Positions 1-59,404 of a DNA stretch of 59,404 nucleotides are shown here, one piece after another (position 1 is the first letter of the stretch; the number at the start of each line of letters is the position of its first letter). The notes beneath the pieces are model-generated. The model saw nothing but the letters and a program-made list of their open reading frames with translations. It was not told the DNA's origin and did not search any database. A program made the translations under genes and the position numbers. Source of the stretch: Thermoleophilia bacterium (lineage in GTDB: Bacteria > Actinomycetota > Thermoleophilia > Solirubrobacterales > 70-9); NCBI GenBank assembly GCA_016649615.1, contig JAENXK010000002.1, positions 1 to 59,404 of the forward strand, given 5' to 3'.

Positions 1-523
1 CGGCCTCGCCGCCGATGACCGCGACGAGTGTGCGCAGGGTGAGGTCCGGGGTCTGGTTGATCGCGGTCGCCCAGCTCCGGTCATCGATCCCGTAGGCGAG
101 GTCGTTGATCGCGCCGATCTGGCCGAGTTCGCCCTCGACCAGCTCGACCTCGTCGGGCAAGGCCCGCTCCGGTCGCCGGAGGTCGACCAGCTCCAGGCCC
201 ATTGAGCGCGGCGACGCGTCGAGGACGTGGCCGCGCCGCTCGAGCAGCCCGGCGCTCGCCCGGTCGTCGTCGGGGACCCAAACGGTCCAGGCCCGTACGC
301 CCGCGCCCGCGTAGATCGCGGCAAGCTTCTCGATCGACTCCTCCAGGGCCGCTGCGTCCACGGCGGAGACCGAGTTGAAAAGGGACCGGTCCGGAGTCAG
401 CGGTGATACAGATGCGATCACCCCTGGAAGCCGCAGCACCCTGCCGGCCTCGGAAGCACTGCCGAACAGCTCGATCTCGAGCCCGAGGCTCTCAATGGCG
501 CGCTCGCAGAGTTCGCTCCTCAT
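1..523 (-). CDS. GNAT-family N-acetyltransferase (3' end outside window)
   Basis: The minus-strand frame is open from an ATG at 523 to the window edge, giving 174 codons with no stop. The translation starts MRSELCERAIESLGLEIELF. It contains a GNAT-like stretch, roughly residues 70-110, with WTVWVPDDDRASAGLLERRG followed by a beta-strand SMGLELVDL. This resembles acetyltransferases in which residues after the first half form the acetyl-CoA site, and that part is missing here. A TGA lies two codons upstream in frame, so the ATG is the first possible start. A TATCCT hexamer (532-537) ends 8 nt before it and no Shine-Dalgarno is visible, which suggests a leaderless message. The substrate is unknown. 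Family assignment is by pattern recognition and moderately secure. Confidence 0.72.
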   Translation of the reverse strand, partial: MRSELCERAIESLGLEIELFGSASEAGRVLRLPGVIASVSPLTPDRSLFNSVSAVDAAALEESIEKLAAIYAGAGVRAWTVWVPDDDRASAGLLERRGHVLDASPRSMGLELVDLRRPERALPDEVELVEGELGQIGAINDLAYGIDDRSWATAINQTPDLTLRTLVAVIGGEA

Positions 524-600
524 CGATCGTCAGGATACGCCAGGCTCGACCAGGTTCGCCAGCCAGTAAACAAGGCCGGGCGCGGAGCGAACCCGGCGTG

Positions 601-629
601 TTGTGGGCCGGTCGGGCGCGGCATATGCT
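601..629 (+). promoter_or_regulatory. Promoter of the hydrolase-cyclase gene (leaderless type)
   Basis: TTGTGG (601-606), a 17-nt spacer and TATGCT (624-629) form a sigma70/SigA-like promoter. The -10 box ends 6 nt before the ATG at 636, so transcription should begin at or next to the start codon. Confidence 0.55.
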
Positions 630-635
630 CCGAAC

Positions 636-1943
636 ATGCAGATGCCTAGGACCCGATACGCAACGAGCGGTGGTATCAAGATCGCCTACCAGGTGCACGG
701 CGCCGGGGAGCACGACCTGATCTTCAGCGGCGGTTCGACCTCGAACATCGAGACCGTCTGGAACCTGCCGGAGGCTGTGCGGTTCTTTGAGCGGTTATGT
801 CGCTTCTCGCGGGTCATTTTCTTCGACCGCCGTGACACCGGAGTGTCCGATCCCCTCAAAGACGATCTCACCCTGGAGTCCCACGTCGCGGACGCGCTCG
901 CGGTCATGGACGCGGTCGGTGTCGAGCGCCCGGTGCTGTTCGGCGCGTCGGATTGTGCCCGTGCGTTCGCGACTCTGGCGGCAGTTCATCCCGAGCGGGT
1001 CGGCGGACTGATCGCGCTCGCCGCCAGCCCCGGCCTCGCCGGCGATGCTCCCCCCGAGATCGCCGAGAAAATCGCCCGGGCGATCAGCGACCCTGACTAT
1101 CCCGAGGGCGTCGTTGACATCTTCGCCCCCGAGTGGGCGGGCGACCCAGAGCGTCGCGATCGTCTCATCCGCTACTTACGAACTTCCGCCACGCCGAGGC
1201 AGGCGGAGCGGGTATTCAGGATGTCAACCAGCAGCGATGTCTCTGATGTACTCCCCCTCGTGCAGGCACCGACCCTGGTGATCGGGCCACGGGACATACA
1301 GATGCCTCCGGCCGAGGCAGTCCGCGAGTTCGCCGAGCTGGTCCCGGGCGCCGAGTTCCGCGGGATCCCGGGCGCCGCGGGCATGCTCTACGCCCTCGAC
1401 GTTGATCAGCTGGCCGACCTGATCGAGGAATTCGTCACCGGCAGGGCTCCCGCGCCGGTCACAAACCGCGTTCTCGCAAGCGTGCTGTTCACCGATCTGG
1501 TCGGCTCCACCGAGCGTGCCTCCGAGCTCGGCGACTCCGCCTGGAGTGCGCTCCTGGACCGTCACCACGGCTCGACCAGAGCCGCCGTCGAACGGCACGG
1601 CGGCGAGACCGTGAAAACGCTCGGCGACGGGGTGCTCGCGACCTTCGCCGGGCCGGCTCAGGCGGTCCGCTGCGCGGAGCAGGTCATCGCCGAGGCCGGC
1701 TCGCAGGGACTCGAAGTGCGAAGCGGGATTCACACCGGGGAAGTCGAGGTCGGCCTCGACGACATCAGCGGACTGGCGGTGCACCTGGCGGCCCGGATCA
1801 TGGCCCTGGCGGGAGCGGGGGAGATCCTCGTTTCGCGGACGGTCCGCGATCTGGTCGTCGGGAGCCAGCTCACCTTCACCGACCGGGGCGAGCACGAACT
1901 CAAGGGCATCGAAGAGCCCTGGCACGTCTACGCGATGGAGTAA
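636..1943 (+). CDS. Alpha/beta-hydrolase fold - class III adenylate/guanylate cyclase fusion
   Basis: The predicted 435-aa cytosolic protein has an N-terminal alpha/beta-hydrolase fold (about residues 10-260) and a C-terminal class III nucleotide cyclase domain (about 265-435). The cyclase part has LFTDLVGST with the first metal-binding Asp, and KTLGDGVLATF with the second Asp. It also has the distal AARIMALAGAGEILVS region, matching actinobacterial class III cyclases. In the hydrolase part the nucleophile elbow reads FGASDCARA: Ser105 is present, but the usual glycine two residues later is Cys, so this domain may sense a ligand rather than hydrolyse one (inference). The ATG at 636 is preferred over the GTG at 603 because a -35/-10 pair places the transcription start there. 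It probably makes cAMP; cGMP is not excluded. Confidence 0.85.
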   Translation: MQMPRTRYATSGGIKIAYQVHGAGEHDLIFSGGSTSNIETVWNLPEAVRFFERLCRFSRVIFFDRRDTGVSDPLKDDLTLESHVADALAVMDAVGVERPVLFGASDCARAFATLAAVHPERVGGLIALAASPGLAGDAPPEIAEKIARAISDPDYPEGVVDIFAPEWAGDPERRDRLIRYLRTSATPRQAERVFRMSTSSDVSDVLPLVQAPTLVIGPRDIQMPPAEAVREFAELVPGAEFRGIPGAAGMLYALDVDQLADLIEEFVTGRAPAPVTNRVLASVLFTDLVGSTERASELGDSAWSALLDRHHGSTRAAVERHGGETVKTLGDGVLATFAGPAQAVRCAEQVIAEAGSQGLEVRSGIHTGEVEVGLDDISGLAVHLAARIMALAGAGEILVSRTVRDLVVGSQLTFTDRGEHELKGIEEPWHVYAME

Positions 1944-2002
1944 CGGCTGGAGAAAGTGCCCCCGGCGATTCTCACGCCATCCGCTTTTCGACTCCCCGAT
2001 CA

Positions 2003-2044
2003 CCTGTGAAACCGAAGGTCACAGGTTTGAATCCTGTCGGGCGC
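2003..2044 (+). other. tRNA 3'-half-like fragment
   Basis: Positions 2021-2037 form an exact T-arm: 5-bp stem acagg/cctgt around the 7-nt loop tttgaat. It is followed by a 7-nt acceptor-like strand (2038-2044). No D-arm or anticodon stem can be folded upstream, so this is not a working tRNA. An overlapping perfect 7-bp inverted repeat (2003-2009 with 2019-2025) also forms a hairpin. Such fragments are typical scars of integration at tRNA 3' ends, but no integrase is nearby; chance is possible. Confidence 0.35.
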
Positions 2045-2060
2045 GGTGATCAGCCGCGGA

Positions 2061-3074
2061 CTAGCGGAAAACGGCGAAGGACATCGCAGAGAGTGCCGGG
2101 TCGGCAGATGCCGAAGCGCTCACATTGCAGGCACGGACCACGATCTGCCCGTTGATCGCCGGCTTGCGGGTGGCGACGATCACGCCGGCGGGCAGCGTCG
2201 GAGGTGGGGTCACCAGGACGACGTCCGTGCTCAGCACGTTCGCGACGTTGACCGTGATGTCGACACACGACTGGGCGGCTATCGACGGGAAGTTGATCCC
2301 GGTCTGGGCCGAGTTGGCGACCGCTACGTCTGCCAGGCGGAGCGACCTGTTCGCGACCTTGTCTCCGTTGATGCTGTTCGGCGCGACGCCCGGATTCGGG
2401 TAGGTGCCGTTCAGGTCCCCGCCGGCGGCCGAGTTGACCTGCAGGAAGCCGCCGGGGAGGATGCCACCGAGCGTGCCGGCGTTCGGCACCGTTCCGAGCG
2501 TGCTCTCGTTGATGTCGATTCCGCCAAGCGAGTTGTCTACGACATTGGCCGAATCAACCGCGTTCGATCCGATCTACGGATCAGGGTAGGTGCCGCTGAG
2601 GTCCCCGCCGGCGGCCGAGTTGACCTGCAGGAAGCCGCCGGGGAGGATGCCACCGAGCGTGCCGGCGTTCGGCACCGTTCCGAGCGTGCTCTCGTCTATG
2701 TCGATTCCGCTAAGCGAACCGTCTACGACATTGGCGGAATCTATTGCGTTCGATCCGATCTGAGGGTTCGGGAAGCTGCCGGTCAGGTCACCTCCGGCGG
2801 CGCCGGAGGGAGGACCCCCCGAGGGAAGCGTCGACTCGTCGATATCCGCCAGAGTGAGGTCGCCGTTCTTGATATCGACGGACCGGATGTTGCCGTCCCT
2901 GACGTCCTTCGACTTGACCTGGTTGTCGCCGATCTGCTTCGACTTGACCGCGCCCTTCTTGATGTCCCCGGTGCCGATCTTGTTGGCGGCGTATGCAGAA
3001 CCGCTCAGGGCGACAAAAAGCGCCAGGTAGCCAATGACATTGCTGCGAAGGTGATCGCTGACCCTGGATGACAT
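2061..3074 (-). pseudogene. Secreted repeat protein interrupted by an in-frame TAG
   Basis: One reading frame runs from ATG 3074 to the stop at 2061 (337 codons) but is broken by TAG at 2576-2574. The N-terminus has a signal-like hydrophobic segment (VIGYLALFVALSGSAYAA). It is followed by short polar repeats (KSKQIGDNQVKSKDVRDG) and glycine-rich modules (GGDLTGSFPNPQIG) familiar from Solirubrobacterales surface proteins of unknown function. Two near-identical 186-bp modules (2401-2586 and 2587-2772) follow one another, with a more diverged third. In the intact module the stop position is Gln (CAG), so one C-to-T change explains the break. The C-terminal part after the modules is non-repetitive and ends MSFAVFR. 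An AGGCGG ribosome site precedes the ATG. A consensus error is the alternative to a real nonsense mutation. Confidence 0.7.
2401..2772. repeat. Two tandem 186-bp coding repeats
   Basis: Copy 1 (2401-2586) and copy 2 (2587-2772) share a core of about 100 identical bases and differ mainly near the 3' side of each copy. The period is 62 codons, so duplication preserves the frame. A diverged third copy continues to about 2830. Confidence 0.85.
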
Positions 3075-3232
3075 CGTTACCGCCTGGCCTTTCTGACTGT
3101 CGAAAGTCTACGTTCCGACACTACCCCCGCGGGCTTGCCGAGTCAATTGCACCTGGTGGTATGACCCTTTCGCGAGGACCGGCGGATTCACGACAAGGTC
3201 CGTCGGACCTCCGTCGGGCTCATCGGGTTTGA

Positions 3233-4489
3233 TCAGTTCCGGGGTGCTTCGCCGGACCCGCGCGCCGCCGCCCCCTCCAGGAAGTAGGTGGTCATCAAAC
3301 CCTTGCCCTTGACTTCGATCTCGCCGCGGGGTCGCAGCCGGTAGCCGTTTCCGAGTCGCTCGCGCGTACGTTCGGTGACCTGGATCCGCCCGGGCTCGCC
3401 GCTCGATTCCATGCGGCTCGCCGTGTTGACCGTGTCCCCCCAGAGGTCGTAGATGAATTTCGAGCGGCCGATCACACCGGCGACGACCGGGCCGGTGTCG
3501 ATCCCGATCCGCGCCCGCAGTGGAGCCGCACCGTCGGCCGAACACTTCTCGAGTTCGGCTGACATCTCGAGCGCCATTCCGGCAATCGCCCGCGTATGGT
3601 CGGGCCGCGGGTCGGGAACTCCCCCGACAACCATGTACTCGTCGCCGATCGTCTTGATCTTCTCCAGCCCGTGGGCCGCGGCGAGCCGGTCCCAGCCGGT
3701 GAACACCCGGTCCAGCAGGGCCACGACATCGCCTGGTTCCATGCCTTCGCTGAGCGGTGTGAAGTCGACGATGTCGGCGAACAGGACGGTGGCCTCCGGA
3801 TATGCGTCGGCGATCACTCCGTCCGAATGCTTCAACCGGTGCGCCACCGACTCGGGAAGGACGTTCAGGAGCAGCCGTTCCGATCGATCATGTTCCGCCT
3901 CCCGGGCGCGGACCGAGTACTGCACCAGCAGAAAGACAGTGGCCGCCACCGCGAGCAGGTTGAGCACGAAGAAGGTGACGATTACCGCTTCCGGGATCTC
4001 CGGGGCGCTCTCGGAGAGCACGGGGTCGATCAGGCCCGAGAAGACGGCGAGCACCGCGAAGGCGGCAAGCCAGGGCGTGGCCCGCCGGGCACCGATGAAA
4101 AAGACGGCCCCGAGCGGCGAGGTCAGGGCCCACAGGGCGACCATCGAGCTGTTGGCGAAACCGCCCAGGCTCCACTGCAAGGCGAAGGGGAGGACGAGCA
4201 TCATCGCCAGTTCGGCGGAGCGGAACCATCTGTAGATCGGGTTCCGCGAATACACCCAGAGCAGCACCGGGGTGGCGAGCAGGAAGCCGAGGGGGATCGC
4301 CGCAGAGACCCAGAGCCCCAGGAGCAGGTAGGTCACGATCCAGACCGGCGAAAGCGCGGCCATGAACACTGCCGCCAGGTTGAGCACGCGCTTGCGCAGG
4401 CGCACCTGTTCGGAGTCCCCCTCCGCGGATCCGATGTCCGCGACACGCAGCAGCGGCGGAGGGAGACGTTCCCAGCGATCTGCGTTCAT
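3233..4489 (-). CDS. Membrane-anchored class III adenylate cyclase
   Basis: The 418-aa protein has about six hydrophobic segments (residues 35-200) followed by a linker ending LLLNVLPESVAHRLK and a complete class III cyclase domain (about 225-410). Metal Asp residues are in VLFADIVDFTPL and TIGDEYMVV. The adenine-selecting Lys (EKIKTIGDEYM) and Asp (YDLWGDTVN) are both present, and the transition-state Asn/Arg are in NTASRM. Known family rules therefore predict ATP as substrate and cAMP as product, made at the inner membrane face. TAGGAT (4496-4501) ends 6 nt before the ATG without a Shine-Dalgarno, suggesting a leaderless message. It is divergent from the MBL-fold gene. The signal sensed by the membrane part is unknown. 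Confidence 0.9.
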   Translation of the reverse strand: MNADRWERLPPPLLRVADIGSAEGDSEQVRLRKRVLNLAAVFMAALSPVWIVTYLLLGLWVSAAIPLGFLLATPVLLWVYSRNPIYRWFRSAELAMMLVLPFALQWSLGGFANSSMVALWALTSPLGAVFFIGARRATPWLAAFAVLAVFSGLIDPVLSESAPEIPEAVIVTFFVLNLLAVAATVFLLVQYSVRAREAEHDRSERLLLNVLPESVAHRLKHSDGVIADAYPEATVLFADIVDFTPLSEGMEPGDVVALLDRVFTGWDRLAAAHGLEKIKTIGDEYMVVGGVPDPRPDHTRAIAGMALEMSAELEKCSADGAAPLRARIGIDTGPVVAGVIGRSKFIYDLWGDTVNTASRMESSGEPGRIQVTERTRERLGNGYRLRPRGEIEVKGKGLMTTYFLEGAAARGSGEAPRN

Positions 4490-4607
4490 GCCGGGATCCT
4501 ACGAGAGCCGGGGCCGGCTGCCACCCGGCCGCGGCCATGGCAGCCGTCGACAGGCCGGGGCGACCCCGGCCCGGCAACGCCCTCCGGCCGCTGGGTAGGC
4601 TGGGGCG

Positions 4608-5648
4608 ATGTTGAACTCCCTCCGATCCCGGATCGCTTTGGCCACGGTCAAGAAGCAGCTCCCGAAGCTGATGTCCGCTGACCTGGTCGCCGAATTGGGT
4701 GATGGCCTGCACATCGCGATAGTCGGATCCGGGTCGCCACTCCCCGACCGGAAACGCGGTAATCCCTGTGCGGCAATAATCGCCAGCGGCAAGGTCTTCA
4801 TCGTCGATGCGGGCGAGCGATCTTCCGAGACGATCAGCCGGATGCGGATCGAACCGGGTCGGATCGCGGCGGTGCTGCTCACCCACTTCCACTCCGACCA
4901 CATCGGCGGACTCGGCAGCGTGAACCTCCAGCGGTGGGTGGCCGACGGGGATCCGAACCCGATGCGGGTGATCGGCCCTCCCGGCACCGAGCGGGTTGTC
5001 GCCGGATTTAACGAGGCCTATGCGCTCGACAGCAGCTACCGGACCGCCCACCATGGCGAAGACATCGCCCCGTCCTCTGGTTCCTCGATGCTCGCCGAAG
5101 TTTTCTCCTTCCCCGAAGGAGAGGAGTCGATGGTCGTTCTGGATGAGGACGGGTTGAAGGTCACGGCCTTCGTCGTCGATCACTCTCCGGTCGATCCGGC
5201 GCTCGGCTACCGCTTCGACTACCAGGGCCGCAGCATCGTGATCAGCGGTGACACCGTCTACAGCCTGGAGTTGATCCGGGTTTCCAGGGGCGCCGACCTG
5301 CTGGTCCACGACGCACTCTCGCCCCGACTCCTGAAAATGGTCGAAGGCGCTGCCCGCCGGGCCGGCCTTGCAAACCGCGCCAGGATCCTGGCCGACGTGC
5401 CGGATTACCACGCCACCTCTCCCCAGGCCGCAGACGCCGCCCGGGAGGCCGGCGTCGGTGCCCTGGCGTTGACCCACATCGTTCCGCCGCTGCCGCTGAA
5501 AGGTCTCGACGGCCCGTTTCTCGGCGACGCCCACAGGCGCTTCACCGGCCCTCTCTGGCTGGCCGCCGACGGCGACGTCTACAGCCTGCCCGCCGGTGGC
5601 AGCGGAGTCGAGCGCAAGAACCTGTTCGGCTGGGGTCCCGGAGGCTGA
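4608..5648 (+). CDS. MBL-fold metallohydrolase (RNase Z/arylsulfatase-like)
   Basis: The 346-aa protein carries the metallo-beta-lactamase signature THFHSDHIGG (His93, His95, Asp97, His98). An upstream IVDAGE Asp is present, as are later metal ligands (VVDHSPVDPALGYR, SGDTVYS and LTHIVPP), arranged as in the RNase Z/AtsA branch. The N-terminal IAIVGSGSPLPDRKRGNPC is the usual GTGxxxP-like opening of that branch. The enzyme should bind two metals and hydrolyse a phosphodiester, sulfate or lactone; the exact substrate cannot be read from sequence. TAGGCT (4596-4601) ends 6 nt before ATG 4608, giving a likely leaderless message. A 19-bp near-identical sequence flanks the gene at 4511-4529 and 5668-5686. 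Confidence 0.85.
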   Translation: MLNSLRSRIALATVKKQLPKLMSADLVAELGDGLHIAIVGSGSPLPDRKRGNPCAAIIASGKVFIVDAGERSSETISRMRIEPGRIAAVLLTHFHSDHIGGLGSVNLQRWVADGDPNPMRVIGPPGTERVVAGFNEAYALDSSYRTAHHGEDIAPSSGSSMLAEVFSFPEGEESMVVLDEDGLKVTAFVVDHSPVDPALGYRFDYQGRSIVISGDTVYSLELIRVSRGADLLVHDALSPRLLKMVEGAARRAGLANRARILADVPDYHATSPQAADAAREAGVGALALTHIVPPLPLKGLDGPFLGDAHRRFTGPLWLAADGDVYSLPAGGSGVERKNLFGWGPGG

Positions 5649-5718
5649 GAATGCCCTGCGGCCCCGGGGGCCGGCTGTCACCCGGCAAGGGGCTTTTCGA
5701 AGACGCCGGGGTGATTTG

Positions 5719-5747
5719 TTGACCGGAACAACGCCGACTAGTAGGCT
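5719..5747 (+). promoter_or_regulatory. Promoter of the methyltransferase gene (leaderless type)
   Basis: TTGACC (5719-5724), an exact 17-nt spacer and TAGGCT (5742-5747) make the best SigA-type promoter in the window. The start codon at 5756 is only 8 nt downstream, so the transcript should start at or within a base or two of the ATG. Confidence 0.65.
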
Positions 5748-5755
5748 CGGACCCG

Positions 5756-6646
5756 ATGACACAAGTACAGCAGCCGGGTGCGGTCGCTCCGGCCAACGAG
5801 GAAGCGGTTCGCGCCTGGGACACAGTTCTCTACGAGCGGTGGAAGAAGAACCGCAAGGTATTCGTCGGTGCGCTCGACGAGGTCACGGAGAAATCCTTCG
5901 AGCTCTATCCACCGCCCGAGGGCGGCTCCTGCATCGATATCGGTTGTGGATTCGGCGATACGACCCGTCGAATGGCCGAGATCGTCGGGCCGGAGGGCTT
6001 CGCGCTCGGCACCGACTCCTCTCCGCGCTTCGTCGAGGACGCCCGGCTGGAGGCCGCCGAGGCGGGAGCCGAGAACGTGGCGTTCGAGGCCGCCGATGCG
6101 CAGACGGCAGACTGGGATCAGGACTTCGATTACGCCTTTTCGCGCATGGGGACTCAATTCTTCGCGGCACCCGTTCCGGCCATGCGGGCGATCCGCAACT
6201 CGCTCAAGCCCGGTGGCAGGCACTGCAAAGTCTGCTGGCGCCGCAAAGACGAAAGCCCGTTCTGGGCGGAGACGGAGCAGGTGGTCCAGCAGTTCCTCTC
6301 GCGCCCCGAAGAGTATGAGGCCGACACCTGCGGTCCCGGCCCGTTCTCACTCGGCAATCCCGAGACATGCCGCGGCATTCTCGAGGCGGCCGGGTTTGAC
6401 GAGGTCGAGCTGCACCAGTTCGACTTCGACTACTACATGGGCGGTGACATGGACGAGGCGATCGAAGCCCTGCTCGCGATCGGTCCCGGCGCCGAATTGA
6501 TCCGCCTGAACGGTGAATACGGCGAAAGCCGCCGTCCAGAGATATCCGAGGCCCTGGTCGACCACTACTCCGCCTGGCAAAGGCCGGACGGCACCGTATT
6601 CGGCCGCGGATCCGTCTGGATCGTCGGCGCCACCAATCCCGCTTAG
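5756..6646 (+). CDS. Class I SAM-dependent methyltransferase
   Basis: The 296-aa protein has motif I CIDIGCGFGDTT (about 59-70), the acidic ribose-binding residue in ALGTDSSPRF, motif II AADAQTADW and the post-strand DYAFSRMGTQFF. This fits the Methyltransf_11/25 type. The C-terminal half (FDEVELHQFDFDYYMGGDMD) resembles small-molecule methyltransferases found near sterol/ubiquinone-type enzymes, but no substrate can be named. The start is fixed by the promoter directly upstream. It converges on another methyltransferase of related type on the other strand, but the two differ enough not to be a recent duplication. Confidence 0.85.
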   Translation: MTQVQQPGAVAPANEEAVRAWDTVLYERWKKNRKVFVGALDEVTEKSFELYPPPEGGSCIDIGCGFGDTTRRMAEIVGPEGFALGTDSSPRFVEDARLEAAEAGAENVAFEAADAQTADWDQDFDYAFSRMGTQFFAAPVPAMRAIRNSLKPGGRHCKVCWRRKDESPFWAETEQVVQQFLSRPEEYEADTCGPGPFSLGNPETCRGILEAAGFDEVELHQFDFDYYMGGDMDEAIEALLAIGPGAELIRLNGEYGESRRPEISEALVDHYSAWQRPDGTVFGRGSVWIVGATNPA

Positions 6647-6686
6647 CGCGCGGGACCCCGACCTGGGGGCCGCTATTTGAAGCGAT

Positions 6687-6717
6687 CGGGCGCGAGCCGG
6701 CTATCCGGCGCCGCCCG
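6687..6717. terminator. Bidirectional hairpin between convergent methyltransferase genes
   Basis: Outer arms CGGGCG (6687-6692) and CGCCCG (6712-6717) enclose an inner GCCGG-CTAT-CCGGC stem-loop (6696-6709). It sits in the 80-nt gap between two convergent genes. It has no T-run, as is common for high-GC actinobacterial terminators. Confidence 0.5.
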
Positions 6718-6726
6718 CGCAGTCGG

Positions 6727-7533
6727 TCAGCGCTCGACCGTCACTTTCAGGTAGGTCGCGGAGATCGAGGTGCTGTCCCCGCTGGTGTTGTGTTCATTGA
6801 ACAGCGCATCCAGTTCGGCCTGGAGGTCGGCTTCGCGGCCGTCCGCAGCGGCCGCCGCGAACGCGTTCATGGTCGGCCCGTAGTAGTCCCTGAACGTTGC
6901 GACCATCTCCGACGGTGTATCCGGGGAGTTGAACGTGTAAGTGTCCTTTTCGAACGAGATCGCCTCTTCGGGGATTCCGGCTGCGGTGAAGCGCTCGGTC
7001 ACTTCGTCCTCCATACCCCAGGTCATCGGGCTGACGAAGCCCTCCGGAGGCGGGGGCGAATAGGAGGCGCTGATCTTCAGGATCTGGGCCACCAGGGTCG
7101 GGTCGTTCGGGATCCAGTTCCCCATCACGATCCGGCCGCCGGGCCTGGCGACCCGGACCATCTCTTTGGCCACTTCGTACGGGTTGGGAGCGAACATCGC
7201 CCCGAAGCTGCTGACCACGGGGTCGAAGCTCTCATCATCGAGATCGTGCAGGTCCGACACATCGCCCTCCTGGAAGCGGCAGTTGCTCAGGCCGAGAGCC
7301 TGGGCGCGTGCGTTGCCGGCCGCGACCAGGTAGCCGGCGATGTCGACACCCAGGACATCGGCTCCCAGTTGAGCAGCCGGTATCGCGGTGGTCCCGTCGC
7401 CGCAACCGAGGTCCAGCACCCGGAGCCCGTCGGTGATGCCCAGCCCGCCGGCGAACGCCTCCCCGCTCTCCCGCATCGTCTCCGCGATCCGGGTGAAATC
7501 ACCTTTCTCCCACAAGTCTTTGTTCGCGTTCAT
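6727..7533 (-). CDS. Class I SAM-dependent methyltransferase
   Basis: The 268-aa protein has motif I VLDLGCGDGTTAIPAA (about 39-54), an acidic residue in VLGVDIAGYLV, motif II FQEGDVSDL and motif III VRVARPGGRIVMGNW. These are hallmarks of the UbiE/Methyltransf_11 type. The C-terminal half has an FEKDTYTFNSPDTP stretch, seen in many actinobacterial enzymes of unknown substrate. A strong GAGAGGGAGAGG ribosome site precedes the ATG, so this gene has a conventional leader, unlike the convergent methyltransferase. Function beyond methyl transfer is not assigned. Confidence 0.85.
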   Translation of the reverse strand: MNANKDLWEKGDFTRIAETMRESGEAFAGGLGITDGLRVLDLGCGDGTTAIPAAQLGADVLGVDIAGYLVAAGNARAQALGLSNCRFQEGDVSDLHDLDDESFDPVVSSFGAMFAPNPYEVAKEMVRVARPGGRIVMGNWIPNDPTLVAQILKISASYSPPPPEGFVSPMTWGMEDEVTERFTAAGIPEEAISFEKDTYTFNSPDTPSEMVATFRDYYGPTMNAFAAAAADGREADLQAELDALFNEHNTSGDSTSISATYLKVTVER

Positions 7534-7692
7534 CGGCCTCTCCCTCTCATCGATATCAACTGAATCAGTCCGGAGCTTACCCCGTGGGCACTTCCGGGCG
7601 CAAGGGATGAACCGTCACCATGCCGGTCCTGAATTTTGGACCCGAAGCTCGCAGCTAAAGGAAACGAGACATCTGGCTGGAACAATTTCCAA

Positions 7693-9051
7693 ATGAGAAC
7701 CGTCTCGACTGATGCCGGTTGGATCACCCAGGTTCCCGGGGACCGCTTCGGCGGCGTCCGTGGCCCGGGCCGGCTGCTGGCAACTGCCCTGGTGCTCGCT
7801 GTGGCCTGCCTGATGCTCACCAGCGCCGCCGCGCACGCCGCGACCGGCTCGATCTCGGGCAAGGTGACAAACAACTCGGCCACCCCCCTTGAAGACATCT
7901 GCGTCGACGCCTATCACCCGAGTGGAGGATTCATCGAGGAGGACTTCACCGGCCCGGACGGCACCTACACCATTCCGTGACTTGAAAACGCCAGCTACCG
8001 GATCGAGTTTTCCGATTGCGGCGACAACAACGTCACCGGCGAGTTCTACAACAACAAGCCCGATTTCGACTCGGCTAACCCGGTAGCGGTAACCGGAGGG
8101 TCCGAGACGGGCGGCATCAATGCGGTGCTGGGCGTCGGCGGCTCCATCTCGGGTACCGTGACCAAGAGCTCGGCCCTGCCCCTGGAGGACATCTGCGTCG
8201 ACGTCTACGACTCAAGCGGGAGCGAGTCGAGCTTCGGCTATACCGAACCGGACGGCAGCTACACGATCGAGGGGCTTCCGGGCGGAAACCACCGGATCCA
8301 GTTTTACGACTGCGGCTCCAACAACGTCGTCAGTGAGTACTACAACAACAAGCCCGACCTCGCCTCGGCCAACCGGATCGCCGTCACCGCGGGGTCCGAG
8401 ATCACCGGCATCGATGCCGCGCTGGCCCCGGGCGGCTCGATCTCGGGCACCATCACCGACAGCTCGAAAGAGCCCCTGGAGGACATCTGCGTCGACGCCT
8501 ACGATTCGAGCGGGGACGATTCGGGTTCCAGCTACACCGAACCGGACGGCAGCTACGCCGTTGAAGGACTTGCGAGCGGAAAACACCGGATCAGGTTCTA
8601 CGACTGCGGTTCCAGCAACGTCGCCGGCGAGTACTACGACGACAAGCCCGACCTCGGTTCGGCCACCCCGGTCGCTGTGGCGGCAGGGTCAGAGACCGGC
8701 GGCATCAATGCCAGGCTGGCGCCGCGCGGCAGCCAGGCCGGCAGGGGCAAGGCCAGGATCAAAAAGGCAAAAGTCAGTGGGCCCCGCAAAGTGGAAATGG
8801 GCAAGGCATCCACCTACAGGATGAAGATCAGAAATTCCGGCAACGCGAAAGCCGAGGGCGTAAGACTCAGGGTGAGCGGCAAAGGTGTGCGTTTCAAGAC
8901 ATCCGTCGGAAAGATCTCCCCCGGCAAGGTGAGGAAGGTCAGGGTCAGGCTCAAGCCGAAGAAGCGGGGCACGGTCAGGCTCACTTTCAGGGTCACCTCG
9001 AAAAACGCCGGCGGCAAGACCGTCAAGAAGAAGATCACCGTCAAGAGGTAG
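7693..9051 (+). pseudogene. Secreted carboxypeptidase-regulatory-like repeat protein with in-frame TGA
   Basis: The frame is continuous from about 7693 to 9051 except for TGA at 7978-7980. A signal peptide (LATALVLAVACLMLTSAAAH) leads into three 98-residue carboxypeptidase-regulatory-like modules beginning near 7846, 8140 and 8434. Each module has the pattern GSISGxVT, PLEDICVDxY, then a DGxY and a DCGxNN turn. The stop falls where modules 2 and 3 have Gly (GGG/GGA), so a single G-to-T change would create it. A basic CARDB/DUF11-like domain (about 8755-9051) ends KKKITVKR. Modules are conserved on both sides, indicating a recent lesion or a base-call error. A shorter product starting at GTG 8125 would lack a signal peptide. 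The intact protein would be exported; its partner is unknown. Confidence 0.7.
7846..8727. repeat. Three tandem 294-bp coding modules
   Basis: The modules start near 7846, 8140 and 8434 with an exact 294-bp period (98 codons). Copies 2 and 3 are the most alike; copy 1 carries the stop codon at 7978. Confidence 0.8.
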
Positions 9052-9213
9052 CGCTTCCGTACACGCATTTGCGCTAAGCACCGGTGGGAGGCCGTCTCGG
9101 CGCCAAGATTCCCGCAGCTGGTCACCGTCGTGGCTTCATCCGTCTGAGCGAATTCAGATTTTGTCGATCGGGCAGCGGCTAGACTGGGGAGACAGATAAC
9201 GAGGAGGAGACGG

Positions 9214-9894
9214 ATGAGCGATCGGCCCGATGAAGCAGTGAGCATCAGCGTCACCGAGAACGGCCCTTACATGGTCGAGGGTGCGGTCGAGATTCGGGAT
9301 GCGCTGGGTGAAACCGTCTCGGAAGAGGGCAAGGCTTTCCTCTGCCGTTGTGGTCGCTCTTCGAACAAGCCGTTTTGCGACGGGACCCACAAGAAAGTCG
9401 GATTCGACGGCACCGAGACTGCCGACAAGGGCCCGATCGCCGACCGCCGCGACGCCTATGAGGGCGAGGAGGTGACGATCCTCGATGACCGCAGCGTCTG
9501 CGCTCACGCGGGGGAGTGCACCGATGGGCTTCCTGCGGTCTGGAAGCTCGGTGTCGAGCCCTGGATCGATCCGAACGCCGCCCCTGCCGATGAGATCAGA
9601 GCCGTGATCGGCCGGTGCCCCTCGGGAGCGCTGGGCTACGCGGAGCCGGGGTCCGGGGAAGCGGCCGAAGAGAAGCCGATGAGCCCGGCGGTCAAGGCAT
9701 TGGTGGACGGCCCCTACCGGGTCCGTGGTGGCATCCCGGTCCGCTCGGCCGACGGCGAGGCCTACGAGGTACGGGGCCGCCAGACCCTCTGCCGTTGCGG
9801 CGGCTCGTCGAACAAGCCGTTTTGCGACGGGACCCACTGGAAGGGCTTCAAAGACCCCGATGAGGCCTCCCGGGGTCCGGCCGGGAATGAGTGA
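9214..9894 (+). CDS. Double CDGSH iron-sulfur protein with central Fer4_19-like domain
   Basis: The 226-aa protein has two CDGSH domains. Each carries the canonical CxCx2Sx3PxCDGxH site: CRCGRSSNKPFCDGTH near residues 45-60 and CRCGGSSNKPFCDGTH near 195-210. Each should bind a [2Fe-2S] cluster with three Cys and one His. Between them lies a region with SVCAHAGEC and IGRCPSGAL, like the divergent 4Fe-4S mono-cluster (Fer4_19) domain. It is probably a cytosolic electron-transfer or redox-sensing protein. A GAGGAGGAG ribosome site precedes the ATG, and TAGACT (9180-9185) is a possible -10 box. A clear paralogue with the same CDGSH-Fer4_19-CDGSH order lies at 16922-17533, attached to a ferritin-like domain. 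Confidence 0.92.
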   Translation: MSDRPDEAVSISVTENGPYMVEGAVEIRDALGETVSEEGKAFLCRCGRSSNKPFCDGTHKKVGFDGTETADKGPIADRRDAYEGEEVTILDDRSVCAHAGECTDGLPAVWKLGVEPWIDPNAAPADEIRAVIGRCPSGALGYAEPGSGEAAEEKPMSPAVKALVDGPYRVRGGIPVRSADGEAYEVRGRQTLCRCGGSSNKPFCDGTHWKGFKDPDEASRGPAGNE

Positions 9895-10021
9895 GGGCCC
9901 TCGGAACCGGTGCGCCAGGCGCGCTCGCGCAAGCGACCTGAGCAGCCTCTGACGCCAATTTCGTCGCTTCAGCGCCGGCCGGCACCGATTCAAGCTGAAG
10001 CGCCAGGGCGTCCCCGGGGAG

Positions 10022-11187
10022 TCAGTAGGGAGCGTCCACGGCGGCCGCCCATCGGCTGTCCACGTGGAAGGCGCCCGTCTTGTCAACCGAGGTCACGACC
10101 ACGGTGGCCGGATCGCGGTTTCCGGTTTGGGGGTCGATGTTCACCCCGCCGGTCCAGCCCGTCCAGGCGTTGAATCCGGAGAAGATCTGGTTCAGTTCGT
10201 CGGCGTCGAAGCCGTTGGTCCCCTTCACGCCTTCGGCCAGGAAGTTGACCGAGTCGTATGTGTAGGGGCTCCAGGTGCCCGGTTCGGATTCGAATTCGTG
10301 GCGGAATTCATCGACGAACTTCGCCGAGTCCCCGAAATCGTTGGGGGCGGGCACGCCGACCACCGGGCAGGATCTGGCGACCTTCACCCCGGCGTCTTCG
10401 ACGAACCCGGTGTCGTAGGAGCCGTAGTCAGCCAGGCACCGGGCTTCGACTTTCTGGGCCAGCATCTCTTCGGCGATCTTCGCACCTTCGGGGAAGTAGA
10501 CCGCGGCATAGATGACATCGGCTCCGGTGCCGGCAAGCTTCCTGACCTCGGCGGCGTAGTCGTCCGCACCGGGATCGAGCGACTCGTAGGCGACGACCTC
10601 CACGCCGGCCTTGTCGAGTTCACCCTTTACGGCCTTCGATACGTTGCGGGTGTAGGCCTCGGTCCGGTCATAGACGATTGCCGCTTTTTTCGCCCCGAGC
10701 CACTGGCTGATCGCCTTGCCGGCAACCGGGGCTATCTGGTCGGTCATCGGCTGAAGTGTGAAGCCGAGCCCGTCGGTCTCGTTGTCTGAGGTGAGCCGTA
10801 TCGGAACCAGACCGGCCTTGATGTAGATCGGCAGCGTCTTGATTCCGACGCCCGAGTTGTAAGGCCCGACAACCCCGTCGAGACCGGATTTGATAGCGGA
10901 ATTCGCAGCCGCGACGCCGGTGTCCGGGTCGGCCCTGTCGTCGATCTCGACTATCTCGACCTGCTGCCGAGCAGGCCACCATTGGCATTGATCCGGGATG
11001 AAGCCAGCTGAGCGCCCTCGAGCATTCCTTTTCCAAGCACCGACTGGTCGCCGGAGAGCGGGGCTTCGAGGCCGATCCTCCACGCACCCGAATCGCTCGA
11101 ATCATCCGAGCCGCCGCAGGCGATCGCGGCCTGGGAAGCGATGACGGCCAGCAGCAAAGTCAATACACGCACGGGACGAGACAGCAT
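10022..11187 (-). pseudogene. ABC transporter substrate-binding lipoprotein (amino-acid/amide type), frameshifted
   Basis: The N-terminal part (11187-10951) is a lipoprotein signal with lipobox AAIAC (Cys24) followed by IGLEAPLSGDQSVLGKGMLEG, typical of type I periplasmic Leu/Ile/Val-type binding proteins. The downstream part (to 10022) continues the same fold in another frame from VEIVEIDDRADP onward, with DGVVGPYNSGVG and AAIVYDRTEAY. A loss of one base near 10966-10969 explains the switch, since the two parts join without overlap or gap in the family alignment. A strong AAGGAGGAG site precedes ATG 11187. No permease or ATPase of the HAAT family lies beside it, so it would depend on a transporter elsewhere. 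Real decay or a consensus indel are both possible. Confidence 0.78.
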
Positions 11188-11272
11188 CGTTTACTCCTCC
11201 TTCGGGGCCTCTGCAGACCGCTGTCTGCCAAGACTGCAGGGAACCTACTCCGGTTTCGGGAATGGCGATCGC

Positions 11273-12064
11273 TCATCCGTCCCCGCGCGGGCGAGCCTGG
11301 TCGCGCAACTGGTGGGCGGGGGTGAAGAAGTTGCGGTAGGCGAGCGTGGTCGAGACGAGCGCCGAGATCGCGACGGCACCGAGCAGCAGGTAGAGGAGGA
11401 TCAGCTGCAGGCGGACGGCATCGGTCGGATCGGCGCCGGCGAGCAGCATGCCGACCATCGTTCCGGGGAAGAAGATCAGCCCGGTCGTCTTGGTCGAGTC
11501 CACCAGGGCGATAGTTCCGGAGCGCAGCGCCCGCCTGACGGCGGGCTCCGCGGCCTGGCGCGAGGTTGCCCCGAGCGCCAGGGTGGCCTCGATTCGCGGC
11601 GACTCGGCTCGCATCTCATCGCCCAGCCGGTTCAGCGCGACGGCCGAGGCAGTCATGGCGTTGCCGATCACCATCCCGCCGACCGGAACCAGGTAACGCG
11701 GCGTCGCCGGGAAGATTCCCAGTGCGAGCACCAGGCCAAGGGTAGCGATCGCCGAGATCGACAGGGCGATCAACAGTGGACCCAGGGCTCGAGGCACACC
11801 GACCGCCCGTGCCCGCGCCGTGAACGCGCCGAAGACGACCATGACCGCGAGCAGCAGGACGACCAGCAGCAGGCTGTCGGTGTCGAAGATCGCGGTGATC
11901 ACGAAACCGATCGCGGTCAGCTGCACGAAGCTGCGCAGGACGGCGATGCCGATGTCGGCTTCAAGGCCGGCGCGCCGCCAGCGCGAGATCGCCACGGCGA
12001 TCGCGACAAGGACGAGCGAGGCACCGACCTCGCCGATACTCACGTCGATCCCACCGCCGGTCAC
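11273..12064 (-). CDS. fetB: FetB/YbbM-type ABC exporter permease (UPF0014)
   Basis: The 263-aa protein has about seven hydrophobic helices. It carries the family-typical segments LRSFVQLTAIGFVI, LVPVGGMVIGNAMTASAVAL, EATLALGATSRQAAEP and TGLIFFPGTMVGMLLAGADP, which identify the UPF0014/FetB permease family. In Escherichia coli FetAB is associated with iron export and peroxide resistance. Its start overlaps the stop of the ATPase gene by 4 nt (ATGA), so the two are translationally coupled. Iron as substrate is taken from the family, not from this sequence. Confidence 0.88.
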   Translation of the reverse strand: MTGGGIDVSIGEVGASLVLVAIAVAISRWRRAGLEADIGIAVLRSFVQLTAIGFVITAIFDTDSLLLVVLLLAVMVVFGAFTARARAVGVPRALGPLLIALSISAIATLGLVLALGIFPATPRYLVPVGGMVIGNAMTASAVALNRLGDEMRAESPRIEATLALGATSRQAAEPAVRRALRSGTIALVDSTKTTGLIFFPGTMVGMLLAGADPTDAVRLQLILLYLLLGAVAISALVSTTLAYRNFFTPAHQLRDQARPRGDG

Positions 12065-12717
12065 GCGGGCACCTCCCCGAGCGGGCCTTCCCGCACGAGC
12101 CGCCCCTGATCCACCTCCACTATCCAGTCCGCGAGCCTGCGCGCCTGCGCGGGGTCGTGGGTGACGATCACGATCGAGGCACCGAGACGGCGCCTGAGGT
12201 CTGCGACGGTTTGCTCGATCGAGTCGCGAGCCCGTTCGTCGAGCGCCGAGGTCGGCTCGTCAAGGAGCAGCACTTCCGGATGCGTGGCGAGAGCCCGGGC
12301 GACCATCGCCCGTTGCTGCTCGCCCACCGACAGGTGTCCGACGTCCCGGTCGGCGAAGGAGCCGTCGAGTCCGGCCAGGCCCAGAAGCTCGTTGAGATCA
12401 GGTTCACGGCCGGTGAAGGCGGCAGCGAAGCGGAGGTTGTCCGACACGGTGCCCTGAAGAAGTGCCGGCAGCTGTGGCACCAGTGCGACTTCGCGCCGAA
12501 GCTGAAGCGGGTCCAGTTCGAGTGTGTCGGTCCCGCGGAAACGTACGACGCCGCTTGCGGGGTCGGAGAGCCGGTTGAGCAGCCGGAGCATCGTGGACTT
12601 GCCGGACCCGGACGCGCCCACCACGGCGCAGACCCCCTCAGGGAACCGGGCCGAGAGCCCCCCGAGAACCGGCTTGCCTCCACGGTGAAGTACCACCGAC
12701 TCGAGCTCGAAGAGCAT
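12061..12717 (-). CDS. fetA: FetA-type ABC transporter ATP-binding subunit
   Basis: The 218-aa single ABC domain has Walker A GASGSGKST (34-42), a Q-loop in LVPQLPALLQ, signature LSVGEQQRAMVARAL (129-143), Walker B VLLLDEPTSALD (149-160) and a switch His in IVIVTHDP. It pairs with the FetB-like permease that overlaps it. TATGAT (12724-12729) ends 6 nt before the ATG and there is no Shine-Dalgarno, so the fetAB message is probably leaderless. The predicted complex exports a metal, probably iron, at the cytoplasmic membrane. Confidence 0.88.
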   Translation of the reverse strand: MLFELESVVLHRGGKPVLGGLSARFPEGVCAVVGASGSGKSTMLRLLNRLSDPASGVVRFRGTDTLELDPLQLRREVALVPQLPALLQGTVSDNLRFAAAFTGREPDLNELLGLAGLDGSFADRDVGHLSVGEQQRAMVARALATHPEVLLLDEPTSALDERARDSIEQTVADLRRRLGASIVIVTHDPAQARRLADWIVEVDQGRLVREGPLGEVPA

Positions 12718-12823
12718 CGGGTCATCATATTGCGGGATCCCGGGACAGGGACCGCGAAGCCGATCGCGGGCAAGCCGTCACGCGGCGTCGGTGAACCCGG
12801 GGCGTTTCGTGCCGAGGCGCCCG

Positions 12824-14149
12824 CTACGCGGCGCGGTCGGTGAGGACGGTCTCGGCCCCGTGGCCGGGAGTGACGGTGATCGCCCGCCGGATCGTGAACT
12901 CGGGCCCCGCGTGGCCGGCCCTGATCCGGGTCTCGCGGAGCAGTTCGCGCAGTACGATCGCCATCTCCAGCATCGCGAAGTTGGCCCCGATACAGCGGCG
13001 GCGGCCGCCGCCGAACGGAATCCAGGTGTAGGTGCCGGGCTCGGAGTCCAGGAAGCGCTCGGGGCGGAACGCGTAAGGGTCCGGGTAGATATCGGGATCG
13101 TGGTGGACCAGCCAGGCGCTCGCCACCAGGTGGACCCTCTGCCGGTAGGTGATGCCGCCGACTTCGATCGGCTTTTTCACCGTTCGCGGCTGGGCCTGGG
13201 TCAGGACCGGCCGGCGCCGGAGTGTCTCGCGGATGACCGCGGTCAGGTAAGGCTCGCCGTCGCCCTCGTCGATTTCGGCGACCAGCCTGGCCAGCACTTC
13301 CGGCTCCCGGGTCAGGCGCTCGAGCGCCCAGGCCAGCTCGGTCGCGGTGGTTTCGTGGCCGGCGACCAGCAGGGTCAGGAGTTCGTCATGGATCTCCTCG
13401 TCCGACATCGGCGAGCCGTCCTCGTGCTCGGCCGCAAGCAGCGACGTGATGATCTCGCTGCCGCCGTCGTCCTGGCGATCGCGGCGCTCGCGTATCTCGG
13501 CGTAGATCAGCTCGTCGGCCCGGGCCCGGGCGCGCACGAAGCCGGCCCACGGGCCGAGGCCCCACGGGGCGCGCTGGGCCGGTGGCAGCAGGCTGAGCGG
13601 GCTGAGCCCGAATTCCAGCATCTCGGTCAGGGCCAGTCGCAGCGCGTCGAGTCGCGGGCCCGAGCGCAGGCCGAAGACCGCGGCCAGGATCACCTCCATG
13701 GTCAGCGCCTGCATACGGGGGTGCATCGGTTCGACCTGATCACGCGGCCAGGAGGCGATCTGCTCGCGGGTGACCTCGGTGATCACGCTCTCCAGGCGCT
13801 GCATCCGCTCGCCGTGAAAGGCAGGGAGTACCAGCCGCTTCTGGCCCATGTGGGCCTTCTCGTCAAGCAGCAGGATCGAGTTCGGGCCGACGATCGGCTC
13901 GAGAATCCGGGCGCCTTCGCCGGGATAGAGAACGTCGGCCGGGGCGGTGAAGACCTGCTTGATCTCGTCGGGGTCGGAAATCAGGACGAACGGGTCCTGG
14001 GCGAGCATCCGGATCGTGAACCGCTTGCCGTAGCGCTCGCGGCAGCGCTCCAGATAGGCGGTCGGGCGCGCCCACCAGCCGATCGTCTGCATCGTCTTCG
14101 GGACCCGTGGACCCGGCGGCAGATTCGATTCGGATCGGCGGGCGATCAT
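12824..14149 (-). CDS. Cytochrome P450
   Basis: The 441-aa protein has all P450 landmarks. These are the I-helix oxygen-activation motif AGHETTATEL (263-272), the K-helix ExxR in IRETLRRRP (Glu308, Arg311), the PERF motif near 363-366 and the haem loop FGGGRRRCIGANFA, with Cys386 as the iron ligand. It resembles CYP110/CYP135-like actinobacterial enzymes, so a soluble monooxygenase acting on a hydrophobic substrate is likely; no substrate can be deduced. An AAGGAAAG site precedes ATG 14149. It begins 12 nt after the thioredoxin-family gene and probably shares its transcript. No ferredoxin or reductase gene is adjacent. Confidence 0.93.
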   Translation of the reverse strand: MIARRSESNLPPGPRVPKTMQTIGWWARPTAYLERCRERYGKRFTIRMLAQDPFVLISDPDEIKQVFTAPADVLYPGEGARILEPIVGPNSILLLDEKAHMGQKRLVLPAFHGERMQRLESVITEVTREQIASWPRDQVEPMHPRMQALTMEVILAAVFGLRSGPRLDALRLALTEMLEFGLSPLSLLPPAQRAPWGLGPWAGFVRARARADELIYAEIRERRDRQDDGGSEIITSLLAAEHEDGSPMSDEEIHDELLTLLVAGHETTATELAWALERLTREPEVLARLVAEIDEGDGEPYLTAVIRETLRRRPVLTQAQPRTVKKPIEVGGITYRQRVHLVASAWLVHHDPDIYPDPYAFRPERFLDSEPGTYTWIPFGGGRRRCIGANFAMLEMAIVLRELLRETRIRAGHAGPEFTIRRAITVTPGHGAETVLTDRAA

Positions 14150-14161
14150 CTCACTTTCCTT

Positions 14162-14701
14162 CTATTTCCACTTGACTCCGCACCCCACCGGCTCGGTCTC
14201 GGCCGGGTCCGGATCTCGTCCTTCAAGAACGGCGTCCAGCGCTGCCCGCAGCCAGGCCGCGTTTTCGCCGGAGTCGCCGTAGTCGGCGTCAGGGGCGCCC
14301 CTGTAGCGGAGGTGGAGGTCCCGGTCGAAGACAAAGACATCCGGGGTCGCTTTCGCCCCGAAAGCGCGGGCGCCGGCCTGGCTTTCGTCGTGGAGATACG
14401 GATGCGGCCAGCCGCCCTCGCGCTCGACCCGCCCGCTCATCGCTTCGAACGAGTCGGCAGGGTGGCTCTCGGCGTCGTTGGAGTTGATCGCGATCACCCG
14501 AACCCCGCGGTTCGCATAATCACGGGAGACGTCGTGCAGCCGATCCTCCCAGGCGAGCGCGTACGGGCAGTGGTTGCAGGTCCAGTAGACGACCGTGGCC
14601 TCGCTGGCGTCGGCTGCGCCGATTTCATGATCGGCCCCGTCGGTACCGGGGAGTGTCAGGGCCGGAGCTGTGTCTCCGATCGTCAATCCGTTTACGTTCA
14701 T
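14162..14701 (-). CDS. Thioredoxin-family (AhpC/TSA-like) protein
   Basis: The 179-aa protein opens IGDTAPALTLPGTDG, the usual start of AhpC/thioredoxin-like peroxiredoxin folds. It has WTCNHCPYALAWEDRL with a C-N-H-C redox pair, matching the family annotated as thioredoxin family protein with NHCPY. A cis-Pro follows in KATPDVFVFD. It should act as a cytosolic thiol-disulfide or peroxide-linked redox protein. The ATG at 14701 overlaps the stop of the gene upstream by 4 nt (ATGA), which fixes the start and shows coupling to another thioredoxin-fold gene. Confidence 0.85.
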   Translation of the reverse strand: MNVNGLTIGDTAPALTLPGTDGADHEIGAADASEATVVYWTCNHCPYALAWEDRLHDVSRDYANRGVRVIAINSNDAESHPADSFEAMSGRVEREGGWPHPYLHDESQAGARAFGAKATPDVFVFDRDLHLRYRGAPDADYGDSGENAAWLRAALDAVLEGRDPDPAETEPVGCGVKWK

Positions 14702-15030
14702 CTCTCCATTCTCGCAAACGCGTCCCTCAGGTCCTCGGGGTCGGGAAGCGGCGAGACCCGGCCGTCCCGGCGCCGGTACACGCGGCAGGTCAGGCCGACA
14801 GCCTGCTGGGGGTCGGGTGGCTGGATGTCGACACCGTTGACCAGGATCGTCGGCGATCCGGGAAACCCCAGGCGATCGGCGGCGGCTTCGTCTTCGATCT
14901 CGATCACTTCGAGACGCTCCTTGTCGAGGCCGTGCGCGGTCATCTCCTCGCCGAGCATCGCCAGCGCCCGCTCCCACGAGGGGCATCCGCGCCACCACAA
15001 CAGTTGGATATCGGCCGCCACCCAAGGCAT
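14698..15030 (-). CDS. Small thioredoxin-fold protein (single active-site Cys)
   Basis: This 110-aa protein has the compact pattern LLWWRGCPSWERAL, then IEIEDEAAADRLGFPGSPTILVNG, typical of thioredoxin-fold proteins with cis-Pro in SPT. The active site is GCPSW with one Cys, where a dithiol protein would have C-x-x-C, so a mixed-disulfide or reductase-assisted role is more likely than dithiol exchange. It is the first gene of a minus-strand run leading into the 179-aa redox protein and the P450. The biological partner is unknown. Confidence 0.7.
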   Translation of the reverse strand: MPWVAADIQLLWWRGCPSWERALAMLGEEMTAHGLDKERLEVIEIEDEAAADRLGFPGSPTILVNGVDIQPPDPQQAVGLTCRVYRRRDGRVSPLPDPEDLRDAFARMER

Positions 15031-15224
15031 TATCCCGCTCTCGACAAAGGGGGCGGGTAGGGCCGTCCGGGGCGGGGCGGCCGTCCGAAATCAACGACCG
15101 GATCGCCGCACGTCTGAGGAGCGATCAGCAAACGGGCGAATGGGCACCCTCCGGTCAGAAGCGAGCCCGTTAGCCGGGTTTCGCAGTGCGCTAACGTGCG
15201 AATCCGATCAACGGAAAGGTGCCA

Positions 15225-15689
15225 GTGCCAGAATTCACGATCACGAGCAGGATTGATGCCCCGGTTGAAACGGTCTGGGGAGTACTCGACGATTTCGGAG
15301 ATATCCAGCGCTGGAACCCCGGGGTCAAGGCATCCGAGTTGACTTCCTCCGGGCCGGTGAGCGAAGGGTCGACCCGGCACTGCGACTTCGCGCCGTTCGG
15401 CGGGGTCAACGAGCGGATCGACTGCCACCAGCCGAATCAGCGATTGACCGTCAACATCAACGAGACGTTCAAGCTGCCGATTTCAGGTGCGGTGGCCGAC
15501 TTCAACATCGCGCCCGCCGATCAGGGCACGGAGCTGACCCTGAACTACAGATACGAGTTGAACCGGCTGGGTCGTCTGATGAAGGGCTACACCGACAAGC
15601 GGATGCGCGAGGGAATCGGCGGCCTGGCCGAAAGTCTCCAGCAGGAGAGCGAGCGCCTCGCCGTCGGCCAGGGGTCTGCCTCCCCTTAA
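15225..15689 (+). CDS. SRPBCC-family (polyketide cyclase/dehydrase-like) protein
   Basis: The roughly 154-aa protein has the START/SRPBCC opening FTITSRIDAPVETVWGVLDD, a central VNINETFKLPISGAVADFNI strand pair and a long C-terminal helix (MREGIGGLAESLQQESERL), forming a ligand-binding cavity. A GGAAAGG site is spaced 5 nt from GTG 15225, so I prefer this over GTG 15219, which would overlap the ribosome site. The ligand is unknown. The gene is monocistronic-looking and precedes the lactate dehydrogenase by 27 nt. Confidence 0.75.
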   Translation: MPEFTITSRIDAPVETVWGVLDDFGDIQRWNPGVKASELTSSGPVSEGSTRHCDFAPFGGVNERIDCHQPNQRLTVNINETFKLPISGAVADFNIAPADQGTELTLNYRYELNRLGRLMKGYTDKRMREGIGGLAESLQQESERLAVGQGSASP

Positions 15690-15716
15690 TAATCAGGTGT
15701 CGGTTAGGTTTAGCCG

Positions 15717-16910
15717 ATGCGTATCGCATCCGACCGGCCGCTCGGTGTCTCTCCCGCCTCGGTGCTCGACTACCGTGAGCTCGCCCGGCGGAGGCTGCCC
15801 CGTCAGCTGTTCGACTACATCGACGGCGGCGCTTATGAAGAGTCGACGATGCGCGCCAACGTTTCCGACCTGGAGCGGGTGCTGCTGCGGCAGATCGTGA
15901 TGCGGGACGTGTCGGTCCGCGATCAGAATTGCGAGGTGCTGGGTCAGAAGCTGGAGATGCCGGTGATCCTCGGGCCGGTCGGCCTGGCCGGCATGTTTGC
16001 CCGGAGGGGCGAGGTGCAGGCCGCCAGAGCCGCGGAGGATGCAGGCGTACCGTTCGTCGAGTCCACCGTCTCGATCTGCGCGATCGAAGAGGTGGCTGAG
16101 GCGACATCGGTGCCGCCCTGGTTCCAGCTCTATGTCATGCGCGACCGCGGTTTCGCCGAGAAGCTGATGTCGCGGGCGCAGGCGGTCGGTGCGCCGGTTC
16201 TGGTCCTGACCATCGACCTGCCGGTGGTCGGAGCCCGCCACCGGGATACGCGTAACGCGATGGTCGGAGAAGCATCGACCTGGGCGAAGTTCCGCCGGGG
16301 GCTCGATCTCGCGACTCACCCGGGCTGGATCGCCGACGTTCCGGTCAAGGGCAAGCCGCTCACCTTCGGCAACCTCGCCGATGTCGTCCCGGACGCAAGC
16401 AGCCCGCAGGATTTCAAGAGCTGGGTCGACTCACAGTTCGACCCGAGCGTCACCTGGGAGGACATCGCCTGGGTGCGCGAGCACTGGAAAGGCCGGCTCG
16501 TGGTCAAGGGAGTGCTCGACCCCGAAGACGCCAGGCGTGCTGTTGACGCCGGCGTCGACGGCGTGATCGTCTCCAACCACGGCGGTCGGCAGCTCGACTC
16601 GGTCCCTTCCACGGCGATGGCCCTGCCCGGGGTGGTCGAGGCGATCGGCGATCAGGTAGAGGTCCTGGCCGACGGCGGGGTCCGCACCGGCCTTGACGTG
16701 GTCAAGCTGGTCTCCCTGGGGGCCAAGGCGGTACTGATCGGGCGGGCCTGGGCCTGGGCCGTGGCGGCCGGGGGCGAGGGGGCCGTTCGCCAGATGATCA
16801 ACGTCCTGGAGTCGGACATCGACACCGCACTCGGGCTGACCGGCCGGACATTGGTCACCGAGCTCGATACCTCGGCGCTCTATCGCGGGCCGAACGACGG
16901 CGAAGCGTAG
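15717..16910 (+). CDS. lldD: FMN-dependent L-lactate dehydrogenase / alpha-hydroxy-acid oxidase
   Basis: The 397-aa TIM-barrel protein opens with LPRQLFDYIDGGAYEESTMR, very close to LldD. FMN-binding Lys264 is in LVVKGVLDP. The catalytic base His288 and substrate Arg291 lie in SNHGGRQLD. The phosphate-binding loops are LADGGVRTGLDVVK and LIGRAWAWAV. It should oxidise L-lactate (or another L-2-hydroxy acid) to the 2-oxo acid at the inner face of the membrane or in the cytosol. LldD itself passes electrons to quinone; an oxidase or lactate monooxygenase activity cannot be ruled out. TAGGTT (15705-15710) ends 6 nt before ATG 15717, suggesting a leaderless message. No permease or LldR lies beside it. 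Confidence 0.88.
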   Translation: MRIASDRPLGVSPASVLDYRELARRRLPRQLFDYIDGGAYEESTMRANVSDLERVLLRQIVMRDVSVRDQNCEVLGQKLEMPVILGPVGLAGMFARRGEVQAARAAEDAGVPFVESTVSICAIEEVAEATSVPPWFQLYVMRDRGFAEKLMSRAQAVGAPVLVLTIDLPVVGARHRDTRNAMVGEASTWAKFRRGLDLATHPGWIADVPVKGKPLTFGNLADVVPDASSPQDFKSWVDSQFDPSVTWEDIAWVREHWKGRLVVKGVLDPEDARRAVDAGVDGVIVSNHGGRQLDSVPSTAMALPGVVEAIGDQVEVLADGGVRTGLDVVKLVSLGAKAVLIGRAWAWAVAAGGEGAVRQMINVLESDIDTALGLTGRTLVTELDTSALYRGPNDGEA

Positions 16911-16921
16911 CCAGGGGTGCC

Positions 16922-17533
16922 CTACTCGCGGAAGCCGATCTTCGCGTGGGTTCCGTCGCAGAGCGGCCTGTTTTTCGACTGACCACAGCGGCAGAGCGTG
17001 ACCCGGTTGCGGGTCTCGAACGCCTCTCCATCGGAGCGCTCGATCGGGATTTCACCGGTGACCCAGAGACATGAGGCGGACCCGTCCACCTCCTCGATCA
17101 CCGCGATGCTCTCCGCGAGGTCCGGCTCGACGTCGTCGTCTGAACCCTCCAGGCCGTAGACGTAGGACCCCGACGGGCAGCGTTCAACCATTCCGACCAC
17201 CCGGCCCCGGACGTCGCTGTCACCGATGTCTTCCATCATCTCGACGATCCCGCGGGTCCGGCCCTTGCAGAAACCGGCATGCATGCAGAGCGAGCCGTCC
17301 CGCCTGACGACGACACCGGTTCCGTCGTGGATCCGCTGGCGGTCGGCGGTAGGTGCACTGTCGGCGGTCTCGGTTCCGTCGAAGCCGACCTCGGCGTGTG
17401 AGCCGTCGCAGAACGGCTTCGACCCCGAGCGTCCACATCGGCAGAGCGCGTAGCTCTCTTCCGTCTCGAGGATCTCGGTCTTCTCCCAGGTGAGCGGCCT
17501 GCCGTTCTCGGAGAGGACTCTGCGTTTGCGCAC
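16922..17533 (-). CDS. Double CDGSH iron-sulfur segment of a split ferritin-like fusion
   Basis: This frame (about 203 codons from GTG 17533) holds CDGSH site 1 (CRCGRSGSKPFCDGSH), a Fer4_19-like centre (SLCMHAGFC, VERCPSGSY) and CDGSH site 2 (CRCGQSKNRPLCDGTH). It is paralogous to 9214-9894. The upstream ferritin-like frame reads into this one if a C is restored in the CCC run near 17535-17537, so the two are almost certainly one gene of about 570 codons. The GTG at 17533 is probably an internal Val of the fused protein, not a true start. As a fusion it would combine a di-iron-type helical bundle with [2Fe-2S] clusters. A consensus indel is as likely as genuine splitting. Confidence 0.8.
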   Translation of the reverse strand: MRKRRVLSENGRPLTWEKTEILETEESYALCRCGRSGSKPFCDGSHAEVGFDGTETADSAPTADRQRIHDGTGVVVRRDGSLCMHAGFCKGRTRGIVEMMEDIGDSDVRGRVVGMVERCPSGSYVYGLEGSDDDVEPDLAESIAVIEEVDGSASCLWVTGEIPIERSDGEAFETRNRVTLCRCGQSKNRPLCDGTHAKIGFRE

Positions 17534-18633
17534 CAGGGCACGTCCCCGTAGACCAGGTATGGCCCGTCCCGCACGACGACGATCCGCCGCTCGGCGTCCT
17601 TCCCACGATGACGCTGCCGGGCCGGCACGTACTCGAAGCTCGGGCCCACGGTCGTCGTGCCATCGCCTGAAGGCAGCTTCATCAGGTCGATCGCCTGCTG
17701 TTTGAGCCCGTACATCTGGCCGGTCGCGACCTCGAGCAGTCCCGGATTCCCGTTGAAGCTCTCTTCCAGCAGGTGCAGAATGCCCGAGTAAGAGTGGTTG
17801 AACTCCTCCATCCGCCGCCTCGCTTCGCTGCCTTCGGGGCAGTCGCCGCTGCGCGGGTTCGGGCGCACGTTGTGGACCGCGTCCCAGTCGGTCGGCAGCG
17901 GCTCGCCCGACGGGCCGGACCGGGGAGTGTCCCAGGGCTCGTACCTGCGACCGAGCCGGATCTCCTCGAACCGGAAGTAGTGGGCGACCTCGGCTCGGTC
18001 GGGATGGAACATCTGCTGGTCACCATCCCAGACCTGCTGGTGCTGCAGGCCCTCGCCCTGTTCGATGATCTCTTCCAGGGCCTCCAGGGCGGAATGGAGG
18101 TCGCTGACCTCGACCAGCCTGCCTGCGCCCCTGTAGTGCAGTCGGTCGTTGACCTGCCGGCCCGGATCGCCCGTGAACACCCGGCCCTCGCCGAGCTGCT
18201 CGCAGAGACCCCTGATGCCGAGTTCCACCGCTTCGTAGAACTGGCCGATCGTCTCGTAGGAGTCGTCCTCGGGCTGGCCCTGGTGATCCGACGGCCGCTC
18301 GATCTTGAGGAAGGTCTCGAGCGAGTCCGGCGAAAGCCTCTCAAGTGGGATCTCGAACGCCCTGGCGCTGTGTGGAAGGTGGGTCGGATAGGTCGGCAGG
18401 ACGCCGGGCGCATCAAGGCGGGGTGAGCCGCCGACCGCGTTGAGGACGTTCGCCGCCATGGTCAGATGCAGCATCTCCTCCATGAAGACGCTGGCGATCA
18501 CCTCCGCGGCTTCACGGTTCTGACCCTCCTTGATCGAGTAGAGGGCGAAGAGATACGGCGGGATGGTGCCGTGCTCGATCTCGATCGCCCACTGCAGGTG
18601 CTGGTGAAGGTCGGAGATCGTTCTGATTGCCAT
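17236..18633 (-). CDS. Ferritin-like (VioB/iminophenylpyruvate-synthase type) domain, front part of split fusion
   Basis: Residues 1 to about 330 form the ferritin-like domain of PF12902 type. HLQWAIEIEHGTIPPYLFAL and VFMEEMLHLTMAANVLNAVGG carry the E...E..H carboxylate/His pattern for a metal site. The domain is followed by the family's long loop region (GEGRVFTGDPGRQV) and a final helix (HLLEESFNGNPG). After GPYLVYGDVPW (about residue 367, position 17533) the frame becomes non-homologous and arginine/serine-rich. The true continuation is the CDGSH segment in the next frame, so the last 98 residues are an artefact of a one-base loss. A GAGAGG ribosome site precedes ATG 18633. Function is unknown; related domains act on amino-acid-derived imines or bind iron. 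Confidence 0.78.
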   Translation of the reverse strand: MAIRTISDLHQHLQWAIEIEHGTIPPYLFALYSIKEGQNREAAEVIASVFMEEMLHLTMAANVLNAVGGSPRLDAPGVLPTYPTHLPHSARAFEIPLERLSPDSLETFLKIERPSDHQGQPEDDSYETIGQFYEAVELGIRGLCEQLGEGRVFTGDPGRQVNDRLHYRGAGRLVEVSDLHSALEALEEIIEQGEGLQHQQVWDGDQQMFHPDRAEVAHYFRFEEIRLGRRYEPWDTPRSGPSGEPLPTDWDAVHNVRPNPRSGDCPEGSEARRRMEEFNHSYSGILHLLEESFNGNPGLLEVATGQMYGLKQQAIDLMKLPSGDGTTTVGPSFEYVPARQRHRGKDAERRIVVVRDGPYLVYGDVPWCANAESSPRTAGRSPGRRPRSSRRKRATRSADVDARGRSRSATAHTPRSASTEPRPPTVHLPPTASGSTTEPVSSSGGTARSACMPVSARAGPAGSSR

Positions 18634-18716
18634 CGAGCCAGCCTCTCGGTTGTTCCGCGTCTGATCGGATCAGTTATATGCGATCCCGGCTGCCGTGATC
18701 GAATAGCTTGCGGGGT

Positions 18717-19223
18717 ATGGGGAAGATCCGACCGATAGATCCGACCGAGAGGGCGGGAGCCGTGAAGCGGGCCTTGATGAAAGCCTCCAACACCAGGGCC
18801 TCCCGCAGCGTCGGGATCCACATGGCCGCCCACGTCGATCCCTTCCTGCTGCGCGTCTCCGGCGGTCGCGTTGCGACGACAGCCTTTTTCCCCCTGGTCA
18901 CGCTGATCGCCCGCGGCAGGCGCAGCGGCGCCGAGCGGCAGACACCGCTGGTCTACTTCACCCAGGGTGACGAGGTGATCCTCGTGGCCTCGAGCTTCGG
19001 GCGCGAGAAACATCCCGCCTGGTACTACAACGCGACCGCCAACCCGGATGTCGAGCTGATGGCGAAGGGCGAGCGGATTCCCTACCGGGTGCGGGAGACC
19101 GAGGGGGAGGAGCGGGAACACCTGCTCGACCTGGCCGAGCAGCTCTACGCCGGCTACGGCACCTACCGTGAGCGCACCGCCGGAATCCGCGAGATTCCGG
19201 TTCTCGCACTCAGCCCCCGCTAG
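18717..19223 (+). CDS. Deazaflavin (F420)-dependent nitroreductase-family oxidoreductase
   Basis: The 168-aa protein has the DDN-family pattern. There is a helical N-terminus, then TLIARGRRSGAERQTPLVYF, LVASSFGREKHPAWYYNATA with the conserved HPAWYxN segment, and NPDVELMAKGERIPYRVRET. Family members bind F420 in a split beta-barrel and reduce quinones or unsaturated esters. F420 use is inferred from the family and fits an actinomycete. TAGCTT (18704-18709) ends 7 nt before ATG 18717, which supports that start. The permease remnant begins 5 nt after its stop, so the two were probably cotranscribed. Confidence 0.87.
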   Translation: MGKIRPIDPTERAGAVKRALMKASNTRASRSVGIHMAAHVDPFLLRVSGGRVATTAFFPLVTLIARGRRSGAERQTPLVYFTQGDEVILVASSFGREKHPAWYYNATANPDVELMAKGERIPYRVRETEGEEREHLLDLAEQLYAGYGTYRERTAGIREIPVLALSPR

Positions 19224-19227
19224 GCAG

Positions 19228-20642
19228 ATGACAACCGGCCAGGGCCGGAGGGCGGCCGCTCCACCGCTCGGGATGTTCCTGGTCGTGATGCTCGTCTTCG
19301 GGATCATCACCAGCCTGCACGGGATGTCGCCGCTGGCGACCTACGGCCTCGGGTTGATCTTCTACCTGGTCGCCGCGATCGTGCTCTTCCTGATCCCGGC
19401 CGGCCTGGTGGCCGCCGAACTCGGCACGAGCTGGCAACGCGACGGCGGAGTCTACGTCTGGGTGAACGAGGCGTTCGGCCCCCGGGCGGGATTCGTCGCG
19501 ACCTGGCTCCAGTGGTTCCAGAACGTGATCTTCTGGACCGTGATCCTGACCAGTTCGGCGGCGATGATCGCGCTCGCCCTGGGATGGGACGGCGGGACCG
19601 ACAACAAGCTCTACACCGCGGCCGTGGTCGTCGGCACGATCTGGATGATCACCCTTCTGACCATGTTCGGCCTGCGGACCTCCGGGGCACTCGGCACTTT
19701 CGGTTCGCTCGGTGGCACTATCGTGCCCGGGCTGGCACTGATCGTCTTCGCCGCGATCTATCTGCTCGACGGCGGTCCGTCGAACCTCACCGGCGCCTCG
19801 GCCGACCTGATTCCCGACCTCTCCCAGCCCGGCAACATCTCGTTCGGAATCTCGACGATCGTGATTTTCGCGGGCATTGAGGTCATGGCGACGAGGGTTC
19901 AGGAGATCCGCAGCCCCGGACGTACCTAACCGCGCGCAACCATGATCTCCATAGTGATGATCGCGGCCCTGCTGATCCCGGCGACGCTGGCGATCGCGGT
20001 ACTCGTTCCCAGCGACCAGATCAACATCACCGCCGGGATCATCCAGGCGATGCAGACCGCGGTCGACGATGTCTGGGATGTCGGCTGGCTCGTCCCCCTG
20101 CTGGCGCTCGCGATCTACATCGACTCGATCGGGGAGATCGCGGCTGGATGGCAGGCACCCCGGTGGCGATGGCGACCGCGGGGCGCGACGGCCACCTCCC
20201 GCGGCGCTTCGCCGAAAGAGGCTCCCGGGGAGTGGCAAAGCCCGTGCTGGTCGCGCAGGCCCTGATCGGCTCGCTGATCAGCCTGCTGTTCATAGTCGAG
20301 CCGAGCGTCTCGAGCATGTTCTGGCTGCTCAGCGCGATGCTGGTTCAGCTCTACCTGATGATGTACATGATGCTGTTCGCCGCCGCCCTGGAGCTGCGCC
20401 GCAGCCGGCCCGAAGTGGAACGCCCGTTCAGGGTCCCCGGTGGCCGATGGGGGATCCGGCTGGCCTGCGGGACGGGCATCGCCTTCTCAATCGCGGCCTT
20501 TGTGGTCGGCTTCATCCCTCCGGCCGGACTGCCCGAATCGAGCGTGGCCACCCATACGCTGGTTCTCGGCTGCGCGATCGCGTTCGGCGCCCTGGCGCCG
20601 CTGGCGATTTCGCGCTGGAGCCTGTCGCACCAGGACGCGTAG
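19228..20642 (+). pseudogene. APC-superfamily amino-acid permease, broken by TAA and a frameshift
   Basis: A single permease is spread over three frame segments. Segment 1 (19228-19926) has helices 1-6 and ends VMATRVQEIRSPGRT, then TAA 19927-19929 where homologues have Tyr (TAC). Segment 2 continues in the same frame (PRAT-MISIVMIAALLIPATL) to IYIDSIGEIA. Segment 3 (from about 20148) is shifted by one base at a GG run near 20142 and carries MAGTPVAMATAGRDGHLPRR, the loop typical of GadC/YjeM-like antiporters, plus the last helices to 20642. The intact protein would be about 470 aa with 12 helices, exchanging or importing amino acids or polyamines. Two independent lesions make real loss more credible here than in the other broken genes. 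Confidence 0.8.
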
Positions 20643-20726
20643 TCCGGGCCGCCGCCCTGATCGCCTGTTGCTCCGTGGGACCGGGGTAGGGTGGAGCGGT
20701 GGACGGAGATCTCCGGTGAGGCCGTG

Positions 20727-21353
20727 ATGAAAGCAACGCCGAGCGGGCGCACGGTCCGGCTCTGCGCGCTGGCTGCTGCAGCTGTCTTCGTCGCGTACCG
20801 GCTGTTACTGCGTCCCCGGCATCTGCGCTGGGGGGCCAGCAATGATGAGACGGAGCGATCGATGCCGGGCGACGAACTGATTGAGGAGCCGGACATGATC
20901 TCAACCAGGGCGATCTCGATCGAAGCTCCCCCCGATCGCGTCTGGCCGTGGGTGGCCCAGATCGGCCGGGATCGTGGCGGTTTCTACAGCTACGACTGGA
21001 TCGAGAATCCTTTCGGGCTGGACATTCACAGCGCCGACAGAGTCGTGGCGGAGTACCAGAGCCCGGAGGCCGGCGAACGGATCGCCCTGGCGCCGGATGG
21101 CTCGGGGCCCGACGTCGAGCTTGTCGAGAAGGACAGGCTGCTCGTCCTACGCGAGCCGGGTGGAGGCTGGACCTGGACCTTCATGCTGGAGCCTTCCGGT
21201 GACTGCACCAGGCTGCTCGTCCGGAACCGCTGGAGCAACGCAGGACGACCCTTCTTCTTCCGACTCTTCACAACGCTGATCGACCCGGCAGTGTTTGTGA
21301 TGGAGCGGAAGACCCTGCGTGGCATCAGGGAGCGGGCCGAGGGAGTCGGTTGA
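20727..21353 (+). CDS. Membrane-anchored SRPBCC-family protein
   Basis: The roughly 208-aa protein has an N-terminal hydrophobic helix (LCALAAAAVFVAYRLLL) and then an SRPBCC/polyketide-cyclase-like domain. That domain includes AISIEAPPDRVWPWVAQIGR, GGFYSYDWIENPFGLDIHSA and a TWTFMLEPSGDCTRLLVRNR strand pair. This arrangement is common in actinobacterial proteins of unknown function. ATG 20727, preceded by a GGTGAGG site, is preferred over GTG 20691. TAGGGT (20687-20692) could be its -10 box. It probably binds a lipophilic ligand at the membrane face. Confidence 0.75.
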   Translation: MKATPSGRTVRLCALAAAAVFVAYRLLLRPRHLRWGASNDETERSMPGDELIEEPDMISTRAISIEAPPDRVWPWVAQIGRDRGGFYSYDWIENPFGLDIHSADRVVAEYQSPEAGERIALAPDGSGPDVELVEKDRLLVLREPGGGWTWTFMLEPSGDCTRLLVRNRWSNAGRPFFFRLFTTLIDPAVFVMERKTLRGIRERAEGVG

Positions 21354-21461
21354 TGCTTACGGTGAGCCAGGGCACCCCGACGCCGGTGGCGCGACAGTCT
21401 CGCCGGTTGACCCGCGCGAGTGCCCGGCGTAAGGTGGATTCAACATACGAGAGGAGAACCG

Positions 21462-21767
21462 ATGCTTTGTGCACTGACGGCCAGGACCCTGAAGCCGGGA
21501 ACGTTTGACCAGTTCCGGGAGGCGTTCATGGCAGGCGAGAATTTCGAGGACGACCCGCCCGAGGGATTCGTACGTTTCGTCATGGCCAGGAGTTCCGAGA
21601 ATCCCGACGAAGTGATCTCGTTCGGACTGTTCGACGGGACACCGGAGGATATGCGGAAGGTCGCAGCCGAATCGGGCTATGAGGAACAACTCGAACAGAT
21701 TGCGCCGTTCGTTGAGTCGGTGGGGGCTGACGGGCTGTTCGAGGTGGTCGAGGACCACGCGGTCTGA
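21462..21767 (+). CDS. Small ABM/dimeric alpha-beta barrel-like protein
   Basis: The 101-aa protein MLCALTARTLKPGTFDQFRE fits the ferredoxin-like dimeric alpha/beta barrel (antibiotic biosynthesis monooxygenase-like) pattern. It has a beta-strand, a helix ending FREAFMAG, strand FVRFVMARSSENPDEVISFG and a final SVGADGLFEVVED. No catalytic residues can be assigned. An AGGAGA ribosome site is correctly spaced before ATG 21462. A 14-bp perfect hairpin follows its stop by 7 nt, so it is a single-gene transcript. Confidence 0.7.
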   Translation: MLCALTARTLKPGTFDQFREAFMAGENFEDDPPEGFVRFVMARSSENPDEVISFGLFDGTPEDMRKVAAESGYEEQLEQIAPFVESVGADGLFEVVEDHAV

Positions 21768-21773
21768 GCAAAG

Positions 21774-21811
21774 CGCGGGCCGGATCCACGCACCGCGGGA
21801 TCCGGCCCGCG
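21774..21811 (+). terminator. Strong 14-bp terminator-like hairpin
   Basis: Perfect inverted repeat: 21774-21787 pairs with 21798-21811 over 14 bp with a 10-nt loop. It lies 7 nt after the stop of the 101-aa gene and ahead of the lipase gene promoter region. An AT-rich stretch containing TCTATTTT follows about 15 nt later. Confidence 0.7.
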
Positions 21812-21899
21812 GTCAAGATGTTGAATCTATTTTAGCGCCAGCATCTCACTGGTAGACTGGGACCGTCTATGCATGAATTAACTGATCAGGGAGGCTCTC

Positions 21900-23303
21900 G
21901 TGAATGATTCGCATACCGGCAGGCGTCTTCGCCCGCTGTTCGTACTTCTGACACTGTTTTCGCTGCTGGGGATGACCATGCTGGCGGTCGGGGCCGCCGA
22001 TGCCGGGGCCAAGTCGAAGAAGGGCGCCAGGCCGACCCCGATGATCTTCGTGCACGGACAGTCCGGCTCGGCCCAGCAGTTCGAGTCGGACGCGATGCGG
22101 TTCACCAGCAACGGTTTCCCGCAGAAGCGGATATTTGTCTACGAGTACGACACCAACGAGAGCACGAACGACCTCGCGATCGCCGGCCTCGACCCGTTCA
22201 TCGAGAAGGTGAAGTCAAAGACCGGCGCAGGCAAGGTCGACGTGCTCGCCCATTCCCGTGGGACCACGGTTATGCACTCCTACCTTTCAACCCCCGAGCG
22301 GGCCGCCATGGTCAGCCACTACGTCAACTTCGACGGCCGCTCGAGCGACAGCCGGCCGGGAGGCGTGCCGACGCTCGCTGTCTGGGGCGAGAGCTTTGAT
22401 GGAGGCCCCGATACGCGCGAGATCGTCGGGGCGAAGAACGTTCGTTATCCCCAGAAGTCGCACACCGAGGTCACCACCTCGAAGCAGGCCTTTGGCGACG
22501 TATACAAGTTCCTGACCGGCAAGAAGCCGAAGACGATCAACGTCCTGCCTGAGCCCCCGGGACAGGTCACCGTGGCCGGTCGGGCCTCGCTGTTTCCGGA
22601 CAACACCGGCATCGAAGGCGGCAAGCTGAAGGTCTTCCAGGTCAAGGCCAAAACCGGCCAGCGCATCGGCAAGCCGGTCTACAAGCGCAGCCTCGGCGCC
22701 AGCGGTTCGTTCGGCCCGTTCAAGGTGAACGGCAAGAAGTACTACGAGTTGGTCGTCTCCAGGCCGGGAGAGTCGACGATCCACAACTACCCGGAGCCGT
22801 TCGAGCACGACGACCACTTTTACCGGGTGCTCTCCGCACCGGACCTGGCGCCGTTTCTCGATACGAGTCCGAACCACACGAACGTCGCGGTCACCCGCAT
22901 GCGCGAGTTCCGGGGAGATCAGACCGGCCCCGGCGCAAACGACAGGCTCACCTTCAACGGCCTCAACGTGATCAACCCGTCGATCGCTCCCCGGGAACGC
23001 AGGGTGCTGGCCGTCTTCAACCTCGACCGGGACTCCGATGGCGTGACCGACACCAGCGCCTCTCTGTTCCCGTTCAGAGTTCTGTCGTTCCTCACCGGCG
23101 TCGATAACTTCATGCCGGCAAGCCCCGACGCGAGCGGAAAGATCGCGGTGAAGGAGAAGATGCGAGACCCGGGTGGCCAGACCAAGACGACCAATGTCCC
23201 GAACTGGCCGTCATCGGAGCACACGGTCTCGGTCTACTTCAAAGACTACGCGGCGAAGAGCTTCACCAAGAAGAAGAACAAGAAGGGCAAGAAGGGAAAG
23301 TAG
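21900..23303 (+). CDS. Secreted alpha/beta-hydrolase (LipA/esterase-like) with C-terminal lysine-rich tail
   Basis: The 467-aa protein has a signal peptide (PLFVLLTLFSLLGMTMLAVG) and then a lipase-like domain. This includes TPMIFVHGQSGSAQQFESDA (oxyanion HG), nucleophile elbow VLAHSRGTTV with the A-x-S-x-G form seen in Bacillus LipA, and a late His in RYPQKSHTEVTT. From about residue 215 a beta-rich C-terminal half (GQVTVAGRASLFPDNTGIEG) resembles carbohydrate/calcium-binding modules often attached to such esterases. The protein ends in a tail of mostly Lys and Gly (KKKNKKGKKGK). An AGGGAGG site is 6 nt before GTG 21900, and TAGACT (21853-21858) is a candidate -10 box. It probably hydrolyses an extracellular ester. 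Confidence 0.83.
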   Translation: MNDSHTGRRLRPLFVLLTLFSLLGMTMLAVGAADAGAKSKKGARPTPMIFVHGQSGSAQQFESDAMRFTSNGFPQKRIFVYEYDTNESTNDLAIAGLDPFIEKVKSKTGAGKVDVLAHSRGTTVMHSYLSTPERAAMVSHYVNFDGRSSDSRPGGVPTLAVWGESFDGGPDTREIVGAKNVRYPQKSHTEVTTSKQAFGDVYKFLTGKKPKTINVLPEPPGQVTVAGRASLFPDNTGIEGGKLKVFQVKAKTGQRIGKPVYKRSLGASGSFGPFKVNGKKYYELVVSRPGESTIHNYPEPFEHDDHFYRVLSAPDLAPFLDTSPNHTNVAVTRMREFRGDQTGPGANDRLTFNGLNVINPSIAPRERRVLAVFNLDRDSDGVTDTSASLFPFRVLSFLTGVDNFMPASPDASGKIAVKEKMRDPGGQTKTTNVPNWPSSEHTVSVYFKDYAAKSFTKKKNKKGKKGK

Positions 23304-23330
23304 GCCTGTTCAGCCGTTCACGGGCTTTCG

Positions 23331-23374
23331 CGTCGGCCCGGTGGGTCCGGGTCGTCAGCCCGGCGGGTCCGGGT
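23331..23374. repeat. 22-bp tandem duplication across the crotonase stop codon
   Basis: Two adjacent 22-bp copies (23331-23352 and 23353-23374) differ at two positions. The second contains the crotonase stop codon (complement of 23355-23357) and its last codons. Confidence 0.6.
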
Positions 23375-24164
23375 CGTTGAACTCTCCGGGGTCTCCGGTA
23401 ATCCCTGCCGTGACCGCGGCCATCTGGTTCGGCGAGCCGATCAGCTCGAACTGAAGCTCCGACTCCAGTTCCAGTCCGGACGGGCCTGCGCCGGGCCATG
23501 ATTTGTCGAAGAGCTGCTTCGCCGCCCGCACGGCGTCCGGCGAGCGTCTGGCGATCTCGGCGGCCAGCGATCGTGCCGCGGCCAGAGGATCCGTTTCGGC
23601 CCGGGTCGCGAGGCCGAGTCTTACTGCCTCCTCGCCGCTGATGACCTGACCAGTGAAGGTCAGCTCCTTGGCGACGTCCAGCGCCAGCAGGCGGGGCAGG
23701 GTGGCGGTTATTCCCATGTCCGGCACCAGACCCCAGTGGACTTCACGAACGCTCAGCTTCGCATCGGGCGAGGTGATCCGGAGGTCGGAGCCGAGCGCTA
23801 TCTGGAGGCCTCCCCCGAGGCAGTTGCCGTGGATCGAGGCGATCACCGGAACCGGCACCTCTATCCACGCGGTCGCTACCCGCTGGAACAGGTTTGCGCC
23901 GAAAGAGTCCCGCTTCCGGGCGTGTTCGCCGAACCCTTCGGCCTCTCCGCCGGCCAGCCAGCCGACGTCTATCCCAGAGCAGAAACTCGGCCCTTCGCCG
24001 TGAAGTATCACGGCGCGCAGGCCGGGCTCGGACGACAGCCGCCCGGCGGCGCCCGCTATCGCTTCGAACATCTCTCCGTCAAGGGCATTGTGCATTTCTC
24101 CCCGGACCAGCGCCACCTCGGCGACATGGTCCTCGACGGTTATCTTCACGCGGTTTTCGGGCAT
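23355..24164 (-). CDS. Enoyl-CoA hydratase/isomerase (crotonase) family protein
   Basis: The 269-aa protein has the crotonase signatures. FCSGIDVGWLAGG is the first oxyanion loop, and IASIHGNCLGGGLQIALGSD is the second. SVREVHWGLVPDMGITATLP has Asp where dienoyl-CoA isomerases have their catalytic acid, rather than the second Glu of true hydratases. An isomerase-type reaction on an acyl-CoA in beta-oxidation or a degradation pathway is therefore a reasonable guess. TAGGCT (24172-24177) ends 7 nt before the ATG, suggesting leaderless expression. It stands alone among hydrolase genes, with no thiolase or dehydrogenase nearby. Confidence 0.87.
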   Translation of the reverse strand: MPENRVKITVEDHVAEVALVRGEMHNALDGEMFEAIAGAAGRLSSEPGLRAVILHGEGPSFCSGIDVGWLAGGEAEGFGEHARKRDSFGANLFQRVATAWIEVPVPVIASIHGNCLGGGLQIALGSDLRITSPDAKLSVREVHWGLVPDMGITATLPRLLALDVAKELTFTGQVISGEEAVRLGLATRAETDPLAAARSLAAEIARRSPDAVRAAKQLFDKSWPGAGPSGLELESELQFELIGSPNQMAAVTAGITGDPGEFNDPDPPG

Positions 24165-24255
24165 GGCCGGGAGCCTATCGTGACCTTCGCAGGAAGCCGG
24201 GGTCCTCAGATTGACGCCCCGGCGGTCACGACCGCCGGTCCCGTCATGCGCCGGC

Positions 24256-25197
24256 TCAATCCCGGGTCAGCAGCGCCTCGAACATCTCGTCGGGGTGGTT
24301 GAGCGCCACCGAGACGTGCCCGTCCCCAGGGTGGAAGTGGGCGCTCGTTCCCGGTATCGCCCTGGCGATCGCCCGGCCGGTTTCGGGCGTAACGCTGCGG
24401 TCGAGCCCGCCGTGCCAGAGGTGGATGTTCCCGGCCCGAATATCGCCGAGATCGAATCCCCAGGGGCGGTAGAGCAGCCGGGCTTCCCAGGCCGGTCCCC
24501 GGCTTCCATGGGCAAATGCCTCGAGCAGATCGTCGCCGAAGCGCTCGGGCCCCGGCGGTTCGGCCAGCGCCCGGCGGTCAACCTCCGGAAAGTTGCCGAG
24601 AGCGGCGGCTCCGAGTTCAGCCGCGCCGGCCTTCTTGCCCTTGGATCGAACCCGGTTGCCCAACCCGGCGAAGACGAGTTCGAGCAGAGGTGGGGTGAAT
24701 CGGGCGAGCCGGCGCTCGACGTGGTTGATCCAGGTCTCCCCGCGCTGGTCGGTCAGTTCGGGCGGACCGGCGGAGGAGACAAGTCCGCAGGCGCTGAGCC
24801 GCCCGGGAATGCAGCAGGCGCAGGCGGCGGCGTAGGGACCACCGCCTGACCCGCCGGCGACAGCGAAGCGTTCCAGGCCCAGGGCGTCTGCGACCTGCAC
24901 GACATCGGCGGGCCAGTCGAGAATGCGGCGTCCCGGCTGAAATCCGGACAGGCCCATCCCGGGCCGGTCGGTGCCGATCAGCCTGGCGCCGGAGCGGATC
25001 GCAGCTTCGTGGAGCAACGCCGCTTCGAGCCGTGAGCCGGGGTGGCCGTGAAAGTAGAAGATCGGATCGCCGGCCGGATCGCCGAATTCGGAATAACCGA
25101 GAGTCCGGTCGTCGGCGAGCCGCAACTGGCACCCACGTTGCGCGGCGGTAGTCCGGCCCGAGGCGGTGTCTTGTCCCGATTCAGTCCGGCGCTCCAT
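24256..25197 (-). CDS. Alpha/beta-hydrolase
   Basis: The 313-aa protein is a classical alpha/beta-hydrolase. It has FYFHGHPGSRLEAALLHEAA (oxyanion HGHPGS), GTDRPGMGLSGFQPGRRILD, nucleophile elbow AVAGGSGGGPYAAACA (Ser in GGSGGG), acid in WHGGLDRSVTPETG and His in FHPGDGHVSV. This set is typical of the actinobacterial branch related to haloalkane dehalogenases and proline iminopeptidases, but no substrate is indicated. A GGCAGGAC-like site lies upstream of ATG 25197. It is probably transcribed alone. Confidence 0.87.
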   Translation of the reverse strand: MERRTESGQDTASGRTTAAQRGCQLRLADDRTLGYSEFGDPAGDPIFYFHGHPGSRLEAALLHEAAIRSGARLIGTDRPGMGLSGFQPGRRILDWPADVVQVADALGLERFAVAGGSGGGPYAAACACCIPGRLSACGLVSSAGPPELTDQRGETWINHVERRLARFTPPLLELVFAGLGNRVRSKGKKAGAAELGAAALGNFPEVDRRALAEPPGPERFGDDLLEAFAHGSRGPAWEARLLYRPWGFDLGDIRAGNIHLWHGGLDRSVTPETGRAIARAIPGTSAHFHPGDGHVSVALNHPDEMFEALLTRD

Positions 25198-25262
25198 CGT
25201 CCTGCCCGACGCTACACGTCCGACGGCAAGCGACCGCCGCTACCCCGGGGGATGCCGCCCGG

Positions 25263-25895
25263 TCAGTCGCTGCGCCGGCTGATCACGTATCGCCCGATCG
25301 GAATCAGGACGAGCATTGCCAGCGCGGCCCAGCCGTTGATGAAGGCGACCGGGATCGCGATCAGATAGACGATCGGTGCAACCGCGACCTTTTTTGTGAC
25401 CAGCCTGACGTGGGAGGGATTCACGTCCACGTGGAAGTGGCCTGTCTTGCCGGGGTAGGCCACCATCGCCAGTTGGGAGAAGCCGGCCAGGGACATGATC
25501 CCGGCGTAACAGGCGACCGCGAGGCCGTCAGGCACGTATTCGGCGAGCAGGGATGCGGCGAACGGCATGAAGGCGATCATCAGCAGGAAGAAGAGATTGA
25601 TCACCATCAGAGGTACGTCGATCGTGCGAAGGTGAGAAAAGACGAGTCGATGGGCAAGCCAGTAGTAGGCGATCACGGTAAAGCTCAGGACGAAGGCGAA
25701 GACCTCCGGCCGCAGTTCCCAGAGAGCGCTGCCGAGCTCTTCGCTGACCAGGGCATCCGGTATCTCCGGCACCGCGATGTCGAGCACCAGCAGCGTTATC
25801 GCGATCGCGATAACGCCATCGGTAAGAGCGGCCATCCGGCTCAGATCTTCGGACCTCTCGGCCGGCGTCTCGGTGGCAGCTGTGGTCGATTCCAT
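25263..25895 (-). CDS. TMEM175-family potassium channel-like membrane protein
   Basis: The 210-aa protein begins with a short polar segment and then RMAALTDGVIAIAITLLVLD, the TMEM175 (DUF1211) pore-helix signature; the usual FSD is LTD here. About six helices follow, including FAFVLSFTVIAYYWLAHRLV and LFFLLMIAFMPFAASLL. Bacterial TMEM175 proteins form potassium-permeable tetramers with a ring of hydrophobic residues as filter. The start at 25895 puts the signature at the normal distance from the N-terminus. No partner gene is evident. Confidence 0.88.
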   Translation of the reverse strand: MESTTAATETPAERSEDLSRMAALTDGVIAIAITLLVLDIAVPEIPDALVSEELGSALWELRPEVFAFVLSFTVIAYYWLAHRLVFSHLRTIDVPLMVINLFFLLMIAFMPFAASLLAEYVPDGLAVACYAGIMSLAGFSQLAMVAYPGKTGHFHVDVNPSHVRLVTKKVAVAPIVYLIAIPVAFINGWAALAMLVLIPIGRYVISRRSD

Positions 25896-26035
25896 CTGTT
25901 GAACGGGTTCCACGACGGGGCGTCGATCCCTTCCGGCGACAGCCGGATGGGCCGAGGCAGTCCCCGGGCAGGCCGAGGCAGGCAACCGGACCGGTTCATG
26001 CCGGAAGCCCGCACCTGTGGGAAGCTCCGTGTTCG

Positions 26036-27208
26036 ATGCCGAACGGAGACGAACTGGGCGCATTCTGCAGTCACGACACGGTTCGAGCCGAGCCATCGGG
26101 AGAGGGCCCGCTTTCGAACACGGATTTTGCCGCCAAGGACGTCATTGGTGTCGCGGGGCATGTCTGCTGCGCCGGCAACCCGGACTGGCTGGCCTCTCAC
26201 GATCCTGCTCCGGCGACTGCCCCGTCGGTCCGGCTGCTGCTCGAGGCGGGTGGGACGCTGGTCGGCAAGACGCGCTGCGACGAGCTCACTTACAGCATCG
26301 CCGGCCGCAACGCGCACTACGGGACGCCGGTCAACACGAGGGCGCCGGGCAGGCTGCCCGGCGGTTCTTCAAGCGGTTCGGCCGCGGCGGTGGCCGGCGG
26401 CCTCGTGGAGATCGCGCTCGGAACCGATACGACCGGGTCGATTCGCACGCCGGCGGCGCTCTGTGGCCTCTGGGGGCTGAGGCCGACCCTCGGAGCCATC
26501 GATACGACCGGGGTGGTGCCCCTGGCTCCGTCGTTCGACACCGTGGGAGCGCTGACGGCCGGCCCGGAACTGCTGCGTGCGACCAACGATCTGCTGCTAC
26601 GGCCGCCTGCGTTCGCGCCGGCATGGAAGGGGGCCGTCCTGCCGGACGACGCCTGGTCGCTGGCGGATCGGGAAGTTCGCGATGCGCTCGAACCGGGCGT
26701 CACCGCGCTGCGGCGAGCGCTTTCCGTTGAGCGGACCAGGTTCGCCGATGAAAGTCTGGAGCACTGGTCGGAAGCGGTCCGGGTCGTGCAGGCTCACGAT
26801 GTCTGGGCGGTGCACGGCGAATGGGTCGAGCGGGTCAGGCCGGAGTTCGGCCCGGGCGTCGGTCAGCGGATGCGGGCCGCGCGAGAGGTCACCGACGAGC
26901 AGTCGGACCGCTCGCGGCGTCTGTGTGAGGGGTTCGGGCGCAGGGTCCGCGAGCTGGTGCGCGACGACACGGTCGTGGTGATCCCGACCTGTCCCACCGT
27001 GCCGCCCCGAAGCGAGACTCCGGAGGAACAGCTGGGCGACTGGAGGTCCCGCGTCATGCAGCTGACCGCCGCGGCGAACGTATCCGGCCTTCCCCAGCTT
27101 GCGGTGCCTGCCGGCGAGGTCGGAGGGTTGCCGGCGAGCATCTCGCTGATCGGACCCGAAAACTCCGAGCCGGCGCTGATCGATCTCGCGGTCTCATGTG
27201 GCCTCTAG
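26036..27208 (+). CDS. Amidase-signature family enzyme
   Basis: The 390-aa enzyme has the amidase-signature triad. Lys34 is in FAAKDVIGVAG, the cis-Ser is in LPGGSSSGSAAAVAGG (Ser111-113), and nucleophile Ser135 is in LGTDTTGSIRTPAALCG. It lacks a long N-terminal extension and is shorter than GatA (about 480 aa), closer to stand-alone amidases acting on aryl or alkyl amides. GatB and GatC are absent here, so a tRNA-dependent role is unlikely. ATG 26036 has no clear ribosome site. It is divergent from the TMEM175 gene and convergent with the ATP-grasp gene. Confidence 0.88.
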   Translation: MPNGDELGAFCSHDTVRAEPSGEGPLSNTDFAAKDVIGVAGHVCCAGNPDWLASHDPAPATAPSVRLLLEAGGTLVGKTRCDELTYSIAGRNAHYGTPVNTRAPGRLPGGSSSGSAAAVAGGLVEIALGTDTTGSIRTPAALCGLWGLRPTLGAIDTTGVVPLAPSFDTVGALTAGPELLRATNDLLLRPPAFAPAWKGAVLPDDAWSLADREVRDALEPGVTALRRALSVERTRFADESLEHWSEAVRVVQAHDVWAVHGEWVERVRPEFGPGVGQRMRAAREVTDEQSDRSRRLCEGFGRRVRELVRDDTVVVIPTCPTVPPRSETPEEQLGDWRSRVMQLTAAANVSGLPQLAVPAGEVGGLPASISLIGPENSEPALIDLAVSCGL

Positions 27209-27232
27209 CCGCGGCCTGAGTCCGTCCGCTTC

Positions 27233-28597
27233 TCAGCCGAGCGGCTCGATCGCGAAGCTCGCCGCCACGCTGCCTCCGGTGTGCACGTTGGTTATCTCGT
27301 CCAGGCTGAGCCGGGTCAGCAGGCCACCTGACCGGCCTCCGAACATGAACGGATCCGTGTCCTCGAAGTAACTCTGCTCAGCCGGCGTTCCGGTTATGGT
27401 CGGATAGTCGGCGCCGTGCAGCGGCACCCGCCGCTGGACGATGTAATCGGACCCGAGCGCTTCACGGACCGAGCGTTCCCACTCCGCCTGGTCCTGGCGC
27501 CAGCCGAGCATCACGCCGGATCCGCCGAATTGGTGAGCCGGCTTCAGCACGAGGTGTTCGCGTTCGGCGAGAACGTGGTCGACCAGGCCGACCTTGCGAC
27601 CGGCCGGATCACTCGTGGCTTCGTCGGTCAGCCGGCGCCCCCAGGGCACGTGTTCCCTTACCGCCCTGCGCTCGGCGGCCGTGAAGCCGAAATCGTGAGC
27701 CGGATCGGTCATCAGGGCGAATATTCCCTTGTGGCCGAGCAGTTCGGAGCGAAACGGATTGACCATGCAGACGGAACCTGTCCGCACGGCGGAAAACAGA
27801 GGCTTCATATCGTCCCGCAGGTCAAGGCACTCGACGGTCGGCATCGCCCGAAGCAGGAGTTCAACCTCCCTTTCGCCGGCCTTCAATCGCCCGTTCTCGA
27901 AGCTGAGTTCGCGGTAGTCACAGACACTCGCATCGATTCCGTGTCGGCGGAAGCGCTCCGCGTTGATCTCCAGGCTGGAGGTCCGCACCGGATCACCGGT
28001 CCTGGTCATCAGAGTGATCGATGGCCGGCCCCGGCCACCGAACTGCCGCCAGGCGGTGAGCTGAGCCTCGAGCAGCGGCGGGATCAGCGGGAGCGGGCGG
28101 ACCCGGTATTCACGCTCGAAGGCCCGGAAAGTCTCGAGCTCGGCGAAGTATTCGAGGATCGAATCGTGGTGACCGGCGCCCCCGGGAGCGTCCGCGTTGA
28201 GCTCCAGGAAGTGAAGCCGGGTGCGGGCCAGCGATGCGTCGAGCCGGGCCAGCGCCCCGTCGGCGACCGGGGAGGCGGCGTCGAGTTCGACCAGTTCCCC
28301 GACCCACTCCATGAAAGGGCCGAAGTGGAGCCGGTGCAGGCGCTCATCAGAGAGCACGCCGTCCCGGACCTTGACCGCCGCGGAGAAGACGAGTTCCGCG
28401 GCCCGGGTCTGGCGGGCGAGCAGCTCTTCGGTGATCAGGTGCGGTCGCAGGACCGTGAGCAGCGGCCGGTCCCCGGCAACGATCCCTTCTTCGAACAGGC
28501 GGTCTCCGAGCTCGGCCCGGCGTTCGGCTGAGTCGACTTCCCCCGCGAGCAGCTCGCCCCAGCGCTCGCGAGCGCGATCAAGGACCTCGAAGCTCAC
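27233..28597 (-). CDS. ATP-grasp-like protein of unknown function
   Basis: This 454-aa protein from GTG 28597 lacks an obvious named family but shows features of circularly permuted/glutathionylspermidine-synthase-like ATP-grasp proteins. LHFLELNADAPGGAGHHDSI occurs in the N-terminal half, and EHLVLKPAHQFGGSGVMLGW with the nucleotide-binding Lys and glycine-rich loop is near residue 365. HVPWGRRLTDE and a final LDEITNVHTGGSVAASFAIE also match the late ATP-grasp metal site region. It may ligate a carboxylate to an amine or thiol. No peptide or thiol biosynthesis gene is next to it. The family assignment is tentative, the coding call firm. Confidence 0.68.
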   Translation of the reverse strand: MSFEVLDRARERWGELLAGEVDSAERRAELGDRLFEEGIVAGDRPLLTVLRPHLITEELLARQTRAAELVFSAAVKVRDGVLSDERLHRLHFGPFMEWVGELVELDAASPVADGALARLDASLARTRLHFLELNADAPGGAGHHDSILEYFAELETFRAFEREYRVRPLPLIPPLLEAQLTAWRQFGGRGRPSITLMTRTGDPVRTSSLEINAERFRRHGIDASVCDYRELSFENGRLKAGEREVELLLRAMPTVECLDLRDDMKPLFSAVRTGSVCMVNPFRSELLGHKGIFALMTDPAHDFGFTAAERRAVREHVPWGRRLTDEATSDPAGRKVGLVDHVLAEREHLVLKPAHQFGGSGVMLGWRQDQAEWERSVREALGSDYIVQRRVPLHGADYPTITGTPAEQSYFEDTDPFMFGGRSGGLLTRLSLDEITNVHTGGSVAASFAIEPLG

Positions 28598-28678
28598 GAC
28601 TGCGGTCCTGACAGACCCGGGACACCATCAAGGCAGAACCCGCCCGGTCCGGGGATCGATCGCCATGGCTGGCGCCGC

Positions 28679-28707
28679 TTGTAAGTAGTCCGGGGTCCGA
28701 TTAGGGT
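28679..28707 (+). promoter_or_regulatory. Promoter of the GTG-initiated methyltransferase gene (leaderless type)
   Basis: TTGTAA (28679-28684), a 17-nt spacer and TAGGGT (28702-28707) precede GTG 28716 by 8 nt, so the transcript should start at or within a base or two of the GTG. Confidence 0.5.
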
Positions 28708-28715
28708 CGAGGGTA

Positions 28716-29411
28716 GTGAACTACCGGCTTCTTTATGCGATGGGGTTCCATCCCTGGGAGGACCTGGCGGAGCACCGACCATACGCCGACGGGCTCCTGA
28801 GGTTGGTGGCCCGGGAGGAAGAGGGGCGCCGGCCACCGTTCGGTGCCGCGCTGGATGTCGGCACCGGCAGCGCAGTCTGGGGCGTCGAACTGGCGAGGCG
28901 GGGGTGGGACGTCACCGGGATAGACATCGTCGAGAAGGCCTTGAACAGAGCCCGGGAGCGCGTCGGCAAAGCCGGCGTCGAGATGCGGCTGATGTATGGC
29001 GACGTGACGAAACTGGGCGATGCGGGGTTCGGCTCGGACTTTCGCTTGATCCTGGACACCGGCACCTTCCATGGCCTGACCGATGATCAGCGCGCCGCGA
29101 TGGGCTCGGGGGTTGATGCGGTGGCAACAACTGATGCGACGGTGATCATCGACTGCTTCGCGCCCCGGCGCCGCGGTCCCCTGCCCCGCGGCGCAAGCCG
29201 GGCCGATGTGGAGCGGGCCTTCCCGGGGTGGGATGTGACCGACGTCGAAGTGGCGGATACCGAGCCCGACATGATCTCGAAACTTTTCAGGTTCGACGAG
29301 CGTTTCTACCGGCTCCGCCGGAACCGGGCTGAACGAAGCGACGACTCAGCCGGGCCGGACCCGGCTGCCGTTACGAGCGGACCGGTGAGTCTTCGGGCGT
29401 CTCCGAGCTGA
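28716..29411 (+). CDS. Class I SAM-dependent methyltransferase
   Basis: The 231-aa protein has motif I ALDVGTGSAVWGVEL (45-59), the acidic residue in VTGIDIVEKALNRAR, motif II MYGDVTKLGD and FRLILDTGTFHGLTDDQR. The last is a pattern of small actinobacterial thiopurine/thiol-methyltransferase-like proteins (TPMT-like class with D-x-G-T-F-H). A thiol or selenium/tellurium substrate is therefore possible but unproven. The GTG start is supported by a promoter whose -10 ends 8 nt upstream. Its last 41 nt overlap the end of the DUF2252 gene on the other strand. Confidence 0.83.
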   Translation: MNYRLLYAMGFHPWEDLAEHRPYADGLLRLVAREEEGRRPPFGAALDVGTGSAVWGVELARRGWDVTGIDIVEKALNRARERVGKAGVEMRLMYGDVTKLGDAGFGSDFRLILDTGTFHGLTDDQRAAMGSGVDAVATTDATVIIDCFAPRRRGPLPRGASRADVERAFPGWDVTDVEVADTEPDMISKLFRFDERFYRLRRNRAERSDDSAGPDPAAVTSGPVSLRASPS

Positions 29412-30804
29412 GACGCCCGGAGTCGATCGCTTCGCGGAATGCCTCGTAGTCGGCCTCGGCCTGGTCCGCGTAGACCTCGGCGAAGCGGGTCATCGACTTG
29501 GTGAAGGTGCCGCTCTTGCCGAGATAGGTGGCGATCGCCACCTCATCACCGGAGCGGGCGTGGGCGCGGGCCAGAGCTGCGCCGCAGATTCTGGCGTACC
29601 CCTCCAGTGCCGTGAAATCCATCGAGTCAACGTCTGCCGAGGCCTTCATGTCCTTGAGCTGGCGCCAGTAGTACTCCTGCCCGTCCACCTTGCCGCTCGA
29701 CCAGCCGAGGAAGATATCGCTGAAACTCTGCATCAGCCGCTGTCCCTCGACCACGCGACGCCCGTGTTTGCTGAATCGGCTTGACGGCAGCTCCGCCTCG
29801 AGTGCCGCTTTGTCGGCCTCCTTTACCTGCAGGAAGAGCGGATCCTTCTCGTCGCGCCCGATCAGCAGTACCGCGAAACAGCGGGTCCCGACGCTGCCGA
29901 CGCCGACCACCTTGAGTGCTGCATCGACGAACTCATATCTGGCGAGCAGCGTCTGCAGCTCCGGCGAGATCGTCTCGCGGTATCTCTCGAGCGAGGCCCG
30001 CACGGTCTCTTCGATCGATCGACCCGGGAAATGTGTTGCCAGGTCGCGCATGGGAACCAGCAGGGGCGGATCGCTGCGGATGCGCGCACGACCGTCAACC
30101 GTTTCGGTGAGCTTGCTGAAGGCACGCAGGCTGTTTCGGCGGTGTGCCTTCTTGACGCCCTTGTCGAACTTCTTGCGCTGCTTTTTGTTGCCGGTGACGT
30201 GGCTGCGGATTTCATCCGCCGTGATCGTCCGGTACCAGACATCGAGATTGCTCATTGCGGCCAGTCTCTGCATTATGGAGCGGTAGTAGTCGACGCCTGC
30301 GGCGACTACCGCCCGCACATCTTTGCGACTGAGCCCGACATTCCTCCCGGCAAGCACAAGGCTGGCTGCGAGGCGTTTGAGATCCCACTCCCATGGGCCC
30401 GGGAGCGTTTCGTCGAAGTCGTTTACGTCAAAGATAAGGGTGCGCTCCGGCGAGGCGAATCCTCCGAAGTTGGACAGGTGCGCGTCCCCGCACAGCTGCG
30501 CGCGGATCGAACTGTCCGGTGTTCCGGCGAGGTCGTTGGCCATGATCGCGGCGGTCCCGCGGTAGAAGGTGAACGCCGATACGCCCATGCGCTGGTGGCG
30601 GATCGGAACCAGGAACTGGAGCCGGCCCGCATCCTGGGCCATCAGGGTCTCGATCGGGTCGGGCCGGTCGGCGGCCGGGCTCCAATCACCGTGCGAGGAC
30701 CGCGGTGCCTGCTTGCGTGCTTCCCGCCCCCGTTCTTGCCGCTCTTCCACCGTGGGCAGTGTGCGTTCCGGCGGGCTATCGGCTGCGGTCGAGGAGCTGG
30801 ACAT
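29371..30804 (-). CDS. DUF2252 family protein
   Basis: The 477-aa protein has the DUF2252 hallmarks. These include MGVSAFTFYRGTAAIMANDL, AQLCGDAHLSNFGGFASPER, LIFDVNDFDETLPGPWEWDL with the DFDE core and LKRLAASLVLAGRN, followed by VGVGSVGTRCFAVLL and LARAHARSGD near the C-terminus. The G-D-x-H-x-x-N and D-x-N-D-F-D-E motifs resemble kinase-like (APH/HipA fold) active sites, so an ATP-dependent small-molecule or protein kinase activity is plausible but unverified. Its upstream region carries an unusual pyrimidine-rich (on this strand) tract. The 3' end overlaps the methyltransferase gene. Confidence 0.9.
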   Translation of the reverse strand: MSSSSTAADSPPERTLPTVEERQERGREARKQAPRSSHGDWSPAADRPDPIETLMAQDAGRLQFLVPIRHQRMGVSAFTFYRGTAAIMANDLAGTPDSSIRAQLCGDAHLSNFGGFASPERTLIFDVNDFDETLPGPWEWDLKRLAASLVLAGRNVGLSRKDVRAVVAAGVDYYRSIMQRLAAMSNLDVWYRTITADEIRSHVTGNKKQRKKFDKGVKKAHRRNSLRAFSKLTETVDGRARIRSDPPLLVPMRDLATHFPGRSIEETVRASLERYRETISPELQTLLARYEFVDAALKVVGVGSVGTRCFAVLLIGRDEKDPLFLQVKEADKAALEAELPSSRFSKHGRRVVEGQRLMQSFSDIFLGWSSGKVDGQEYYWRQLKDMKASADVDSMDFTALEGYARICGAALARAHARSGDEVAIATYLGKSGTFTKSMTRFAEVYADQAEADYEAFREAIDSGRLSSETPEDSPVRS

Positions 30805-31155
30805 CCGCGCCGCACACTAACAAGAAAGAAAGAACAAGAAAGAAGGTGAGGGGAAAGAGGAAAGAAGGTGAGGGGAAAGGAGCTTTCGCGGAAGGAGGGT
30901 GAGCGCAGTGAGGAGCGGCCGACACGTATGCGAACGGCAGGTCTGCGTGCTGCACAACTGCGTGCTGCGCGTCGGGCAGCAGCCCGGCATAGTTCTGCGA
31001 CGTGAACCAGGTACAGAGTTCGACCGGCAGCTCCCGCGCACTCGGGATCCATCCCGGTCGATGCCTGCGCGGCAAAGTGGTGGAAGCTGAGCGGTCCGAC
31101 CAGAACCGGTCATCGTCGCGCCGAACAGGGTGCCGATGAAAGGGTCACAGCTACC
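30805..31155. other. Intergenic region with polypurine tract and possible decayed coding sequence
   Basis: This 351-nt gap between divergent genes has two parts. Positions 30822-30882 on the plus strand are purines except for three bases, unlike the GC-balanced DNA around it. They contain a perfect 20-bp direct repeat (30838-30857 and 30860-30879, period 22). From about 30905 to 31150 the minus strand gives protein-like but frame-shifted stretches such as FIGTLFGATMT and VELCTWFTSQNYAGLLPDAQ, perhaps a decayed gene. I see no RNA gene or intact ORF. Confidence 0.5.
30838..30879. repeat. 20-bp direct repeat within a polypurine tract
   Basis: Two identical 20-mers at 30838-30857 and 30860-30879 are separated by two bases in the leader of the DUF2252 gene. 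On the transcribed minus strand they are C/U-rich. Confidence 0.8.
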
Positions 31156-32856
31156 GTGAACCTGCCGATCCGCAAATGGGTTGCGACCTACCGGCGCGAA
31201 TGGCTTTCGGGTGATCTGGTCGCGGGGCTGACCGTGGCCGCCGCGACGATCCCTGCGGCGCTCGCCTACGCGCAGCTGGCCGGACTGCCGGCCGTTTACG
31301 GTCTCTACGCGTCGGTCGTGCCGGCTTTTCTCTACGCGATCTTCGGCACCTCGCGGCAGCTTCAGATCGGCCCGGGCTCGACCCTCTCGATCCTGGTCGC
31401 CGCCAGCCTCGCCGGAACGCTCGTTTCTTCGAATCCCGACGAGGCGGTTGTCACGGCCGCCCTGCTGGCACTGGGCGCCGGCAGCATGCTGCTGGTGGCG
31501 GGACTGCTGCGCCTCGGCTTCATCGCCGACTTTCTTTCGGCGCCGGTCCTGACCGGATTCACTTCCGGGGCTGCCTTGATCATCATCGCCAGCCAGCTAC
31601 CCAAGGTCTTCGGGCTCGAAGTAGACGGCGACGGTTTCTTCGAGACGGTCTGGGGCGTTGTGTCCTCGCTGGGTGAGACAAACGTGCCCACGCTGGCGTT
31701 GGCGTCAGCGGCTGCGCTGCTGTTGCTGGTGATGCGGCAGTGGCTGCCGATGCTGCCGGCGAGCCTGATCGTGGTGGCGCTCGGGATCGTCGCGGTCACG
31801 GCCTTTGATCTGACTCAGGAGGGCGTTTCCGTGGTCGGCGAGATCCCGGCCGGATTGCCCGGGGTCGTCGTCCCCGATCTGGGAGGGATCACGGGCATTT
31901 TCGGGGCGTCGGCCGCGGTAGCCCTGCTCGTCTACGTCGAGACGATCGCGGTCTCGCGTGAGTTTGCCGGCCGGTACGGGTACAAGATCGACCCGAACCA
32001 GGAGCTGATCGCCTCCGGCGCGGCCAACCTCGGCGCCGGCCTGTTCCAGGGCTTCCCGGTCGATGGCAGCTTCTCGCAGAGTGCGCTCAATGACTCCGCG
32101 GGGGCCCGGACCCAGCTGGCCGGGGTCGTCACGGCCCTCGCGGTGGCGGTCGTGCTTTTGGCGTTCACCGGGTTGCTGGCCGACCTTCCCAATTCCGTGC
32201 TCGGTGCGATCATCATCGTCGCCGTTCTCCCCCTGGTCAAGATCGGCGAAATCAGGCGCCTCTGGCGCCTGCAGCGTGGAAGTGGTCGGGACCCGGTCTG
32301 GTTGCCGGCGCGACTGGACCTGGCCTCGGCCGCGGTCACCTTTACCGGGACGCTTCTGCTCGGCATTCTGCCGGGGATCCTGATCGGCGTGGCGATTACG
32401 ATTCTCGCTCTGCTGCAGCGCGCAACACGCCCGAACGTCGCCGAGCTGGGACTTGTCCCCGGGGAGCGGGCCTACCGCGACGTCGCCCGGCAGCCGGAAG
32501 CCGAGACCGTGCCCGGCCTGGTCATCCTGCGATGGGACGGGGAGTTGTTCTTCGCGAACATCTCACACTTCTGCGAGCAGGTGATGTCGCTGGTCGAGGG
32601 GGCAGACCCCGAGCCGAACGCGGTCCTGCTCGACGCCTCGGCAATCACCAGCGTCGACGTGACCGCGGCCGACATGCTCGCCGAGTTGATCGACGACCTC
32701 CAGGACCGCGGGCTCGTTGTGCTTCTCGCCCGCGCCCGGGGTCCGCTGCGGGACATCTTCGTCAGCACCGAACTCGAACAGGAAATCCTGTCCGAGCACC
32801 GGTTCCGCTCGGTCCGGCGGGCGGTTGAGTACTACCGCACCGACTTGGCGAAGTAG
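31156..32856 (+). CDS. SulP-family anion transporter with STAS domain
   Basis: The 566-aa protein has the SulP opening GDLVAGLTVAAATIPAALAY followed by LAGLPAVYGLYASVVP and GTSRQLQIGPGSTLSILVAA. There are 10-14 helices to about residue 420 (including FQGFPVDGSFSQSALNDSAG), then a cytosolic STAS domain (about 440-560) with LVILRWDGELFFANISHF and VLLDASAITSVDVTAADML. Family members move sulfate, bicarbonate or dicarboxylates, usually with protons or sodium. Conserved helix-10 residues cannot settle the ion here. The GTG start has no strong ribosome site. No sulfur assimilation gene is adjacent, so sulfate is only a family default. Confidence 0.9.
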   Translation: MNLPIRKWVATYRREWLSGDLVAGLTVAAATIPAALAYAQLAGLPAVYGLYASVVPAFLYAIFGTSRQLQIGPGSTLSILVAASLAGTLVSSNPDEAVVTAALLALGAGSMLLVAGLLRLGFIADFLSAPVLTGFTSGAALIIIASQLPKVFGLEVDGDGFFETVWGVVSSLGETNVPTLALASAAALLLLVMRQWLPMLPASLIVVALGIVAVTAFDLTQEGVSVVGEIPAGLPGVVVPDLGGITGIFGASAAVALLVYVETIAVSREFAGRYGYKIDPNQELIASGAANLGAGLFQGFPVDGSFSQSALNDSAGARTQLAGVVTALAVAVVLLAFTGLLADLPNSVLGAIIIVAVLPLVKIGEIRRLWRLQRGSGRDPVWLPARLDLASAAVTFTGTLLLGILPGILIGVAITILALLQRATRPNVAELGLVPGERAYRDVARQPEAETVPGLVILRWDGELFFANISHFCEQVMSLVEGADPEPNAVLLDASAITSVDVTAADMLAELIDDLQDRGLVVLLARARGPLRDIFVSTELEQEILSEHRFRSVRRAVEYYRTDLAK

Positions 32857-33008
32857 TAAAAGCTGCCGGCCATGGTGGCGATCGCTTGTCGGGCCGGGTT
32901 CCCCTATGCCCCGTCAGGTACCCATATCCGGTCTATAGAGCCGCCGATGGGTTTGGGACACTCCGACCGGCCCATGTCCGCACCAGTCGACGCCAGACTT
33001 CCTTCCCG

Positions 33009-34216
33009 ATGACGGCCCCCGACGCAGCGTCGGAGCCGCCGGTGCCGAAGGCCTCAAATCCGGTCCAGGAGGCAGTGCCCGGGGGTCTCAACTCGATTTC
33101 GATCTCGGTCTCGACGAAGACGATTCTCATATTCGTCGGGCTGATCGCGCTGACCTGGAGCTTCGTGGTGGTCGGCAGCACGCTGCTCGTCATATTCTCG
33201 CGATATTCCTGGTGATCGTGCTGGCGCCGGTGGTCGACTCGGCCCAGCAGCGTTTTTATATGGGGCGAGGGGCCGCCTCTTCGCTGGTTGTCCTGGGACT
33301 GACCGCGGTCATCGCGCTGTTGATGCTGATCGTGCTCTCGCCGCTGATCGACTCGGTCGGTGAATTCGCCGACGAGGTCCCGATGATCGTCAGCGAGTTC
33401 AATGAAAGCGGTCTCGGGAAGCAGCTCAACGACGAAAGCCACGCCAGCGAGTTTCTTCAGCAGAATGCGCCGAAGATCGTGTCCGGGGTCGGCAACGCGG
33501 CGGGCGGTCTGCTCGGCGTGACAGCTTCGGCGTTCGGAGTGTTCGTAATGGCATTCTCGGTGATCTTCATGACCCTTTTCCTGGTCAAGGACCTGCCGAG
33601 TTACCGGCGCTCGCTGCTCGGCCTACTCGGCAACGACGACGCGACCCGCTGGCACACGATCAGCGATCGGGTGATCACCACGACATCGCGTTACATGATC
33701 GGCAACATCGTGATCTCGCTGATCTGCGCCACGATTTACGGGGTGACCGCCGTCCTGCTCGGCCTTCCGTACCCACTCGCGCTCGCGGTGATCGCCGGGG
33801 TACTCGACATGATCCCGAATATCGGCTCGCTGCTCGCCGGCATTATCATCGGCATCCTCGCGCTAACGGTCAGCCCGCTGGCGCTGGTCATATTCGTGAT
33901 CGTGATCCTCGTCTACCAGCAGTTCGAGAACTACGTGCTGCAGCCGACTATCATCGGTAGGGCCGCCAATATCTCCGGATTCCTCGTGATCCTGAGCGTG
34001 CTGTTCTGGGGCGCCCTTTTCGGCGTCGTCGGCGCGATCGTCGGCGTGCCGATCACCGCGGCGATCCTGATCGTGATCAACGAACTCACCGTCGACCGCC
34101 GGGCCGGTAGGGCCGGGTTCAAGTCGACGGTGGCTGCGATGACGCTTCGGCGGCCACCTGCCGCCGCGAGGCCCGACTGGCCCACGGGTAGAGGGCGGCG
34201 GTCAGGACGACGCTGA
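33009..34216 (+). pseudogene. AI-2E family transporter/permease, frameshifted
   Basis: The N-terminal part (33009-33196) encodes SISISVSTKTILIFVGLIAL and a first helix ending STLLVIFS. The rest, in another frame from about 33197, continues AIFLVIVLAPVVDSAQQRF through the AI-2E/PerM core. Core landmarks are FLVKDLPSYRRSLLGL, LGLPYPLALAVIAGVLDMIP, NIGSLLAGIIIGILAL and YQQFENYVLQPTIIGRAANI. Loss of one C near 33197-33199 accounts for the shift, and the remaining frame is intact to 34216. The reconstructed protein of about 400 aa is an eight-helix PerM-type exporter of unknown substrate. Its last 98 nt overlap the MFS remnant on the other strand, so the end of the reading frame is probably not ancestral. 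Confidence 0.82.
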
Positions 34217-34475
34217 TTATTGCCAATCCCAGCAGCATCTCCTCGATCGAATCTCCGAGGGCGACGGGATCGGTGCCGACCTCGTTGATGATCGCCCCGG
34301 CTGCCGCGACCGAGAGGCCGGCGGTGCCGATCACGATCGCCAGGGTGATCCCCGAGGCCTCGCCGGCACGGGCCGGCGAAACCACGGCCTGGGTGCCGAT
34401 CGTCGCCATCGACCAGCCGATTCCGTATCCGCCGCCGAACGCGACCAGGCCGATCATGAAGACGAGCAGCGGCGG
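34119..34475 (-). pseudogene. MFS transporter, 3' remnant only
   Basis: About 118 codons match the last part of a major facilitator transporter: LVAFGGGYGIGWSMATIGTQ, VVSPARAGEASGITLAIVIG and a last pair of helices ending LTAALYPWASRASRRQ. Upstream of about 34475 the frame stays open but is arginine-rich and unlike any transporter, and no start codon or signal is evident. This indicates that 9-10 helices have been deleted. The remnant overlaps the end of the AI-2E frame tail-to-tail. The 34476-34701 stretch upstream holds nothing I recognise. Confidence 0.6.
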
Positions 34476-34701
34476 CCTCCGTCTCTGACGGGTCCTCTTC
34501 GGCGCCCGGGTGGCTCGGGTGGCGATGCCACCAGCGAAAGTCCATACTGCGGCTACCCTAGCCCCGTCTTCGCGTTCCTGCCCTGTCCGGGGTTCGCGAT
34601 ACGGTCCTGCGGACCCCGGGGCTTGGGCCGCTCCGTCGCGCGACCGTCCACACCCGCCGCCGGCCGTAACCGCGGCAGAAGAGAAAGAAACCGACAAAGG
34701 G

Positions 34702-35559
34702 ATGAGCAAGGTAGTCCGGGAAGAGCTGGTGGTCGGCCGGATCCGTCTGGGGCTGCGCAGCACTTCCGGCCGGGGCAAGCCGCTGGTGATGCTTCACGGA
34801 CTGATGGACAGCGCCGAAAGCTGGGACCCTTTCGCCCGGTCGCTCTCCCGCCCGACTCTCGCCTTCGACCTGCCGGGATTCGGCGAGAGCGCCCTGGCCG
34901 GCGATGAGCTCGAAAAATGGCAGAAGCTGTTCAGCCGCGCCCTGGAGAAACTTGATGTGGAGGGCTGCTTTCTGCTGGGTCATTCGCTCGGCGGATTGCT
35001 CGCATCGTCCCTGGCGGCGGCACGGTCGGAGGAGACCCGGGCGCTGCTGCTGATCGCCCCGGCCGGCTACGGCCGGATCCCCCTGGCACAGCTGCTCGGC
35101 CGCCGGGAAATGGAGTTTCTGCTCGGCCGGACCGCCCCCGGGGCGATGCGCTTTCGACCGCTGGTCCGCCTGGCCTACGGCAACCTGTTCTCCCACCATC
35201 ACGAACTCTCCGAAAGCCTGATGGAACGCCTCACCACCTCCCGGCGCACCATGGTCCCCGGCATTCGCAAGGCGATGCACATCCTTCGCAGCCTGTCGCA
35301 GGAGCCTTTCAGCGAAAGCCCTTACCAAGGGACCGTGGCGGCCCTTTTCGGCGAGCACGATCGCCTGATCCCGCCCAAGCGCACGATCGAGGGCCTTCGG
35401 AAGGTCTTTCCCCAAGCGCGCAAATCTATTTTCAAGGGCATCGGTCATCACCCGCAGGAGGAGTCTCCCGCGCAGACCCTCCGCTGGATCGCCAAGTGGA
35501 GCGAATGCCGCGTGCGCGAGCCGCTGATGCTCTCCGAGGGAGAACAGCTCTTCGACTGA
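34702..35559 (+). CDS. Alpha/beta-hydrolase
   Basis: The 285-aa protein has KPLVMLHGLMDSAESWDPFA (oxyanion HG), AFDLPGFGESALAG, nucleophile elbow CFLLGHSLGGLLASSLAA, an acid residue in ALFGEHDRLIPPKRTIEGL and the catalytic His in IFKGIGHHPQEESPAQTL. It belongs to the broad esterase/epoxide-hydrolase-like group, with no substrate assigned. ATG 34702 is preceded by an AAAGGG site; the open frame extends upstream to 34510 but that part is low-complexity and unlike the family. It converges on the GNAT gene 17 nt downstream. Confidence 0.86.
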   Translation: MSKVVREELVVGRIRLGLRSTSGRGKPLVMLHGLMDSAESWDPFARSLSRPTLAFDLPGFGESALAGDELEKWQKLFSRALEKLDVEGCFLLGHSLGGLLASSLAAARSEETRALLLIAPAGYGRIPLAQLLGRREMEFLLGRTAPGAMRFRPLVRLAYGNLFSHHHELSESLMERLTTSRRTMVPGIRKAMHILRSLSQEPFSESPYQGTVAALFGEHDRLIPPKRTIEGLRKVFPQARKSIFKGIGHHPQEESPAQTLRWIAKWSECRVREPLMLSEGEQLFD

Positions 35560-35576
35560 GCCCGACCGGTTCGCGG

Positions 35577-36425
35577 TTAGCCCAGCTCGAGGCTGCTGAT
35601 GCCGAAGATCCGGGAGAGCGGCAGGTCCGGATCCGGTCCCCGGTATATCCGGGCAGTCTCGAAGCTGCGTTCCATTTCCAGCGACTCGAGCAGGTCGACC
35701 GCCGCCTGGTTCGGCAGCGGCACGTCGACGGCGACCCCGCCGTCCTCCCCCTCGGCCAGCGCCAGGATCAGCGACTTCGCGGTGTGGGCGTCCCCGGCGA
35801 AGACCGGACCGATCCGGCGGCCGAGGCCGGTCTTCCGGGAGGCCGCGAAGCCGGTGATCGCGCCAGTGTGGTCAGTCGTGACCAGCGAATCGCGCCCCGG
35901 CCCCTCGATCCACAGTTTGAGAAACCCCGGTCGCCGGCCGAAGCAGTGACGGCCGTCGAAGGCGACCAGCCTTTCGAAATCAACTTCGGTCGCCGGGCGT
36001 GTCGGGGCCGGGAGACCGTCACTTCCCGGAAGGCTCCCGGACGAGTACCGGGCGTTCCCGTAGGCCACCCGGAAGCCTTCCGACTCATAGTTGGCGACCT
36101 GTTCGGGAACGGCATCACCGCCCAGGGTCAGTCCGGAAAAGCGTGGCAGAACTTCGTCCCAGAGCCGCTTTCCCAGCCCGGATCCCCGCAGCCCCGGATC
36201 GACGATGTAAAAGCCGAGGAAGACGACCTCCGGCGAGCAGCGGACGGCCGAGATCGTCGCCACCCGATGGCCGTCGAGCTCGGCCGCGAAGAACCCCTCC
36301 GGGTCGGCGGCGAAAAAGGGATCGGCGTCGGAGAGACCGGGCTCCCAGCCCTCGCGGTCGGCCCGCGCGACCGCTTCACGAACCTGATCGAGGTTCATCG
36401 CCCTGATCACGAATTCACCGCTCAA
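35577..36425 (-). CDS. Double-GNAT acetyltransferase (YitH-like)
   Basis: The 282-aa protein from TTG 36425 has an N-terminal GNAT domain with VVFLGFYIVDPGLRGSGLGK, the acetyl-CoA pyrophosphate loop (R/Q-x-x-G-x-G/A). It has a C-terminal second GNAT-like domain (FDGRHCFGRRPGFLKLWIEG and VAVDVPLPNQAAVDLLESLE), as in the YitH/HolE-type family. An alternative GTG ten codons or fewer downstream, before IRAMNLDQ, is also plausible because the TTG start lacks a strong ribosome site. The acceptor molecule is unknown; an amine or amino acid is likely. Confidence 0.83.
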   Translation of the reverse strand: MSGEFVIRAMNLDQVREAVARADREGWEPGLSDADPFFAADPEGFFAAELDGHRVATISAVRCSPEVVFLGFYIVDPGLRGSGLGKRLWDEVLPRFSGLTLGGDAVPEQVANYESEGFRVAYGNARYSSGSLPGSDGLPAPTRPATEVDFERLVAFDGRHCFGRRPGFLKLWIEGPGRDSLVTTDHTGAITGFAASRKTGLGRRIGPVFAGDAHTAKSLILALAEGEDGGVAVDVPLPNQAAVDLLESLEMERSFETARIYRGPDPDLPLSRIFGISSLELG

Positions 36426-36441
36426 GATCAGACTCTGGCGT

Positions 36442-38217
36442 CTATGGAGATGAAGGCCGCAGCGCCGCCACCGAATCGGCGAACCCCGTCGCCCTGAGCG
36501 AGCCGAGACCGGTTGCGAGATCGTAGCCCGGCTGGGCGGCTCCGCCGGCCGGAGTCTTGCCTGCCGCCGAGTCCGGCTTGCGCGAGCTCGTTCCGGTCGT
36601 GATGTCGTAGAAGACGGAGTCGTACCCGGGTCCGCGAGCCAGCTCGTACAGCAGGGGCGGCAGCGATCCGAGAGCCGGCCGGCCGGCGGCCATCTCCTGC
36701 TGCAGGACGAGTGACACCATCGCCGCAGTCAGTGGGGTCGCGGCGCTGGTACCGCCGCCGATCCCCCAGCCGCCACCGTCCCCCTGGTAGGTGGCGAGTC
36801 CCGGTGTGAACGAGGCCATTGCGGCGAGGTCCGGGCTGAGGCGGGTTGCTTTCCCGGACTGGATCGAAGGGCCGATACCCGGCGCCTGTTGAAAGCCCGG
36901 CCGATTCCAAGTGTCACTCGGGCCGCCACCCGACCCGACGCCCTGCCCGGGCTGGGTTGCGTAGGTCGACCAGACGACCTGATCGGCGATCTCGTTGCCC
37001 GGCGTCAGGCTCAGGTCGGTGCCACCGATGCCTGTGGTGAATCGCGAGCTAGTAGGGAACGACGCTCCGCGGGCGCTGGTGAAGCAGCCACGGAAGCCGA
37101 GGTCACCGGACGCTGCCAGGGTGGTGATCCCCAGGGCTGCCGCCTGGGCCAGCAGCCGCTGTCCGAGCCGGAGTTGGGCTTTGGTGAAGCGGTTCTCGCA
37201 GACGCCGTCGCTGATCGAGAGGACCTGGGGCAGCCGGCCACCCTGGCGGGACGCGTCGAGTGCGCCGAACATGAACAGGGCGAAGGAGTGGCTGAAGCTC
37301 TGGTCGAGCGGCACGTAGATCGGCGTGATCTGATCGAGGCCCGGGGCCAGAGCGGCGAGTGCTTCGACGTCGAGCACCGTCTCCTCGGGAGAGGTCCCGG
37401 CTGCGGCGCTCGGCATGGCGATCTGCTCGACCTTCGGGGCCTGGAGCCCGAAGCACTTTGCCCAGGTGCTGAAGCTGGCGGTATCGACCTCCTGCGAGCT
37501 CAGCGTCGCGACGCGCACGCCGGAGCCGTCGAGGCCCCGGGCGTACAGCGGGTCGACTCCGTAGGCGGTTGCGAGCTGGTTCGGAGTGAAGGCGCCGGTC
37601 TTGACCGCCCCCTGGCAGCCGCTCGGCGTGCCGGTATTGGTGCCGGCTTTCCGGGCGGTCGCGCCGGGGTTCTGACCGCCGCCGGGTTCGTAGACTTCGC
37701 CGACTGACACTTGGTGAACGGCCCCTCGCAGACGTTTCGGCCGGCAGAGTCCGCCGGTCGGTGGCCCGGCTCCCCGGGCGCAGAAGATGCGTCTTCCCGC
37801 ATTCGGGGTCATCACGGCGAGGACCACCGTCCTGCCCGAACTCAGCTCCACCTTGCCCACTCCCCGCTGCTTCGCGAGGTACCGCCTGACCCGTTGCCGG
37901 TCGGCCTTGCTCGCCGAAAAGCGGTCTCTGAACTGGGCGGGGGAAAGGAACTGGCGGTAGCGCGCAGAGGTAGGTTTCGATACCTGTCCGGCGAATCGCC
38001 CCGGCTCGCCCCGCCCGCGCAGTCCGAGCAGGACCACCCGGCGCATGGCCGGTTCACTCGCACTGATGGCCGCCTCCGCCGAGTCCGGACCGGCTTCGCC
38101 CGCCGGATTGTGGCCGGTGGCCGCCGACGAGACCGTCGGGGCGCCGAGAAAGAGGAGCACCGGCACAGCCACCTTGAGCCATGCCGGCCGGCTGCGTGAT
38201 GGAAGGAGAGCCCTCAC
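36442..38217 (-). CDS. Secreted S53 (sedolisin/kumamolisin-type) serine-carboxyl peptidase
   Basis: The 591-aa precursor has a signal peptide (LKVAVPVLLFLGAPTVSSAA). A pro-domain (about 40-195) includes RYRQFLSPAQFRDRF, characteristic of pro-kumamolisin. The S53 catalytic domain starts near 205 (FTPNQLATAYG). Catalytic Glu279 and Asp283 lie in PEETVLDVEALAALAPG, oxyanion Asp371 in LAASGDLGFRG, and Ser491 in WGIGGGTSAATPLTAAM. Calcium-binding residues follow in YDSVFYDITTGTS and GYDLATGLGSL. All key residues are present, so an active extracellular acid protease is predicted. GTG 38217 follows a GATAGT hexamer by 6 nt. Confidence 0.93.
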   Translation of the reverse strand: MRALLPSRSRPAWLKVAVPVLLFLGAPTVSSAATGHNPAGEAGPDSAEAAISASEPAMRRVVLLGLRGRGEPGRFAGQVSKPTSARYRQFLSPAQFRDRFSASKADRQRVRRYLAKQRGVGKVELSSGRTVVLAVMTPNAGRRIFCARGAGPPTGGLCRPKRLRGAVHQVSVGEVYEPGGGQNPGATARKAGTNTGTPSGCQGAVKTGAFTPNQLATAYGVDPLYARGLDGSGVRVATLSSQEVDTASFSTWAKCFGLQAPKVEQIAMPSAAAGTSPEETVLDVEALAALAPGLDQITPIYVPLDQSFSHSFALFMFGALDASRQGGRLPQVLSISDGVCENRFTKAQLRLGQRLLAQAAALGITTLAASGDLGFRGCFTSARGASFPTSSRFTTGIGGTDLSLTPGNEIADQVVWSTYATQPGQGVGSGGGPSDTWNRPGFQQAPGIGPSIQSGKATRLSPDLAAMASFTPGLATYQGDGGGWGIGGGTSAATPLTAAMVSLVLQQEMAAGRPALGSLPPLLYELARGPGYDSVFYDITTGTSSRKPDSAAGKTPAGGAAQPGYDLATGLGSLRATGFADSVAALRPSSP

Positions 38218-38289
38218 CCGGTCACTATCGCATGCCCGGAGCAGCGCTGCCGCTTTTTCGTCACCGCCCGGAACGCATCTCGCAGATCC

Positions 38290-39258
38290 CTACGTCGTGA
38301 CGATGATCTTTCCCCGGGTGTGTCCCTCTCCCTGGTACTGCATCGCCTCGGGGACCTCGCTCAGCCCGTAACTCCGGTCGATCACCGGCGTCACCTTTCC
38401 GGCTTCGACCATCTCCTTCAGGGTGGTCAGGTCTTTCCGGTTGGCGGTCGCCACGAAGGCGCGCATCGTCTGGCCCACGAATGGTGAGGTCGCGAGCGTC
38501 CTGAGCAGACGACCGAGTCCGAACCATCGACCGGGGTCCGATTTGCCGATCAGCACGTACGTACCCCGGGGGGTCAGGGCGCGCCGGCAGTCCGCGAGCG
38601 AATGGCTTGACACGAGATCCAGCATCACGTCGTAGCGCTCCCCGCTTTCGGTGAAGTCCTCCAGGGCGTAGTCGATGATCCGTTCAGCGCCGATTGACCT
38701 GACCATGTCGGCGTTTCTGGCGCTGCAGACACCGGTGACTTCGGCTCCGAAAGCGTTTGCGATCTGCACCGCGAAAGTCCCGACGCCACCGGATGCACCG
38801 TTGACCAGCACCGTCTGTCCCGGCCGGACTTTTGCCTGGTCGCGGACGGCTTTCAGCGCGGTGATGGCCGAGTCTCCGACTGCCGCGGATTGTTCGAACG
38901 TGAGGTCGGCCGGTTTCATCAGAAAGTTGTCCTCGCCGGCGCACGCATATTCGGCGAAAGCGCCGTCGCACCAGCCGAATACCTCCGCACCCGGCTGAAG
39001 TGTCCTGACGTCCCTGCCGACCGATTTGACCTCGCCCGCGACGTTGATTCCCGGGACGGGGTGCTTCGGCTTGCGCAGGCCCCCGGCAAGGCGGACGATG
39101 TATGGCAGGCCCCTCATCATGTGCCAGTCGCCGATGTTGACCGAAGCCGCGCGGGTGCGCACCAGCACCTCGTCGTTCCCGATTTCCGGCCTGTCGATAT
39201 CCCGTATCTCGAGGACTTCTCCGGGCGACCCATATCTGTCCTGGACGATTGCTTTCAT
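38290..39258 (-). CDS. NAD(P)-dependent alcohol dehydrogenase, quinone-reductase-like MDR
   Basis: The 322-aa medium-chain dehydrogenase/reductase has an N-terminal GroES-like domain (VLVRTRAASVNIGDWHMMRG) and VPGINVAGEVKSVGRDV. Its Rossmann loop is TVLVNGASGGVGTFAVQIAN. The structural and catalytic zinc ligands of classical ADH are missing, placing it with zinc-independent quinone oxidoreductase/NAD(P)-dependent alcohol dehydrogenases. ATG 39258 lies 9 nt after the stop of the acyl-CoA ligase gene, so the two form an operon. It could reduce an aldehyde, enone or quinone; in this context a role in aldehyde/alcohol interconversion is possible but unproven. Confidence 0.87.
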   Translation of the reverse strand: MKAIVQDRYGSPGEVLEIRDIDRPEIGNDEVLVRTRAASVNIGDWHMMRGLPYIVRLAGGLRKPKHPVPGINVAGEVKSVGRDVRTLQPGAEVFGWCDGAFAEYACAGEDNFLMKPADLTFEQSAAVGDSAITALKAVRDQAKVRPGQTVLVNGASGGVGTFAVQIANAFGAEVTGVCSARNADMVRSIGAERIIDYALEDFTESGERYDVMLDLVSSHSLADCRRALTPRGTYVLIGKSDPGRWFGLGRLLRTLATSPFVGQTMRAFVATANRKDLTTLKEMVEAGKVTPVIDRSYGLSEVPEAMQYQGEGHTRGKIIVTT

Positions 39259-39267
39259 CAGAGCCCG

Positions 39268-40815
39268 CTACTCCTGGCGCAGTTCGATCCGCCGGATCTT
39301 TCCGGTCAGCGTCTTGGGCAGCTCGTCGGTGAACTCGATCTGGCGGGGGTAGGCGTAGGCACTGAGTGATCCCCGCACCGAACCCATGATCTCCGAGGCG
39401 AGCTCGTCGGAGGGCTCATGACCTTCGTCCAGGACCACGAACGCCTTGACGATGTCGCCCTTGACTCCTTTCGGGTCCGGGGCGGCGACCGCGGCGGCCT
39501 CGTGGACGGCGGGGTGCTCGATACAGGCCGATTCGACCTCGAATGGACCGATCCGGTAGCCGGCCGAGATGATCACGTCGTCGGAGCGGCCGGCGAACCA
39601 GTAGTAGCCGTCCTCGTCCCTCTCAGCCGCATCCTGGGTGTGGAACCACTCGCCCTCGAAGTCCCGGGCGGACGCCTCCGGGTTGTCCCAGTAACGCAGG
39701 GGGTAGTGCGGGTTAGTGCGGGCCCTGAGGCAGATCTCGCCGCGCTCACCGTCCGGCACCGGGTTCTCGTCCGGGTCGAGAATCTCGACCTGCCAGCCCG
39801 GCATCGGCTTGCCCATCGAGCCTTCGCGGACCTCCATGAAGGGGAAGTTGCCGACCAGGGGGTAGGACTCGCTCAGCCCGTAGTAGTCGAGCGCGGTCAC
39901 GCCGTACTGGTCCCGGAACCAGCGGATCGCCTCCGGATTGAGCGCCTCGCCCGCAGAGCAGACCTGCCGGAAGACCTGGGGGTACTTTTCGCCGGCGTCT
40001 TCGACCGCCATCATCGCCCGCATCGCGGTCGGGGTGGTGAACACGTTGCTGACCCTGTTGCGGGAAAGCGCCTCCAGCTGGACCGCCGGGTCGAAGCCGC
40101 CCTTGCGTGCGTATACGTACTGGACCGCGCCGAGCCGCCAGGGACCGAGCAGCGGACAGATGCCGGCCGCCCAGGCCCACTCGCCCATGCCGTGGAAGAT
40201 CTCTCCGTCCTCGACCTCGTGGCAGTAGCTGAATTCTTCGTGACCGAGGATGTATCGGTGGGCGTGGAGGATGCCCTTGGCCAGGCCGGTCGTGCCGGAG
40301 GTGAAGAAGATCTCGGCCGGGTCGTCGGCCAGCGTGTCGAGCGTCTCGAAGTCGTCGTCGTATTCGGCCAGCAGGCCCGCGTCGAGCGAAATTACGTGGT
40401 CGACCAGTTCTGCCGGCATGCGGCCGGCGTTTTCGGCGTCGGTCACGATCACCTTGGCGCCGGAGGTCCTGATGCGGTGCTCGATCCCGTCGTCGCCGTA
40501 GAGGACCGACATGGCGATCAGGATGCCGCCGACCTTCCAGGTGCCGAAAAAGACCGCGGCGGTCTCGGGTGAGGCCGGGACGCAGACGGCTACCCGATCG
40601 CCTTTGCCGACCCCGTGCGCTGTCAGCATGTTGGCGGCCCGGTTGGCCAGGGACTGCTGCTCTCCCCAGGTGACTTCCCGCCGGGTGCCGGCGTGGTCCT
40701 CGAAGATCATCGCCAGCTTGTCCGGAGGGTGCCTGTCGCAGACATCGGCGGCGATGTTGTAGTGCTCCGGCACCCGCCATTCGTGCTCGGCGCAGACCTC
40801 GTCGTAGCGGCTCAT
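39268..40815 (-). CDS. Acyl-CoA synthetase (AMP-forming)
   Basis: The 515-aa enzyme has the ANL-superfamily motifs. These are the phosphate loop EIFFTSGTTGLAKGILHAH, the aromatic/TE motif in ALDYYGLSESYPLVGNFPF, adenylation Asp in WFHTQDAAERDEDGYYWFAG, hinge GRSDDVIISAGYRIGPFEVE and catalytic Lys in LPKTLTGKIRRIEL. Size and motif order fit acetyl/medium-chain acyl-CoA ligases (ACSM-like). It activates a carboxylic acid to acyl-AMP and then acyl-CoA in the cytosol. An AGGAGGA site precedes ATG 40815. It diverges from the WS/DGAT gene and leads an operon with the MDR dehydrogenase. Confidence 0.92.
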   Translation of the reverse strand: MSRYDEVCAEHEWRVPEHYNIAADVCDRHPPDKLAMIFEDHAGTRREVTWGEQQSLANRAANMLTAHGVGKGDRVAVCVPASPETAAVFFGTWKVGGILIAMSVLYGDDGIEHRIRTSGAKVIVTDAENAGRMPAELVDHVISLDAGLLAEYDDDFETLDTLADDPAEIFFTSGTTGLAKGILHAHRYILGHEEFSYCHEVEDGEIFHGMGEWAWAAGICPLLGPWRLGAVQYVYARKGGFDPAVQLEALSRNRVSNVFTTPTAMRAMMAVEDAGEKYPQVFRQVCSAGEALNPEAIRWFRDQYGVTALDYYGLSESYPLVGNFPFMEVREGSMGKPMPGWQVEILDPDENPVPDGERGEICLRARTNPHYPLRYWDNPEASARDFEGEWFHTQDAAERDEDGYYWFAGRSDDVIISAGYRIGPFEVESACIEHPAVHEAAAVAAPDPKGVKGDIVKAFVVLDEGHEPSDELASEIMGSVRGSLSAYAYPRQIEFTDELPKTLTGKIRRIELRQE

Positions 40816-40913
40816 CGAATGCTGATCCTCCTGTCGGACATTGGCTTCGGTCGCATCGTAGCCCGGTGGTGATCAGGATCATGTCTCGACCGAGAGCGCT
40901 TATGCTAGAGGAC

Positions 40914-42344
40914 ATGAGCGCAACGCAGTCGATGACACACCCGGACGCGGCGTGGCTGCATATGGACCAGCCGACGAACCTGATGGTCATTACCGGGGTT
41001 CTGTGGTTTGATCGGCCGCCGGACTGGGGGCAGGTGCGCGAGATCATTGAGACTCGATTCGTCGAGCCATACCCCCGCTTCCGCCAGCGGGTGGTCCAGG
41101 GCGGGCGGCCGTTCGCGGGCGAGCAATGGGAGGAAGACCCGCGGTTCGACCTCGACCTTCACGTCCATCGCGTCGCCCTGCCGCCGCCGGGCGACCAGGC
41201 GGCGCTCCGGGCCCTGGTCGCAGACCTGGCCGCCACCCCACTCGACCGCGCCAAGCCCCTGTGGGAGTTTTACCTGGTAGACGGCTTCGGCGACGGGGCC
41301 GCGATGGTTTCGCGGATCCACCACTGCATCGCTGACGGGATAGCGCTGGCGCGGGTCCTGCTCTCGCTGATGGATGACTCGCCGGACGCAGGATTCGCGC
41401 CGCCGGAGGCTCCGCGGGAAGAGTCCGGCCGCAACCCGCTCGGCGCCCTTGCCAACTCGGCGAAAGGTGCCTTCTCCACCACTCTCGGTGCGGCCGGGAC
41501 GGTCGCCCATGAGTCGCTGGAGGTGGCCAGACACCCTTCGCACATGCTCGATCTCGCCACCGTTACACGCGAAGACGCCGATGCGCTGGCCAGGGTGCTG
41601 CTCAAGGAACCGGACCCGCAGACCTCTTTCAAAGGTGAAATGGGAGTTGCGAAAGAGGTCGCCTGGTCGCGGCCGATCGCGCTCGAGGAGATCAGGACGA
41701 TGGGCCACGACACCGGGACCACGGTCAATGACATCGTGCTCACCGCGGTGGCCGGCGCCTTCCGGCGGTACCTGAGGCGGAACGACAGTCTCGTGGACGA
41801 GCTGACCGGCGTGATCCCATTCAACCTGAGGCCGCCCGATCAGCCGCTGCCGTCGACTCTCGGCAACCGCTTCGGCCTGGTGTCGGTCGGACTCCCGGTG
41901 GGGATCGGGGACCGGCGCCGGCGCCTTCACGAGATACATGACCGGATGGAGAAGATCAAGCATTCGCCCGAGGGAGTCGTGTCCTATGGAGTGCTGGACG
42001 CGATGGGCAGGGTGCCTGAACAGGTCGAGCGTCGTGTGGTCGACTTCTCCTCTGCCGGAAGCACCGCGGTGATCACGAATGTGCCCGGGCCGCGCGAGCC
42101 GGTCTACCTGGCCGGCACCCCGGTCGAAGGGGTGCTCGTCTGGGCTCCGGCTTCAGGTGGAATCTCGATGACGGTTTCGATCTTCAGCTATTCAGGACAG
42201 ATAACGGTCGGGCTGCTGGTGGACGCGGGCCTGATTCCCGATCCCGAGGTGATCACCCGCGCGCTCGAAAGTGAGATCGAGGCGCTGCTGCGCCTCAAGC
42301 GTCCCCCGACCCGACGCCAGTCGCGTCGAAAGCCCTCCGGCTGA
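40914..42344 (+). CDS. Wax ester synthase / diacylglycerol O-acyltransferase (WS/DGAT)
   Basis: The 476-aa protein has the catalytic HHxxxDG motif as HHCIADG (residues 136-142). It also has PLDRAKPLWEFYLVDGFGDG, the PLW motif before it, and downstream WS/DGAT markers: NDIVLTAVAGAFRRYL (ND motif) and TNVPGPREPVYLAG. It should transfer an acyl group from acyl-CoA to a long-chain alcohol or diacylglycerol, giving wax ester or triacylglycerol at the membrane. Start ATG 40914 is chosen because TATGCT (40901-40906) ends 7 nt upstream; it overlaps an AGAGGA sequence that could also act as ribosome site. The adjacent acyl-CoA ligase and AdhE could supply its substrates. Confidence 0.92.
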   Translation: MSATQSMTHPDAAWLHMDQPTNLMVITGVLWFDRPPDWGQVREIIETRFVEPYPRFRQRVVQGGRPFAGEQWEEDPRFDLDLHVHRVALPPPGDQAALRALVADLAATPLDRAKPLWEFYLVDGFGDGAAMVSRIHHCIADGIALARVLLSLMDDSPDAGFAPPEAPREESGRNPLGALANSAKGAFSTTLGAAGTVAHESLEVARHPSHMLDLATVTREDADALARVLLKEPDPQTSFKGEMGVAKEVAWSRPIALEEIRTMGHDTGTTVNDIVLTAVAGAFRRYLRRNDSLVDELTGVIPFNLRPPDQPLPSTLGNRFGLVSVGLPVGIGDRRRRLHEIHDRMEKIKHSPEGVVSYGVLDAMGRVPEQVERRVVDFSSAGSTAVITNVPGPREPVYLAGTPVEGVLVWAPASGGISMTVSIFSYSGQITVGLLVDAGLIPDPEVITRALESEIEALLRLKRPPTRRQSRRKPSG

Positions 42345-42426
42345 AAGCCCCGGGATCCGTCCGCGAGGAGTGCCCGGGAGCGCCCGGCAGGCACAGCGCT
42401 TCCTGAAATGGCGATACGGTAGCGCT

Positions 42427-42474
42427 GAGGTAGCTGATTCCCACGACCGCGGAGGTAGCTGATGCCCACGACGA
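42427..42474 (+). repeat. 25-bp tandem duplication of the AdhE ribosome site and start
   Basis: Two copies begin at 42427 and 42452. The second includes the GGAGGT ribosome site and ATG 42462 of AdhE. The first has ATT at the equivalent position, so it lacks a usual start codon. Confidence 0.75.
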
Positions 42475-45071
42475 CCCAGACCCAGCCCGAGCAGCAGGCG
42501 GCCCTGGACCCGGTCCAGGCCGAGCGCATCGACGGTTTCGTCGACCGTGCCCAGGTCGCCGCCGAACAGTTCCGGACCTTCGATCAGGAGACGGTCGACA
42601 AGATCGTCTGGGCGATGGTCGTCGCCGGACTGGAGAACGCGTTTGACCTGGCCGAGCTGGCAATGCGGGAGACCGGGTTCGGCGTTCTCGAGGACAAGGT
42701 CGTCAAGAACTTCATCGCCACGGAATTCCTCTACGACTACCTCAAGGACAAGCGCTCGGTCGGGGTCATCGACGAAGACGCCAAGCGTGGCATCAAGTAC
42801 GTCGCAGAGCCGATCGGGGTGGTGCTGGCGCTGGTCCCGATCACGAACCCGACTTCGACCGCTCTGTTCAAGTCGATCGTCGCCGCGAAGACGCGCAACG
42901 CGATCATCTTCCGGCCTTCGGCGAGGGCGGCCGACTGCGCCGTTCGCGCGGTGGAGATCCTTCAGGAGGCCGGTGAGGCGGCCGGGCTGCCGCCGAACGC
43001 GCTGCAGGTAATCCCCGACCCGACGCTGGACGTCTCGCAGCATCTGTTCCACCACGACGGGGTCGACCTGATCTGGACCACCGGAGGGCCGAAGGCGGTC
43101 GCCGCGGCGAACGCGGCCGGCAAGCCGACCCTGAGTGTCGGCGCCGGCAATGCACCGGTCTACCTGCACAGGAGCGCCGAGATCGGGATGGCCGTGGTCG
43201 ACATGCTGATCTCCAAGACCTTCGATGCCTCGGTGATCTGCCCGGCCGAGCAGACCTGCGTGATCGACGAGCCGATCTACGACGATGTGGTCGCAGAGCT
43301 CGAGCGCATGGGCGCGCGCATGCTCGACCCCGGGGAGGTGGAGACCCTCTCCCGCCTCGCTTTCGCCCCCGACGGCAGCGTTGACGTGAGCGCGCTCGGC
43401 CAGTCGTGCGTGAACCTCGGGGCGATGGGTGACTTCCCGGTGGAGGAGGGCGTCAAAGTCCTGCTGGCGCCGCTGCCCTCCGACCTGGAGGATCTGGCCG
43501 CCCACCCGCTGATCCAGGAGAAGCTGATGCCCGTACTCGGCCTGGTCCGCTCGCCATCGGTAGACCATGCCGTGGCCACATGCGAACTGGTCACCGAGCA
43601 TGGCGGACTCGGACACACCTCCGCGGTCTACGCGAATGACGAGGCGGTGGTCGAGCAGTTCGCGGCACGGGTCCGCACCGGCCGCATCCTGGTCAATGCC
43701 CCGACCGCGGTCGGGGCCCTGGGTGGCATCTACAACTCGCTCACCCCGACCTTCTCGCTCGGATGCGGCACCTGGGGAGGGTCGAATACGACCGAGAACG
43801 TCAACTACCGCGACCTGCTCAACATTAAGACCGTTTCCTACCGCCAGGCCCCGCCGCAGTGGTTCCGGGTTCCATCCGATACCTACTTCAACGCCGGGTC
43901 CCTGGAGAGCCTGCGGGAGGTATCGGGTTCGCAGTTCCTGATCGTCACCGATGCCGAGGGCGAAGCGCGGGGGGTGGCGGACGAGGTACGCCGCTACCTG
44001 GACGGCACCGGCATCCACGTCTTCTCCGATATCGAGCCGGAGCCGACCGACGAGCAGATCCGCGCCGGCACCGAAGTCCTCGGCCAGTTCGGCTCAGACT
44101 GCATCGTCGCGGTGGGAGGGGGTTCGGTCCTCGACGCGGCCAAGGCGATGCGGCTCTACCACGAGAGCCCCGAGGTTTCACTGCAGGAGCTCTCTCTTCC
44201 TTTTCTCGACGCCCGTAAACGGGTCGCTCACTACCCGGAGGTCGACCACACGGTTCAGCTGATCGCGGTGCCGACGACTTCGGGAACCGGGTCCGAGGTA
44301 TCGCCGGCCGCAGTGATCAGCTCCGAAGGACAAAAGGTCACCCTGGTCGACTACTCACTGGTCCCCGACATGGCGATCATCGACCCGACGCTCACCGTTT
44401 CGATGCCGCCCGGGGTGACCGCCGACACAGGTGTAGACGCACTCACTCACGCCCTCGAAGCCGGAGTGTCGATCTTTGCCTCCGCCTATACCGATGCGTT
44501 CTGCATGCAGGCGATCAACCTGATCATGGACGCGCTTCCCCGGGCCTACGCCGACGGGGCCGACCTCGAGGCGCGTACGGCGATGTCCAATGCCGCGACG
44601 ATCGCCGGCCTCGCTTTTTCGAACGCGTTCGTCGGGGTCAACCACTCGCTGGCCCATTCGGTCGGGGCCCGCTTCGGGATCCCCCACGGCCGGGCCAACG
44701 GCATCTTCCTGCCGCACGTGCTGCGCTACAACGCCTCGGTCCCGACCAAGTTCATGCCGGCGCCCGGGTACTCGACCTACATGGCCCCCGACAAGTACGC
44801 ACAGATGGGCTGGGTGCTGGGTCTGGGGGGCAAGGACATGGATGAACGGCGCGAACGCTTCTTCGACCGCGTCGACGGGTTGCTCGACGCGGTTGACATG
44901 CCGCGCTCACTGGCCGACGCGGGGGTCGGTCGCGAGGAATTCGAGGCCGCGCTGCCCGATCTGGTCAAGGGGGCGTTCGCCGACCCCAGCATGAGGACGA
45001 ACCCCAGGATGCCGATGCTGGCAGAGCTGGCCGGGCTGCTCACCGCCGCCTACGAGGGGCGCCCGTCCTAG
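42462..45071 (+). CDS. adhE: Bifunctional aldehyde-alcohol dehydrogenase AdhE
   Basis: The 869-aa protein joins an N-terminal CoA-acylating aldehyde dehydrogenase (about 20-455) to a C-terminal iron-type alcohol dehydrogenase (about 470-865). Escherichia coli AdhE is 891 aa. The catalytic Cys260 is in FDASVICPAEQTCVIDE, and VLALVPITNPTSTALFKSI and TGGPKAVAAANAAGKP match the NAD site. The alcohol domain has CIVAVGGGSVLDAAKAM, PTTSGTGSEVSPAAVI and the metal ligands in DALTHALEAGVS and NHSLAHSVGARFGIPHG. It reduces an acyl-CoA (classically acetyl-CoA) through aldehyde to alcohol with two NADH, or the reverse, and family members assemble into spirosomes. A GGAGGT site precedes ATG 42462. Confidence 0.95.
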   Translation: MPTTTQTQPEQQAALDPVQAERIDGFVDRAQVAAEQFRTFDQETVDKIVWAMVVAGLENAFDLAELAMRETGFGVLEDKVVKNFIATEFLYDYLKDKRSVGVIDEDAKRGIKYVAEPIGVVLALVPITNPTSTALFKSIVAAKTRNAIIFRPSARAADCAVRAVEILQEAGEAAGLPPNALQVIPDPTLDVSQHLFHHDGVDLIWTTGGPKAVAAANAAGKPTLSVGAGNAPVYLHRSAEIGMAVVDMLISKTFDASVICPAEQTCVIDEPIYDDVVAELERMGARMLDPGEVETLSRLAFAPDGSVDVSALGQSCVNLGAMGDFPVEEGVKVLLAPLPSDLEDLAAHPLIQEKLMPVLGLVRSPSVDHAVATCELVTEHGGLGHTSAVYANDEAVVEQFAARVRTGRILVNAPTAVGALGGIYNSLTPTFSLGCGTWGGSNTTENVNYRDLLNIKTVSYRQAPPQWFRVPSDTYFNAGSLESLREVSGSQFLIVTDAEGEARGVADEVRRYLDGTGIHVFSDIEPEPTDEQIRAGTEVLGQFGSDCIVAVGGGSVLDAAKAMRLYHESPEVSLQELSLPFLDARKRVAHYPEVDHTVQLIAVPTTSGTGSEVSPAAVISSEGQKVTLVDYSLVPDMAIIDPTLTVSMPPGVTADTGVDALTHALEAGVSIFASAYTDAFCMQAINLIMDALPRAYADGADLEARTAMSNAATIAGLAFSNAFVGVNHSLAHSVGARFGIPHGRANGIFLPHVLRYNASVPTKFMPAPGYSTYMAPDKYAQMGWVLGLGGKDMDERRERFFDRVDGLLDAVDMPRSLADAGVGREEFEAALPDLVKGAFADPSMRTNPRMPMLAELAGLLTAAYEGRPS

Positions 45072-45100
45072 CTGTCTGCCGGACGCTCCCGGGTCGGCTG

Positions 45101-46066
45101 TTATCGCTTGACGCGGATGACCACGGACTTCTTGCCGGCGCCGGTCTTCACGGTGACGCGCACCCGCTTGAGCTTGCCGGATCGAGACGCCCGGACGCCG
45201 ATCCGGTTCAGTCTGACCTTGATCCGGGACCTGCCTGACAGAACTCCGAAGCCGGCGCGGCCGAGAAGGCGGTTTCTCTTGATCCTCTTACCGCCGAGCC
45301 GGAATTTCTTGGCTGACTTGACCGCGACCCTGCCGGCCACCCCTCCGGTATTCAGGTTGAGCAGGAGGCTGCGCCCGGAGATCGACGCGCCGAGGATCGT
45401 CGGGCCGCCCGCGGCCGCCGGAGCAGTAACGGTGGGTCCTCCGCCTCCGGGAGCGGGCGGTGTGCCTCCGGGAGCGGGCGGGGCAGTGCCGAGCACCGTC
45501 ACGGTTGCCTGATCGGAGAGCTTTGCGCCCGGTTCCTGAGGAGTGCTCGAGGTTACGTAGGCCGTGTTCACGAATTCGGTCGGAGTTGTCGCCGATCCGG
45601 TTCGGAGCCTCAGGCAGAGCAGGTGGAGGGTCGCGTTCAACGGGGTCCCGGTCGGGTTCCAGATCTTGAAGACCCGGGTAATCGGCTGGGGGTCGTTGCC
45701 CAGCGGGATCAGTCCGTCTTCGTATTCCCATCCGGCGACGACTCCCTTGTAACCGTCGGGGCAGGTCAGCTGCTCGCTGACTACCGCTCCCGGCGCGACC
45801 TCGATCTCCTTGGTGATCGGGGTAAACTCGAGTTGTCCCCCGTTGCTGGTCAGATTGGAGATGCACCGCATGCTCACCGTTGCGATCGCGCCGTCCTGGT
45901 TGATCTTCAGGGTGAACTTGCGGCCGTTCGCGCCGTCGGGCGCGCTCGCGAGCAACCATGTCCGGCTGCCTGAGACCTCGAATTGGCCCCCCAGAATCCT
46001 CGCCTCAGCCGGAGATGATCTTCTGAAACAGCCGAGCCAATACCGCGAAAGATCGGCCGTGCGCAT
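45101..46066 (-). CDS. Secreted-type protein of unknown function, possibly missing its 5' end
   Basis: The 321-codon frame encodes a beta-rich domain (FEVSGSRTWLLASAPDG, ISNLTSNGGQLEFTPITKEI and EQLTCPDGYKGVVAGWEYED). A Pro/Gly-rich linker follows (PPAPGGTPPAPGGGGP), then a basic C-terminal domain ending GKKSVVIRVKR. This layout matches exported Solirubrobacterales proteins, and the C-terminus resembles the end of the protein at 9051. No signal peptide can be found: the N-terminus MRTADLSRYWLGCF is not one. The only start region overlaps the sulfatase start on the other strand by 8 nt, so either the true start is internal or the 5' end has been lost. The domain has Cys residues suited to disulfides. 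Confidence 0.62.
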   Translation of the reverse strand: MRTADLSRYWLGCFRRSSPAEARILGGQFEVSGSRTWLLASAPDGANGRKFTLKINQDGAIATVSMRCISNLTSNGGQLEFTPITKEIEVAPGAVVSEQLTCPDGYKGVVAGWEYEDGLIPLGNDPQPITRVFKIWNPTGTPLNATLHLLCLRLRTGSATTPTEFVNTAYVTSSTPQEPGAKLSDQATVTVLGTAPPAPGGTPPAPGGGGPTVTAPAAAGGPTILGASISGRSLLLNLNTGGVAGRVAVKSAKKFRLGGKRIKRNRLLGRAGFGVLSGRSRIKVRLNRIGVRASRSGKLKRVRVTVKTGAGKKSVVIRVKR

Positions 46067-47681
46067 TCTGCTCGCCGGCCTGGCCGCGGTCGCTCTGTTT
46101 TTTCTCCTGGGGGCTGCCGATCCCGGTTACGGCGAGGCCCGGAAGGCGGATCGGGCGCGGCCCAACATCGTGCTGATCCAGGCCGATGACGCGGTCCTCG
46201 GCGACGTGAAACACATGCCGAACGTACGCCGTCTGATGGTTCGCGGCGGCACCGGGTTCTCCAATTACTTTGTGTCCTACCCGCTCTGCTGCCCGGCCCG
46301 CACGACGCTTCTGACCGGTCAGTTCTCGCACAACCACCGGGTACTCAGCAACTTCCGAGGCAACAGTGGCGGCTACTACACCTTCCGGGACCTGCCCGGG
46401 AAGCTGAACCAGGAAAACTCCCTGGGACCGTGGCTCAAGCGGGCCGGCTACCGGACAGCCATGGTCGGCAAGTACCTGAATGAATACGGGGCGCTCGACC
46501 GGCGTGAGATCCCCCCGGGCTGGGACCGGTGGGCCGCCCTGCTCGACAATTCGACCTACGACTACTTCAACTATGCGATGAACATCGACGGCCGGGTCCG
46601 GTACTGGGGCGACCGCGGCTACGCCGAGAAGCAGCTCGCCCTGGCGCGACTGTTCATCACCGATCCGCCGGAGAGTTTCGGCGAGCTGTTCGCCGGCTTC
46701 CGATCGGTCTTCGTGCCGTTCGACTACTTCGGAAGCCAGAAGAACCGCGACTACACGATGGACGTCGGCGGCGGTTACGCGGCCCGGTTCGTGCGCCGCT
46801 CGGCCCCGGCGAAAAAGCCGTTCTTCCTCTACTACTCGCCACCCGGCCCGCATGCCGAAGACACCAACCACATGCAGGGTCTTCGCCCCGGGGCACCGGA
46901 GCCGGATCCCCGGCCGCCGCAGCGCTACAGGCATACCTTCGACGAAGTGCCGCTGCCGAAACCGCCCTCGTTCAACGAGGCGGACGTTTCCGACAAGGCC
47001 GAAAACCTCAAGTCTCTGCCGTCGCTGAGCGAGGCGCAGATCGGGGAGATGACCGACGACTACCGCGGACGCCTGGGGGCCGTCCGGGCGGTCGACGATC
47101 AGCTGGGCCGGATCGTGCGCGAGCTGCGGCGGGCCGGAGAACTCCGCAACACCTTCATCATCTTCAACTCGGACAACGGCTACCTCCAGGGTGAGCACCG
47201 GCTGTGGGGGTCGAAGTTCCTCCCCTACGAGAATTCGATCAGGGTGCCGACGATCATCCGCGGGCCGGGGGTGAAAGAGGGCGGGAGCCGAACTGGCAAC
47301 TCGATCGACGTCGACCTCGCCCCGACGATCCTCGACATGGCCGGGGCGAAGCCGGGCCGGGTCATGGACGGCGTTTCACTGATGCCGGCCGCCCGCGGGA
47401 AACGCAAGCTGCCACGCCGCAAGGTGCTGCTCCAGGCGATGCGGCCGCTGTTCAGGTTCCACACGCCACTGACCGCGTTCGATCTGCCGTTCTACGGGGT
47501 GCGGACGAACCGGTACAAGTACCTCAACTGGTCATTCGGCGAGACCGAGCTCTATGACATGCGCCAGGATCCGGACGAGCTGGAAAATCTTGCCGCAGAC
47601 CCCGCCTACGCCGGTACGGTCGCCCGCCTTCAGGCAGAGGCGGAACGCCTGAGAAAATGCCGCGGCTCGGCCTGCCGCTGA
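46059..47681 (+). CDS. Secreted sulfatase (formylglycine type)
   Basis: The 540-aa protein starts with a signal peptide (RILLAGLAAVALFFLLGAAD). It has the sulfatase opening RPNIVLIQADDAVLGD with metal-binding Asp pair and the formylglycine site in YPLCCPARTTLLTGQFSHNH (C-x-P-x-R). Further metal and sulfate ligands follow in TAMVGKYLNEYG, FNSDNGYLQGEHRLWGSK and IDVDLAPTILDMAGAKP. Maturation needs a formylglycine-generating enzyme, absent in this window. GTG 46059 gives a good signal peptide, but it has no clear ribosome site. It should release sulfate from an extracellular polymer or small ester; specificity is not predictable. The DUF1330 gene starts 21 nt downstream. Confidence 0.9.
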   Translation: MRILLAGLAAVALFFLLGAADPGYGEARKADRARPNIVLIQADDAVLGDVKHMPNVRRLMVRGGTGFSNYFVSYPLCCPARTTLLTGQFSHNHRVLSNFRGNSGGYYTFRDLPGKLNQENSLGPWLKRAGYRTAMVGKYLNEYGALDRREIPPGWDRWAALLDNSTYDYFNYAMNIDGRVRYWGDRGYAEKQLALARLFITDPPESFGELFAGFRSVFVPFDYFGSQKNRDYTMDVGGGYAARFVRRSAPAKKPFFLYYSPPGPHAEDTNHMQGLRPGAPEPDPRPPQRYRHTFDEVPLPKPPSFNEADVSDKAENLKSLPSLSEAQIGEMTDDYRGRLGAVRAVDDQLGRIVRELRRAGELRNTFIIFNSDNGYLQGEHRLWGSKFLPYENSIRVPTIIRGPGVKEGGSRTGNSIDVDLAPTILDMAGAKPGRVMDGVSLMPAARGKRKLPRRKVLLQAMRPLFRFHTPLTAFDLPFYGVRTNRYKYLNWSFGETELYDMRQDPDELENLAADPAYAGTVARLQAEAERLRKCRGSACR

Positions 47682-47702
47682 CGGAGTAGGGTCAGCGGCC
47701 AG

Positions 47703-48098
47703 ATGGCAGATCCGGCGATTGATCCCACCGCAGACCAGATAGCCGTGCTCACCGCATCGACCGACACCGGGCCGATCCGGATGATCAACCTGCTCCGCTT
47801 CAAGGATGCCGCCGATGGAATCGATGCCGGAGTGAGCGGGGCCGAGGCCTACGGCAGGTACGGCACCGCGGCTGCGCCGTTCCTGGAAAAGGCGGGCGGC
47901 CGGGTGCTGGTCGCCGCTGCCTGCGAAGACAGCATCATCGGGCCCGAGGCCCTCGAATGGGACATGCTGATCGTGGTCGAGTACCCCTCCCGCGAGGCCT
48001 TTGTGGGGATGGTGTCCGACCCCGGCTACCTGGAGATCACCGCCCACCGCACCGCGGCTCTGGTGGACAGCAGACTGGTCCTTTCGAAGGCCGTCTGA
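47703..48098 (+). CDS. DUF1330 family protein
   Basis: The 131-aa protein has the DUF1330 dimeric alpha/beta-barrel pattern: PIRMINLLRFKDAADGIDAG, YGRYGTAAAPFLEKAGGRVL, WDMLIVVEYPSREAFVGMV and DPGYLEITAHRTAALVDSRL. The last is the family's conserved R-x-A-x-x-D-S/T segment. Function is unknown in the family; enzymes of similar fold act on small organic molecules. TAGGGT (47687-47692) lies 10 nt before ATG 47703. A hairpin follows the stop, so it is probably expressed alone or with the sulfatase. Confidence 0.85.
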   Translation: MADPAIDPTADQIAVLTASTDTGPIRMINLLRFKDAADGIDAGVSGAEAYGRYGTAAAPFLEKAGGRVLVAAACEDSIIGPEALEWDMLIVVEYPSREAFVGMVSDPGYLEITAHRTAALVDSRLVLSKAV

Positions 48099-48102
48099 CC
48101 GC

Positions 48103-48123
48103 GCCGGACCCTGCGGGGCCGGC
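48103..48123 (+). terminator. Terminator-like hairpin after the DUF1330 gene
   Basis: GCCGG (48103-48107) pairs with CCGGC (48119-48123), extended by CCC/GGG around a TGC loop with one mismatch. It starts 4 nt after the stop codon and has no T-run. Confidence 0.45.
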
Positions 48124-48239
48124 AGCGCAGGAACCGCGGTCCGGGAGTAGCCTGTAAGGCACCGGGACCGACTCGACCAGTAGCCCGGCGGAGGTGCGAT
48201 TCGTGAGAACGCATGAGACCCACCAGCCAGGAGGCGGCC

Positions 48240-48854
48240 ATGAGCGAGACTGATGAAACCCCGGGCCAGCGGCCGGTACCGCTGCCGGTTGATTCGCCGA
48301 TATGGAAGTCGTTTTTCACAGTCGCGCCGCTGGTGCTGGTCGGGACAATGGAGGCCGAAGGGCACGATCTCGCCCCCAAGCACATGGCGATGCCGCTCGG
48401 CTGGAGCAACTACTTCTGCTTCGCCTGCAGTCCCCGGCACGCGACCCAGCGAAACGCGCAGGATACGGGAGTGTTCACGGTCAGCTTTCCCCGTCCCGAG
48501 CAGATCGTCGAGACCAGTATGGCCGCGGCGCCCCGCCAGGCCGAAGGCGACAAGCCGAGTCTGGCAGCCGTACCGACCTTTCCCGCCTCCGAGGTTGAGG
48601 GGGTGCTGGTCAGGGACGCCTATCTCTGGCTGGAGTGCCGACTGAACCAAGTGGTTGATGGCTTCGGGGCCAACACACTGATCATCGGCGAGGTCGTGGC
48701 CGCCGCCGTCGACGAGCGCTCGATGCGTGCCTCGGAGGGAGATGACGCCGACCTGCTCGCGGAGAGTCCCACGCTCGCCTATCTCGCCCCTGGCCGTTTC
48801 GCCAAGATATCCCAGACGTACTCGTTCCCGTACCACACGAACTTCAAGCTTTGA
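48240..48854 (+). CDS. Flavin reductase-like (DIM6/NTAB) flavoprotein
   Basis: The 204-aa protein fits the FMN-binding split-barrel flavin reductase family. PLVLVGTMEAEGHDLAPKHM and AMPLGWSNYFCFACSPRHAT match the FMN-contacting loop, followed by RNAQDTGVFTVSFPRPEQIV, WLECRLNQVVDGFGANTLII and the final SPTLAYLAPGRFAKISQTYS. It probably binds FMN and reduces flavin, or has become a flavin-dependent oxidoreductase. A GGAGGCGG site precedes ATG 48240. Its stop overlaps the next start by 4 nt (TTGA), so it heads an operon with the M20 peptidase and the P-loop protein. Confidence 0.84.
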   Translation: MSETDETPGQRPVPLPVDSPIWKSFFTVAPLVLVGTMEAEGHDLAPKHMAMPLGWSNYFCFACSPRHATQRNAQDTGVFTVSFPRPEQIVETSMAAAPRQAEGDKPSLAAVPTFPASEVEGVLVRDAYLWLECRLNQVVDGFGANTLIIGEVVAAAVDERSMRASEGDDADLLAESPTLAYLAPGRFAKISQTYSFPYHTNFKL

Positions 48855-50026
48855 CCCCCGACCCGATTGAACTCCTCGGGTGGTTGCGAGATCGCCAAGG
48901 GGAGATGAAGGAACTCCTGATCGACCTCGCCGAGGTCGAATCTCCATCGCTGGACGGCGAAGCCCTGGCCCGGTTACGGACGATGCTGAGCGGCCAGCTG
49001 ACCGGTCTGGGGTTCGAAGTCGAGGTGCTTCCCGGTGTCGAAGGCTGCGATCACCTCCTGGCGACCCCGCCCCCCGGTGGCGGGGACGAGCCGACCCAAC
49101 TTCTGCTCGGGCACTTCGACACGGTCTGGCCGGTCGGCTCGCTGGAAAAGATGCCGGTGACTGAGCGCGACGGCCGCCTGCACGGCCCGGGCGTCTTCGA
49201 CATGAAAGGTGGCCTCGTCCAGATGCTCTACGCCCTGCGCGCCAACGCCGAGTTCGGGGCAGAGATGCCCTGCCGGCCGGTCGTGCTGCTGAACGCCGAC
49301 GAAGAGATCGGCAGCCCGGACTCGAGGCGGCACACAGTCAGGCTGGCCGGGGAAGCGGCCCGCGCCCTGGTCATGGAACCTTCCTACGGACCCCGGGGCC
49401 GCCTGAAGACCGGCCGCAAGGGTGTCGGCCGGTTCACCCTGACGGTGACGGGGGTCGCCAGCCACGCCGGGCTCGACCCCGAGGGCGGAGCCAGCGCGAT
49501 CCTCGAAGCCTCTCACCAGATCGGGCGCCTGTTCGAGCTCAACGACGCAGATCGCGGAGTGACCGTGAACGTGGGGACGATCGACGGAGGCATGCGCCCC
49601 AACGTCGTCGCCCCCGAGGCGGTGGCAGAGATCGAGACCAGGGTCGTGACAGCCGAGGACGCGGTCGAAGTGGAGCGGGCCATCCGGAGCCTCGAGCCGA
49701 CCAGGGACCGGATATCGCTCTCGGTCGAGGGCGAGTTCAGCCGACCGCCGCTGGAGATGTCCCCGCGCAACCGTCTCCTCTGGGAGCAGGCCCGCCTGGC
49801 CGCCTCTGCGCTCGGCCTCGAGATCGAAGACGCTCAGGTCGGCGGGGCCTCCGACGGCAATCTGGCCACGCCCTTCACCGCGACTCTGGACGGACTCGGC
49901 GCGGTCGGTGACGGCGCCCACGCCGATCACGAGCATCTTGTGCTCGACCGCATGCCCGAGCGGGCCGCTCTGCTCGCCGGCCTGCTCTCGAGCCCGCCGG
50001 CAGAATCGGATTCACCAGGTCAGTGA
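48851..50026 (+). CDS. M20-family metallopeptidase (carboxypeptidase G2-like)
   Basis: The 391-aa protein has the M20 di-zinc pattern. His-x-Asp is in LLLGHFDTVWPVGSLEKM, bridging Asp in GPGVFDMKGGLVQML, catalytic Glu-Glu in VLLNADEEIGSPDSRR, then Glu in VMEPSYG and a last His in DGAHADHEHLVLDRMPER. The dimerisation domain lies between about 180 and 300. It should remove a C-terminal residue or an acyl group from an amino acid in the cytosol. Translation probably starts at TTG 48851, which overlaps the upstream stop, giving strict coupling. The next gene starts 5 nt after its stop. Confidence 0.88.
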   Translation: MTPDPIELLGWLRDRQGEMKELLIDLAEVESPSLDGEALARLRTMLSGQLTGLGFEVEVLPGVEGCDHLLATPPPGGGDEPTQLLLGHFDTVWPVGSLEKMPVTERDGRLHGPGVFDMKGGLVQMLYALRANAEFGAEMPCRPVVLLNADEEIGSPDSRRHTVRLAGEAARALVMEPSYGPRGRLKTGRKGVGRFTLTVTGVASHAGLDPEGGASAILEASHQIGRLFELNDADRGVTVNVGTIDGGMRPNVVAPEAVAEIETRVVTAEDAVEVERAIRSLEPTRDRISLSVEGEFSRPPLEMSPRNRLLWEQARLAASALGLEIEDAQVGGASDGNLATPFTATLDGLGAVGDGAHADHEHLVLDRMPERAALLAGLLSSPPAESDSPGQ

Positions 50027-50030
50027 CGCG

Positions 50031-51059
50031 ATGAATACTCCCAGGACAGTGCTCGGAAGCGTCACCCGGATCACCGACTTTGACCGGTGGCACCCCGAGA
50101 TGGAACCGCGGCCGCTGGAGACCTGGGCACGGGGCGACTACGTTGTGGTCGAGATGCTCGGGGACGGGCCCGATTCCTACTCGGTGGAGACCGCTGACGG
50201 CTCGGCTGAGGAACTGTGTCCGGGCGACCGCCTGATCGGCGCGCTCGGCACCCGGGCGGCGACCCTGGAGCTGGTCGGCGACTGGCGGGAGGTCGGCGAA
50301 GACCTTCGAATGCAGACGTTGACCTCGGCCGGCGTGCTCGGCGTCTGCACCTCGGCGGCCTGGCACAGCGCTCAGATGGCGAACGTCAGGTACCTCGGCC
50401 ATGCGGTCAGGGGCGGCCGGGTGTGCTCCATGAAGGGGTTCGTGACGCCGACCGACCCCTGCGAACTCGAGGCCCCGGTGATCCTGATCATCGGCAGCTC
50501 GATGGACGCCGGCAAGACCATCGCGGCAGTCGCGATGATCAGGGAACTGGTCGAGATGGGAAAGCGGGTCGCCGGCGCCAAAGTCACCGGGGTCGGCCGG
50601 CTCCGAGACACTCTGGCCATGCAGGAAGCGGGGGCCTACGTGATCGCCGACTTCGTCGACGTCGGGCTGCCGTCCACGGTGGTGCCGCCGGAAGAATACG
50701 AGCAGGCCCTTCGGCTGCTGATCTCCAAGCTGGCGGCGACCGGGCCCGACATCCTGGTGGTCGAGGCCGGCGCCTCTCCGCTGGAGCCCTACCGAGGCGA
50801 CGTGGCGATGCGGGTCCTCGCCGAAAACGTGGCGATAACGGTTCTGTGCGCCTCGGACCCGTACGCGGTAATGGGCGTGATCGACGCCTTCGAGATGAAG
50901 CCCGATCTGGTCTCGGGCCGATCGACGGCCACCGAGGCGGGCGTCAGGCTGATCGACCGGCTGGTCGGAATCCCGGCGCTGAACATGATCGAGCGGGACA
51001 GCGGCCCGGAGGTCGCCGAGTTTCTCCGCGAGAACCTGCCGGCCAGTTTCTTTTCCTGA
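50031..51059 (+). CDS. P-loop NTPase resembling the DUF1611/DgcN family
   Basis: The 342-aa protein has an N-terminal substrate-type domain (residues 1-140) and a P-loop domain with IIGSSMDAGKTIAAVAMIRE, where GSSMDAGKT is Walker A. Later motifs are VAGAKVTGVGRLRDTLAMQE, DILVVEAGASPLEPYRGDVA and VLCASDPYAVMGVIDAFEMK. Size, domain order and motif spacing resemble DUF1611 proteins such as DgcN, which work with an epimerase on D-glutamate. That identity is tentative, and no epimerase gene is adjacent. Coupling to an M20 peptidase suggests ATP-dependent handling of an acyl-amino acid or dipeptide (inference). Confidence 0.6.
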   Translation: MNTPRTVLGSVTRITDFDRWHPEMEPRPLETWARGDYVVVEMLGDGPDSYSVETADGSAEELCPGDRLIGALGTRAATLELVGDWREVGEDLRMQTLTSAGVLGVCTSAAWHSAQMANVRYLGHAVRGGRVCSMKGFVTPTDPCELEAPVILIIGSSMDAGKTIAAVAMIRELVEMGKRVAGAKVTGVGRLRDTLAMQEAGAYVIADFVDVGLPSTVVPPEEYEQALRLLISKLAATGPDILVVEAGASPLEPYRGDVAMRVLAENVAITVLCASDPYAVMGVIDAFEMKPDLVSGRSTATEAGVRLIDRLVGIPALNMIERDSGPEVAEFLRENLPASFFS

Positions 51060-51130
51060 CCGGCGCCGGAGAGCACCGCGATCCGTTCCGTATTGAGGGG
51101 GTCGTAAGGCCGTCGGCGTAGATTGTGTGC

Positions 51131-51790
51131 ATGTTCGAGTTTGACCCCGAGAGCGAAAGGTTCGCCGATCGCCGGGATGCCGGCCGGCGGTTGGCCGAGC
51201 GGCTGGGGCCGCTCGCCGAAGAAGATCCGGTCGTGGTTGCGCTCCCCCGTGGCGGGGTTCCGGTGGCGAAGGAGATCGCAGCGGCGCTGGGTGCTCCGCT
51301 TGAGATTCTCGCCGTGCGCAAACTCGGCGCCCCGCACAATCCCGAGTACGGGGTCGGCGCGGTCGCCGAAGACGGCTCCCGCGTGATCGACCCGGATGCG
51401 GTGCGCCAGATCGGGATCGGGCAGGAAGACCTCGACGCGATCATCGCCGAAGAGACGGCGGAGTTGGGCCGGCGGGTGTCGGCCTACCGCGGCAGCCGCC
51501 CGCCCGTCGAGTTGAACGGCCGAACTGTGATCGTGGTCGACGACGGCGTCGCGACCGGACTGACCGACACGGCCGCTCTCCGCGCGGTGCGCCGGCAGCG
51601 ACCGCGGCGACTGGTCCTGGCGATACCGGTCTGCCCGCCGGATTCGCTGGACCGGCTGGGCGCCGAGTCGGACGAGGTGGTCTGCCTTTCGACCCCGTCT
51701 CTGTTCTTCGGTGTCGGCCAGCAGTACCGGGATTTCTCCCAGGTGAGCGATCAGGAGGTCCTGTCAACTCTGAAGGAGTGCGGCGGGTAG
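51131..51790 (+). CDS. Phosphoribosyltransferase-domain protein
   Basis: The 219-aa protein has the type I PRTase fold. VVALPRGGVPVAKEIAAALG and LEILAVRKLGAPHNPEYGVG cover the pyrophosphate loop, and the PRPP motif is VIVVDDGVATGLTDTAALRA. FSQVSDQEVLSTL ends the domain, as in the ComF/erythromycin-esterase-associated PRTase group. The base or acceptor is unknown. TAGATT (51119-51124) ends 6 nt before ATG 51131, so this start is preferred over GTG 51125, which would fall inside the leader. Transcription is probably independent of both neighbours. Confidence 0.86.
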   Translation: MFEFDPESERFADRRDAGRRLAERLGPLAEEDPVVVALPRGGVPVAKEIAAALGAPLEILAVRKLGAPHNPEYGVGAVAEDGSRVIDPDAVRQIGIGQEDLDAIIAEETAELGRRVSAYRGSRPPVELNGRTVIVVDDGVATGLTDTAALRAVRRQRPRRLVLAIPVCPPDSLDRLGAESDEVVCLSTPSLFFGVGQQYRDFSQVSDQEVLSTLKECGG

Positions 51791-51813
51791 CGGCAGTTCG
51801 GCATACTTGAACC

Positions 51814-53076
51814 ATGAGTAAGAAAATTGTCATCATCGGAGCCGGAACCGGCGGCACGCTCACCGCGAATCGCCTGCGCCGCATGTACGATCGCGATGCC
51901 GCGGAGATCGTGGTCATCGACAGCGACGACGACCATCTCTACCAGCCCGGCCTGCTGTTCGTGCCGTTCGACCTGGCTCAGCCCAAGGACATCGTGCGCT
52001 CCCGGTCAGAGCAGCTGAACGACGGGATCGAGTTCCGTCTCGCCGAGGTCGACCGGGTGGAATTTGAAGACAACACCGTTTACCTGGCCGACGGTTCCTC
52101 AATCGGCTACGACGTCCTCGTGGTCGCCAGCGGGGTGTCGCTGCTGACGGATGAGACCGAGGGACTGACCGGACCCGGCTGGGGCGAAAAGGCGTTCGAC
52201 TTCTACACCCTTGATGGCGCGGTGGCACTGCGGGACGCCCTGAGCAAATTCGACAGTGGCCGGCTGGTGGTCAATACGATCGACATGCCGATCAAGTGCC
52301 CGGTGGCGCCGCTCGAATTCTGCTTTCTCGCCGACTGGTACTTCCAAGAGCGGGGGATTCGCTCCGAGGTGGAGATCACCTATGTCACTCCGCTGGACGC
52401 GGCCTTCACCAAGCCGGTAGCCGCCGAGCACCTTGCCGGCATGTTCGAAGAGAAGGAGATCTCGCTGGAGGCGGAGTTCGCGACCGGTCGGGTGGACGCC
52501 GAAGCCGGCCGGCTGATCAGCTGGGACGAGCGCGAGATCCCGTTCGATCTGCTGGCCGCGATTCCGCTGCACGGCGGTTCAGAGTTTGTCGCCCGCTCGC
52601 CGGGGCTCGGCGACGATCTCGGGTTTGTGCCGACCGACCCGAACACACTGCAGAGCGAGGCGGCACCGAACGTGTTTGCGATCGGCGATGCGACAAACCT
52701 TCCGACATCCAAGGCCGGCTCGGCCACCCATTTCGAAGGCGATACGCTGACCGACAACATCGGCCGCTTCCTGGACGGCGAAAAACTCGAGGGCAGCTAC
52801 GACGGTCACGTCAACTGCTTCATCGAGACCGGATTTCACAAGGCGCTGCTGATCGATTTCAACTACGAGGTCGAGCCGCTTCCCGGGCGCTATCCGAGCA
52901 AAGCCGGCCCGCTTCCCCTGCTGCGGGAATCGCGACTGAACCACCTCGCTAAGCTTGCCTTTCAGCCTTTCTACTGGCACGCCCTCCTCCCCGGCCGCGA
53001 CATGCCGGGGGTAGGCGCCCAGATGTCCATGGCCGGCAAGCAGCCGGTCACAAGCGAAAAAGGAGACAACGGATGA
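51814..53076 (+). CDS. sqr: Sulfide:quinone oxidoreductase-like FAD protein
   Basis: The 420-aa flavoprotein opens IVIIGAGTGGTLTANRLRRM with a GAGTGG dinucleotide-binding loop. It has YDVLVVASGVSLL, MPIKCPVAPLEFCFLADWYF and the FAD-binding NVFAIGDATNLPTSKAGSAT. Cys162 and Cys335 occupy the two positions that in sulfide:quinone oxidoreductases carry the trisulfide bridge; the first of the three classical Cys residues is missing, as in some SQR types. The C-terminus (LRESRLNHLAKLAFQPFYWH) is the amphipathic membrane-association region. It should oxidise sulfide to persulfide or polysulfide and pass electrons to quinone at the inner membrane face. It heads a four-gene sulfur operon and overlaps the next gene by 4 nt. 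Confidence 0.88.
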   Translation: MSKKIVIIGAGTGGTLTANRLRRMYDRDAAEIVVIDSDDDHLYQPGLLFVPFDLAQPKDIVRSRSEQLNDGIEFRLAEVDRVEFEDNTVYLADGSSIGYDVLVVASGVSLLTDETEGLTGPGWGEKAFDFYTLDGAVALRDALSKFDSGRLVVNTIDMPIKCPVAPLEFCFLADWYFQERGIRSEVEITYVTPLDAAFTKPVAAEHLAGMFEEKEISLEAEFATGRVDAEAGRLISWDEREIPFDLLAAIPLHGGSEFVARSPGLGDDLGFVPTDPNTLQSEAAPNVFAIGDATNLPTSKAGSATHFEGDTLTDNIGRFLDGEKLEGSYDGHVNCFIETGFHKALLIDFNYEVEPLPGRYPSKAGPLPLLRESRLNHLAKLAFQPFYWHALLPGRDMPGVGAQMSMAGKQPVTSEKGDNG

Positions 53077-53390
53077 GTACCGCCACCTATGCCGGCACAC
53101 CGGTCGAGGTTGACGACGAGGGTTTCATGACCGACCCCGATCAGTGGAACGAGCAGATCGCCGAGCAGATCGCCGCCGAAAACGAAATCGATCAGCTCAC
53201 CGAACGTCACTGGATGGTGATCAACTACATGCGCGAGTCCTATCTCGAGGACGGCTCGGCGCCTTCGATCCGGACCCTCGGAAAGGCTTCCGGGGTCCCG
53301 ATCAAAGAGCTGTACCAACTGTTTCCCAAAGGGCCCGCGAAGCGGGCTGCAAAGATCGCCGGAATCCCCAAGCCGCGCGGCTGCATCTAG
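53073..53390 (+). CDS. DsrC/TusE-family sulfur carrier
   Basis: The 105-aa protein matches DsrC/TusE over its full length: VEVDDEGFMTDPDQWNEQIA, LTERHWMVINYMRESYLEDG and the flexible C-terminal arm AAKIAGIPKPRGCI. Cys104 next to the last residue is present. The second DsrC cysteine, 11 residues earlier, is Ala93, so it cannot make the intramolecular trisulfide of true DsrC and should act as a single-Cys persulfide carrier, as TusE or RspA-type proteins do. ATG 53073 overlaps the SQR stop, showing coupling to the supposed persulfide source. No dissimilatory sulfite reductase is in the window. Confidence 0.9.
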   Translation: MSTATYAGTPVEVDDEGFMTDPDQWNEQIAEQIAAENEIDQLTERHWMVINYMRESYLEDGSAPSIRTLGKASGVPIKELYQLFPKGPAKRAAKIAGIPKPRGCI

Positions 53391-53404
53391 AAAGCGAGGA
53401 CAGG

Positions 53405-53923
53405 ATGAGCGAAGTAGCTGAAATGAACGAGACGGTCGATCAGGCCGACGACGAAGGCGCCGAACCGATCAAGAAGGTCTCGGTGATCATTTCCAAGGGC
53501 TCTCTCGAGGGCATCTACCCCGGCCTGATCATGGCCAACGGTGCCCGGATGGAGGGAATCGAAGCCAACGTCTTCTTCACCTTCTTCGGGCTGGACGCGA
53601 TCAACAAGTCCAAAAACGACAACGTCAAGGTCTCGACGGTCGGGAACCCCGGCCTGCATCTGGCCACCATGGTGGGCGGCCTGCCCGGCATGTCGTCGAT
53701 GGTGACCAAGAAGCTGGCGGGGGAGATGGAGAAGCTCGACATCCCGCCGATCCCCGAGTTTCTCGAGATGATCTCCGATTCAGGCGCTCCCCTTTACGGG
53801 TGCAAGGCATCGGTTGACCTTTTCGGGCTGGACAAGGACGACTTCATGCCCCAGGTCGAGGACATCATCACGGTCGGCGAGTTCTACGACTACGCAGCCG
53901 GCGGCCAGATCATCTTCACCTGA
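53405..53923 (+). CDS. DsrE/DsrF-like (DsrE2-type) sulfur-transfer protein
   Basis: The 172-aa protein has an acidic N-terminus and then the DsrE fold: KKVSVIISKGSLEGIYPGLI, EGIEANVFFTFFGLDAINKS and SDSGAPLYGCKASVDLFGLD. Cys133 in YGCKAS is at the conserved active position of DsrE2-type sulfurtransferases. The family usually receives sulfur from rhodanese or TusA and passes it to other carriers; here a DsrC-like carrier and SQR are immediate neighbours. It has a GCGAGGACAGG ribosome region before ATG 53405 and ends 5 nt before the methyltransferase start. Confidence 0.87.
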   Translation: MSEVAEMNETVDQADDEGAEPIKKVSVIISKGSLEGIYPGLIMANGARMEGIEANVFFTFFGLDAINKSKNDNVKVSTVGNPGLHLATMVGGLPGMSSMVTKKLAGEMEKLDIPPIPEFLEMISDSGAPLYGCKASVDLFGLDKDDFMPQVEDIITVGEFYDYAAGGQIIFT

Positions 53924-53928
53924 TCGAA

Positions 53929-54891
53929 ATGCCTGCGCGTTACCGCAGCTCGCTGCCGCAGCTTCAGGGTGATCTCTTCCTGAGCGACGGCGGAATGGAG
54001 ACGACCCTGATCTTCCACCGCGGGAATGATCTTCCCGAGTTTGCCGCGTTTCCTCTGCTTGACGACCCCGAGGGCAGCGAAGAGATCAGGCGCTACTACC
54101 GTCCTTACCTGCGAGCGGCTTCCGGGTTCGGGGCGGGGTTCATACTCGAGAGTCCGACCTGGCGGGCGAGCCGGGCCTGGGGTGACCGGCTCGGCCGTGA
54201 CGCCGTCGAACTCGAGCGCCTCAACCGAAAAGCGATCGGGCTGATGGAAGAGATCCGGGCCGAGGCCGGGCAGAATCCGGAAACGCAGGTCTCGCCGATC
54301 GTAATCAGCGGCTGCATCGGTCCCCACGACGACGGCTACAGCCCGGCCGAAGTCCTCAGTGCCGAGGCGGCTGCCGACTACCACTCACAGCAGATCGATA
54401 CTTTCGCCGATACCGCGGCCGACATGGTCACGGCACTGACGATGACCTATCTCGACGAGGCAGTCGGCATCGCCCGGGCCGCGACTGCGGTGGGGATGCC
54501 GGTCGCGATCTCGTTCACGGTCGAGACCGACGGCCGGCTTCCGAGCGGGCAGGACCTTGGGGAGGCGATCGAGGCGGCCGACGCCGATTCGGAAATCGCC
54601 TACTTCATGCTCAATTGTGCGCACCCGTCCCATTTCGACTCGGTACTCGCGGATGCCGGACCCTGGCGCGAGCGGATTCGTGGCCTGCGCGCCAACGCCT
54701 CGAAGATGAGCCACGCCGAACTGGATGAGGCGACCGAACTCGATGCCGGCGACCCCGGAGACCTGGGCGCGAGGTACGCCGGCCTGCGCGGACAGCTGCC
54801 CCGGTTGAACGTGCTCGGCGGCTGCTGTGGCACCGACGACAGACACGTTGAGGAGATCGGCCGGGCCTGGACGGCGGGAGCGGCAGGGTAG
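53929..54891 (+). CDS. Homocysteine S-methyltransferase family protein
   Basis: The 320-aa TIM-barrel protein has SDGGMETTLIFHRGNDLPEF, ESPTWRASRAWGDRLGRDAV, SGCIGPHDDGYSP and three zinc-ligand Cys residues: Cys230 in FMLNCAHPSHF and Cys299/Cys300 in LGGCCGTDDRHVEEIGRAW. These define the zinc-dependent homocysteine S-methyltransferase (MmuM/BHMT-like) family, which transfers a methyl group to a thiol. Placed last in a sulfide oxidation/relay operon, it might methylate homocysteine or another thiol/persulfide made from the relayed sulfur; the methyl donor is not evident. The distance to the preceding stop is only 5 nt. Confidence 0.87.
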   Translation: MPARYRSSLPQLQGDLFLSDGGMETTLIFHRGNDLPEFAAFPLLDDPEGSEEIRRYYRPYLRAASGFGAGFILESPTWRASRAWGDRLGRDAVELERLNRKAIGLMEEIRAEAGQNPETQVSPIVISGCIGPHDDGYSPAEVLSAEAAADYHSQQIDTFADTAADMVTALTMTYLDEAVGIARAATAVGMPVAISFTVETDGRLPSGQDLGEAIEAADADSEIAYFMLNCAHPSHFDSVLADAGPWRERIRGLRANASKMSHAELDEATELDAGDPGDLGARYAGLRGQLPRLNVLGGCCGTDDRHVEEIGRAWTAGAAG

Positions 54892-54912
54892 TTCCGGATC
54901 CGCCAGGCGGGC

Positions 54913-56163
<1,251 letters not shown>

Positions 56164-56181
56164 ATTCCGCCGCGGACCCGG

Positions 56182-56982
56182 TCAGGCCTGCCCCTTCTGC
56201 CGTTTCCAGCCGGTGGAAGAAAGCAGCCACCGCATCAGCGGCGGAGGGGTAAGCCGGTAGATCAGCCGGCCCCTCCAGGGCAGCATCCGTTCGCGGCGCT
56301 CGTGCTCTATCGAATCGGCGGCCTCTTGGGCCACGTCGGCCGGAGTCATCTCCCCGATCAGGCGGGCGATCTTCGGAATTCGCTCCCGGGAGCCAGGGTT
56401 GTTGTCGAAGTAGGGGGAGTCGACCTCGAACGGGACCAGCAGGGTGACGCCGATGCCGCTCCCGCGAAGCTCGGCCTCGAGTTCGTAGCTGAAGGCCCTC
56501 ATCGCCCAGCGCGCGACGGCGTAGGCGGTCGCGCCGGGAATCGCGAGGAAGCCGGCGGCCGAGGTCATGTTGAGGATCCAGCCCGAGCCGCGCTCGAGCA
56601 TCGCCGGCAGCAGCTGCCGGGTCAGTTCATAGGCGGCGAGATAGGGAAGTCTCATCGCCTCCTCCGCGTAGCCGGCCTCGGTCTCCCAGGTCGCCAGCCA
56701 CCTGCCGGCGCCGGCATTGTTAATCAGCACGTCGGGCGCACCATCGCCGTCCAGCACACGTCCGGCCAGCCTGGCGATCTCGGCGTCACTGCTCAGGTCG
56801 CATACCTCGATCTCGACGGTGGCGCCGTTTTCGCGGAGCTCGCCGGCCAGCGCTTCAAGCTTTTCGGCGCCCCGGGCAACCAGGATCAGGTGCGATCCGC
56901 GCCGCGCCATCTCGCGGCTGATCTCGGCCCCGATCCCCGAGGAGGCTCCGGTCACCAGCACGCGCTGTCCGCTCAGTTTCAT
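56182..56982 (-). CDS. SDR-family oxidoreductase with Arg in place of catalytic Lys
   Basis: The 266-aa protein has the classical SDR fingerprints. LVTGASSGIGAEISREMARR carries the TGxxxGIG loop, ILVARGAEKLEALAGEL has the NADP-type Arg, and NNAGAGRWLA and NMTSAAGFLAIPG with the catalytic Ser follow. The active-site motif is YAVARWAMRAFSYELEAEL: Tyr is present but the essential YxxxK lysine is Arg. The C-terminus has a basic amphipathic segment (PPPLMRWLLSSTGWKRQ) found in membrane-associated fatty/keto-acyl reductases. Activity may therefore be reduced or altered. TTGCGG (57013-57018) and TAGGCT (56989-56994) form a promoter with the -10 ending 6 nt before the ATG. Confidence 0.88.
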   Translation of the reverse strand: MKLSGQRVLVTGASSGIGAEISREMARRGSHLILVARGAEKLEALAGELRENGATVEIEVCDLSSDAEIARLAGRVLDGDGAPDVLINNAGAGRWLATWETEAGYAEEAMRLPYLAAYELTRQLLPAMLERGSGWILNMTSAAGFLAIPGATAYAVARWAMRAFSYELEAELRGSGIGVTLLVPFEVDSPYFDNNPGSRERIPKIARLIGEMTPADVAQEAADSIEHERRERMLPWRGRLIYRLTPPPLMRWLLSSTGWKRQKGQA

Positions 56983-56988
56983 GCCGAG

Positions 56989-57018
56989 AGCCTATTGCCG
57001 CCGGCCCGGTCGCCGCAA
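56989..57018 (-). promoter_or_regulatory. Promoter of the SDR gene (leaderless type)
   Basis: On the minus strand TTGCGG (57018-57013), an 18-nt spacer and TAGGCT (56994-56989) precede ATG 56982 by 6 nt. Confidence 0.5.
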
Positions 57019-57123
57019 AACTTCCCGTTTCCGATCGGACCACTCCCCGGATATGGTCGTGGGATGGAGCCGTTCACGGAAGCACCCGGACACACGCCGC
57101 TCGCCCGGGTCCGGCGGGGTGCT

Positions 57124-58950
57124 CTAAGGCTTGACCACGCGAATCGCACCACGCATCAGCGGGTGGATCCGGCAGAAGAAGGTATGGGTGCCGACCGGCA
57201 GGTCTTTCGGGGTCGACCAGGTGTTCCGCTCCACGGTCGGTGGCCCTCCCGTCCCCAACTGCCCGGAGTCGAACTGGAACTCGCCGTCGGGGATCGGGTA
57301 GCCGATCCCGGTCGACCTGTTACAGGGTGACTCGCACGAGGTGAGTGAGTGCCAGATCTCCTTGCTCGCGTCTCCAGAGGCAAGCTCGAAGGTGAATGAC
57401 TTGCCCTGCTTGACCACCGGCGGGCGGCCGATGCTGCCCGGGATCCGGTAGTCGCCGGCTTCGTAGCTGAAGCCGCCGATCTTGAACGGCCCGCCGGAGG
57501 CCAAGCCGTCCGGGAGGGTGGCCGGGTCCGGCCCGACCGTCGGGCCGGTGCCGCCGTGATCGTCGTTTTCTGCGTAGTGCCCGTGGTTGAGCACACCGTC
57601 GTGGTCGACCCGGGTCCGGTAAGGGTCATCTCCGCCGGACTCCTTGGCCATGTAGACGACGTTGATCCCCATCGACTCGTACCAGGAAGCCCGCTCGGTC
57701 TCATATGTCGCCTGCAGTTCGAGCGTATCGCCGGCCTTGACCTCGACTCGCCAGTCCGGCGCAGTGCCGTACATCGCCATGTCCCAGGAGACCGGCCCCC
57801 TCGGTTCGAAGTAATTGACCCTCGACTTGAACAGGTGAACCCGGTTGCCCTCCACCTTCGGCTGCGTGTCGACGCAGGCCTGGTGGGCCTTCATCGCGGC
57901 CGAGGCTTTCGCTTTCAACCGCCTCAGCTTCTTCGAGTTGGAACGCTTGCGCCGCTTGATCTTCTTCTGCGACTTCCGGTTCGCCTTCGCCCGCCTGTTC
58001 GCCGTCCTGCTCATCTTCCTGCGCAATTTCTTCTGGCGCCTGCTCAGCTTCTTCTGTTTGCGCTTGGCTTTCTTGATCGCAGTCGCGTAGCTCTTCGGTG
58101 GATCGCACGTGGGCCCGGCGTAACTCGCGCCCTCACGCTTCAGGTAGAGGTCGGTCGAGAGCCCCCCGCTATGCACGTGGCCGGCCGTTGTGACCAGCAC
58201 ACCGTCTTCGGTGATCTTCTTCTCGTTCTTCTTAACCCCCGGCGGGTAGGGATCCTCTGCGTCCTGCGGGTAGGTGAACTCGCCGTCTGGTCCGCCTGAG
58301 CCCCGGTGAACGTCGAAGACCGGGTAGATCCCGCTTTCCACATCCATCCAGATCGGTTTGACCGGGGTGATGCCTGCAGCCGCCGGTGAGCTGTCCGGGA
58401 TGAAGTCGATCGTGTAGGTGACGAACAGGGTCATCGGTTCGGGCTCGAGGTTGTGCAGCATGTGGTTCAGGATCCAGTTGTCGCTCGCCCTGTAGCGGTA
58501 GCCATAGCCCGCCGGAATCTCTACGTTGGTCTTTTCTTCGCCGGTGGCGAAGAAGAGCCGTTCGCGCGCCGGGGCGGACGTGTTGATCCAGACGCCGTGG
58601 TGGAACATCACCTTGCTGGAAAGCGGCACCGAGCCATCGGCCCGGACCATGTTCGGGACGATCCGGGTGATCCAGCCGTCCACCGCCGGTTTCTCACTGC
58701 CGGTGATCGGTTTGTAGGCGATCCGGTTCTGCCCGGAAGTCACCTCGATCGGGCCGACCGCATAAGTGGTCCTTTCGGCTCCGCTGGGGAGCTCGATGGT
58801 CTCGCTCGTGCCGGCCTGGGCGGTCCCGGCGAATCCGAGGGCCAGGAAGGCGGCGCATGTCGCGAGAAGGCAGGCAAGGCGGGTCCGGCGGCCGGGGCCG
58901 CGGCGCTCGATCAGCTTGTCGATCCCGAAATCCAATTTCCCTCCGGTCAT
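57124..58950 (-). CDS. Secreted cupredoxin-domain protein with a basic coiled-coil-like insert
   Basis: The 608-aa precursor has a signal peptide ending near residue 46 (LACLLATCAAFLALGFAGTA). A His-rich beta-sandwich region follows (about 50-285 and 360-465; MFHHGVW His117/118, AGHVHSGG His258/260, NHGHY His456/458). A C-terminal cupredoxin domain (about 490-608) has a type 1 copper set: His534 in EIWHSLTS, Cys593, His596 and Met599 in FFCRIHPLMRG. Residues 293-355 are an almost entirely Lys/Arg segment (57886-58074), bracketed by Cys282 and Cys359. The His pairs recall type II copper monooxygenases, but that link is speculative. It is probably an extracytoplasmic copper/redox protein of unknown substrate, and looks like a single-gene unit. 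Confidence 0.75.
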   Translation of the reverse strand: MTGGKLDFGIDKLIERRGPGRRTRLACLLATCAAFLALGFAGTAQAGTSETIELPSGAERTTYAVGPIEVTSGQNRIAYKPITGSEKPAVDGWITRIVPNMVRADGSVPLSSKVMFHHGVWINTSAPARERLFFATGEEKTNVEIPAGYGYRYRASDNWILNHMLHNLEPEPMTLFVTYTIDFIPDSSPAAAGITPVKPIWMDVESGIYPVFDVHRGSGGPDGEFTYPQDAEDPYPPGVKKNEKKITEDGVLVTTAGHVHSGGLSTDLYLKREGASYAGPTCDPPKSYATAIKKAKRKQKKLSRRQKKLRRKMSRTANRRAKANRKSQKKIKRRKRSNSKKLRRLKAKASAAMKAHQACVDTQPKVEGNRVHLFKSRVNYFEPRGPVSWDMAMYGTAPDWRVEVKAGDTLELQATYETERASWYESMGINVVYMAKESGGDDPYRTRVDHDGVLNHGHYAENDDHGGTGPTVGPDPATLPDGLASGGPFKIGGFSYEAGDYRIPGSIGRPPVVKQGKSFTFELASGDASKEIWHSLTSCESPCNRSTGIGYPIPDGEFQFDSGQLGTGGPPTVERNTWSTPKDLPVGTHTFFCRIHPLMRGAIRVVKP

Positions 58951-59038
58951 TTACGGCCGAAATCCCCCCAGCACACCAAGACCAAGGTATCGCATCAGCC
59001 GAGCGGGTCAGAAAACGCCGGGGATAAACTCCGCCGGC

Positions 59039-59404
59039 GTGGAGAGGACGTCGGAAGATCTGATCGTGATCGGTGCGGGGATTCAGGGAGTCACCCTGGC
59101 CCTGGCGCTCGCTGAGCGCGGGGTCGGGTCGACCATCCTCGAGCGGGGTCCTGGCCCGCTGAGCCAGGCAAGCCTCCGCAACGAAGGCAAGATCCACCTC
59201 GGATTCGTCTACGCCCTCGATCGGACCGGCCGTACGACCGCGGCGATGGTCGAAGGAGCGCTTACCTTCACGCCGCTGCTGGAGCGCTGGTGTGGCGAGA
59301 TGGACTGGCGGGCGAACCGGTCCGGGCGGTTCGCGTACGTGATGATCGACGGTGGCCTGGCCGGTCCGGGCGAGCTGGAACATCACTACGAGCTGGTCAT
59401 GGAA
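59039..59404 (+). CDS. FAD-dependent oxidoreductase of the DAO type (3' end outside window)
   Basis: The frame is open from GTG 59039 to the last base (122 codons). It contains LIVIGAGIQGVTLALALAER, the GxGxxG dinucleotide-binding loop with the acidic end of the second strand in STILERGPGPL. SLRNEGKIHLGFVYALDRTG follows, typical of D-amino-acid-oxidase/glycine-oxidase-like flavoproteins. The substrate domain and C-terminus are missing. TAAACT (59025-59030) ends 8 nt before the GTG and no ribosome site is present, so this start fits the leaderless pattern seen across the window. It diverges from the cupredoxin gene. Confidence 0.82.
   Translation, partial: MERTSEDLIVIGAGIQGVTLALALAERGVGSTILERGPGPLSQASLRNEGKIHLGFVYALDRTGRTTAAMVEGALTFTPLLERWCGEMDWRANRSGRFAYVMIDGGLAGPGELEHHYELVME

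What the first reader, a model, noticed from the sequence alone, without database searches (positions are those of the whole stretch)
57886..58074. 63-residue Lys/Arg-rich insert within an exported copper-type protein
Residues 293-355 are nearly all Lys, Arg, Ser, Ala and Gln with heptad-like spacing, placed between two Cys residues inside a beta-rich extracellular protein. Such charge density is unusual for a folded exported domain; it might bind wall polymers, nucleic acid or an acidic partner, or form a cationic helical arm held by a disulfide.
Basis: partly seen in the sequence, partly recalled or inferred. Interest (0 to 1): 0.55.

Follow-up and report, generated by a model that had tools for sequence, protein, structure and literature searches.

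The report
Cationic helical arm on copper enzyme
An actinobacterium secretes a copper-type protein shaped like the animal enzymes PHM and dopamine beta-hydroxylase, and its genus has grown a positively charged, cysteine-bracketed helical arm out of one loop of it, most likely to hold the protein on a negatively charged surface.

Summary
Residues 293-355 of a 608-aa, apparently exported protein (57124-58950, minus) hold 34 Lys/Arg and no Asp/Glu in 63 residues, between Cys282 and Cys359. It is not an artefact: all 29 complete, anchored homologues of the genus carry a Cys-bracketed arm of 24-115 residues there, net +8 to +34. Elsewhere in the order the arm is missing or a 10-15-residue loop. Across 77 anchored homologues, 34 have the Cys pair with an insert, 43 have neither, 0 have one Cys. 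AlphaFold2 predicts a helical hairpin, block pLDDT 76-97. The host has a PHM/DBH fold (Z 16.2) plus a cupredoxin, with invariant HH, H, HxH, M and type-1 ligands. A neighbouring small cupredoxin has a cationic beta tail whose charge tracks the arm's (r 0.96, 12 genomes), and cationic tails are common in exported proteins here. I favour electrostatic tethering to an anionic envelope polymer. New variant of a known kind.

The parts
57124..58950 (-). ORF, 608 aa: exported PHM/DBH-like domain + cationic arm + cupredoxin
   Evidence: fold
58813..58950 (-). Putative Sec signal peptide, residues 1-46 (ends AQA)
   Evidence: read from sequence; no signal predictor run
57640..58812 (-). PHM/DBH-like fold (residues 47-437, interrupted by the arm)
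   Evidence: VIA Z 16.2 to PHM 6ala, 240 residues, rmsd 3.4
58597..58602 (-). His117-His118, candidate CuH ligands
   Evidence: 76 of 76 homologues with a residue there
58453..58455 (-). His166, candidate third CuH ligand
   Evidence: 77 of 77; equivalence to PHM H172 inferred
58171..58179 (-). His258-x-His260, candidate CuM ligands, on the strand before the arm
   Evidence: 77 of 77 each
58105..58107 (-). Cys282, first Cys of the arm base
58006..58086 (-). Arm helix 1, residues 289-315
   Evidence: AlphaFold2, block pLDDT 83-96
57886..58074 (-). Lys/Arg-rich insert as given, residues 293-355
57871..57999 (-). Arm helix 2, residues 318-360
   Evidence: AlphaFold2, block pLDDT 76-97
57874..57876 (-). 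Cys359, second Cys of the arm base
57670..57672 (-). Met427, candidate CuM ligand
   Evidence: 76 of 76
57133..57495 (-). Cupredoxin domain, residues 486-606
   Evidence: VIA Z 8.8 to 9cck, 99 residues; amicyanin in Foldseek
57349..57351 (-). His534, type-1 Cu ligand candidate
   Evidence: 75 of 75
57154..57174 (-). Cys593-x2-His596-x2-Met599, type-1 Cu ligand motif
   Evidence: 74 of 74 each

Best explanation
The insert is a helical-hairpin arm grown from the tip of a beta-turn in the second (CuM-like) half of an exported PHM/DBH-like copper protein that also carries a cupredoxin. Two cysteines sit at the base of the arm and probably form a disulfide that clamps it, so its length can change without disturbing the fold. 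The arm probably works as an electrostatic tether: Lys/Arg on two long helices bind an anionic polymer of the cell envelope or extracellular matrix and keep the acidic copper core there, next to a separate small cupredoxin that is held the same way by its cationic beta tail. Shown here: sequence, conservation, coupled Cys pair and insert, evolutionary order, conserved neighbour. Predicted: hairpin, PHM-like and cupredoxin folds. Inferred: export, disulfide, copper, ligand, tethering.
For: All 34 inserts with Cys have both (10-115 residues), 43 homologues have neither, 0 have one; 33 of 34 are net positive. Tree: all 29 arms of 20 or more residues form one side of a 100/100 branch, with 4 of the 5 mini-loops next to it. 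AlphaFold2 hairpin in two proteins with 76- and 102-residue arms. Eight homologues keep a 102-residue arm at about half identity. With no acidic residue in the 63-aa insert, two adjacent helices carrying +34 need counter-charge (inference). A small cupredoxin with a cationic tail (+17 to +30) is encoded just upstream of a family copy in 12 of 14 congeners examined, and its tail charge tracks the arm charge (r 0.96; 0.93 after independent contrasts; enzyme core 0.29, n.s.). Unrelated cationic C-terminal modules track the arm too (r 0.75, 11 genomes). Exported-like proteins carry cationic tails far more often than others.
Against: No ligand is shown. The arm's charge is labile: the sister gene in G015 has only +11. 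The arm evolves fast (pN/pS 0.82 against 0.27 for a core stretch), which also fits weak constraint. Lys use in other proteins of the same genomes correlates with arm charge (r 0.70, small samples), so genome-wide composition may explain part of the covariation. The covariation test was devised after seeing the data. What anionic polymer these cells carry is unknown to me.
Confidence: 0.5

Rival explanations
1. Docking arm for one acidic protein partner, for example an electron donor or a second subunit, as the LSD1 tower holds CoREST (that role recalled).
For: The predicted hairpin resembles helical-hairpin inserts such as the LSD1 tower (Z 9.8) and the MacA/EmrA hairpins (Z 8.1 to 10.2); eight homologues keep a 102-aa length with more positionally conserved K/R, D/E and hydrophobic columns than shuffles give (relatedness not corrected).
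Against: Z under 13 may mean only a common arrangement for helices (note). The neighbouring cupredoxin is itself cationic through its tail. Arm length and charge vary widely between paralogues of one genome.
Confidence: 0.2
2. The arm recruits an anionic polymeric substrate to the copper site rather than anchoring the enzyme.
For: The arm leaves the turn directly after the strand carrying His258-x-His260.
Against: Over half of the family examined (43 of 77) has the same invariant ligands with no such insert; no substrate is known.
Confidence: 0.12
3. The arm has no function of its own: a Lys-rich loop that grew by drift and is tolerated because the Cys pair seals its base.
For: High pN/pS, labile charge and length, link with genome Lys use.
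Against: Present in all 29 complete anchored congeneric copies, always net positive, and helical in prediction; 102-aa length kept in eight.
Confidence: 0.15
4. Assembly or frame artefact.
For: None found.
Against: Same feature in independent MAGs and named contigs; open frame throughout.
Confidence: 0.01

Closest known systems
Peptidylglycine alpha-hydroxylating monooxygenase (PHM) and dopamine beta-hydroxylase
   Same: Two-half beta fold over about 240 aligned residues (Z 16.2 and 14.9); HH ... H ... HxH ... M in the same order, invariant in the family.
   Different: No PHM/DBH Pfam model matches; a cupredoxin is fused at the C-terminus; a helical arm fills a turn; activity unknown.
Amicyanin/plastocyanin-type cupredoxins
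   Same: C-terminal domain with His...Cys-x2-His-x2-Met; amicyanin is the best sequence and Foldseek match.
   Different: Fused to a PHM-like domain; scores below curated cut-offs; that part of the model is low in confidence.
LSD1 tower and MacA/EmrA adaptor hairpins
   Same: A long antiparallel helical hairpin inserted in a larger protein.
   Different: Cationic, Cys-bracketed, of very variable length; Z values in the range where helices match by chance; no homology claimed.
Cationic teichoic-acid-binding domain of Lactobacillus S-layer proteins (PMC11181022, passages read)
   Same: A positively charged exported region proposed to bind an anionic wall polymer.
   Different: A different domain; binding here is not tested.

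Membership tests
PHM/DBH copper monooxygenases | PHM fold | tested here: met
   (Z 16.2, 240 aligned, rmsd 3.4); repeated on a homologue, (Z 14.2, 238 aligned, rmsd 3.5)
PHM/DBH copper monooxygenases | Six copper ligands (PHM H107, H108, H172, H242, H244, M314; H242/H244 recalled) | tested here: inconclusive
   Candidates H117, H118, H166, H258, H260, M427 invariant; no residue-level superposition was available
PHM/DBH copper monooxygenases | Recognisable by the curated sequence models | tested here: not met
   No PHM/DBH model listed at E up to 1; so called PHM-like, not filed as a member
PHM/DBH copper monooxygenases | Hydroxylase activity with bound copper | not testable with these tools
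   needs purified protein
Type-1 cupredoxins | Cupredoxin fold | tested here: met
   (9cck Z 8.8, 99 aligned, rmsd 3.0; 5fc9 Z 8.6, 93 aligned, rmsd 2.7); modest, low-pLDDT region
Type-1 cupredoxins | His, Cys, His, Met ligands | tested here: met
   H534 75/75; C593, H596, M599 74/74 each
SURNod19 (PF07712) | Score above the Pfam cut-off | tested here: not met
   11.2 bits against 25
MacA/EmrA-type adaptor hairpins | Hairpin flanked by lipoyl half-domains (recalled) | tested here: inconclusive
   Only the hairpin aligns; lipoyl halves were not looked for

The most novel reading that the evidence does not exclude
Solirubrobacterales secrete a PHM/DBH-like two-site copper oxygenase with a built-in cupredoxin electron donor, partnered by a separate cupredoxin; one genus has added scalable, disulfide-clamped cationic towers and cationic tails whose charge is tuned together to the anionic surface on which the system is held.
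Probability: 0.3. Interest if true: 0.72.

Novelty: new variant of a known kind. Interest (0 to 1): 0.5.

Why it matters
It would give bacterial counterparts of the animal PHM/DBH fold with their own cupredoxin, so that the question of how electrons reach such a copper pair could be studied in one chain. The arm gives a traceable series, from a bare turn through a 10-residue Cys loop to a 115-residue hairpin, of how a protein gains a long appendage. The parallel charge of unrelated exported appendages suggests a testable rule for protein retention in this little-studied class of bacteria.

Tried and rejected
Pfam and NCBIfam matches of the insert to exonuclease VII, MutS2, TnpB and others were rejected as composition-driven: E 0.15 to 0.8, far below cut-offs. 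Searching the own genome with the insert alone found only itself, since bias correction hides other Lys-rich stretches. A search for other Cys-bracketed cationic inserts in 400 kb of G001:C7 and in the loci then held gave only weak candidates without clear kinship; the gene caller was crude. Matching the hairpin to MacA, EmrA, dynein or LSD1 was not taken as homology. A docking role for the neighbouring cupredoxin was lowered because its tail is cationic too. One further exported family of G001, meant as a charge control, was too rare, 2 of 12 genomes. Another gave scattered matches; its loci were pooled with those for the module count. No module was counted in G004, so rests on 11 of 12 genomes. 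The Lys-use control is weak: 1 to 12 genes per genome outside G000 and G001. In one search, 12 of 28 gene pairs were out of register in the core stretch and were dropped; 16 were kept. Of 95 deduplicated homologous frames, 19 lacked the anchors; one was recovered by a slightly wider anchor, so 77 are counted and 18 are not. The 77 include some truncated copies.

Papers: searches (Solirubrobacterales or Solirubrobacter with lysine-rich, cupredoxin, secreted cationic) returned nothing; others listed nothing on a bacterial PHM-cupredoxin fusion (listings and abstract starts only). Passages were read of PMC3882225 (Nod19 is a target of the copper-linked microRNA miR398b; only a loose pointer, since SURNod19 scores below its cut-off here) and PMC11181022.

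Full report
What is there. The stretch lies in a 608-codon frame on the minus strand (57124-58950). Residues 293-355 hold 34 Lys/Arg and no acidic residue; Cys282 and Cys359 bracket them; the rest of the mature protein is net -17. The window is contig C209 of a 2.25-Mb genome in 238 contigs whose congeners are MAGs named Solirubrobacterales (class Thermoleophilia).

Is it real and special? A protein search matched 109 of 232 genomes of the order, including 17 of 18 of the genus. From the loci I fetched, 95 distinct homologous frames remained, and 77 had both anchors around the insertion point. 34 have a Cys...Cys insert (10 to 115 residues between the Cys), 43 have no Cys there, none has one. 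All 29 inserts of 20 or more residues belong to the window's genus and range from 24 to 115 residues, 0.25 to 0.67 Lys+Arg, net +8 to +34. The five short ones (10, 10, 11, 11, 15 residues) are in other families of the order; four of them are net +3 to +5, one is neutral. A truncated copy in G017 also enters such an insert before its frame ends. So the segment is neither a sequencing artefact nor confined to one genome.

Where it came from. A tree of the core without the insert places all 29 long arms on one side of a 100/100 branch; four mini-loops lie beside them inside a 100/99 clade, though their own grouping is weak (90/29); the fifth mini-loop (G093) is a separate gain. The simplest order is: plain turn, then a small Cys-closed loop, then a long arm. 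In the plain-turn members the strand reads straight through the turn (for example L024). Length then changed repeatedly, also between paralogues of one genome.

What shape. AlphaFold2 on 15 sequences gives two helices, residues 289-315 and 318-360, with block pLDDT 76-97, inside a model of mean pLDDT 72.3 and pTM 0.67. A homologue with a 102-residue arm gives helices of 38 and 55 residues, block pLDDT 86-96. I had no coordinates, so the Cys-Cys distance was not measured; the disulfide rests on the paired presence of the Cys. Eight proteins keep an arm of exactly 102 residues at mean 0.52 identity.

What it sits on. VIA-align of the Foldseek candidates puts residues 47-437 on PHM (6ala, Z 16.2, 240 residues, rmsd 3.4) and DBH (4zel, Z 14.9), with all other folds at 8.8 or below, and residues 486-606 on cupredoxins (9cck Z 8.8; 5fc9 Z 8.6). 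Foldseek alone had no match at E 0.001 or better; amicyanin came first at 6.5e-3 and PHM was not in its top 50. The homologue repeats the PHM match at Z 14.2, but its list shows no cupredoxin, where that model is poor. His117, His118, His166, His258, His260 and Met427 are invariant among the homologues with a residue there, as are His534, Cys593, His596 and Met599. The order matches the PHM sites (H107, H108, H172 and M314 appear in the PDB titles; H242 and H244 recalled), but residue equivalence is inferred. No PHM/DBH sequence model matches, so I call it PHM-like.

What surrounds it. In 12 of 14 congeneric genomes examined, a small cupredoxin gene lies directly upstream, on the same strand, of a family copy; it was absent from the 18-kb stretch of G011, and in G012 the family gene reaches the contig end. 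In the own genome this pair is on contig C51, not in the window. The 12 small cupredoxins have a domain of net -2 to -11 and a tail of about 113 residues of net +17 to +30. Across these 12 genomes the highest arm charge and the tail charge correlate (Pearson 0.96; contrasts 0.93); with the mean arm charge 0.89 and 0.86; the enzyme core does not follow after contrasts (0.29, p 0.36). Unrelated cationic C-terminal modules in 11 of these genomes also follow the arm (0.75). Against a private meaning, Lys use in other proteins follows too (0.70), with few genes per genome. The tests were chosen after looking.

Cationic tails in general. With a crude export rule on 400 kb of G001 plus the window, 14 of 63 exported-like ORFs have net +15 or more in their last 80 residues, against 2 of 194 others. 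So exported positive charge is a habit of this lineage, and the arm is one topological form of it.

How it most likely works. The arm projects from a turn behind the HxH strand, is self-repelling at net +34 unless neutralised, and is joined to an acidic copper core. I think it holds the enzyme on an anionic envelope or matrix polymer, together with the tailed cupredoxin. The fast evolution of the arm (pN/pS 0.82 against 0.27 in a core stretch of 16 pairs) fits a role that needs shape and charge but not exact sequence; it also fits drift. I put tethering at about one half, a specific acidic partner at 0.2, no function at 0.15.

Novelty. A PHM-like plus cupredoxin fusion with a helical tower was not found in the searches named under Tried and rejected, which cover open-licence papers only. 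Every piece has a known counterpart, so I rate it a new variant of a known kind.

Noticed in passing
51814-53923 (+): Flavoprotein of Pyr_redox_2 type, DsrC and DrsE_2/DsrE genes in a row, a sulfur-transfer set; the same three match beside a family copy in G015 (L033 3265-4849), and a related flavoprotein lies near family copies in several congeners.
   Followed up: partly
L034 2540-3322 and equivalents; own genome L132 2126-2857: Small secreted cupredoxin with an acidic domain and a cationic beta-type tail, upstream of family copies in 12 of 14 congeners.
   Followed up: partly
7981-9048 (+), C-terminal 100 residues: Cationic C-terminal module that recurs at the ends of many exported proteins in the genus, several per genome.
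   Followed up: partly
21882-23300 (+) and 45104-46126 (-): Two more window ORFs with Lys- or Lys/Arg-rich stretches, the first at its C-terminus.
   Followed up: no
57701-58108 (-): The same DNA read in another frame gives a Glu/Gln-rich 135-aa frame, a plain consequence of AAG-rich codons.
   Followed up: no
59042-59404 (+): Start of a FAD-dependent oxidoreductase (DAO) divergent from the copper gene, cut by the window end.
   Followed up: no
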